Origin: a virus
Strand: one strand, 5' to 3'
Length of the DNA stretch: 38,572 bases
Virus record (IMG/VR): IMGVR_UViG_3300025853_000247
Span: 1 to 38,572 of that record
The notes beneath the pieces were generated by a model. That model saw nothing but the letters and a program-made list of their open reading frames with translations. It had not been told where the DNA came from and searched no databases. The position numbers and the translations under genes are program-made. Of this stretch, positions 1 to 38,572 are shown one piece after another. Position 1 is the first letter of the stretch. The number at the start of each line of letters is the position of its first letter.

Positions 1-75
1 CAGAGACTTGCCACCCTGTCCTCCGATGAGTCAGGTCCAACGCACACGATATTAGCCTGTGCTAGCCGTTACTGA
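1..75. other. Window edge, possible end of a neighbouring gene
   Basis: This short stretch is open in two directions and I cannot decide between them. On the + strand, frame 1 is open from the window edge to a TGA at 73-75, which would be the last 24 codons of a rightward gene converging on the GIY-YIG gene with a short overlap. On the - strand another frame is open from about 70 to the edge but shows no ATG and no ribosome binding site. No motif is recognisable in either reading. Confidence 0.15.
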
Positions 76-499
76 TTTTGTTTAAGATGTGGGAGCCATG
101 GACACGGACTTGTATATGTCCGTTATAATATTCATTTGATTCTAATACACGTCTTAGGAATTGTTCTCTTGCTTCAACGTAACTGCATTCTGCTTTACTC
201 TTACAAAGGTATAGTATTTCCCTTGTAAAATTTTCACTGCCTAATGTTTTTACGTCTTCGATTAATTCCAAATTTGAGCCATAATATTCGCGCCAGTCAG
301 AATCGACTTGTGATCGAATCTTTCTTTTGCGTTTGTTACCATTTTTATATTTTACAGTTCTTACTGAAGTTTTTCTAAATTTTGCTAATTTTTTGCCTAT
401 GTATTTGCGCCCTGATACACAGTTTGTAATGAGATATACAAATCCAGCACAGTCCTCGGGTAATTGTTCAAGGTCTTTACCTTCATACAGCCAAGTCAT
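62..499 (-). CDS. GIY-YIG nuclease, SegE-like
   Basis: Putative DNA endonuclease of the GIY-YIG superfamily. The N-terminal half carries a divergent version of the signature: GFVYLI at residues 19-24 stands for GIY, and KYIGKK at 32-37 stands for YIG. A DWREYYGSN block follows at 68-76, a motif I associate with the SegE-like GIY-YIG proteins of T4-like phages. The region at 41-66 is very basic and could contact DNA. At 145 residues it is a nuclease domain with little room for a separate DNA-binding domain. It lies last in the leftward block after gp46. In T4, Seg proteins are freestanding homing endonucleases; whether this one is a homing enzyme or a repair-type nuclease cannot be told here. 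The start is ATG at 499; an in-frame stop lies five codons upstream. No good Shine-Dalgarno sequence precedes it. Confidence 0.7.
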   Translation of the reverse strand: MTWLYEGKDLEQLPEDCAGFVYLITNCVSGRKYIGKKLAKFRKTSVRTVKYKNGNKRKRKIRSQVDSDWREYYGSNLELIEDVKTLGSENFTREILYLCKSKAECSYVEAREQFLRRVLESNEYYNGHIQVRVHGSHILNKISNG

Positions 500-570
500 T
501 GGGGGTTTGTTCTAAGTCCATGTGTATTTTAATTATGCCATAATAGTTTATAAGTTATAAGTTCTGATTA

Positions 571-2343
571 TTATACAACTTCTACATCCGTTGTATAACT
601 GGTAAATCCGTTTTCTTTGACTACAGTTAAAATATTATTTACACGCCCAGCCAATTCGTCTTTGTGGCTGACAAGCCAGATACTCTTGTTGCTTTCTCTG
701 CTCATTTTCTTAAGAATAGCCAAACTGTTTTCTACACCCGAAGCATCCATACCCGAATCTACTAACTCATCGATAAACAACAAGTTGATAGGTTGATACA
801 GACTTTCCCATACATCACGGAAACTCCAACTTAAACTGAGGATCAAACGATTGCGTTCTCCCCTACTCAAGTTGTCAAAGTCTAACTCACGACCTAATTC
901 TTCAATGCTTACAGTTAAGTCGTTTAAGAATTTGACCTGGTGTGGCAAACCAATACGATCCAGATACTGCGCCAATCTGCCGTTTAAGTAACTGAGGTTC
1001 TGATCAATGATCTTTTTACGAATAAATGAATCTTTGTTGGTCAACAGTTTGAGCAAGAACTCTTGGTGCTCTTTGACTCTGGTCAATTCATTGATAGTGT
1101 CGTAAGTAATCTCTTCAACCGCAGTTTCTTTCATTTCTGCGATCTGTTCACTGTAGGGATCCGGTTCTTCCTGTTTGGCAGTTAACTGCGTTAGCACACT
1201 GCCCATACTGCTTCTATGTTCAAATGCATCTGCTTCTGCTGAGTAAAATGTTTCGGGCCGACTGCCTAACTCGCCTATGTCTGCTACAGTTTTTGTGTGC
1301 TCCTGCCATTGTGTGTCATTTGTTAATAACTGTAGTGCGGCTTCTTGCTTTTGTTCTTGCTTGCTTTTAAGTATTTCTTCTTGCTTGGCATCGTGTATGT
1401 CCTGCCCACAAGCATGGCACTTATGGTCTTCCAATAGAGCAATTTCTTTTTCTAGTTTGTCAATGAGTTTCTGTTGTTTGTCGTTGTCACGTTCAATACT
1501 AGTAATCCATTTTGTGCATTCGTCAACTTGCGACTTTTTACGGTCATAATCTGCCAACAGTTTGTGTGCAGCCAATTCTGCTTCAATGTCTAACTTGGCC
1601 AGTTCGTCATAGGCACTTTGTAAAGCAGCAACTTCACTGTCTTTTTTCTTTTGCCACAGTACTTGCCTGCGCTCTAAACTTTCAATTTGATTGTTGATGC
1701 GCTCGTTGGCATCTGACACTGCTTTAATTCTTGCTTCTTCATGTTGAATGGCATCTTTAGTAGAACGATTTAGCTCTTTCAATGCTTCAGCTTTTTCACT
1801 CAGCATGGTAATACCCAGAAGCTGCTCAATGATAGCACGTTGGTCATTGGCCCGCATACTGAGAAAAGGCTCTGTATAAGTGTTTAAGGCTACAACGTGC
1901 TTGAACATGTCATGACTCATGTTGAGCAAGCGTTCGATTTCCTGTTGTGTTTCTCTGCTGTCACCTTGACTGTTGTCGTCTCTACTTTCCTGCTCTTCGT
2001 CGTTGACATAGAACTTGAGCACATTGGGTTTGCGTCCACGCTCAATCCTGTAACTCTGTCCTTCGCAGTCAAAGTCGATGGTGATCAACATGGCCTTGCC
2101 GTTGGTCTTGTTGATTAGATTATCTTTTTTGATGTTAGTCAGTGCCTGTCCAAACAGTGCATAACTAAGTGCATTGATGATTGTAGTCTTGCCTGTACCG
2201 TTACGTGCGCCACTATCATCGCCACCCAAGTCTAAGTTTTCACCTAACACCAAAGTCAAGTCTTGGCGATCAAAGTCAATGCCCTGTGTGGCATTGCCCA
2301 CGCTCATAAAGTTTTTAACTGACAGTGTTTTTATTTTGAACAT
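571..2343 (-). CDS. gp46: gp46, recombination endonuclease subunit (Rad50/SbcC-like)
   Basis: ATPase subunit of the gp46/gp47 complex, the phage equivalent of Rad50/Mre11. It resects DNA ends for recombination-dependent replication, repair and host DNA breakdown. Visible motifs are the Walker A loop GARNGTGKTT at residues 45-54, a long charged coiled-coil region interrupted by a CxxC zinc hook (CHAC, C309 and C312), the ABC signature LSRGERNRL near 490-498, and Walker B LLFIDELVD near 516-524. Its length (590) is in the usual range for T4 gp46. The start overlaps the end of the upstream gene by 29 nt, so translation is probably coupled. In T4, genes 47 and 46 lie close together; here two unrelated low-GC genes sit between them. 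Confidence 0.95.
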   Translation of the reverse strand: MFKIKTLSVKNFMSVGNATQGIDFDRQDLTLVLGENLDLGGDDSGARNGTGKTTIINALSYALFGQALTNIKKDNLINKTNGKAMLITIDFDCEGQSYRIERGRKPNVLKFYVNDEEQESRDDNSQGDSRETQQEIERLLNMSHDMFKHVVALNTYTEPFLSMRANDQRAIIEQLLGITMLSEKAEALKELNRSTKDAIQHEEARIKAVSDANERINNQIESLERRQVLWQKKKDSEVAALQSAYDELAKLDIEAELAAHKLLADYDRKKSQVDECTKWITSIERDNDKQQKLIDKLEKEIALLEDHKCHACGQDIHDAKQEEILKSKQEQKQEAALQLLTNDTQWQEHTKTVADIGELGSRPETFYSAEADAFEHRSSMGSVLTQLTAKQEEPDPYSEQIAEMKETAVEEITYDTINELTRVKEHQEFLLKLLTNKDSFIRKKIIDQNLSYLNGRLAQYLDRIGLPHQVKFLNDLTVSIEELGRELDFDNLSRGERNRLILSLSWSFRDVWESLYQPINLLFIDELVDSGMDASGVENSLAILKKMSRESNKSIWLVSHKDELAGRVNNILTVVKENGFTSYTTDVEVV

Positions 2344-3409
2344 TATCGCTTATTTCTTTATAAATTGGTTTGAATACTTGATCGATGTAGTCTAAAATTA
2401 TTTGCCTATTATACAACAGTCTACTTTCTAATTCAAGATTTATTTGTTTCAAATAGTCTAGCGGCCACTTAGAAACAATCTCCGCTTGTTTCATAACTGC
2501 CAAGAATCTTTCACTGGGATCTTCAATGGAGTCATAACTTTCATCCCAGTAATCGTCAAAAGTTTTTATTCCAAACGACTGCAGATATCGAATAGTTCCT
2601 ACCGCACCCAATATGATAAAAGGAGTTGTACACAATATTGGTCTCAATATTTTTTCACTTATGTAAACAGATGGGTAATCAAAAACTGATTCGGACACTA
2701 AATCTACTGCGAATTCTTTGTAAAAATCAGATCCGTTTGGTGGTATATTTGGATTTATGTAACTTTTTGGTACAGGAATTTGATTTAAAAATAAAATTTC
2801 TTTGTTTTGCGTTAACGTTGTCCAATCTTCACTAACTGAAATCGCATTATTGTAAACATAATCCAAATTGTCATCGATATTGCTCTGATTTTGATTTGTA
2901 GGTATTTCACTTAGCATTTTAGTGTTTGGATTGTTAATTGAATACTGAATCTCCGAACAATTATTTTTAATGATGTAGGCTATAAGTTTTTCTCTATGTG
3001 CTCTTAATAAGCCCACCATACACAACATAGGATATATTATATTTTTCCTATATCTTATAATATCTTTAACATTGTTGTAACTATTATAGTTTAGAATAAG
3101 ATTAAAAACTTCCGGTTGGTCATTATTGTCAAAGTAAGGAATTAATTGTTTTTTAAGGTTACTACTGTTACAAATAAATCTAAAAACGAAACCAGGAAAT
3201 CCCATAGATTTAATCGCTAATAATAGATTGTATATTGTAAAACTCAAAGGAGAATTTAAAAAATAAAAGTCAGTGTCGTTATGTAAAACTACAATTCTTT
3301 CATTTGGCTTAAATTCTTCCTTAAAAAGTGTTTTTAACTTACCATGTAATGAAGGTGCGTCTTGCCGATAATGGATCAAGTCAATAACATCAATTACGCT
3401 AATAGTCAT
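2315..3409 (-). CDS. Putative glycosyltransferase-like protein inserted between gp47 and gp46
   Basis: Function not established. The C-terminal third contains a block (VSESVFDYPSVYISEKILRP, then GAVGTIRYLQSFGIKTFDDY) that resembles the SEK-type acceptor/donor region of fucosyltransferase-like (GT10-like) proteins seen in marine phages. This is a pattern judgement, not a demonstrated match. The N-terminal part begins with hydrophobic strands but shows no clear DxD. The gene starts at ATG 3409 behind a strong Shine-Dalgarno (GGAGGA on the minus strand, 3416-3421, 7 nt spacing). It overlaps the upstream gene by 11 nt and gp46 by 29 nt. Its DNA is clearly AT-richer than gp46 and gp47 (one 60-nt stretch counted by eye near 3200 is about 27% G+C). 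This suggests late acquisition as a cargo gene together with its upstream neighbour. Confidence 0.5.
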   Translation of the reverse strand: MTISVIDVIDLIHYRQDAPSLHGKLKTLFKEEFKPNERIVVLHNDTDFYFLNSPLSFTIYNLLLAIKSMGFPGFVFRFICNSSNLKKQLIPYFDNNDQPEVFNLILNYNSYNNVKDIIRYRKNIIYPMLCMVGLLRAHREKLIAYIIKNNCSEIQYSINNPNTKMLSEIPTNQNQSNIDDNLDYVYNNAISVSEDWTTLTQNKEILFLNQIPVPKSYINPNIPPNGSDFYKEFAVDLVSESVFDYPSVYISEKILRPILCTTPFIILGAVGTIRYLQSFGIKTFDDYWDESYDSIEDPSERFLAVMKQAEIVSKWPLDYLKQINLELESRLLYNRQIILDYIDQVFKPIYKEISDNVQNKNTVS

Positions 3410-4121
3410 GCAAGTTCCTCCAATGATTGTATATGTTTTCTAAATTTTCATATGGAATTATTTGCAAAGTATTTGCAATTTTTTGTAGGTTATCTATGAT
3501 ACTTTTATATTCTAGTAATTCACTTAGCGGGATCACAATATCGTTTTTTCCAACAGGAGGATTTTTAAAAAGATGAGTGAAGTTGTCTTCAATAATATTG
3601 TTCCTTATGAATCTATATAGACTGTTTGTTTTTACTTTGTACAGATTTTGGCTTTCAAAGCCAGCAATTTTATAACTGTCTCTATGTTCTTGTTGAGTAA
3701 TTTCATAGCCATCATCTATTTTACGTGCAGAGTATCGTTTGCGCCATTTGCTTTTATAGAACCATTTTAAACTTGGCTGATCTAGCATAATAGTAATTAT
3801 TTGATAATGCTGCATCCAATTTGGGATATTAAATTTATGTGTATGTAATGGTATCCACAAGTCGGCAAAATTTATTGGAAGATTTGATAAATCGTCCCCT
3901 CTTGTATATGTTGCACTGTAATATTGATTTATTGAATAGCAGTTTTTTGGTTCATTATCTAACCAAGAATCAAAATCGCTGGTAAAACTACTTTTAAACC
4001 ATTCTGAATCAGATTGCTCAGTGTTATTCCAAGATTGTATATCGGGGTGAAATCCTAGAAGAGCACAAAGCATTTTACCTGCACCTCCTGGCGGATAACG
4101 CACAACAAGAAATTTTGCCAC
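3399..4121 (-). CDS. Unknown protein with P-loop-like N-terminus
   Basis: Not recognised with confidence. The N-terminus reads as a hydrophobic strand followed by RYPPGGAGKMLCALLG (residues 8-23), which looks like a nucleotide or PAPS-binding loop. Sulfotransferase-type folds are one possibility, but no second diagnostic motif was found. The rest is rich in W, Y, N and K without clear repeats or membrane segments. Translation starts at GTG (4119-4121), whose G is the last base of the gp47 stop codon (TAGTG arrangement), so it is probably coupled to gp47. The DNA is strikingly AT-rich (a 60-nt sample at 3421-3480 has 14 G+C, 23%), unlike gp47 just upstream. It forms a two-gene insert with the putative glycosyltransferase. 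Confidence 0.55.
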   Translation of the reverse strand: MAKFLVVRYPPGGAGKMLCALLGFHPDIQSWNNTEQSDSEWFKSSFTSDFDSWLDNEPKNCYSINQYYSATYTRGDDLSNLPINFADLWIPLHTHKFNIPNWMQHYQIITIMLDQPSLKWFYKSKWRKRYSARKIDDGYEITQQEHRDSYKIAGFESQNLYKVKTNSLYRFIRNNIIEDNFTHLFKNPPVGKNDIVIPLSELLEYKSIIDNLQKIANTLQIIPYENLENIYNHWRNLHDY

Positions 4122-5137
4122 TAAAGATTCCTATAAATGTCCAGTAACAGATTATTATCGTAGTGATCGCTGGCAATAGCAGTTAGTTGATTAGTTACAA
4201 TCTGATCTACACTTTCGAACTGCACATTACCCTGTATTTCATACTCTGATAAGTCTGTATTCTTTTGCGGCAGCAGTGTAATCTCACGCAGGTTATACTG
4301 CCCAATAAAAGTTTCTTTGATAAAATTGGCTTCTTCGTAACTGATATCAATGTCCAAGTTCACACGCACATGCATACCTGGCGCCAGTATGTCGTCGGCA
4401 TGATCCAGTATTGCTGCCAAGCCTAACACACGGTATCTGGGTTGATCGGGCCAAGCATGATACTCAGGCTCTTTGCCCCATTCAATAACACACAGTCCTC
4501 TGTCATCATCACCAGCGTCTGCATAGTTGTGTGGAAAGCAGTTGCCAATATAAGTGATGTTGCCGTGGTTTTGTCTTTTGTGAAAGTGCCCTGTGTAAAC
4601 TTGTTCACAGGCCCGAAACTGTTCACGTTTGACTTCACCGTGATCGGGCATCTGCACCATGGCGTTCATGTAAAAGTGAGGAAGTTCAAAGTGTCCAAAT
4701 ACATATTTGGTCTTTAGTTTTGGCACACGTTTGTAGTCATCACCTACCAACCAAGGTGCAATAGTTACATCACCTTCCGAGAACCAATCATTACAGATTC
4801 TAACATTGGGCAAATGTCTAGCCCACTCTACACTCTGTATGTCACGTTTGTCCCTATAGTACAAATCGTGGTTACCAGGGATAAAGTAGACCTGATCAAA
4901 GTTTGCGTTTAAATGCTCTAAGGCCTGCAGACTGTAGTTCAGTGTAACAATATTAATACTGGCACGGTTGTTGTGCCAGTCCCCCAGGAATAAAGCAGTT
5001 TCGCAGCCTTGGTCTCGTGCAGTCTGAGTAGCCCATTTGACAAAGTTCAAACAGTCTTCGTTATGCAGTTGACTGTTTGACTTTAAGCCAAAGTGTATGT
5101 CCGTGAACACGGCTGCTTTTTTGAATAGATTAGCCAT
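4121..5137 (-). CDS. gp47: gp47, recombination endonuclease subunit (Mre11/SbcD-like)
   Basis: Metal-dependent nuclease subunit that pairs with gp46. All metallophosphoesterase motifs of the Mre11/SbcD family are present: TDIHFG at 12-17 (D13, H15), GDWHNN at 52-57, PGNHD at 87-91, GHFE at 148-151, and TGHFH at 182-186. Length (338) is almost the same as T4 gp47. The C-terminal half lacks strong motifs, as expected for the capping and gp46-binding part. The ATG at 5137 lies 47 nt downstream of the gp55 stop. No Shine-Dalgarno is seen, but a TATAAT hexamer ends only six bases before the ATG on the minus strand (see the promoter entry). The stop codon overlaps the GTG of the next gene by one base. 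Confidence 0.95.
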   Translation of the reverse strand: MANLFKKAAVFTDIHFGLKSNSQLHNEDCLNFVKWATQTARDQGCETALFLGDWHNNRASINIVTLNYSLQALEHLNANFDQVYFIPGNHDLYYRDKRDIQSVEWARHLPNVRICNDWFSEGDVTIAPWLVGDDYKRVPKLKTKYVFGHFELPHFYMNAMVQMPDHGEVKREQFRACEQVYTGHFHKRQNHGNITYIGNCFPHNYADAGDDDRGLCVIEWGKEPEYHAWPDQPRYRVLGLAAILDHADDILAPGMHVRVNLDIDISYEEANFIKETFIGQYNLREITLLPQKNTDLSEYEIQGNVQFESVDQIVTNQLTAIASDHYDNNLLLDIYRNL

Positions 5138-5143
5138 CTATCT

Positions 5144-5172
5144 ATTATAACTTCGTTTTTGGTCTACTGCAA
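5144..5172 (-). promoter_or_regulatory. Possible sigma70-type promoter at the gp47 start
   Basis: Read on the minus strand: TTGCAG (5167-5172), 17 nt spacer, perfect TATAAT (5144-5149). The -35 matches consensus at only three positions. The expected start point falls on or next to the gp47 ATG, so a transcript from here would be leaderless for gp47. It could instead be a chance match in AT-rich intergenic DNA. Confidence 0.35.
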
Positions 5173-5184
5173 CTGGAAAAATTG

Positions 5185-6063
5185 TCATTCGTCGTAATAT
5201 CCGCCACCACCACCAGTCATCATGCCCTGTCGTGTATAACTGGGGTTTAGGTTGTTCATTTCTAAAATGTCATCTCTGATATTTTGGTTACGTTTTTCAA
5301 TGTTGAGCACACGAGTAAACGAGTTAGTAATTGCCGCAGTATAGTAAGCAAATGGGTTCTGACTCTTGCTTTCATCAAACTGTAAGCCAATTTGGCTTAA
5401 CTGTAGCAGTGCCTGGCTACGCATTTCGTCGTTGTAAGTGTAGCCGCGCCAATTTGATCGAGTAGCATAACGCTCGCACAGTTTCATAAACATGTGTGCC
5501 AATTTGTTGGTCATTTGTCCATGCTCACGTGAAAATTCTCCCGACTCTAAATCGCCCCGCCAGTGACTTTTGCCTACCAGTACAGGTTCACCCTCGGCAT
5601 CGACACGATAGTGATAAAACGGTGGAAAGTTTACTTTGACATACTTGTTATGTTTAGGATCTTCCTCGTCATACTCGGTGTGTGCTGGTTCGTCCTCATC
5701 GTCAACTAAGTCTTTAGCCTGTTGACGTGCTTTGTTAGTTTTGACTTCATCTAAGGGGATATGCTCCCAAGTCATTACACGAAACACACAGTCAGTTTGT
5801 GGGATTTTGGTATACTTAATTTCAAAATCTTCTAACTTTTGCTTTTGTCCTGTTTCTTTTACAGCCTGCTCATGTGCCAGTTTGGTCAAGCGTTCCGCCC
5901 TTGCACGGCGTGCAGCCACAATGTTTTTCTTATTGATTTTTTTGACACTGTCTACGATCATGTCAAAATTAGCAGCGTCTTGGTCCAAATAACTGCAATA
6001 GGTAGTTTTACTTTTGTGTATTTCTTTAAGAATATCTTTATTATTAAGGTAATTGTGTTTAAT
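5185..6063 (-). CDS. gp55: gp55, late-transcription sigma factor, with apparent ATT start
   Basis: Phage sigma factor that directs host RNA polymerase to late promoters. The core NWRGYTYNDEM through NPFAYYTAAITNSFTRVL (residues 204-253 in this numbering) lines up with T4 gp55 NFSGYTQSWKQEM through NPHAYITQACFNAFVQRI. The first conventional start would be TTG at 5988 and has no ribosome site. The frame stays open upstream, and the extension HNYLNNKDILKEI matches the T4 gp55 N-terminus YNYVNNKELLQAI. Seven bases before an ATT codon (6061-6063) lies a strong AAAGGAG. I therefore place the start at ATT, giving 292 residues. No ATG or GTG exists in the extension. The protein is about 100 residues longer than T4 gp55, with an acidic insert near 119-137. 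It ends in GGGGGYYDE instead of the hydrophobic clamp-binding tail of T4 gp55. It is driven by the promoter at 6089-6117. Confidence 0.9.
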   Translation of the reverse strand: MKHNYLNNKDILKEIHKSKTTYCSYLDQDAANFDMIVDSVKKINKKNIVAARRARAERLTKLAHEQAVKETGQKQKLEDFEIKYTKIPQTDCVFRVMTWEHIPLDEVKTNKARQQAKDLVDDEDEPAHTEYDEEDPKHNKYVKVNFPPFYHYRVDAEGEPVLVGKSHWRGDLESGEFSREHGQMTNKLAHMFMKLCERYATRSNWRGYTYNDEMRSQALLQLSQIGLQFDESKSQNPFAYYTAAITNSFTRVLNIEKRNQNIRDDILEMNNLNPSYTRQGMMTGGGGGYYDE

Positions 6064-6070
6064 AACCGTT

Positions 6071-6077
6071 CTCCTTT
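6071..6077 (-). promoter_or_regulatory. Ribosome binding site that decides the gp55 start
   Basis: Minus-strand AAAGGAG, separated by 7 nt from ATT at 6061-6063 and by more than 80 nt from the TTG at 5988. It is one of the strongest Shine-Dalgarno sequences in the window, and its spacing supports initiation at ATT. Confidence 0.75.
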
Positions 6078-6088
6078 ATACTGTTATA

Positions 6089-6117
6089 ATAGTAACATAG
6101 TTTTACTGGGTTGTCAA
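6089..6117 (-). promoter_or_regulatory. Sigma70-type (early) promoter of gp55
   Basis: On the minus strand a perfect TTGACA (6112-6117) is followed after 17 nt by TACTAT (6089-6094). The predicted start near 6082 would leave a leader of roughly 20 nt containing the AAAGGAG ribosome site. Position, spacing and strand fit the leftward gp55-gp47-gp46 block being read by unmodified host polymerase. Confidence 0.7.
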
Positions 6118-6149
6118 TTCTTGAATGCAAAATTGGCATAATTTTTGGC

Positions 6150-6157
6150 GATAAATA
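6150..6157 (+). promoter_or_regulatory. T4-type late promoter upstream of gp48
   Basis: GATAAATA, seven of eight bases of the T4 late consensus TATAAATA, 18 nt before the gp48 ATG in the divergent control region. It is followed by AAATCGGAAT, a leader motif shared with three other late promoters here. It is the first late promoter of the structural block. Confidence 0.7.
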
Positions 6158-6175
6158 TTTTAAATCGGAATAATT

Positions 6176-7087
6176 ATGGCAAATTTACAGCAAGGTCCTA
6201 GTAGTAACTCAGACAACACAGATCCATCTGGAGTTAGTCAAACTGCTGGGGTAGCACCACAACAACAGTTTGCATCAGGCGGAGATGCAAGTGCATTTCG
6301 TTTAAGTACCCTTGCAGAAGGCATTGTAAAAGGTGGAGCCTTTGCTTTGGAAGCCATAGCTGGTAGTGTATTTAACTTTAATTCTACTGGTGCGAACCCT
6401 AGTTCAATTGGTCCTGACGATGACTGGCGTGTGCGTATTAGTATGCAACCACAGACTGCTGCATTGTTTTATAATAATCCAGGTAATCCTATATTGTACC
6501 CGTTGAGTCAAACCAATGGTGTAGTTTTTCCTTATACTCCACAAGTAGATATTTCACACCAGGCTGATTACACAGCGCAACCATTAACACATAGCAATTA
6601 TCAAAGTTACTTTTATGACAAAAGTTCAGTACAACGTATAAACATTACTGCTGATTTTACTGTACAAAATATTCAAGAAGGACAGTATCTTGCTGCAGTT
6701 ATGCAATTCTTAAAAAGCACAACAAAAATGTTTTTTGGAAATAGTCAACTAGCAGGTACACCACCTCCAATGGTGTTTTTAGACGGATATGGTCCAGCAA
6801 TTTTACCACACGTTCCTTGTGTAGTGACAGATTTTAGTTATACTATGCCTGGTGATGTAGACTATATAAAAATACCAGTTGGCGCCAGTTTGCAAAGCAC
6901 CGCCGGCAATCCCATACAAAATAGTAATTATGCAGTACCAGCAAGACTGCCCACTGCTTGTACATTACGTATCGGACTACAGCCAATTTACAGCAAAAAT
7001 AACGTGGCAAGAAACTTTACACTAGAGCGTTATGCTGCTGGAGGCCTGATACAAGATTCACGTGGCGCTAGGGGAGGATTTATTTAA
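6176..7087 (+). CDS. gp48: Baseplate tail-tube cap protein, gp48-like
   Basis: Likely forms the platform on which the tail tube is built. The first 75 residues are a flexible Gly/Gln/Ser-rich arm. A compact beta-rich domain follows (DWRVRI near 85, VFPYTPQVDISHQADY near 117-132, INITADFTVQNIQEGQYLAA near 160-179, PCVVTDFSYTMPGDVDYIKIP near 213-233). This layout resembles the tube-type fold of gp19/gp48/gp54. The choice of gp48 over gp54 rests on position directly upstream of gp53 in marine T4-like genomes, not on a specific motif. It is the first gene of the late structural block, read from the late promoter at 6150, and its end overlaps the gp53 start. Confidence 0.6.
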   Translation: MANLQQGPSSNSDNTDPSGVSQTAGVAPQQQFASGGDASAFRLSTLAEGIVKGGAFALEAIAGSVFNFNSTGANPSSIGPDDDWRVRISMQPQTAALFYNNPGNPILYPLSQTNGVVFPYTPQVDISHQADYTAQPLTHSNYQSYFYDKSSVQRINITADFTVQNIQEGQYLAAVMQFLKSTTKMFFGNSQLAGTPPPMVFLDGYGPAILPHVPCVVTDFSYTMPGDVDYIKIPVGASLQSTAGNPIQNSNYAVPARLPTACTLRIGLQPIYSKNNVARNFTLERYAAGGLIQDSRGARGGFI

Positions 7088-7401
7088 TGGCACGGTCTAG
7101 TTCTAAGGTTGAATACAACTCAACAAGTCCTTATTACAATACACCGGTTATTGGAGGATACCTGGATTTAGCAAACATTCCTAGCATTCCTAAACTGCAA
7201 GGTGATGTTATTGTTACTGTAAACAAGACTTATCAGTATCGGCCGGACCTATTAGCATATGACTTATACGGTGATCCTGGATTATGGTGGGTGTTTGCTG
7301 TAAGAAACCCAAATGTAATAAACGATCCCATTTTTGACATGCGTATTGGTAAACGTATTGCAGTACCTAAAAAAGAAACATTACAAGGTATCATTACATA
7401 A
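7087..7401 (+). CDS. gp53: gp53, baseplate wedge subunit
   Basis: Baseplate wedge protein that in T4 joins the wedges around the hub. The block YQYRPDLLAYDLYGDPGLWWVFAVRNPN (residues about 49-76, seen as two adjoining motifs) is the hallmark of gp53-like proteins, followed by a LysM-like end IGKRIAVPKKE. At 104 residues it is about half of T4 gp53 and keeps only the core. A good Shine-Dalgarno (GGGGAGGA, 7071-7078) lies inside the end of the preceding gene. Start and stop overlap the neighbours by one base each, so the three genes are translationally linked. Confidence 0.85.
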   Translation: MARSSSKVEYNSTSPYYNTPVIGGYLDLANIPSIPKLQGDVIVTVNKTYQYRPDLLAYDLYGDPGLWWVFAVRNPNVINDPIFDMRIGKRIAVPKKETLQGIIT

Positions 7402-10244
7402 TGGCTAACCTTTTTGATTTTAGTGCCGAGTTCGAAGGCGTCGATCAGGCAATTCAAGAACAAACAGGCGCAGTATATAATGAACCAGATCCATTTGTAA
7501 TACCGTCAAGTCGAAACACGACATCTGTAGTGGAATCGTTTGGTGCAGAGAATTTCGTACCTACAGGTAGTCTTAGTCCTTACTTGGTAGATGAAGCAGC
7601 CCAAGCACAAGTTGATGAATCGTTTATTCAAGAAGCAGAAGGTTTAAATGCACAACAATCTGCTTTTTCTCCTAGTCTGGTATCCCCTACCACAAAAGAA
7701 CCTGTTTATACAGTAGAAGTAAGAGGTACTGCACCAGCACAACAACCACTTGTAAATCCCTTGCACGATTTTGAAAGTTATACCTACAATTTAAGTTTAC
7801 ATGCAATCACAATTGAAAATTTCAATAATTTAACAGACAGCCCACGTGGATATATTCCAACCGATGTTTTAATTGCAGGCGCTGGGCGTTACAGTGATAA
7901 CTTTAAACGCAATCGCTTTTTTGAAGAAGACTTTTATTTTGAAAATCTAAGATTAGAGTCTATTGTTAACACAAAAAAGACAAATAGATTTAGTAATGTT
8001 GTTAATATAGAGTTTACAATCATTGAACCCGGTGGGTTTACTCTTATTCAAAGGTTAATTAGTGCTTGCGAACTTCCTCGCAGTCAAGGAGGAGTAGGAG
8101 GCCAAAATTATCTTAAACAGCCTTTCATATTACAAATTGATTTTTATGGACAAGTCGATGGTAATATAGGTGCTGGTATTATACCTAATCAAACAAAATT
8201 AATTCCAATTAAGTTAGTTTCAATGAACACTAAAATTGGTACAAAGGGCACACAATATGATTTCGAAGCAGTCCCTTATAACCATAATGCTTTTGACCCA
8301 ACAAAAATAAACTTGCCAGCAAATTTCACCGTTAAAGCAGCAAAAGTTTATGATATATTTGGTGATGGTGAAGTCACAACAGAATCCACAGCAGAATCGC
8401 AAGCACTACAAGACCAAATTGAAGCCAGAAATAATTATAGTGAAACGTATGGAGCTGCATTGACAGAAGATAATGAAGGGGCAGCAGCAGTTCTCGCAAA
8501 CCAAGGAATCTACCAAACTAAGGTTACGCAAACACTTGGCAAAACAGGAATAGCGGCTGGATTTAACAGTTATTACAAGACGTTAGAAGAAAAAAATAAT
8601 TTAAAATACGATAGAATTAAATTTAGTTTAGATCCTGAAATTGGAGACTCGTTAATTTATACATCAGGACCAACTAGTATTTCTAATGCTGCAGAAACTG
8701 GTAGCACTGAAACTGCCGCTCAACAAGCAGGCGGAGCAAATAAAGGAACTATTGCTTTTAATGCCGGACAGTTAACTATACCTGCGGGCACAAATATTCA
8801 AAGTGTGATAGAATGGGCAATTACTAATAGCGAATATATGAGCAAACAGATAATAGGAGTACAAGGCGCGGGTGATCCCAGCAAAGGTGTTGTAAATCAA
8901 AGTGCTGAAATACTTAAATTGGTAAAAATCGTACCAAGAGTTAAAATCAGAGAATACGATCCTACTAGAGCAAATTACAGTTATGACATAACTTATATAA
9001 TTAGAAAATTCCTAGTTAATAGTAGGACACCAAACGCACCGCAAGGCAGAGTGCAAGGGTGGGTTAAAGAATACAACTACATTTATACCGGAGGTGTTAG
9101 TCCTTATACCGGTGATGTAGCAGTTAATAGAGACGTAATTAATCTTGATTTAGATTTTAACATGTTGTTTTATACAGCAATTACTGGATTTAGAGAAAAA
9201 AACAAACTGTTTACAACCGGCGCAACTCAAGCCAATGGTGCAGATGATTTACAGACAATATTGAATGAAAATGCCAGTGGGTTCGAAGGCGATCCGGGAA
9301 ATACTCCTAGTACACAAACAACTAACCCAGCAAAGGCATTAGAAGATCTTGTTGAACGTGCAGAAGTTGTATACCAGTCTGGTAGTAAAAGAAATCAAAC
9401 TAGAACAGGTGCCGGCCAAGCTGGCGTTCAAGCGAGTGCAGATATATTAAACAATCAACTTTCTGATGCTAGAGGTGATATGATCAACGTGTCACTTACT
9501 ATCACAGGCGATCCCCATTGGATTAAACAAGACGACATTCTTTATAATCAAAATTTAGTTGGACAAACTAGTAGACTTACTCCTAATAACAGTCTTTACA
9601 CTGACAGCGGTGAACTTTATGTTTACTTAAACTTTATGAGTCCCGTAGACTATGATGAATCAACCGGACTTGCTATACCTTTTGGATCTTCATATAATTA
9701 CAGCCTTTTTTCTGGTGTCTACAAAGTTATAACTGTTACGTCGACGTTTAGAGGAGGAGAATTTCGACAAATATTAGAGTTGATTAGACTTCCCATTAGC
9801 GACCAGAATAGACTTAAAGAAGCACAGAGTGCATATAGACAGGCCTATGGTTTTGAAATTGGTACAGGACAAGGCGTAGCATTTCAAACAAGTCAACTTG
9901 CAGGTCAACGAATTTTTGGTACTATACTAAGTGGAGCACTTTTAAATGGAGGTGCTGGATTAGAAAGCCTTGCTGCTGCTGCAACCAAAAAAGTATTTGG
10001 CGAAGTACAAAACATTGTAGCAAAAGAAATTGGTAGATTAACTTCGGATATTTTCGATAGCAGCATTGCTGATAACGCAGCTGATGCTCTTTCTTCGATT
10101 AATTTTGATGACATCGGAGGCGTCAACGCTACATTCCAAGACCTTGGAACTGATCTTGTTAATAGTTTAGATTTCCTAGATGTTGAAGTAGGCGACCCTA
10201 CGCAATTTACCAGTGATGTAGATTTCCTAGGCGACTGGTTGTGA
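7401..10244 (+). CDS. Large virion protein, probable baseplate hub component
   Basis: A 947-residue structural protein between gp53 and gp5. Three regions can be seen: an N-terminal extended segment to about residue 115, a middle beta-rich part with DFYGQVDGNIG near 247, and a part from about 685 (MINVSLTITGDPHWIKQDDI) leading into a block ending FSGVYKVITVTSTFRGGEFRQILELIRLP near 770-798. That last block resembles the C-terminal part of gp27/gpD-type hub proteins, where a strand pair with a G-E-F turn closes the ring domain. No separate gp27 is present in the window, so this protein may supply the hub role beside gp5. This is inference. The final 150 residues are Ala/Gly-rich and helical-looking. 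The start ATG overlaps the gp53 stop (ATAATGG). Confidence 0.55.
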   Translation: MANLFDFSAEFEGVDQAIQEQTGAVYNEPDPFVIPSSRNTTSVVESFGAENFVPTGSLSPYLVDEAAQAQVDESFIQEAEGLNAQQSAFSPSLVSPTTKEPVYTVEVRGTAPAQQPLVNPLHDFESYTYNLSLHAITIENFNNLTDSPRGYIPTDVLIAGAGRYSDNFKRNRFFEEDFYFENLRLESIVNTKKTNRFSNVVNIEFTIIEPGGFTLIQRLISACELPRSQGGVGGQNYLKQPFILQIDFYGQVDGNIGAGIIPNQTKLIPIKLVSMNTKIGTKGTQYDFEAVPYNHNAFDPTKINLPANFTVKAAKVYDIFGDGEVTTESTAESQALQDQIEARNNYSETYGAALTEDNEGAAAVLANQGIYQTKVTQTLGKTGIAAGFNSYYKTLEEKNNLKYDRIKFSLDPEIGDSLIYTSGPTSISNAAETGSTETAAQQAGGANKGTIAFNAGQLTIPAGTNIQSVIEWAITNSEYMSKQIIGVQGAGDPSKGVVNQSAEILKLVKIVPRVKIREYDPTRANYSYDITYIIRKFLVNSRTPNAPQGRVQGWVKEYNYIYTGGVSPYTGDVAVNRDVINLDLDFNMLFYTAITGFREKNKLFTTGATQANGADDLQTILNENASGFEGDPGNTPSTQTTNPAKALEDLVERAEVVYQSGSKRNQTRTGAGQAGVQASADILNNQLSDARGDMINVSLTITGDPHWIKQDDILYNQNLVGQTSRLTPNNSLYTDSGELYVYLNFMSPVDYDESTGLAIPFGSSYNYSLFSGVYKVITVTSTFRGGEFRQILELIRLPISDQNRLKEAQSAYRQAYGFEIGTGQGVAFQTSQLAGQRIFGTILSGALLNGGAGLESLAAAATKKVFGEVQNIVAKEIGRLTSDIFDSSIADNAADALSSINFDDIGGVNATFQDLGTDLVNSLDFLDVEVGDPTQFTSDVDFLGDWL

Positions 10245-10259
10245 AGATAATTAACTAAT

Positions 10260-12416
10260 ATGGCGCAACTACCTTATCAGAATAATAAGAAAAAACCAGA
10301 ATGGAGTGAAAGTTCAAGCAGTATTTTCACTCCAACTATCGGTATCTACAAAGGTCTGGTTAAAAAACTAGACAACGGAACACGTAGTGGGCGCCTGTAT
10401 GTATATGTTGAAGATCTAAGCACTGCCACTAGCAACGATCCCAGCGGTTGGATTCTAGTAGATTATGCTAGTCCATTTATGGGCAGAACATTAGGTCCTG
10501 CACAAAAAGGCGCAGTGACCAATACTACAAATACTTTCTTTACAACACAACAGAGTTATGGTTTCTTTATGACTCCACCGGACATTGGAAATTATGTGCT
10601 TTGTTGTTTTCCGGGCGGCAATAACCAAAGTGGTTATTGGTTTGCTTGTGTAAGTAACAGTCTTAGTAAACAAATGATACCCAGTATCGGTGGCCTGCCT
10701 TTAAGCAGAATTGATCCTGCCAGCGTCCCTCCAAATTTTTCAAGTTATCTCAGGCCAGGCCAAATCTATCCTGTAGGAGAATTTAATGAAAACACGCAAC
10801 AAGTGTTTACATCTAACTGGGCTACTGCTACTCTTAAACCTCTACATATTCCACAGTTTACCAGACTACTAACACAGGGCCTAGATACAGACGCAAACGG
10901 AAGAGGAGTAATTAGCAGTAGTATACAACGTGACCCAGTAAGCGGAGTTTTTGGTTTTAGTACTCCTGGCAGACCTACAAACGATCCTGCAAGTGATCCA
11001 GATTTAAATGTAAAATTAGCATCGGGTGAAATAGATCCTGTAAACTTTGTTGCAAGTAATAGAGTGGGTGGTCACAGTCTCACAATGGATGACGGTGATT
11101 TATACGGCAACAATAACGTTGTAAAACTAAGAACTAGTGCTGGCCACCAAATATTCATGAATGACACAGATGGATTCATGTATATTGCCAACAGTAATGG
11201 TACTGCCTGGGTTGAACTTACTAAAGAAGGAGATGTTCTAGTTTACGGGCAGCGTGATATCAGTATTCGTAGCCGAGGTAACTTAATGATGCACAGTGAC
11301 CGTAGCATTATGATGAATGCTCGCGGCGCCATAGACTTAAAAAGTCAAGCACTGAGAGTAGAAAACACAGCAACAATTATAAACTCAGAACAGGCAATTC
11401 AAAATTACGCTCAACAAATTTCGATAAATGGAACCAGCGGAGTAAGCGTTTATGGTAGCAAAGCCAGTATTACAGGTCTGGGTGGCTTGAGTCTGACAGG
11501 ATTTCCTATTAGTATGAATAGTGGGACACCAGGCCAGCCACCACAAGCACCTAAAACGTTAAATCAATATCAACTACCAGATACTAGTTTTGTCCAAGGC
11601 CAAGGATGGGCAGCAGTTGATGGAGTGCTTCCATCAATTGCATACAGAGTTCCTACACATGAACCTTATGTTAGAGGAAATGTTGCAGCACTAATCCAAC
11701 AACAAGAAGAAATATTTTCTGGAGGTACTGCTACTGTAGACGGAAATCAGGAAAATCAGATTAAATCGGTGAGTAGAGCAAACCTTAAACCCGGTATAGA
11801 TGCTGCAAATATTTTAGGAATATCACAAGGTTCAGCAGCACCCACGGCAAATTATATTACTCAGCCTTCTACATTGTCATTGGGCGATTTAAATAGCACT
11901 CAACTGAGAGCATATTCTGCGCAGGTAGGATATAATGCCAGCGGATCAGCATACGATGCTTACGACAGTCAAGGTCGCTTAGGGAAATATCAGATATCCC
12001 CTCAAGAATTAGTTAACCAAGGCTTTTTAAAACCCGATACTCCAAGAACCTTGGACGGAGTTAATAACCCTAATAACTGGACAGGTAAATTCGGTACAAC
12101 AAGTGCTAATACTTTTTTCCAAAATACGCCATTACAGGATGCTGTAATGTACCAATATACTCAAAGCAACTATTCTAAATTACAAAATATAGGCTTGATT
12201 GATTCCAGCAGTTCCTCAGATGAGATTGCTGGATTATTAAGTGCTTCTCATTTTAGCAACCCAGAAACTGTTTCAGTATGGGCAACTAAAAATCAAGATT
12301 TATCAAACACAATTGCTAAAAATTACAATAATGGAAGATATAGTCAGACACAGGTTACTGTTTTAGAAGCCAGCGACCGAAGCAAACAAATTGCTTCGAC
12401 CACTCCAACAGCGTAA
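10260..12416 (+). CDS. gp5: gp5, baseplate hub needle with C-terminal lysozyme-like domain
   Basis: Central spike of the baseplate. Residues about 25-140 form the OB-fold typical of gp5/VgrG (YKGLVKKLDNGTRSGRLYVY, then PPDIGNYVLCCFPGG). Residues about 270-425 show the short-period repeats of the triple beta-helix (GHQIFMNDTDG, DISIRSRGNLMMHSDRSIMM, INGTSGVSVYG). The C-terminal part (about 545-690) looks like the lysozyme/transglycosylase-type domain used by marine T4-like gp5: GRLGKYQIS, then NWTGK, then DAVMYQYTQSNY. In T4 the lysozyme lies between OB-fold and needle, so the order differs. The residue before the SG of the usual ESG motif is Ala560 (NASGSAY), so the catalytic Glu seems absent. 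Length 718 against 575 in T4. Confidence 0.85.
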   Translation: MAQLPYQNNKKKPEWSESSSSIFTPTIGIYKGLVKKLDNGTRSGRLYVYVEDLSTATSNDPSGWILVDYASPFMGRTLGPAQKGAVTNTTNTFFTTQQSYGFFMTPPDIGNYVLCCFPGGNNQSGYWFACVSNSLSKQMIPSIGGLPLSRIDPASVPPNFSSYLRPGQIYPVGEFNENTQQVFTSNWATATLKPLHIPQFTRLLTQGLDTDANGRGVISSSIQRDPVSGVFGFSTPGRPTNDPASDPDLNVKLASGEIDPVNFVASNRVGGHSLTMDDGDLYGNNNVVKLRTSAGHQIFMNDTDGFMYIANSNGTAWVELTKEGDVLVYGQRDISIRSRGNLMMHSDRSIMMNARGAIDLKSQALRVENTATIINSEQAIQNYAQQISINGTSGVSVYGSKASITGLGGLSLTGFPISMNSGTPGQPPQAPKTLNQYQLPDTSFVQGQGWAAVDGVLPSIAYRVPTHEPYVRGNVAALIQQQEEIFSGGTATVDGNQENQIKSVSRANLKPGIDAANILGISQGSAAPTANYITQPSTLSLGDLNSTQLRAYSAQVGYNASGSAYDAYDSQGRLGKYQISPQELVNQGFLKPDTPRTLDGVNNPNNWTGKFGTTSANTFFQNTPLQDAVMYQYTQSNYSKLQNIGLIDSSSSSDEIAGLLSASHFSNPETVSVWATKNQDLSNTIAKNYNNGRYSQTQVTVLEASDRSKQIASTTPTA

Positions 12417-12423
12417 TAATCTC

Positions 12424-12431
12424 GATAAATA
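12424..12431 (+). promoter_or_regulatory. T4-type late promoter immediately before gp25
   Basis: GATAAATA ends only 5 nt before the gp25 ATG. With the usual late start distance, transcription would begin at about the A of the ATG, so either the mRNA is leaderless or this copy serves mainly downstream genes. Confidence 0.55.
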
Positions 12432-12436
12432 TTCAT

Positions 12437-12817
12437 ATGCCTATTCTATACAAAGGATTTAGTACAGTTGGTCGAAAAAAACATTTTCGCTTGACAGACT
12501 TTGAACTTGTAAAACAGGACCTTACAAACTATTTTAATATTCGTAAGGGTGAAAAACTGTCTAATCCTGATTTTGGAACTGTAATTTGGGACACTATCTT
12601 CGAACCATTAAATGAAGATACAAAAGCCGTAATAATGCAGGATATAAAACGTATTATCGGATATGATCCCAGAGTAGCAGCACAGAATGTCATTGTTACT
12701 GAATATGATAGAGGCATTCAAATTGAAATAGAATTAATTTATGTGCAGACAAATCAAGTCAGCACTTTACAACTGCAATTTGACGAACAAAGCAGAACTG
12801 CTTATCAGTTCCAATAA
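12437..12817 (+). CDS. gp25: gp25, baseplate wedge subunit
   Basis: Wedge protein of the gp25/gpW (type VI TssE-like) family that anchors the first sheath ring to the baseplate. The family core is clear: KGEKLSNPDFGTVIWDTIFE (residues 37-56), NEDTKAVIMQDIKRIIGYDPRV (58-79), and a C-terminal beta pair (IQIEIELIYV, TLQLQF). Length 126 is close to T4 gp25 (132). It follows gp5 by 20 nt and precedes gp6, the same wedge order as in other marine T4-like phages. No Shine-Dalgarno is visible; a late promoter box ends 5 nt upstream of the ATG. Confidence 0.93.
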   Translation: MPILYKGFSTVGRKKHFRLTDFELVKQDLTNYFNIRKGEKLSNPDFGTVIWDTIFEPLNEDTKAVIMQDIKRIIGYDPRVAAQNVIVTEYDRGIQIEIELIYVQTNQVSTLQLQFDEQSRTAYQFQ

Positions 12818-12830
12818 AACCCCGGTTTTT
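12816..12830 (+). terminator. Weak terminator-like hairpin after gp25
   Basis: AAAAC, loop CCCG, GTTTT, then a further T, overlapping the gp25 stop codon. The 5-bp stem is short and AT-rich, so it may at most cause pausing. It stands just before the late promoter of gp6. Confidence 0.25.
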
Positions 12831-12837
12831 CCAACCA

Positions 12838-12845
12838 GATAAATA
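12838..12845 (+). promoter_or_regulatory. T4-type late promoter upstream of gp6
   Basis: GATAAATA, 17 nt before the gp6 ATG, followed by AAAACGGAAC, the leader motif shared with the gp48 and fibre promoters. Confidence 0.7.
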
Positions 12846-12862
12846 TCTAAAACGGAACAAGT

Positions 12863-15800
12863 ATGGCCACTACCACGAGACAAAGCAGTTTATTAGTCAA
12901 TCAAGATTGGACTAAGTTGTATGAAAGTTTCAGAGCAGCAGACTTTCAAGCCTATGATTTTCAGACCTTACGCAAAGCCATGCTGGACTACTTGCGTTTG
13001 TATTACCCAGAAGATTTCAACGATTATACAGAAAGCAGTGAATATATTGCCCTTGTTGATCTTATTGCTTTTATGGGCCAAAGTCTTGCATTCCGCACAG
13101 ATTTAAATGCCCGTGAAAACTTCATTGACACTGCTGAACGCAGAGATAGCATTTTAAAACTAGCCCGCCTTATTAGTTACGTTCCAAAACGTAATCAAAC
13201 TGCCACAGGATATTTAAAGTTTGATAGCATCCAAACTACAGAATCTCTATTTGATAGTAGCGGCCTGGATATTAGTAATTCGGTAATTGCTTGGAATGAC
13301 AGCACAAATCCTAATTGGTACGAACAATTTGTTACGATTTTAAACGCTGCTATGCCCACAAGTCAAAGTGTAGGTGAACCATCTAATAGTGCCACAATTG
13401 GTGGAATATTAACAGACGAATATAATGTAAACGTGCCAACCAATACTCTTCCTGTTTTTAAATTTAATGCAACAGTAGAAAATGCAAATTTAGGATTTGA
13501 AATTGTTAGTGCAACTAGTGCAAATCGAAGTTACGTATATGAAGCAAGTCCCGCACTAGGTCAGCCTTTTAATATTCTTTACAGAAATGATAGTTTAGGT
13601 AACGCCAGTAACAATACTGGTTTCTTTTTTTACTTCAAACAAGGCAATTTACAAAATCTAGATTTTAATTTTAACGAAAGTATTCCAAACAATTTAGTTA
13701 ATATTAATACTAACAACGTTAACAACACAGATGTTTGGTTATACCAACTTAACAATCTAGGTGGGATACGTGCCGAATGGAGCAAGGTACCTAGTGTAAA
13801 TGGGTTTAACATCATTTACAATAATAACGCAGCAAAAACTAGTTTCCAAGTTACTACACGAGTAAATGATCAAATTGATTTAGTTTTTGGTGATGGAACA
13901 TTTAGTGCTATCCCAACTGGAAGATTTAGAACATATTTTAGAACCAGCAGTGGATTAGAATATAAAATTACACCCAACAATTTAAGAAGTATCAATATAT
14001 CTATTCCATACGTAAGCCGCAAAGGTAGATTAGAAACATTAACTGTTGTTGCAAGTTTAAAATATACTGTAGCAAATGCAGTTGCAAGAGAAAGCAACAC
14101 AGAGATTAAAACAAAAGCACCACAACAGTACTATACACAAAATCGTATGGTAACTGGGGAAGATTATAACATTTTTCCTTACACAAATTACAGCACCATA
14201 AGCAAAGTAAAAGCAGTAAACCGTAGTAGCAGTGGTGTTAGTAGGTATTTGGATGTGTTAGATAGCACAGGCAGGTATAGTAGCACAAATATTTTTGCTG
14301 ATGATGGTGTGTTATACCGAGAAGAAAGTACAAACAGTTTTGATTTTACCTGGAGTACAACTTCCGATATTAATCGAATTATTCAAAATAATATTCTACC
14401 TATTATCAGAGGAAAACCTTTATTACACTTTTATTATGACAAATTTTTAAGGTTCGGCCTTACTAGTTATTATTGGAAACGCAGCACAGTAGGATCGGGA
14501 TCCAGTACAGGATATTTTGTAACTGCATCTGGTGGCTCAATTGCTGCTCAGGTAGGTGCAGGAACAACAGGCAATCCTTCATATGTAACTGAAAATAGCA
14601 TTGTAATTTTTAGTCCAGGTGCAGGAAATTATTTTAATGCAGAAAACTATATTACTCCTATACCTGCTTCGGGCGTAATTCCTCAAAACGGCCGTACCGA
14701 ACTTTATGTTACTATTACACGCCTAATAGGAAATGGCACACAAGGTAATTTAAGTGATGGATCTGGACCTATTGCGTTAAGTCAAAATGTTCCAAATAAC
14801 GCACAGGCGATCACAGTTATTCCTGCGTTTAGCAATAGTTTTAGCGCCTCATTGATAGCCAGATTAATTCAACTGATTTCTTCATATAGCGAATTTGGAA
14901 TTAGGTACGATCAAGAATTGCAAGCATACGCAATTGTTTCTGCACAAGATATAGACGCCGCCAGCGAATTTAGCCAAACAAACCAAGGTAGTGAACTAGG
15001 TATTAACAATGACAGTAGTTGGATAATGAACTTTACATTGAACGCTACGACTTATAGTGTACAAACCCGTCAACTTAGTTATATCTTTCAAAGTGTAAGT
15101 GAAACTAAATTTTATTTTGATGATAGTTTTAAAATATTTGACTCAACTACAGGATTAACTGTGAATGACAATGTCAATGTACTAAAAGTTAACGGAAACC
15201 CTGATACAGGAGCACCTTATACCAATAACTATCCATGGTATATCTATGGACAGATTGCAGAAAGTGATGGCTATGTTGACAATAGTAAAGCATTAATTAC
15301 TTTTTCAGACTTTGATGATGATGGAGTCCCAGACGATCCCGATATTTTTAATACTATTGTTCAGCCCGACACAGACCCATTGGAAAAATTTATCTACTTA
15401 CAAAAAGTTTACGGATACGAAAGTTTTGTTACTTACAATATATTAGATAAATCCTTGGTAGATTCGGGGTACGCAACTGAAGATGATATTTTACCTAATG
15501 TTAACAATTATCCTTTGGGACAAATTTTCTATGCAACAACTGAAGAAAACTTTTACGTATTGGGCGGCACAAATACAAATAGAACACTGACTTTATCTAA
15601 CGATTATTTGGCACGAACTGGAAGACAAGGTTTGTATTTTCAATATAGACACAACGCACCAGCAACAAGAAGGCTTGATCCAAGCCCAAATAATTTAATT
15701 GATCTTTACATCTTAACTAAAGAATACGAAAATCAATATAGAACTTGGGCTTTGGATACAACAGGAACCGCCACTGAACCTGATGAACCAGATAGTGAGA

Positions 15801-16273
15801 CATTACGATTATCTTTTCAAGACTTAGAAAATTATAAATCTGTCAGCGATGCAATCATTTATAATAATGCTCAATTTAAACCATTGTTTGGATCTAAGGC
15901 AAGACCAGAACTGCAAGCAACCTTTAAAGTAATTAAAAATCCTAACCTTAATCTTAGCGACAGTGAGATAAAAAGTCAGGTACTAACAAGTATTAATAAT
16001 TATTTTGCTGTAAACAACTGGGACTTTGGTGAAACTTTCTATTTCACTGAGTTAGCAACATATATTCAACAAGGACTTGCTCCTGCTATTAACAGTATAA
16101 TCATTGTACCAAATAGTGATAGTCAGACTTACGGAAGTTTGCAACAAATTAGTAGCCAAGCAAATGAAATTTTAATTAGTGTTGCTACTGCACAGAATAT
16201 AGAAATAATCACTAGTATTACTGCTGCTCAACTCAACCTCGAAAATCAAGCGGTAAATACTATTATTAATTAA
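12863..16273 (+). CDS. gp6: gp6, baseplate wedge subunit
   Basis: Main dimer-forming wedge protein that links neighbouring wedges into the inner baseplate ring. The N-terminus is typical of gp6: DFQAYDFQTLRKAMLDYLR, YIALVDLIAFMGQSLAFR, ENFIDTAERRDSILKLARLI. The C-terminal part from about 990 (FKPLFGSKARPELQATFKVI, SQVLTSINNYFAVNNWDFGE) matches the gpJ-like domain. At 1136 residues it is much longer than T4 gp6 (660); the extra length is in the middle, which is rich in beta-strands and N/T/S. An acidic loop DFDDDGVPDDPD at 816-827 looks like a calcium-binding loop of the thrombospondin-3/EF type. It is read from the late promoter at 12838. Confidence 0.9.
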   Translation: MATTTRQSSLLVNQDWTKLYESFRAADFQAYDFQTLRKAMLDYLRLYYPEDFNDYTESSEYIALVDLIAFMGQSLAFRTDLNARENFIDTAERRDSILKLARLISYVPKRNQTATGYLKFDSIQTTESLFDSSGLDISNSVIAWNDSTNPNWYEQFVTILNAAMPTSQSVGEPSNSATIGGILTDEYNVNVPTNTLPVFKFNATVENANLGFEIVSATSANRSYVYEASPALGQPFNILYRNDSLGNASNNTGFFFYFKQGNLQNLDFNFNESIPNNLVNINTNNVNNTDVWLYQLNNLGGIRAEWSKVPSVNGFNIIYNNNAAKTSFQVTTRVNDQIDLVFGDGTFSAIPTGRFRTYFRTSSGLEYKITPNNLRSINISIPYVSRKGRLETLTVVASLKYTVANAVARESNTEIKTKAPQQYYTQNRMVTGEDYNIFPYTNYSTISKVKAVNRSSSGVSRYLDVLDSTGRYSSTNIFADDGVLYREESTNSFDFTWSTTSDINRIIQNNILPIIRGKPLLHFYYDKFLRFGLTSYYWKRSTVGSGSSTGYFVTASGGSIAAQVGAGTTGNPSYVTENSIVIFSPGAGNYFNAENYITPIPASGVIPQNGRTELYVTITRLIGNGTQGNLSDGSGPIALSQNVPNNAQAITVIPAFSNSFSASLIARLIQLISSYSEFGIRYDQELQAYAIVSAQDIDAASEFSQTNQGSELGINNDSSWIMNFTLNATTYSVQTRQLSYIFQSVSETKFYFDDSFKIFDSTTGLTVNDNVNVLKVNGNPDTGAPYTNNYPWYIYGQIAESDGYVDNSKALITFSDFDDDGVPDDPDIFNTIVQPDTDPLEKFIYLQKVYGYESFVTYNILDKSLVDSGYATEDDILPNVNNYPLGQIFYATTEENFYVLGGTNTNRTLTLSNDYLARTGRQGLYFQYRHNAPATRRLDPSPNNLIDLYILTKEYENQYRTWALDTTGTATEPDEPDSETLRLSFQDLENYKSVSDAIIYNNAQFKPLFGSKARPELQATFKVIKNPNLNLSDSEIKSQVLTSINNYFAVNNWDFGETFYFTELATYIQQGLAPAINSIIIVPNSDSQTYGSLQQISSQANEILISVATAQNIEIITSITAAQLNLENQAVNTIIN

Positions 16274-16281
16274 AAACTGGC

Positions 16282-19200
16282 ATGGCAATAACTAAAACTT
16301 TACCTTTCCTTCCTAGTGTTTTCCAAACCGAGACTAACGATAAGTTTTTAAGCACTACCCTTGATCAGTTAGTGACGGAGCCAAATCTCGTTCCTATTAA
16401 TGGATATGTTGGCAGAAAGTTTACACCAGGTTGGTCTGGAATAGAATCTTACGTAAGAGAACCAAGTGGGGTTAGAGCAGATTATCAACTTGAACCAACC
16501 ACAGTTGTTAAAAATGCTGCAGATGCAGACTCTGTTGAATTTTATAACACTTATCCAGAATTGCTGCAAAAAATTCAAGAACTTGGGGGCAACGTTGCAG
16601 ATCAAGATAGGTTATTTACTAGTCAATTTTATACATATGATCCTAAAATAGACTATGATAAGTTTGTAAATTATAGTCAATATTATTGGTTACCTGCCGG
16701 CCCTGATTCTGTAACTGTAAGTGCTACTAATATTGCAACTTCAAGGACATATTACGTTTATCCTGAAGACAACATTAATGTTTACCGATTTAGCAGCGAA
16801 AGCAATGTTGGCAATCCTGATATTATTGTTGTAAGAGAAGGAACGTATCAGTTTGTTGTAAATCAGCCCGGCAAAAAATTCTACATTCAAACAGAACCTG
16901 GTTTAAGCGGAAGACAAACAAATAATAATAATTTAAGTTCTAGAGAGATCGAAGGTGTTACTAACAACGGTGATGATGTTGGTACAATTACCTTTAATGT
17001 TCCTATAAGTACTGCCCAAGACAATTTCTTAAATGCAACAAATGTTGCAGATGTCGGGTTTGTAACAAATTTAAAATATAGCCAAATTGACCAACAACTG
17101 TTAAGCACAGTTGCTGCATTGGGTGGTATAGATGGTGTAACTGCGAACACATTACTCGATGGCCAAAGTTTAGTTTTTGGTACTTATTACAGCGACAGTG
17201 CAGATTGGGATAGCGGTAGCGGTCCTGTTAGTGCAGGACTACGCTATGGAGTTTGGGATATTACTTTAACACCAAGTGGCGGAGATTACTTAATTAGTTT
17301 AAGTTCAGGAACTGCCATACCAACAGGTAATAAAGTTACAATTTTAAGTGGTCTAAATTATGGTAATACAGAATGGTACAAAAATACATCAGGTTATCTG
17401 AGTCAAGTTCCTGTTATTACTGCACCATTTGACACGTTGTATTATCAAGACAGTGAGGATGCAGAACAATATGGTCGTATTCAGATCCTTAGTGCAGTAA
17501 CAAAAACAATAGATGTTAATACAGATATTATTGGTAGAAAAAATTATATTAGTCCAAATAAAATTACTTTTACTAACGGACTTAAAATTAAATTCGATAA
17601 TACCGTAACACCTGAAGTTTACAGAAACAACGAATACTATGTAGAAGGAGTTGGCGATTCAATAACTCTTACTCCGGTAGAATGGTTAAGTGTTTTTTAT
17701 AGTTCTAGCCAAGAAAATTTTAGCCCAGTTGTTCGTTTTGTAGGTACTACAACTTATGCAAATTTAAATCAATCGAGAACACAACTAAGCATCGAAAGTA
17801 ATGTTGATCCTTATACTGCAAATATTTCAACAGATTATGCCAGTTCAGGAGAAAACCGAAACAACATTTTCTCCAGCAACTTAAGTTTTCAATTTCCTTA
17901 CAGAGGTGGGTTTAATACTGTTGGAGATAACGCTGACAATTTATTTCGAACAGGGACAATAGGTATGTCTTTGGTAGGAATACCATTTTATGGTCCAACC
18001 AATGAAGCATATATAGAAGGTAAAAATGCAACTTCGTGGCACTACAATTCCCCATATGTTAAAATTAATGGACAAGATACCTATGGTGGTTATCCTGATT
18101 CAAATGGCATTTACCACTACAACGACAGCACGTTCATTACTGCAAATGCTTGGGGAAATGTTGCTGGCCTGGGTAGCAATCTGTATGTGGAAACTGACGG
18201 GCATAGCACACTATTAGGGTATGCTATAGACGGATATCCCATATACGGACCTTACGGGTATTCCAATCCTATGGATAAAGATAGCGGCGCAGTATTAATG
18301 GTAAGCAGTTATCAAGCAGATGATGGTGCTTCTTATAGGCCTTTATCTAAACTGGTTACTGTTACTGCTAACAACACTTCTGGGTCTAATATAACACTAA
18401 ATTCGACTTTTGAACTTGAGCCCGGCATGAGGCTTACATTTAGTTCTAATGCTAGTATAACAACCCCAGACGAGTACTGGATTGTTGCTGCCGGCCAACA
18501 ATCCAGCGTCGGCCTTCCAAATAATAATTTAGGATTAAATCAGATCCAATTAAACAAAGACCTAATAATTTATGCAAATACAGACATACAATTTGGCTTT
18601 CCTTCTGGTTCATTCATTGAGGATTATACGTACCAAGAAGGATTGGGTTCATTAGATAGGTTTAATGGTAGATATTGTGTAACGCCCGACTATCCCAACG
18701 GGACCTATGCATACTTCTCGACTCAAGACACAACGGGTGTACCCACATACCCTTATTTTGTCGGACAAAATTTCTATGGTAGTTTGGATATTAGTGATAT
18801 CAATCAATTGACTGAACCAGACTATATTACCATTGATAGATCGAGTAGGGACCAAAATCCGTGGAGTAGACGCAACCGTTGGTTTCATAAAGAAGTTCTT
18901 GCACAAACAGCAAGTTATAACGGAACTTCATTGATTAGTTTAGACACTTATCAAAGAGCACAAAGACCTATTGTTGAGTTTATTCCTAATTTACAGTTAA
19001 CTAACTTTGGCAATCTTGCACTAATACCTGTTGATATTTTTGATACCACGATTACACAACCATTCAGTGCAGTAGAAGGGGTCACTGGTATTTTCTTAGA
19101 CGGTGTCAGGATCGTCGATGGTATGCGTATTATTTTTGCCAACGACATTGATCCGTTAACACGAAACAGGATTTATGTTGTACGCTATGTTGACCAAGAC

Positions 19201-22200
19201 GGTATTCCTTCAACTGCTCCTATTTTAACACTAAAACTAATCGTAGCCTATGACGGCATCCCTGATCCAGGCGAAACTGTTAGTGTTCTGAATGGTGTTA
19301 GTAACGGTGGTAAAAGTTATTGGTTTAACGGTGGCCAGTGGGTAGAAGGTCAGGTAAAGACTGGACTTAACGTTGCGCCTTTATTCGACATTTTTGACGA
19401 AGATGGTAATAGTTTCACTGATAGGGACATTTATCCGTCAGTGAATACTGCAACAACATTTGACGGAACAAAACTATTCAGTTATCGAGAAGGAACTGGT
19501 ACAGATGACAGTGTTCTTGGGTTTCCTTTAAGTTACAGATCGCTTAACAATCAAGGTGATATAGAATTTGTAAACAACTTTGATGTTGATACTTTTGGTT
19601 ACACCACAGATGGTGTCACAGAAGTAATAAAAAATATTAGTTTAGGTTATATTCATCGGAACAATGTTGATGGTACAACTACTAAATTAACATGTTGGAA
19701 TACAGTAGTAGAAAACACTAAACAATATCAAATTTTTAGTTATGAATTTGATGGAATAAACAACGATTTTAGTTTTGATATTGCGCCAAGTCAAAACACT
19801 GCTATTCCTAACCTACAAGTTTTAGTAAACTTTAAAAATCTGCAACAAACACAATATCAGGTAGAAGTAAGGCCAAATAATCAAAGATCAATTTCTATCA
19901 ATAATAATCTTTTAAAATCTGGAGATAAGATAGATATTAAAGTTTACAGTACCCAAGTGTCTTCGCTTGGTTATTTTCAAGTACCTGATAATTTAAATTT
20001 CAATGTACAGAACGAAGTAGTTTCTTACCCTACGTTAGGACAAATTAGAAACCATGTAGGAAAACTTGTAAGAAGTAGCACACAATTTATAGGCGGGTAT
20101 CCGGGCACTAGCAACCTTCAAGATTTGAACTTGACAGCATATCCTGGGGAAATACTACAACAAAGTAGTCCTATTAGTTATGCCAGTATGTTCTTAGTTG
20201 ACAAAGACTTCAATTTTGTCAATAGCATTTATAATGCACAACAAGAGTATACCAGATTTAAGAATAAGTTTTTAAGTATTGCGACCAGCACCAATCAAAT
20301 TGACTATAACGATCCTGTTTCTGGTGTAAACTACATTCTGAAAGAAATTAACAAAGTAAAAAATGATACTTTTCCTTGGTTTTATAGTGATATGGTACCA
20401 TATGGCGACAATGTTAATGTAATATCCTATACTGTTTTTGATCAATTACAAACCAACTATGAAATTACAACAACATTTAGCCTAAGTACACTGAGTAACC
20501 AGGCTATACTTGTTTACTTAAATGGTGTTCAGTTACTCAATGGGTATGATTATACTTTCTTAGCATCAGGTCCTGGCATTGCTTTAAGTTCTAATCTTTC
20601 AAGAAGTGTCGGAGATACATTAAAAATATATGAATATAGAAATACAGACGGAAACTATATTCCAGAAACACCAACTAAATTAGGCCTTTATCCAAAGTTT
20701 AAACCTGAACTAGTGGCAGATAGTACTTATAGAACACCTATCTATGTAATAGTTGGCCACGACGGCAGCAGAACCCCAGCATTTAATGATTTTAGAGATA
20801 CCTATCTATTAGAATTAGAAAAAAGAATCTATAATAATATTAAACAGGAATACAACGAAGATCAACTAAGCATCTACAACAGCATGCCTGGCAAGTTTAG
20901 AACTAATGATTATAGTTTAACAACTTACAATAGAATCATTAGTCGCAGTTTCCTGTATTGGGCAGGACAAAATAAAGTAGACTATAGCACAAACACAACT
21001 TACAACTCGGAAGATCCATTTACTTGGAACTATAGGACGGCTAAAGACAGCGACGGAGTATTTTTGCCAGGCAGTTGGCGTGCTTGTTACGAGTATTTTT
21101 ACGATACTGTCAGGCCACACACAAATCCGTGGGAAATGTTGGGATTCAGCGAACGTCCTGATTGGTGGGTATCTACTTACGGTCCTGCACCTTATACCAG
21201 TGGCAACACAATACTATGGACAGACTTAAAGAACGGATACATTGCTGGTGGCAGTAGACAAGGATACGATACAACGTTTGCAAGATCCACATTACTAAGC
21301 ATTATACCGGTAGATGCCCAAGGAAATCTGCGTAGTCCTATTGAAATACTTACTAACAATTATGATATTTCCAATATGGATGAAAATTGGAGTGTAGGCA
21401 ATTGGGGTCCTGGTGAGTATGCTTGGAGGACTAGTAGTGATTGGCCTTATGCTCAGCAGATAGTTATGGCATTGACCAAGCCTGCCCAGTATTTCGCATT
21501 AGGGATTCAGAAAAACAAATATGTTTACAGTTCAGTAATCAATCAGTACACTGTAACTGACACAAATTATAGACTGACACCATCAGATGTAGATATAAAC
21601 GGAGACCAAGATGCCGATGGCAGTATTATCCGTTCTGCCGGATATTTAAATTGGATAAACGATTATCAAGTCAGTAATGGAGTATTGACAAAAACAAAAC
21701 TTAATAGGTACTTGCACGATTATAAAATAAATCTTGCTTACAGAATGGCTAGTTTTAGTGATAAGAAACTGCTAAAAGTTTTAGCGGATCAGAACAGTCC
21801 TAGTAGCGTGAATAGTTCAGTTATTATTCCAGATGAAGATTACGAATTAATTTTAGGTAAATCTACTCCTTTAAGTAAAATAAAATACAGTGCAGTAGTA
21901 ATTAAGAAAGTAGCCACTGGATTTGAAATTAACGGATATGATAGATCAAATCCAGTGTTTAACATTGTTGCCCCAAATATTGATAACGAATCGGATGTTA
22001 TAACTGTTCTTGACCGGCAAGTCCAATATTTTACTAAGTTTAGAAATTATCGATTGACGATCCCTTACGGTACAGTTTTAACAACTATTCAAGACGTTGC
22101 TAATTTTATAGCAGGATATGAAAGATTCTTACTATTGCAAGGATTCTCATTTGACTACTTTGATGAAGATCTGGGACAAATAAGAAATTGGCAATTAAGT

Positions 22201-25200
22201 ACAAAAGAATTTATATTTTGGACTCAACAAGGCTGGCCTGTAAATTCTGTAATAGTTTTAAGTCCATTTGCAGAAAGAGCAAAGATCAGAACTAGGAACG
22301 CTTTTGTAGAAGCCATAGAAAATAGTTACTATGGTACCAAAGTAATGGATCAGAACTTTCGTATTCTTGATAATGACACATATACCGTTAGAAGAGATCC
22401 ACAACAGTTTTATTTAGAAATTGATGACATTAATAATAACAACTCTAGACTAATCGGTTATATCGAGTGTAATCTTATCCAAATTGAAAATGTATTGATT
22501 TTTAACAATACAACTCAATTTAATGACATTATTTACAATCCTCAGTCCGGAGAGCGTCAGTATAAACTAAAACTTATTGGACAAAAAACAGGCGAGTGGA
22601 CAGGAAGTCTTTATGCGCCAGGATACATTTACAATGAGCCAGGCGTACCCGAATGGAGACAAAATAAAGACTACCTTAAAGGTGACCTCGTTGAATACAA
22701 AACCTTTTATTATGCTGCAAAAGAAAATGTGCCCGGATCAGTAGAATTTAATTTTACTGATTGGAATCCAGTTGATAAAGATGCAATAAAAACAGGTCTT
22801 TTAAAGAACTTTAGTTTCAACGCTGGTCAGTTCACTGATTTTTATGACACTAACAAAGTTAACATCGAGTCAGAAGATGACCAATTGGGTTTCGGATTGA
22901 TTGGCTTTAGAAGTAGGTCTTATCTAAGCAATTTTGGTGTTAACGACGCAAGTCAGGTTAAGTTATACCAAGGCTACATTAAGCAAAAAGGAACAAGGAA
23001 TGCTATTAATTCATTGGCACAAGTAAGTCAGGATCCTTATACACCTACAGTAGGTGTTGATGTAAACGAACAATGGGCATTCAGAGTCGGTAGTTATGGT
23101 GCTTTAGAAACTAATCAAGAAGTTGAAATAGTTTTGGATGAAAGTTATTTCCTAAGCAATCCAACAAGTTTGACCGTAAATCCCAATAACTCGATTACCT
23201 ACAGTAGTATTTACACACGGCCCGATGACTTATATAGGACAACAACTATACCTTTTTCTAGTCCGTTTTTATTAACAAGAACAGACAATACACCTAGAAC
23301 TGATGACATACTGACTGCTGGATTTCCTAACATAGAAGATGTAGACTATACATTATTCAACTTAAATGACCTTAGCACTCTCAACGCTAATATTAACCAG
23401 ATTGGATCAGGAACAACTATTTGGGCCGCAGTAGACTTTAACAAGGACTGGAATGTTTATTATGTTACCAGTATCCATGCTTCTGTAATTGAAATTGGAA
23501 ATGCACTCAATGGCCGAGTAAGTTGTTTAACAAGTGGATTTCATAATTTAAGTAAAAATGATGTAATAGTGTTACAAAATGCTGAACAATTTTCAGGATT
23601 TTATAAAGTTTTAGAAGTAAATGGATTGAACTCATTTACTATTGAAACAGATTTAGATCTTAACGGGTTTAGCGGAGCAAGTGTAGATGCACCAGCCTAT
23701 AAGTTGCAATCTTTAAGATATGACTATGCAACACAAATTAATTCTTGGACTCCAATAGACGGTTGGGCCGTTAATAGTAAAATCTGGATTAACAAGAATA
23801 CAATAGATAGCGAATGGGGTGTCTACAATAAGACTGAGCCGTGGAGTGCCAACGTTAGTTTACCACAAAGCCAGTATTTTACAAATGGCTTGTTTGGTTC
23901 TAGTTTAAAAATTAGTACAGATAATAATTTTGTAATTGTTGGACAACCGGGATATAATGGAAATATCGGATCTGCTGTAAACTATAAAAAATCTGGAAGC
24001 GGGTCACTAAGTCTTGACAGAACTATTACAGGATCTTCTAGTAACTTGCGGAGTTTTGGATTTAGTTTAGAAAGCCAAAACAATGTTGTTGCAGTCGGCG
24101 CACCAGATTCTGGAACAAACGGAGAAGGTTATACTTACATTTACACTAGAGATTTTACAGGAGCATTGGCCTTAAATCAGATACTAAGTGCAAGTAATGT
24201 AGACACAAGAAAATTTGGTTACAGTGTTGCAATGAGTTCTGACTACCAATGGCTCTATGTGGGCGCCCCAGACACTGATCAGGTAATTGTTTACGGCTGG
24301 GATTCTTCAGTTGAAGAAGAAGTTGATACATTAACTGGAGACGGTAGTACTAGTTTTACGCTGACTTTTGATCCTGCAGGCACCGAACTAGTTACAGTTA
24401 GTAACACGACAACAGAGTTTGTTCCTTATAGAGATTTTACAGTAAGTACCTTTGGGATTACATTCACTGCTAATACATCGGTCGATACATATGTTGTTAG
24501 ACAACTCGGCCCTGGCTATAGAGAAATTACTACAATAAGCGGAACTGCAAACACTAGTTTTGGTTTTAGTGTCGCTACGAGCACAGAAGGAGCACAGGTT
24601 GTTGTAGGTGCCCCCACTTCTAATGTAACTGTTGGTAATACAAGTCTTCAAAGCGCAGGAACAATTAGTGTTTACGATAGATCTATCGAAAAGTTTGTTG
24701 CTATTTCTGGCCAAACAGATTTTGGAGGTGTGCGTAATCCAGTAAGCATTACCAAAGTATATATAGGAAGTGAACTACAAGTTAATGGTATTGATTACAT
24801 TTTTTCAGGAGCAATCTGTCAGTTTGTAGTTGCGCCTGGCGCCGGCAAAATTATTACAATTGAAACAGACGAATTTAATCAAGTTGAAGAAACCGCAGCC
24901 GACTCACCACTAGCGGAAAACCAGTTTGGCTATAGTGTTGATTTATGTTCTTATAATTGTAGCATTTATGCAGGAGCACCTTATTATAGCAGTAATGAAG
25001 CAGCAGGAAAATTTCAAACTGGTGCAGTTTATCGTTTATTGAATCAAGGACGGATTTACGGTAATATAACTGGCGAGGTACAAAATCCAACAGTAACATC
25101 TGCTGACAGCATTAGACTAAATGATTATGAAGTAATTTTTACTGGTTCATCGCTCACACAAGTAGTATCTGATATTAATAATAAACAAGTTCCTGGAGTT

Positions 25201-28200
25201 ACTGCTTCTAACGCCAATGGATACCTTAGTATTGTAAGTAGCGGAACAATTTCTACTGACAAACTTCGTGTATTACCGGGCACCGGATCTGCACTAACTG
25301 ATTTAGGATTAGATGTATTCCCGCAAACTGAAATTATTTTAAACCCAACAAACTTTGCATTTGACCAGTTCGGCCAACGTGTGCTAATAGATAATACCAG
25401 CGAAAGACTTGCTATCGGTAGTACAGAAGCGATTACTATTGCAGACACCACATTTGATCTTGCAACTTTTGAAACAATTTTTGATGCCAATGGCACAAGA
25501 TTTAAGGATGAAGTGGATTCTGGCGCCGTGTGGATCTTTAATTTACTAAGTGATAGTAGAGAAAATATTGACAATCCAAGCCAATTTGCTTACGTTCAAC
25601 AATTAAAACCAAGTAATATAACATCCCCTGATTTTAATATTACTGAAGGCATGAAATTTGGAAGTGCTTTTGATTTACAAAATCAAAAAATCTACGTTGG
25701 TGCAAAGAATGAAAGCACATTCGAAACGAACGCAGGCGCAGTGGCATTATTTGTTAATCCAGATAATTTGTACGGTTGGGATCTGTATAGGTACGAAGAA
25801 GCAAAAATTGATACTACAGCCCTTATTAAGAGTTACACATACAGTGCTGAAAATCAGTTAATTATAGATAATTTAGATTTTATTGACCCAGTTAAAGGAA
25901 AGATTCTTGGTGTAGCTGAGCAAGATATTACATACAAAGTTGACTACGATCCAGCAGTTTATAATAATGGAACATTAGATACTGTTAGCATTGACCCTGA
26001 ATTTTATTGGACAGATAAACGTGTTGGACAAGTTTGGTGGGATCTGAGCACAGTACGTTTTCTTGATTACGAGCAAGGCTCGGTACTATACAGGACAACA
26101 AACTGGGGCAGAGTTTTTCCTGGAAGTAGTATTGATGTCTACGAATGGGTAGAGAGTGATTATCCACCGAGTCGTTATGTAGAAACAGGTGGCGACGGCG
26201 AGCCTAAGTATCCAGACAACAGTGCTTACACAACAATTTCATACGTTGATCCGCAATCTAACACAACTCTAGTTAGGTATTATTACTGGGTTAAAAATAA
26301 AACAAATGTAACTGCAAACTTATTTGGTAGGACAATACCTACAACTTCTATTGCAGGATACATTAGTGATCCAAAATCTAGTCTTATTCCTTACTACGCA
26401 GCAATAAGACCGGATTCTGTGTCTCTTTACAATGTCCAAAACAAGACTGTAGGTAGAGACACAATTTTTCATTTAAGTTATAAGACAGCAGACAATACTG
26501 CCATAATTCACAGCGAATATGCGCTGGTATCTGAAACTGGCGGAAATGAGAATTTAATTCCTAATTCTATATATAACAAATTAGTTGACAGTCTTGCAGG
26601 ATTAGATAAATTTGGAAACCCAGTTCCTGATCCTGCACTTGGTGTACAAGAACGCTACGGTATTGATATTAGACCAAGGCAGAGCATGTACATTGAAAGA
26701 GAATCTGCAGTAAAAACTTTTGTTACTTTTGTTAACAGTGTGTTTGCCAAGTACTTAATGAGTGAAGGTTATAATTTATCTTTACTTAATGGCAGTGTAT
26801 TAACAGCAGGCGGTAACGGCGAAACTATTCCCGATTCTAATTCTGGGGCCTACAATTTAACTGTAGATACTTACGACGAGCTAACTTATATTAACATCAT
26901 TATTCAACCAGTTGGCTATAAAGTTCTTGTTTTAAATGATAGGACAGTTAGTAACCTTTGGACAATATATACAAAACAGTCCGACAACACGTGGTTGTTA
27001 ACTGACGTTCAGAGTTATAGAACAAGCGATTATTGGCAGTATATAGATTGGTATGCTCCTGGATTTACAGCAAAAACTGTTCCAAATTATACAATCAATA
27101 CTTTTGCAGATTTATCGACTTTAACACAATTGCGTTCTAAAGATATTGTAAAAGTTCTAAACAATGGACAGAACCAATGGGTCTTATTGCAAATATTCCC
27201 TAACGTTGTAACTACAGTCGGTGTTGAAAATGGTACTATAAAGTTTTTAGACAGCTTGTGGGACTTACCTAACAACGCTATGAGTTATGACAACGACTTA
27301 TTTGACGGCGCAAGGTATGACCAAAACCCAAGTTTAGAGATAAGGCAATTAATACAAGCAGTCAAACAAGATTTATTTGTAAATGAACTGGGCCCAGACT
27401 TCTTAGAATTATTCTTTGCTTTAATTTATAAAGCCTTACAAGAACAAAAGAGTTTGGATTGGGTCTTTAAGACTAGCCTAGTTGATATTGTACAAAAAAT
27501 AGACGGTTTAAACCAACCACAAATCTATTTTAAAGATGACACCGATTTTTACTTAGATTATATTGAGGAAGTAAAACCCTATCATACAAAAGTCAGGGAA
27601 TTCATTGTAGACTATCAAGGCAACGATAATTGGACCGGTTATACCACAGACTTTGATGTACCATCATACTACGACCCAGTATTTCAGCAATACAGAAGTC
27701 CTACAAGCGACTATGCACAAGATATAAATGCAAGAAACAATTTGTTGCAGTACAAAGATTGGAGAGACAACTATCAATACTACATTGAAGAAATTACTGT
27801 AGCAAATGGGGGATCAGGATATACAAGTACTCCTAACGTAACAGTAACAGGCAGTAATATAGGAAATGATGCAGTAGCAAGGGCATTGATCACTAATGGA
27901 GCAGTTACACGCATTGAGGTATTATACCCAGGCTCTAATTATGTCTTACAACCCAATATTACAATTTCAGGAGGCAGCGGATCTGGCGCCACAGCATACG
28001 CTATAGTAAAAAATGATGTTACTAGAAAACTAAAAACTACTTTAGCGTATGATAGAATTACATACGGTTCTGAAGTATTAGTATGGACTGCTAATACATC
28101 TTATAGTGCCGGCAACATTATTACCTATTCAAACGTTGCCTATCAAGCCACGACATCATTTACTTCAGGATCCACATTTAGCGGTACAAACTTAGAACTC

Positions 28201-29703
28201 TATGATGGAAATAGATTTAGAACTGCCAATGACAGGATTCAAAGTTATTACGTAGCCGAAACCGGCCAACCTGGAAAAGATTTTGGACTATTACAGACAG
28301 GTATAGACTATCCTGGAGTCGGCGTCGAAGGCCCATTATTTACTGATGCGGGCGGCTTCGATATTGGAAACTTTGATTCGAGTGCTTTTGATGCTCTGCA
28401 AATTGATGCAGACGGTACTTATATTATAAGTGAAACCATACTAGATACTACGATTACAAGTGATTATACCGACACTAGTTTAGGAACTAAACCAGAAGAT
28501 ATTCTGGTAGACGGTGGTCCTTACATCAGTGAACAAGTTTTAGAATGGCAGGCCAATACTTATTATCCCCGAGGTACAGTAATTAAGAATGACGGTGCTT
28601 ACTACATATCTAATGTAGGAATAACAACAGGTAGTTCTTTTAGTATAGACAACTTAATGTTATACCCATTAAATCCATACAGTGCATTTGGTTCTCATGC
28701 TCCAGAGGAATTAATACCTGGGCGTGTATTTGATACCTTAGACCTAACAGTATATACACTAGCAGTGGGCGGCACAACTTCCGGGTATCAAACCTGGGTT
28801 AATGCAACTGCTTACAGTGTGGCAAACATACAAGTTGTGGATGGTGGCCTGGGATATGACAGCAATGTCGCTAACATTTCAGTAATTGTAGAAGGTAGCG
28901 GCGGAGCAACAGCCACTGTGGGTAGTGTTGACGCTAATGGTGCAATTACTTCAATTTCCATTATAACTCCAGGATCAGTTTATAAGTCACAACCGAATGT
29001 GACAATTACCGGCGCAAATACTAGTCCGGCACGTGCATTTGCAAGACTAAGTCAAAGCGATTACACAACATTTGAGTTTAGGATGTTTAAAGATATGAAT
29101 GACAATTATTCATATTATCGTCTTGATTGTGATGCAACTGTAACGCTGACCAATGCCTTAACTATTACCAGTAATACAATAAGTGTAAGTGACAGTAGCA
29201 AACTAGCAAATCCTGTACCATACGGAGCAAATCCTGGCGTGATTATAGTTAACGGTGAACGCATAACTTACTATCAAAAAGACGACAGTACAAATACTTT
29301 GAGCCAAATTCGCCGCGGAACATGGGGTACAGGAGCAAATGCCCATGCAAATGGCAGTGTTGTTACAGATATTAGCATAAGAGAACAAATTCCCTATACT
29401 GAGCACAGTTTTGTCTCTAACCTGTCAGGTAATGTGTTAACTACAGCCGGAATTGGATACGAATTAATTCCAAGTATCACATACATGCAAAGTACGCTTA
29501 TATATGCTCGCGGCCAAGGCCCAGAAGACATTGCTACAGAAGACCCATTTAGCGGCAATACTCCTGCGAACTTACTGATAACAGAAGTAAGTGAAGACGT
29601 TATAACAACTTCAGGCGGCGGCGCTCCAACAGCAACCAGTGAACAGGGTATGTACGTGGGACGTAATGCACAGACTGTGTTCATCCTGGAAGGCGCATGC
29701 TAA
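16282..29703 (+). CDS. gp7: Giant baseplate wedge protein, gp7-like, 4473 residues
   Basis: An unbroken reading frame 13.4 kb long directly after gp6, the place of the wedge initiator gp7. The N-terminus (MAITKTLPFLPSVFQTETND onward) and the block near 3520-3660 (YTKQSDNTWLLTDVQSYRTS, VQKIDGLNQPQIYF) are of the type found in marine T4-like gp7 proteins. Added modules: a YHYH-type domain about 575-690 (YHYND 611-615, LGYAIDGYPIYGPYGY 645-660); an acidic loop DINGDQDADG 1771-1780; a chitin-binding-like W/Y motif at W2125; seven FG-GAP-like blades starting at F2538, 2592, 2645, 2760, 2882, 3030 and 3126; two paired GGSGY repeats from 3843 and 4187; and two more W/Y modules at W3935 and W4089. 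T4 gp7 has 1032 residues, so most of this protein is extra surface, likely contacting fibres or the host. The gp7 identity is by position and resemblance; the module calls are by eye. Confidence 0.75.
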   Translation: MAITKTLPFLPSVFQTETNDKFLSTTLDQLVTEPNLVPINGYVGRKFTPGWSGIESYVREPSGVRADYQLEPTTVVKNAADADSVEFYNTYPELLQKIQELGGNVADQDRLFTSQFYTYDPKIDYDKFVNYSQYYWLPAGPDSVTVSATNIATSRTYYVYPEDNINVYRFSSESNVGNPDIIVVREGTYQFVVNQPGKKFYIQTEPGLSGRQTNNNNLSSREIEGVTNNGDDVGTITFNVPISTAQDNFLNATNVADVGFVTNLKYSQIDQQLLSTVAALGGIDGVTANTLLDGQSLVFGTYYSDSADWDSGSGPVSAGLRYGVWDITLTPSGGDYLISLSSGTAIPTGNKVTILSGLNYGNTEWYKNTSGYLSQVPVITAPFDTLYYQDSEDAEQYGRIQILSAVTKTIDVNTDIIGRKNYISPNKITFTNGLKIKFDNTVTPEVYRNNEYYVEGVGDSITLTPVEWLSVFYSSSQENFSPVVRFVGTTTYANLNQSRTQLSIESNVDPYTANISTDYASSGENRNNIFSSNLSFQFPYRGGFNTVGDNADNLFRTGTIGMSLVGIPFYGPTNEAYIEGKNATSWHYNSPYVKINGQDTYGGYPDSNGIYHYNDSTFITANAWGNVAGLGSNLYVETDGHSTLLGYAIDGYPIYGPYGYSNPMDKDSGAVLMVSSYQADDGASYRPLSKLVTVTANNTSGSNITLNSTFELEPGMRLTFSSNASITTPDEYWIVAAGQQSSVGLPNNNLGLNQIQLNKDLIIYANTDIQFGFPSGSFIEDYTYQEGLGSLDRFNGRYCVTPDYPNGTYAYFSTQDTTGVPTYPYFVGQNFYGSLDISDINQLTEPDYITIDRSSRDQNPWSRRNRWFHKEVLAQTASYNGTSLISLDTYQRAQRPIVEFIPNLQLTNFGNLALIPVDIFDTTITQPFSAVEGVTGIFLDGVRIVDGMRIIFANDIDPLTRNRIYVVRYVDQDGIPSTAPILTLKLIVAYDGIPDPGETVSVLNGVSNGGKSYWFNGGQWVEGQVKTGLNVAPLFDIFDEDGNSFTDRDIYPSVNTATTFDGTKLFSYREGTGTDDSVLGFPLSYRSLNNQGDIEFVNNFDVDTFGYTTDGVTEVIKNISLGYIHRNNVDGTTTKLTCWNTVVENTKQYQIFSYEFDGINNDFSFDIAPSQNTAIPNLQVLVNFKNLQQTQYQVEVRPNNQRSISINNNLLKSGDKIDIKVYSTQVSSLGYFQVPDNLNFNVQNEVVSYPTLGQIRNHVGKLVRSSTQFIGGYPGTSNLQDLNLTAYPGEILQQSSPISYASMFLVDKDFNFVNSIYNAQQEYTRFKNKFLSIATSTNQIDYNDPVSGVNYILKEINKVKNDTFPWFYSDMVPYGDNVNVISYTVFDQLQTNYEITTTFSLSTLSNQAILVYLNGVQLLNGYDYTFLASGPGIALSSNLSRSVGDTLKIYEYRNTDGNYIPETPTKLGLYPKFKPELVADSTYRTPIYVIVGHDGSRTPAFNDFRDTYLLELEKRIYNNIKQEYNEDQLSIYNSMPGKFRTNDYSLTTYNRIISRSFLYWAGQNKVDYSTNTTYNSEDPFTWNYRTAKDSDGVFLPGSWRACYEYFYDTVRPHTNPWEMLGFSERPDWWVSTYGPAPYTSGNTILWTDLKNGYIAGGSRQGYDTTFARSTLLSIIPVDAQGNLRSPIEILTNNYDISNMDENWSVGNWGPGEYAWRTSSDWPYAQQIVMALTKPAQYFALGIQKNKYVYSSVINQYTVTDTNYRLTPSDVDINGDQDADGSIIRSAGYLNWINDYQVSNGVLTKTKLNRYLHDYKINLAYRMASFSDKKLLKVLADQNSPSSVNSSVIIPDEDYELILGKSTPLSKIKYSAVVIKKVATGFEINGYDRSNPVFNIVAPNIDNESDVITVLDRQVQYFTKFRNYRLTIPYGTVLTTIQDVANFIAGYERFLLLQGFSFDYFDEDLGQIRNWQLSTKEFIFWTQQGWPVNSVIVLSPFAERAKIRTRNAFVEAIENSYYGTKVMDQNFRILDNDTYTVRRDPQQFYLEIDDINNNNSRLIGYIECNLIQIENVLIFNNTTQFNDIIYNPQSGERQYKLKLIGQKTGEWTGSLYAPGYIYNEPGVPEWRQNKDYLKGDLVEYKTFYYAAKENVPGSVEFNFTDWNPVDKDAIKTGLLKNFSFNAGQFTDFYDTNKVNIESEDDQLGFGLIGFRSRSYLSNFGVNDASQVKLYQGYIKQKGTRNAINSLAQVSQDPYTPTVGVDVNEQWAFRVGSYGALETNQEVEIVLDESYFLSNPTSLTVNPNNSITYSSIYTRPDDLYRTTTIPFSSPFLLTRTDNTPRTDDILTAGFPNIEDVDYTLFNLNDLSTLNANINQIGSGTTIWAAVDFNKDWNVYYVTSIHASVIEIGNALNGRVSCLTSGFHNLSKNDVIVLQNAEQFSGFYKVLEVNGLNSFTIETDLDLNGFSGASVDAPAYKLQSLRYDYATQINSWTPIDGWAVNSKIWINKNTIDSEWGVYNKTEPWSANVSLPQSQYFTNGLFGSSLKISTDNNFVIVGQPGYNGNIGSAVNYKKSGSGSLSLDRTITGSSSNLRSFGFSLESQNNVVAVGAPDSGTNGEGYTYIYTRDFTGALALNQILSASNVDTRKFGYSVAMSSDYQWLYVGAPDTDQVIVYGWDSSVEEEVDTLTGDGSTSFTLTFDPAGTELVTVSNTTTEFVPYRDFTVSTFGITFTANTSVDTYVVRQLGPGYREITTISGTANTSFGFSVATSTEGAQVVVGAPTSNVTVGNTSLQSAGTISVYDRSIEKFVAISGQTDFGGVRNPVSITKVYIGSELQVNGIDYIFSGAICQFVVAPGAGKIITIETDEFNQVEETAADSPLAENQFGYSVDLCSYNCSIYAGAPYYSSNEAAGKFQTGAVYRLLNQGRIYGNITGEVQNPTVTSADSIRLNDYEVIFTGSSLTQVVSDINNKQVPGVTASNANGYLSIVSSGTISTDKLRVLPGTGSALTDLGLDVFPQTEIILNPTNFAFDQFGQRVLIDNTSERLAIGSTEAITIADTTFDLATFETIFDANGTRFKDEVDSGAVWIFNLLSDSRENIDNPSQFAYVQQLKPSNITSPDFNITEGMKFGSAFDLQNQKIYVGAKNESTFETNAGAVALFVNPDNLYGWDLYRYEEAKIDTTALIKSYTYSAENQLIIDNLDFIDPVKGKILGVAEQDITYKVDYDPAVYNNGTLDTVSIDPEFYWTDKRVGQVWWDLSTVRFLDYEQGSVLYRTTNWGRVFPGSSIDVYEWVESDYPPSRYVETGGDGEPKYPDNSAYTTISYVDPQSNTTLVRYYYWVKNKTNVTANLFGRTIPTTSIAGYISDPKSSLIPYYAAIRPDSVSLYNVQNKTVGRDTIFHLSYKTADNTAIIHSEYALVSETGGNENLIPNSIYNKLVDSLAGLDKFGNPVPDPALGVQERYGIDIRPRQSMYIERESAVKTFVTFVNSVFAKYLMSEGYNLSLLNGSVLTAGGNGETIPDSNSGAYNLTVDTYDELTYINIIIQPVGYKVLVLNDRTVSNLWTIYTKQSDNTWLLTDVQSYRTSDYWQYIDWYAPGFTAKTVPNYTINTFADLSTLTQLRSKDIVKVLNNGQNQWVLLQIFPNVVTTVGVENGTIKFLDSLWDLPNNAMSYDNDLFDGARYDQNPSLEIRQLIQAVKQDLFVNELGPDFLELFFALIYKALQEQKSLDWVFKTSLVDIVQKIDGLNQPQIYFKDDTDFYLDYIEEVKPYHTKVREFIVDYQGNDNWTGYTTDFDVPSYYDPVFQQYRSPTSDYAQDINARNNLLQYKDWRDNYQYYIEEITVANGGSGYTSTPNVTVTGSNIGNDAVARALITNGAVTRIEVLYPGSNYVLQPNITISGGSGSGATAYAIVKNDVTRKLKTTLAYDRITYGSEVLVWTANTSYSAGNIITYSNVAYQATTSFTSGSTFSGTNLELYDGNRFRTANDRIQSYYVAETGQPGKDFGLLQTGIDYPGVGVEGPLFTDAGGFDIGNFDSSAFDALQIDADGTYIISETILDTTITSDYTDTSLGTKPEDILVDGGPYISEQVLEWQANTYYPRGTVIKNDGAYYISNVGITTGSSFSIDNLMLYPLNPYSAFGSHAPEELIPGRVFDTLDLTVYTLAVGGTTSGYQTWVNATAYSVANIQVVDGGLGYDSNVANISVIVEGSGGATATVGSVDANGAITSISIITPGSVYKSQPNVTITGANTSPARAFARLSQSDYTTFEFRMFKDMNDNYSYYRLDCDATVTLTNALTITSNTISVSDSSKLANPVPYGANPGVIIVNGERITYYQKDDSTNTLSQIRRGTWGTGANAHANGSVVTDISIREQIPYTEHSFVSNLSGNVLTTAGIGYELIPSITYMQSTLIYARGQGPEDIATEDPFSGNTPANLLITEVSEDVITTSGGGAPTATSEQGMYVGRNAQTVFILEGAC

Positions 29704-29710
29704 AAAACAC

Positions 29711-29718
29711 TATAAATA
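29711..29718 (+). promoter_or_regulatory. T4-type late promoter of the first fibre gene
   Basis: A perfect TATAAATA, 18 nt before the ATG at 29737. GAACGGTAT follows, the variant of the shared late leader motif also seen at 32311. Confidence 0.8.
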
Positions 29719-29736
29719 TATGAACGGTATACAAAA

Positions 29737-31524
29737 ATGGCAGTAAAAATTTCAGAATTACCTAGTTTAGGATCAGCAAGTTTAAACACGTATGAAAGCG
29801 TAGTTCCTGTTGTAGCGAATACAGGGTCAGAAAATGTCACCTATAACACTACAATGGCCAATGTTAAAATTTTTGTTGAACAAGGCGATTTTGACGCAAC
29901 TGGCAACATCAGTTTCCTTAATGGTAATATCATCGACGGAGCATTGACGCTAACTGGGGGTATAACTTCTGGAGGAGATATATCTGCCGGTAATGCTTCG
30001 CTTACCTCTGTTACCACTACAGGAGCAAGCCAAATTGGCTCCAACTTAGTTGTTCTTGGAAACCTAGTAGTTTCGGGCAACGTAGATTATGTGGGTGTAA
30101 ACAATGTTATTACCAGCGATAACATCTTAGAGTTACACGTTGCCAATACTGCCAACATCAGTGAGCCTTGGACTTTTGATGATGGCAAGGACATCGGCAT
30201 TCGCTTTCACTGGTATAGCTCACAGAATGAAAACGCTGCACTAGTTTTTAGTCATGACGAACGTTATTTAGAATGGTATGACAGCGGTTCACTTGGTACA
30301 GATACTTTTACTGGTAACAGTTATGGTACATTTAAAGCAGGCGGTATTATCTTAGCTAACGTTACTCCTACAACCGGTAACGGAACAGGCACACTACAAA
30401 GCCATGGAGGTGCTTCTGTTACAGGTAACCTGTGGGTAGGTGGTTGGGGAAATATTGTTGGAAGAATTGATACTCAAGGTAATATCACTACAACTGGAAA
30501 TATAAATGCATCCAGCGGTGATCTTAGACTGAACGGCGCAAATGTTATTAGTGGCGCTGCAACATTTACTGGAAATATCGATACTACAGGCAACCTAACA
30601 TTCTTTAATGGTAATATTGTAAACGGTAAAATGATTCTTACAAATATTACAGGCGGCGTTTACACAACAGGAAATATCTTTACAGATGCTAGAATGTCAA
30701 CTGGCAATCTGGGAGTAAATTCGTATATTACCGTTGGAACAACAGCAGTGGTAGGTGCTAATGCAACTGTAAATCAACTTACAGTAAATAGCACAGCAAC
30801 CGTTGGTAGTACGCTAGGAGTAACTGGCAATATCAGAACTGGTGCTGGTGCTACTGTTGTTGGTAGTGCAACAGTTGGTACTACTTTCTATGTTGGCGGT
30901 GCAGCGTTATTTAATTCAACAATACAAGGCGCCAGCATACAAAACACTCCAATTGGAACAGTAACTCACGCATCCGGTAAGTTTACTACTTTAACAACTA
31001 CAAGTGATAACCTACTAGGGGGTGACTTACAGGTTACTGGTAATATAACACCGACTGCAAATGCAACTTACGATATAGGAAATGTTACTTACAGATGGGC
31101 TAATATTTGGGCATCAGGAACTGTAACTGCCAATGCAACATATGCATTATACGCTGACTTGGCTGAGATGTATGTACCGGATCAATATTACGATCCAGGT
31201 ACAGTAGTTGTGTTTGGTGGCGAGCAAGAAATTACAGTTACTGACCAGCAAGGTGATACTAGAGTTGCAGGCGCTATTTCTACACAGCCTGCTTATGTTA
31301 TGAACGAAGCGCAAGAAAACGGCGTGCCGCTTGCTCTCCGAGGCAAAGTTCCAGTCAAAGTAGTAGGTTCAGTGAACAAAGGCGATTTATTAATTACTAG
31401 CAACAGTGCAGGTTACGCCACTGCTGCTAAATGGTACAAGCCAGATTCCAATGCAGTTTTTGCTAAGAGTTTAGAGCGGGATGATAGCGAAGGACCAAGA
31501 GTAATATGGGCAGTTATACTATGA
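29737..31524 (+). CDS. Tail fibre / virion surface protein with conserved C-terminal domain
   Basis: A 595-residue structural protein. The N-terminus MAVKISELPSL is a common anchoring module of phage tail proteins. The middle (about 55-460) is made of short repeats rich in G, N, T and V (TGNI, NGNI, VGTT patterns), as in beta-helical fibre shafts. An inserted globular part at about 125-200 contains GIRFHWYSSQNENAALVFS. The C-terminal domain (472-595) starts YADLAEMY and contains PGTVVVFGG, GAISTQPAYVMN and GKVPVKVVGSVNKGDLL. The same domain closes the 490-residue protein downstream. It resembles the Peptidase_G2 / autoproteolytic chaperone type at the ends of trimeric fibres, but no cleavage residue can be assigned. 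It has its own late promoter and overlaps the next small gene by ATGA. Confidence 0.75.
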   Translation: MAVKISELPSLGSASLNTYESVVPVVANTGSENVTYNTTMANVKIFVEQGDFDATGNISFLNGNIIDGALTLTGGITSGGDISAGNASLTSVTTTGASQIGSNLVVLGNLVVSGNVDYVGVNNVITSDNILELHVANTANISEPWTFDDGKDIGIRFHWYSSQNENAALVFSHDERYLEWYDSGSLGTDTFTGNSYGTFKAGGIILANVTPTTGNGTGTLQSHGGASVTGNLWVGGWGNIVGRIDTQGNITTTGNINASSGDLRLNGANVISGAATFTGNIDTTGNLTFFNGNIVNGKMILTNITGGVYTTGNIFTDARMSTGNLGVNSYITVGTTAVVGANATVNQLTVNSTATVGSTLGVTGNIRTGAGATVVGSATVGTTFYVGGAALFNSTIQGASIQNTPIGTVTHASGKFTTLTTTSDNLLGGDLQVTGNITPTANATYDIGNVTYRWANIWASGTVTANATYALYADLAEMYVPDQYYDPGTVVVFGGEQEITVTDQQGDTRVAGAISTQPAYVMNEAQENGVPLALRGKVPVKVVGSVNKGDLLITSNSAGYATAAKWYKPDSNAVFAKSLERDDSEGPRVIWAVIL

Positions 31525-31685
31525 TAAATAACAATACAGATTCTACTGAGTTTATATCTGACGAGCCGGAACCCAAAAGAGTCAGCGAAGAACGCCCAAA
31601 TGAATCAACAGGAATCTATGTTCGTGGTTTTTTAAAAATTACAGACCCCGAAACTGGCAAAGTAATTGTAGAAACAGGAAGTTAA
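31521..31685 (+). CDS. 54-residue protein similar to the N-terminus of the next gene
   Basis: A small gene tightly fitted between two virion genes: its ATG overlaps the stop of the fibre gene (ATGA, 31521-31524) and its TAA shares a base with the next ATG (31683-31685). The first half is acidic and polar. The second half, YVRGFLKITDPETGKVIVE, resembles residues 12-32 of the following 201-residue protein (MVQGHVKIWDPLTQEIFID), sharing the G-x-x-K-I-x-D-P-x-T pattern. Exact packing on both sides and sense codon use like the neighbours support it as real. It may be a small virion part or assembly partner; function unknown. Confidence 0.7.
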   Translation: MINNNTDSTEFISDEPEPKRVSEERPNESTGIYVRGFLKITDPETGKVIVETGS

Positions 31686-32290
31686 TGGATCATAAAATGT
31701 TAGATAACGCAAAAGCAATGGTACAAGGACACGTTAAAATTTGGGATCCATTAACCCAGGAAATTTTTATTGACAAACCAAATGCCATTCACTATGAAAA
31801 TATGAGCGAAGCACTGGCAACCGCTGTGGCTAATAAAGGCACACAATATATTCAAAATATGGTGTTTGGTAATGGAGCCACAGTAGTAGATACAACAGGT
31901 GTGATTACTTACTTGCCGCCCAATACATACGGTCAAGGTGCAACACTTTATAATGAAACTTACAGCAAAATTGTAGACAATACTAGCGCATTAAACTTAG
32001 ATCCCAATAGGAATTATATTGAAATTAGACACACACCAGGTCTAATTTATACAGATATCTTTGTAAGTTGTTTGTTGGATTATGCTGAGCCTGCAGGACA
32101 ACAAGCGTTTGATAATAGTGCCACTATGCAGGGAACATATGTTTTTGATGAATTAGGTTTAGAAAGTGCAGATGGTAAACTATTAACTCACGTTATCTTC
32201 CACCCTGTTCAAAAAGCACTTAATAGGCTGATTCAAATTGATTACACAGTTAGAATACAAACACTAACAAACCTAAGTTCTAACTTATAA
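31685..32290 (+). CDS. Virion structural protein, unknown role
   Basis: A 201-residue protein in the middle of the fibre cluster, of a type often annotated only as structural in marine T4-like phages. An N-terminal beta-hairpin-like segment (GHVKIWDPLTQEIFIDKPNA, 15-34) is followed by a helix (YENMSEALATAVANKGTQYI) and a mainly beta region. The C-terminus (THVIFHPVQKALNRLIQIDY) looks like a strand-helix-strand closure. No enzyme motif is visible. It starts at ATG directly on the stop of the 54-residue gene and is followed by a late promoter for the next fibre gene, so it probably belongs to the transcript from 29711. A baseplate-fibre connector is one possibility; no firm assignment. Confidence 0.65.
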   Translation: MDHKMLDNAKAMVQGHVKIWDPLTQEIFIDKPNAIHYENMSEALATAVANKGTQYIQNMVFGNGATVVDTTGVITYLPPNTYGQGATLYNETYSKIVDNTSALNLDPNRNYIEIRHTPGLIYTDIFVSCLLDYAEPAGQQAFDNSATMQGTYVFDELGLESADGKLLTHVIFHPVQKALNRLIQIDYTVRIQTLTNLSSNL

Positions 32291-32295
32291 TAGGA

Positions 32296-32303
32296 AATAA
32301 ATA
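32296..32303 (+). promoter_or_regulatory. T4-type late promoter of the second fibre gene
   Basis: AATAAATA, 20 nt before the ATG at 32324, followed by AGAACGGTAC, almost the same leader as at 29719-29731. Confidence 0.65.
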
Positions 32304-32323
32304 TTAAGAACGGTACGTAAAAA

Positions 32324-33796
32324 ATGGCATATACAATTAGATTAACAAACGGTTCTACTTTAACCACAATTGCTGATGGTACAGTTAATACTACCAGCAG
32401 CGATTTGACTTTGGTAGGAAAAAACTATGCAGGTTATGGAGCCTTTCTAAATGAAAACTATGTCCATTTACTAGAAAATTTTAGTAGAGGTACTGCCCCA
32501 ACAACCCCACTAGCAGGACAAATATGGTGGGATACCGCCGGAAACCTTAAAGTATACACCGGAACTGCATGGAAAACTTTGAGCAGTATTACAAGCACCT
32601 CAGTAGAACCAACTTCTGCATCTACTGGCAACAGTTGGTGGGATACAACAAACGAACAATTATATATTTGGAATGGTACAAGTTGGACATTGGTCGGCCC
32701 TGCATTTAGTAGTAACACTGGTACCAGTGGTACAATTGTAGGTACAATTACAGATACTGGTAACGTCAATCACGTTGCTGTAAACGTTTACGTTGCTAGT
32801 GATTTAGTAACTATTATAAGCAAGGACTCGACTCCTTATACTCCACAAACAACAATTACAGGTTTTACAACTATTAAACCTGGTTTTAACTTAGTATCTA
32901 ATACAGTTATTCCAAATATTGCATACTATGGAACTGCAGACAATGCAAATAATTTAGGATTTGTAGCAGCAAGCAACTATGCACGGACGGATATAGCAGA
33001 AACTTTTGACAGTACAGTTACTATTGCTGACAACAACGGTTTAACAGTCGGACAATTCAATAATTACACTGCCAGTGTTTCTAGTAATGTAGTTCAATTG
33101 ACTAACAACATTAATAATGCTAACGTAGCAATACGTGCAAATGTAGGAGGTTTATTAACTTCGGCAGTCCTTGTAGTTGGTGCATCGGGAAGAGTAGTTT
33201 TCAGTAATGCAATCTCGGTTACTGGAAACGCTACAGTAAGTAATTATTTGTTAGCAACTCAAGGCGAAAATGCTACCAGTAACGTTACAGGTGCTATCCG
33301 TGTAACAGGTGGTATTGGACTAACAGGAAACATTTATACTAGCGGCAATATTACCGCAGTTGGCAACGTAACTGGTAGTTACTTTGTTGGTACTGCAATT
33401 ACTGCACAATACGCTGACTTGGCAGAACGTTTTGAAGCAGACCGAGATTATCCTCCAGGAACGGTGGTAATGATTGGTGGCGAAAAAGAAATTACGCAAT
33501 GTGATACTGTAAACTGCGAAAATGTATTAGGTGTTATTAGTACTGAACCTGCTTACTTGATGAATAGTTTAAATGGCACAGAACAGGTTAAAATTGCACC
33601 ACCAGTTGCTATGGTAGGTCGTGTGCCTGTGCGTACAGTTGGCAGAGTGCAAAAAGGTGACCGTTTAGTAAGCGCAGGAAATGGCTGTGCTCGATCTGCA
33701 AATGCTGACCACGGTGCTGTTATCGGCAGAGCACTTGAAAACAAAGATATGGATGACGAGGCATTGCTTGAAGCCATCGTCAAGGTAAATATATAA
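32324..33796 (+). CDS. Tail fibre / virion protein with WWDT repeats and shared C-terminal domain
   Basis: A 490-residue structural protein. The N-terminal domain (IRLTNGSTLTTIADGTVNTT, then YGAFLNENYVHLLENF) is a widespread attachment module of marine phage virion proteins. It is followed by two copies of a W-rich repeat, AGQIWWDTAGNLKVYTGTAW (about 64-84) and NSWWDTTNEQLYIWNGTSW (about 102-120). The middle carries TGNI/VTGG fibre-type repeats. The C-terminal domain (363-490) starts YADLAERFEADRDYPPGTV and is homologous to that of the 595-residue protein. At the DNA level 15 bases at its start are identical (31149-31163 and 33409-33423). The two fibres may be built with the same tip or chaperone domain. 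Own late promoter at 32296. Confidence 0.75.
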   Translation: MAYTIRLTNGSTLTTIADGTVNTTSSDLTLVGKNYAGYGAFLNENYVHLLENFSRGTAPTTPLAGQIWWDTAGNLKVYTGTAWKTLSSITSTSVEPTSASTGNSWWDTTNEQLYIWNGTSWTLVGPAFSSNTGTSGTIVGTITDTGNVNHVAVNVYVASDLVTIISKDSTPYTPQTTITGFTTIKPGFNLVSNTVIPNIAYYGTADNANNLGFVAASNYARTDIAETFDSTVTIADNNGLTVGQFNNYTASVSSNVVQLTNNINNANVAIRANVGGLLTSAVLVVGASGRVVFSNAISVTGNATVSNYLLATQGENATSNVTGAIRVTGGIGLTGNIYTSGNITAVGNVTGSYFVGTAITAQYADLAERFEADRDYPPGTVVMIGGEKEITQCDTVNCENVLGVISTEPAYLMNSLNGTEQVKIAPPVAMVGRVPVRTVGRVQKGDRLVSAGNGCARSANADHGAVIGRALENKDMDDEALLEAIVKVNI

Positions 33797-33808
33797 AAGG
33801 ATTAGAAC

Positions 33809-34750
33809 ATGACATACAGTTCAGGTGGTTTAGTTGAAGCAAGTGATTATAATGCATTTGCGGGCGGCGCAGCAGCCAATGTATCAGGTCAACTAAACAC
33901 CTTATGGTCAACAGGTTATGGTAATGCAGGTTATGGTCAAACTACAGTTGCAAACGTTACTGCCGTATCTGATCAAATTACAGCTGGCCAATGGACTACC
34001 TTAGTAGGTTCACTAAATGCAGTTCGCAAACATCAAAGCGGCGTCGGTTTTAGTAATCTTAGTACGTATATAACCGGCGAAGTAATTAATGCCACCAACG
34101 ATGTAAGTACAAACTTAACCACCGCTTATACAAATAGATTAACAAGTGCTGCTGCAGGACCAACTCTTAACCAACCTGACCAAGCTGCAAGCATTAACAC
34201 CAGTAGTACTAGTGCAGTCGATTTTAACTTTGGTAGAACTGCAACATTTGGCAGTTCGGATCAGGCCAGATACTTTTTTAATGCAGGCGGAACTATTGCA
34301 ATCCAGGTTACCAGTACAACCAACACCGGTGGTACAACTCGTGGCGCTGCTCTATTAGACGTTATTGATAACTGCACAGGTAAAACTATGAGTGCAATTA
34401 CATTTAATGCTATTACTACCCCTGCTCCGTTTACAGAAAACACAGACTTGACTACTTATGGCTATTATGGCCAGACTTCGGCAAACTTAGAAGTGTATAA
34501 AAATACCGGCAGCGACAGTGGCAGTGCTTACAATGCACAGTTTGCCAGAGTGCTAACTAAGGTAACAGGAACTGCAGGCTCAAACGGCGGTGTAGGTGAA
34601 GTAATTACATTCAGCATCGAAAGTCAAAGTCCAGCACAAAGTCCAGCGTTCGACGACAATATCGACGTAACAGTTAACCATAGACTACAAGTTGTATATC
34701 CAAGTACAACATACCTAGCCAATACTTGGGGCAGTGTAACATTTGGTTAA
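33809..34750 (+). CDS. Virion structural protein
   Basis: A 313-residue protein at the end of the late block. The N-terminus (GLVEASDYNAFAG, then LWSTGYGNAGYGQTTVANVT, ITAGQWTTLVGSLNAVRKHQ) is of a type repeatedly found in marine T4-like phages as a virion protein of unknown place. The centre has small-residue-rich beta stretches (FNAGGTIAIQVTST) and the C-terminus (DDNIDVTVNHRLQVVYPSTT) ends in a strand-rich domain. No signal peptide, membrane segment or enzyme motif. AAAGGA at 33796-33801 is a good ribosome site, 7 nt before the ATG. It is 12 nt downstream of the fibre gene and directly upstream of the hairpin terminator, so it is the last gene of the late transcript. Confidence 0.7.
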   Translation: MTYSSGGLVEASDYNAFAGGAAANVSGQLNTLWSTGYGNAGYGQTTVANVTAVSDQITAGQWTTLVGSLNAVRKHQSGVGFSNLSTYITGEVINATNDVSTNLTTAYTNRLTSAAAGPTLNQPDQAASINTSSTSAVDFNFGRTATFGSSDQARYFFNAGGTIAIQVTSTTNTGGTTRGAALLDVIDNCTGKTMSAITFNAITTPAPFTENTDLTTYGYYGQTSANLEVYKNTGSDSGSAYNAQFARVLTKVTGTAGSNGGVGEVITFSIESQSPAQSPAFDDNIDVTVNHRLQVVYPSTTYLANTWGSVTFG

Positions 34751-34765
34751 TTAGTTCAAATTAAT

Positions 34766-34794
34766 TTGACAGCCCAAGGTACAGAGTATATAAT
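34766..34794 (+). promoter_or_regulatory. Perfect-consensus sigma70 promoter
   Basis: TTGACA (34766-34771), exactly 17 nt, TATAAT (34789-34794). Start expected near 34801, 18 nt before the ATG at 34819. The -10 element lies in the loop of the terminator hairpin. It should drive the glycosyltransferase-like gene cluster independently of gp55. Confidence 0.85.
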
Positions 34795-34812
34795 ACTGTA
34801 CCTTTTATTATT
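34776..34812 (+). terminator. Hairpin terminator ending the late structural block
   Basis: AAGGTACAG (34776-34784) pairs perfectly with CTGTACCTT (34796-34804). An 11-nt loop lies between, and the T-rich stretch TTTTATTATTTTT follows. The 9-bp stem with only four G-C pairs is moderate. The same DNA contains the -10 of the promoter at 34789. Confidence 0.6.
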
Positions 34813-34818
34813 TTTGCA

Positions 34819-35136
34819 ATGGAAAATTCTATTAACACGCTGGTAGATCAAGTTAGACAGTCTACTAACTATCAAATCAACAAAAAAATTCTTAGAGAAA
34901 AAATTAAAACGGATCTGTTACTGCCTTATAACAACGGCATGTTTATAGTCACACAAGAACTGTTGGCATTTTTGGCTACCTGGCCCGATGACGTATTGTA
35001 CCTCGAAGACACTTATCAAAATCCTGTAGAAGTCAATCGCAAAGAGTTACTAGAATCTGCTAGACAGCACTATCAAACTGTAATGAATACTTGGCATCAA
35101 CAACATGCAGAACTCAAACAAGTCAGAAAAATCTAG
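34819..35136 (+). CDS. Small unknown phage protein
   Basis: A 105-residue, mostly helical, charged protein. No known domain was recognised. Notable features are the N-terminal helix (NTLVDQVRQST), a block LLLPYNNGMFIVTQELLAFL (34-53) and LATWPDDVLYLEDTYQNPVE, then a long C-terminal helix. No signal peptide or membrane segment. It is the first gene after the perfect sigma70 promoter, so it is probably early. It overlaps the following gene by 32 nt. Its small size, predicted helicity and early placement would suit a host- or phage-protein-binding factor, but nothing in the sequence shows that. Confidence 0.65.
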   Translation: MENSINTLVDQVRQSTNYQINKKILREKIKTDLLLPYNNGMFIVTQELLAFLATWPDDVLYLEDTYQNPVEVNRKELLESARQHYQTVMNTWHQQHAELKQVRKI

Positions 35137-35926
35137 AGGCGTAGTTATTTTTGCATTCAATTCTGTCAGGGTTGATTATGTAAAAATTGCAGGACGTTCT
35201 GCCAGATTGATAAAACATTTCTTACAAATACCAGTTACTGTAATTACTGATAGTGACGTAGCAGACAATGTCTTTGATCGAGTTATTAAAATCGAAAACA
35301 AAGATTCTAACTTTAGATATACTAGCGATGGCAAAACTACTGAATGGCGAAATTTTGGCAGGCACCTGGCCTATGAACTAACACCTTATGATGAAACTAT
35401 TTTAATAGATGGAGATTATTTTATATTAGACAGTAATTTGAATAAATTCTGGTCTATAGACTTTGAATATAAAATAGTGACTACCAGCAACAGTCCTGAC
35501 CAAACCATGAGCAATGCTATGGGACACAGGGGATTTAATCTGCTATGGGCAACGGTTGTCATGTTTCGTAAAACTAAATTTACTAAAACATTTTTCGATC
35601 TAATCGGCAGAGTGCAGAAAAACTATGCCTATTATTATAAACTGTTTAATTTAACAGGTCCTTATAGAAATGATTTTGCTTTTGCAATAGCAGATTTAGT
35701 TATCAATGGTTATACCAAAGATCCTAGAAACTATTTTCACAATGCTATGTTAACGATAGAGCAACCTATTCGAAATATTGAAGTAAGGAATAGTCTTTTG
35801 GTCGTCAGAGAATCGCAACGAGCACACGTTATTTCACAACAAAATATTCACATCATGGACAAAGATTTTTTGATGAGCGACAATTGCCATAATTTTGTAG
35901 AAAGCATAGTCAGTGAGCCAGCATAA
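35105..35926 (+). CDS. Putative glycosyltransferase-like protein (GT-A, DxD), copy 1
   Basis: A 273-residue protein with the outline of a GT-A enzyme: an opening strand RGVVIFAFNSVRVDYVKIA (11-29), a beta-alpha region (IPVTVITDSDVADNVFDRVI), and the block LAYELTPYDETILIDGDYFI (88-107) with a DGD that fits the metal-binding DxD motif. It is paralogous to the next gene: both share the FAFN/FAQN start, the W-x-x-F...LTPxxET-x-x-x-x-x-D block, and the NxxxMxFRxTK-like later motif (TVVMFRKTKFTKTFFDLI). Acceptor and sugar donor cannot be inferred. The start ATG lies within the preceding gene without a clear ribosome site, so the exact start is uncertain. Confidence 0.55.
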   Translation: MQNSNKSEKSRGVVIFAFNSVRVDYVKIAGRSARLIKHFLQIPVTVITDSDVADNVFDRVIKIENKDSNFRYTSDGKTTEWRNFGRHLAYELTPYDETILIDGDYFILDSNLNKFWSIDFEYKIVTTSNSPDQTMSNAMGHRGFNLLWATVVMFRKTKFTKTFFDLIGRVQKNYAYYYKLFNLTGPYRNDFAFAIADLVINGYTKDPRNYFHNAMLTIEQPIRNIEVRNSLLVVRESQRAHVISQQNIHIMDKDFLMSDNCHNFVESIVSEPA

Positions 35927-36770
35927 AGACAGTCAAGGTTTTGTAACCTTTGCACAAAATACTGACCAAGTTAACTATCTACAATTGGCTTATGTACAGT
36001 GCATGAGCATAAAACTTACGCAGAAAATTAACAAGTATGCGGTTATTGTTGACAAAAAAACAGAAAATCAAATTGAACGACATCATCGCGAAATGTTTGA
36101 TTACATTATTGTTCTAGACAATGATACCACTACCGATGTTGCTAGATTTAACAACGAATGGCAGGTTTTTAACCTAACACCATTTAAGGAAACTGTAAAA
36201 CTAGAAAGTGATTTGCTGTTTACAAGATCGATTGATCATTGGTGGAACACATTTAGGCTGCGGGATATAGTACTCAGCGTGAGCTGCAAAAATTATCAAG
36301 GCCTAAATTCTAATGTCAGGTTTTATAGAAAATTATTTGACGACAACGGGTTGCCAGACGTCTACAATGGTCTGATGTATTTTAGATATACCAAAACTGC
36401 ACATGATTTTTTTAACAGGGCTAAAGAAATTTTTCAAGAATATACGGCTATTTCGGATCATGCTTTGGTTAATTGCAGAGAAGTACACCCCAGTACCGAT
36501 GTTGTTTATGCTATTGCTGCTAGTATAATTGGAGAGGAACATTGTACATTACCAGCAGCAGACTTTATTAATTTTGTACATATGAAACCCCAAATTAATA
36601 ACAACAGGCATGAGCGATGGCAAAAGGATTTCATAACAGAATTAGACCAAGGCATGATAAGAGTAAATATGTATAACCAATATGATCCTTTTCACTATTA
36701 TGATAAATCATATGTTACTGAGGAAATAATCAATGAGTATAGAACAAGATGCGGCAAAATTTTGGGCTGA
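35913..36770 (+). CDS. Putative glycosyltransferase-like protein, copy 2
   Basis: A 285-residue paralogue of the preceding gene, starting at GTG and overlapping it by 14 nt. The shared frame is visible in QGFVTFAQNTDQVNYLQLAY (8-27), NEWQVFNLTPFKETVKLESD (81-100) and NGLMYFRYTKTAHDFFNRA. At the position of DGD in copy 1 it has ESD, so the putative DxD is changed in its first residue; activity may be altered or metal binding different. A His/Asn-rich C-terminal part (FINFVHMKPQINNNRHERWQ) is not found in copy 1. The two genes may work as a pair. Family placement is by motif only. Confidence 0.55.
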   Translation: MSQHKDSQGFVTFAQNTDQVNYLQLAYVQCMSIKLTQKINKYAVIVDKKTENQIERHHREMFDYIIVLDNDTTTDVARFNNEWQVFNLTPFKETVKLESDLLFTRSIDHWWNTFRLRDIVLSVSCKNYQGLNSNVRFYRKLFDDNGLPDVYNGLMYFRYTKTAHDFFNRAKEIFQEYTAISDHALVNCREVHPSTDVVYAIAASIIGEEHCTLPAADFINFVHMKPQINNNRHERWQKDFITELDQGMIRVNMYNQYDPFHYYDKSYVTEEIINEYRTRCGKILG

Positions 36771-37125
36771 AGTAGAACAATTAGAAAAAAACAATCAAAG
36801 TACTGAGCCAGTATACGAATATAGAATTTACTATGAAGAAGATGGAACAGTTGTTTCTGGTCAACCTGTCAGGCTTGACCGAGCAGACGGGAATCCTTTA
36901 CCAATTGGTCCTTATATAACAGTTTCCCTTGAAGAATATAGAAATCTAGGCAACAAAATAGTTAAAGATGGTGCGCTATATCAACCACCAAGAGCTAACC
37001 ACGTTCAAGCACTTTTAGAAAAAGCAGACAGTGGTCAATATGTAGTTAAAAACAATGCCGCACTAGCCATCAATGAAAATGAAACTTATCAAGACGTAGA
37101 ACAGTATGGAAAAAAATCTGATTGA
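36733..37125 (+). CDS. Small unknown protein
   Basis: A 130-residue acidic protein without recognisable domain. An N-terminal helix (MSIEQDAAKFWAEVEQLEKN) is followed by a beta-rich centre (YEYRIYYEEDGTVVSGQPVR, GPYITVSLEEYRNLG) and a polar C-terminus. The centre reads like a small sandwich in which a residue list is presented on one face, but no function follows. The start is set by AGGA at 36721-36724, 8 nt before ATG 36733; this makes a 38-nt overlap with the preceding gene. Expressed with the putative glycosyltransferase cluster. Confidence 0.65.
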   Translation: MSIEQDAAKFWAEVEQLEKNNQSTEPVYEYRIYYEEDGTVVSGQPVRLDRADGNPLPIGPYITVSLEEYRNLGNKIVKDGALYQPPRANHVQALLEKADSGQYVVKNNAALAINENETYQDVEQYGKKSD

Positions 37126-37165
37126 TATTGCAGAAAAGTTACTTAAATTTCAGGTTAACCTATAA
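37106..37165 (+). CDS. Possible 19-codon ORF before the SGNH gene
   Basis: ATG at 37106 inside the end of the preceding gene, TAA at 37163-37165 immediately followed by the next ATG (TAAATG). It would encode an amphipathic helix (MEKNLIDIAEKLLKFQVNL). The exact junction suggests a coupling leader, but at this length it could be chance. Confidence 0.3.
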   Translation: MEKNLIDIAEKLLKFQVNL

Positions 37166-37834
37166 ATGAAGATATGGGTTTTTGGTCATAGTTTTAGCTT
37201 ACCTTACAAAGTGGAATTTGGATGGCCTGATCATTTAAAAAAGTATTTTAATTGTGAGGTTGTAAACTTAGCAAAGGCTGCTATTGACAATTTATATATC
37301 TATAATTCATATTTAGAAGTCCAAAAGCAGATAGCAAAAGATGATGTAGTTATTATAGGATGGAGTCATCCCTCCCGTAAACTGTTTATTTTAGATAACA
37401 ACAACATCCATCAGACTAGTATAATAGATAAAAGTTTTTACTTCAAATCTAAAACAAAAGAATTTATACGCAGTACTGGTGGAAGTGCTGATAGTGCTGA
37501 AAAGTTTTCATTGATGAATCCTATAGACGGTACATTAAGTTATTATAATGATTGGTTTAATAAATATTTTTCTAAACCAGAACAATCATTGAATTTTCAA
37601 GCATATTATGATAGCGTTTTGCTTACTAACACAAGTAGATACATTCCGTTTTTCTTTAGTAAAAATAGTATAAGTGATATTGACATACGGAATTATACTG
37701 AATTGTGTATGTTAGACTATATTATAGATAACAAATTAGAATTAAGTAAAACAGACGTTCATGCAAATGAACAAGGTCATTCCGAATGGGCCAATATATT
37801 AATAAAAATTATAGAAACAAATAATGTTAGTTGA
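37166..37834 (+). CDS. SGNH/GDSL hydrolase-like protein
   Basis: A 222-residue protein with the outline of the SGNH hydrolase fold (esterases and acetylhydrolases acting on sugars or lipids). Block I is FGHSFS (6-11), with Ser9 as the candidate nucleophile. A strand DDVVIIGWSHPSR stands where the block III Gly/Asn motif is expected. The C-terminal TDVHANEQGHSEWA (196-209) gives the Asp-His pair (D197, H199 or H205). Substrate unknown; a role in removing or moving acetyl groups on glycans would fit the putative glycosyltransferases around it. The DNA is much AT-richer than the flanking genes (about 27% G+C in 37621-37680), which suggests separate acquisition. It overlaps the next gene by 11 nt. 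Confidence 0.6.
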   Translation: MKIWVFGHSFSLPYKVEFGWPDHLKKYFNCEVVNLAKAAIDNLYIYNSYLEVQKQIAKDDVVIIGWSHPSRKLFILDNNNIHQTSIIDKSFYFKSKTKEFIRSTGGSADSAEKFSLMNPIDGTLSYYNDWFNKYFSKPEQSLNFQAYYDSVLLTNTSRYIPFFFSKNSISDIDIRNYTELCMLDYIIDNKLELSKTDVHANEQGHSEWANILIKIIETNNVS

Positions 37835-38572
37835 TATCGCAGACTTAGACTGCATCTATTTAAGTTACGATGAACCCAAGAAAGAAGAGTTTTGGATTAA
37901 GATCCAAAACATGGTGCCTTGGGCAAAACGAGTGGACGGAGTACACGGTAGTGATGCAGCACACAAAGCCGCTGCTCGTGCAAGCGAAACAGAAAGGTTT
38001 GTGCTAATAGATGGAGATAACATCCCTGATCCAAATTTTTTTAATTTACAATTGCGATTAACAGAACGCAATCAGGATCATGTATTTCGTTGGAAAGCAC
38101 GTAATGAAATAAATGGCTTACAGTATGGCAACGGGGGAATTAGTTGTTGGACTAAGCAGTTTGTAGAGTTGATGCAAACACACGAACACAGTGATGGCAG
38201 TGATGATACTTGTGTAGAATTCTGTTTTGACCCTAAGTATCAAGCAATGCACGACTGCTATAGCACAACCTACCCTAACGGTAGTCCCTATCAAGCATGG
38301 CGTGCAGGATTTAGAGAAGGCGTAAAAATGTGTTTAGACCGAGGCGCAAAACCTACACTGCAAGAATTTGAACAACGTGTGCATCAACGTAACTACGATC
38401 ATCTTTGCATCTGGCAAACTGTAGGCAGAGATGTGGAAAACGGTTGGTGGGCAATATATGGTGCAAGACTAGGCACATATCTTACAATGTGTAAAGAATG
38501 GGATTACAGACAAGTTCAAGATTTTAACTATTTGAAAAAGTTATGGGGAAGTTTTGGTAAAGACACAGACGA
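37824..38572 (+). CDS. Putative glycosyltransferase, cut by the window end
   Basis: Partial gene: ATG at 37824, open for 249 codons to the window edge, no stop seen. The N-terminus IYLSYDEPKKEEFWIKIQNM (11-30) leads to WAKRVDGVHGSDAAHKAAA and then FVLIDGDNIPDPNFF, a typical GT-A family 2-like layout in which DGD is the DxD metal and nucleotide-sugar site. Later blocks (FRWKARNEINGLQYGNGGIS, DPKYQAMHDCY, PYQAWRAGFREGVKM) are like those of related marine phage proteins. Its G+C content is clearly higher than that of the SGNH gene just before it. Sugar, acceptor and target are unknown. Confidence 0.65.
   Translation, partial: MLVDIADLDCIYLSYDEPKKEEFWIKIQNMVPWAKRVDGVHGSDAAHKAAARASETERFVLIDGDNIPDPNFFNLQLRLTERNQDHVFRWKARNEINGLQYGNGGISCWTKQFVELMQTHEHSDGSDDTCVEFCFDPKYQAMHDCYSTTYPNGSPYQAWRAGFREGVKMCLDRGAKPTLQEFEQRVHQRNYDHLCIWQTVGRDVENGWWAIYGARLGTYLTMCKEWDYRQVQDFNYLKKLWGSFGKDTD

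Follow-up and report, generated by a model that had tools for sequence, protein, structure and literature searches.

The gene for the late sigma factor gp55 in the window (the whole stretch of 38,572 nucleotides analysed here, IMG/VR record IMGVR_UViG_3300025853_000247) is almost certainly translated from an ATT codon, a conclusion that rests on comparison alone, without peptide evidence. The start lies behind a strong Shine-Dalgarno sequence (SD) and a putative strong promoter, and we consider it likely that these are braked by a codon which initiation factor IF3 rejects, and that the arrangement has been selected to limit or time the switch to late genes. The reduced initiation, the dependence on IF3 and the role in timing are inferred. 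As one part of this explanation, the pairing of AUU with a strong SD has probably been retained by selection in many T4-like, jumbo-related uncultured phages, as far as their sequences can tell.

Identity and surroundings of gp55

The features of the region are listed below, with positions in the window and the evidence in brackets.

5185–6063, minus strand: gp55, predicted late-transcription sigma factor, 292 amino acids counted from ATT (PHROG_12791, 7d7c_F)
6061–6063, minus strand: inferred ATT start codon of gp55 (comparison with relatives, choice of isoleucine codon)
6071–6077, minus strand: SD AAAGGAG, 7 nt ahead of ATT (sequence reading)
5986–5988, minus strand: TTG at codon 26, the earliest canonical start in the gp55 frame, rejected as start (seldom present in relatives, no SD seen)
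6089–6097, minus strand: extended -10 element TGTTACTAT, separated from the -35 hexamer by a 17 nt spacer (sequence)
6112–6117, minus strand: -35 hexamer TTGACA, perfect (sequence)
4121–5137, minus strand: gp47-like SbcD nuclease subunit, downstream neighbour of gp55 (phrog_100, E = 1e-59)
571–2343, minus strand: gp46-like SbcC subunit (phrog_77, E = 3e-101)

The protein matches PHROG_12791, 'sigma factor for late transcription', with an E-value of 4.1e-80 over residues 2–279 of 292, a range that includes the N-terminal extension above the TTG. A phmmer comparison with T4 gp55 (PDB chain 7d7c_F) returned an E-value of 1.2e-5 overall and paired residues 2–25, KHNYLNNKDILKEI, with KYNYVNNKELLQAI of the T4 protein. 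The likeness of the extension to the N-terminus of T4 gp55, on which the original prediction had leaned, is real in this alignment, although the segment by itself scores only 4 bits and is weak alone. Judged by these matches, the protein is an orthologue of the T4-type late sigma factor gp55; its binding to RNA polymerase and its role in late transcription are inferred.

The gene stands beside gp47 and gp46, much as in phages RaK2, CBB and PA5oct, and meets the gene-order criterion of the family; two extra ORFs separate genes 47 and 46. Upstream of gp55, the genes run the other way, in a block that includes baseplate genes. A candidate SegE-like GIY-YIG homing endonuclease (62–499, minus strand) is located downstream of gp46. 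Ahead of the divergent structural gene at 6176–7087, the motif GATAAATA (6150–6157, plus strand) resembles what we take to be the consensus of T4 late promoters.

Cover reaches 80% or more in 57 GenBank records, among which we inspected those of seven cultured jumbo phages (PA5oct, Atu_ph07, Phosso, CBB, RaK2, SCTP-2 and Vibrio 2.275.O). They encode a gp55 of the same family with a similar N-terminus which, unlike that of the window, begins at ATG, and the ATT or ATC start has therefore been met only in uncultured lineages.

Direct reading confirmed AAAGGAG at 6077–6071, followed by the spacer AACGGTT and the ATT. Only four codons (AGG AGA ACG GTT) separate the preceding in-frame TAA from the ATT, with no ATG, GTG or TTG among them. 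From the ATT through the codon before TTG 5988–5986 there are 25 codons, which read I K H N Y L N N K D I L K E I H K S K T T Y C S Y. The program-made ORF list gives the TTG as the start of gp55; an SD was looked for above this codon in the window sequence, and none was seen, as had originally been proposed.

Conservation of the start in relatives

We refer to ATT and ATC starts as AUY, and to ATG, GTG and TTG starts as NTG. A first scan of IMG/VR, which required the conserved motif and an upstream GGAG, returned 84 stretches with ATT, all of them gp55 on translation. To remove the selection bias, the scan was rerun without GGAG; ATT then stood at the identical position in 90 stretches, all of which were checked. 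Each carries a purine-rich SD: GGAG in 84, a single shared GGGGGA leader in five, and AAAGGGGAA in one. Scans with GGAG required, the only form in which AT[AC] was searched, gave seven ATC and no ATA stretches, and 15 NTG stretches (12 ATG and 3 GTG). After removal of duplicates, 75 unique AUY genes with GGAG remained (68 ATT, 7 ATC). In their information profile the SD, AGGAGA, stands out sharply, positions -3 to -1 are rich in A, AT[T/C] is invariant and a codon periodicity follows; conservation above the SD is low. Codons 2–25 are conserved in their amino acids, with synonymous change at third positions.

The choice of codon at the start differs from that at internal isoleucines of the same genes. 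For the rows of the tree described below, the starts comprise 69 ATT, 6 ATC and no ATA, against 569, 334 and 288 inside the genes; ATA is therefore used in 0 of 75 starts versus 288 of 1,191 internal isoleucine codons (Fisher, 4.5e-9). The 69 ATT starts include L100, in which a TTG directly above the ATT is the likelier start. An in-frame stop stands one codon above the ATT in three unique relatives (L004, L103 and L107). No canonical codon occurs in the open stretch above the start of 54 of the 75 unique genes, and among the 21 that have one, it is preceded by an SD of its own only in L100. Codon 26 is TTG in 12 of the 75 and the first internal canonical codon in nine; in the others, the first such codon falls anywhere from codon 6 to codon 96. 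Internal canonical codons were not individually tested for an SD. We place the start of gp55 at the ATT, as the original prediction did in preference to TTG 5988, because the position is conserved in many viral stretches, the codon choice is unlike that of internal isoleucines, stops lie close above in relatives, and TTG is seldom found at codon 26.

AUY is nevertheless a minority state, and the wider gp55 family starts mostly at ATG. A tblastn set comprising the best 80 loci among the matches listed included 76 with a readable start region, of which nine have ATT at the exact position; the rest have ATG, GTG or TTG, mostly there or a few codons away. ATT accounts for 9 of 54 unselected main-clade rows (best tblastn matches listed) and for five of the six unselected rows inside a supported 22-row clade around the window, and a wider motif scan found AUY in one (L082), at most two, of 120 stretches among the matches listed. 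ATT rows are enriched by the design of the scans, NTG start codons were called by rule, and many records are fragments. The original prediction had suggested that close relatives be aligned to see whether ATT is kept or replaced; it is kept in many, with ATG, GTG or TTG instead in others. One correction is needed: the AUU start is not peculiar to this phage, being common to many of its relatives.

Several distant members of the family stand apart. L194, L209, L249 and L283 show no clear start, with neither ATG nor GTG nor TTG in the 17 codons that precede the conserved motif; L249 might start at ATA. In the distant group L305–L309, an ATT lies behind GGGGGACCCC, an unusual G-rich SD. In L123, the gp55 frame with its ATT start extends to 617 codons, as if fused to another gene.

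Promoter, leader and the strength of other SDs

In the window, the extended -10 element ends 25 nt above the ATT. Of 71 unique AUY leaders, 48 have the pattern TGnTAnnnT at a distance like this, compared with a mean of 3.4 and a maximum of 7 in 50 base-shuffled sets. From the position of the promoter we therefore infer a leader of about 18–20 nt and a transcript on which gp55 comes first.

A search for further AUY starts covered 895 kb of AUY-phage DNA from 92 sources, some of them near-identical, with 709 frames that are 90 codons or longer. The test left out 609 frames in whose searched part no start-like codon has AGGAG 5–8 nt ahead of it. The 100 strong-SD frames comprised seven with a canonical start and 93 with only ATT, ATC, ATA or CTG, and 72 of these 93 are gp55. 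The other 21 consist of six in which ATT lies 95–140 codons inside the frame, nine in which ATA directly precedes the ATG of a baseplate wedge gene, and six further ATA cases, three deep inside the frame and three (L133, L142 and L162) 25–38 codons in. Among the 100 strong-SD frames, a convincing AUY start is found in gp55 alone.

A sample of 522 other genes had a mean SD energy of -3.5 (shuffled, -2.7), with 27% reaching -5. A strong SD is thus uncommon in AUY phages, and gp55 joins it to a weak start codon. The baseplate wedge gene of the window (7087–7401, plus strand) also has a very strong SD, GGGGAGG, about 9 nt before its ATG, and several relatives have AGGAGG there; in many other genes the SD is slight.

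Coupling of start codon and SD

Start codon and SD vary together. In the main clade, GGAG precedes the start in all nine ATT genes and in 2 of 45 NTG genes, among the tblastn matches listed, which were fetched irrespective of start codon. For the whole unselected set (72 unique rows in which a start was called, among the matches listed), the figures are 9 of 9 ATT and 17 of 63 NTG genes, and the SD pairing energy is -8.3 kcal/mol for the former and -6.0 kcal/mol for the latter (p = 2e-5). A quick maximum-likelihood tree built from 121 main-clade rows, which are ATT-enriched by the scans, requires at least 14 interchanges between AUY and NTG, and wider FastTrees of 238 and 227 rows gave 15 and 12 such changes. 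A test that allows for kinship, from which rows selected for NTG with GGAG and L100 were left out, yielded eight supported independent pairs; on average 5.2 of these had the stronger SD on the AUY side, and none had it on the NTG side; the sign test was borderline (p 0.03–0.13, median 0.06). After correction for kinship, the association is suggestive only. Because lineages switch repeatedly between AUY and ATG, GTG or TTG, the AUY start must be regarded as dispensable.

The same pattern could arise by compensatory drift, if selection acted on the total rate of initiation alone and AUU with a strong SD were roughly equal to NTG with a weaker one, the AUU then having no regulatory meaning. The tight coupling and the approximately 14 changes of start type agree with this, as does the persistence of GTG relatives despite their weak SD, and the weaker SD of NTG relatives could mean just a constant total rate. 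However, the cost of AUU is large where it has been measured (about tenfold in S. aureus), and an SD stronger by 2.3 kcal/mol may not restore the loss. Under drift, several genes with AUY might also be expected, whereas among the strong-SD frames of the DNA examined a convincing one is confined to gp55; and ATA, likewise near-cognate, was met at the gp55 start neither in the ATA scan, which was run with GGAG only, nor in the tree rows. We therefore judge drift to be rather unlikely, without setting it aside.

Starts other than the ATT

The reading that gp55 begins at TTG 5988, with the similarity above it a relic, has in its favour that the ORF offers no canonical codon before this TTG. It is highly improbable, given the absence of a visible SD, the rarity of TTG at codon 26 and the synonymous pattern of change in codons 2–25; the seven cultured relatives inspected also begin above the conserved motif. 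The original prediction would have fallen had relatives lacked similarity upstream of the TTG, and that similarity is present at the amino-acid level.

Still less credible is a start above the ATT, at ACG or GTT or in a shifted frame, which would make the ATT an internal isoleucine codon. The ACG of the window is likewise near-cognate, but it lies just 1 nt after the SD. A single codon separates the in-frame stop from the ATT in the three relatives named above, and ATA, which would be expected among internal isoleucine codons, is absent from the start. The ATG that lies upstream in the window shares bases with the -10 element and opens a frame that meets a stop within five codons.

A sequencing or assembly error hiding an ATG, one base away from ATT and named at the outset as something that would refute the ATT start, is excluded for practical purposes because the same ATT recurs in 90 stretches from many metagenomes and ATC in seven more, and because ATT and NTG genes show a systematic difference in their SD; four loci on contigs with four other metagenome numbers (L112, L129, L136 and L154) are moreover identical to the window in the leader and the first 32 residues, which argues against a read error.

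A proposed brake on the late switch

We propose that the promoter, close to the sigma70 consensus, the short leader and the strong SD would drive the expression of gp55, while the AUU start, discriminated against by host IF3, would brake its initiation, as in infC and sigR. The brake might hold the amount of gp55 low and constant. Alternatively, gp55 synthesis might follow the ratio of IF3 to free ribosomes, and late transcription would be delayed or tuned in consequence. A fixed low dose and a timed release are not distinguishable from sequence. We hold only tentatively, and with more doubt than belief, to AUU or AUC as a timer, in which gp55 mRNA would be made early from the strong promoter and its productive initiation blocked by host IF3 until infection shifts the IF3-to-ribosome ratio. 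If true, the phage would start its late transcription in response to the state of the translation machinery of its host. The wider suggestion of the original prediction, a regulatory, low-rate start sensitive to IF3, fits the use of AUU and AUC, the repeated switching, the coupling to the SD and the near-consensus promoter; dependence on IF3 remains inferred.

IF3 has been reported in a few group 2.2 jumbo phages (PMC7824862) and more widely in huge phages (PMC7162821). A search for PF00707, with a control that was positive in 10 of 14 genomes, found no IF3 gene in 49 AUY records, among them the 338-kb and the 360-kb relative. Any control would therefore come from the IF3 of the host, although absence of a phage IF3 is unproven because many of the 49 records are fragments.

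Other factors were considered and rejected. Phage ribosomal protein S21, as a switch acting on the SD, is not a general explanation because it is present in just 1 of the 49 AUY records. This bS21 is encoded by the 338-kb relative (L319, record G017, 48204–48359). The same relative, whose gp55 has an AUU start, carries an initiator-like CAU tRNA (L350, 10651–10726) within a 16-kb block of 39 tRNA genes; the tRNA has an A1:A72 mismatch, a CUCAUAA loop and, in the anticodon stem, two G-C pairs where an initiator has three. A special initiator tRNA matched to AUU is not supported, since L009, a gp55 with a GTG start, lies in a 354-kb record that encodes an 83% relative of this tRNA, and the other 48 records gave no match. 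In the 360-kb relative with an AUU gp55 (L351), tRNA genes at 3353–3429, 3879–3954 and 4203–4280 have the anticodons CUA, CUA and UUA, and these are possible stop-codon suppressors. An alternative genetic code found no clear support: readthrough of TAG or TGA raised long-frame coverage little in the window and in L113, and the rise in L141 from 0.74 to 0.85 (TAG) or 0.82 (TGA) is not regarded as a clear sign of recoding.

RNA structure over the start was no better than in shuffled sequences for five of the six leaders folded (four ATT and two NTG); in the remaining one, the ATT leader L038, z was -2.0 and 9 of 200 shuffles folded as well. As clues to the host, photosystem genes were found in 0 of 37 records, and the sole match among named genomes (L311) proved to be fortuitous, its frame stopping shortly after the motif.

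Significance and comparison with known systems

IF3-type control of the start codon is known from a handful of cellular genes; the arrangement would extend it to the protein by which a T4-like phage is committed to its late programme, the control itself being inferred. The arrangement is seen in dozens of uncultured phages, and the repeated natural switches between AUY and NTG starts provide ready-made pairs for testing the timing of late transcription. Gene callers restricted to ATG, GTG and TTG would be expected to misplace the N-terminus of gp55 in AUY phages. Judged by titles and the openings of abstracts among the open-access matches listed, no report deals with a non-canonical start in a phage sigma factor, whether gp55 or any other; one phage paper (PMC13072308) uses the phrase 'non-canonical start codon' once.

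AUU starts have precedents of several kinds. The AUU start of E. coli pcnB limits its expression. Gene 26 of T4 has an internal AUU start, and thus offers the codon in a T4 phage gene; it yields an internal second baseplate product, not a switch protein.

The closest parallels are cellular. IF3 represses initiation at non-canonical codons, and its own gene, infC, starts at ATT in E. coli and at ATC in Streptomyces (PMC5472188), the identical two codons found in phage gp55. In infC this IF3-discriminated start serves the autoregulation of IF3, whereas the AUY phage records hold no IF3 gene. Streptomyces sigR has a GTC start with an extensive, conserved SD, and its repression by IF3 has been measured (PMC5472188); here a sigma factor is throttled through a conserved non-canonical start and a conserved SD, like the brake proposed for gp55. 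Unlike the phage protein, however, sigR encodes a cellular stress sigma factor that is balanced against an anti-sigma factor, and its start is GTC, not AUU. In S. aureus, cvfC1 (AUU) and ccpN (AUA) have conserved extended SDs and reach about 10% of the output of AUG in poor medium; in rich medium, ccpN rises to 30% and cvfC1 is unchanged (PMC13009471). As in phage gp55, a non-canonical start and a strong extended SD are kept across species, but these are non-phage genes of a Firmicute whose starts, unlike that of gp55, were mapped by Ribo-Ret. Phage gp55 meets the sequence criteria of genes with an IF3-discriminated start (infC, pcnB, sigR and ccpN), namely a conserved non-canonical codon, a strong and well-spaced SD, and no usable canonical start nearby. 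The anatomy of its start is that of infC, sigR and ccpN, from which we infer by analogy that output would rise if the codon were ATG or if IF3 were weakened.
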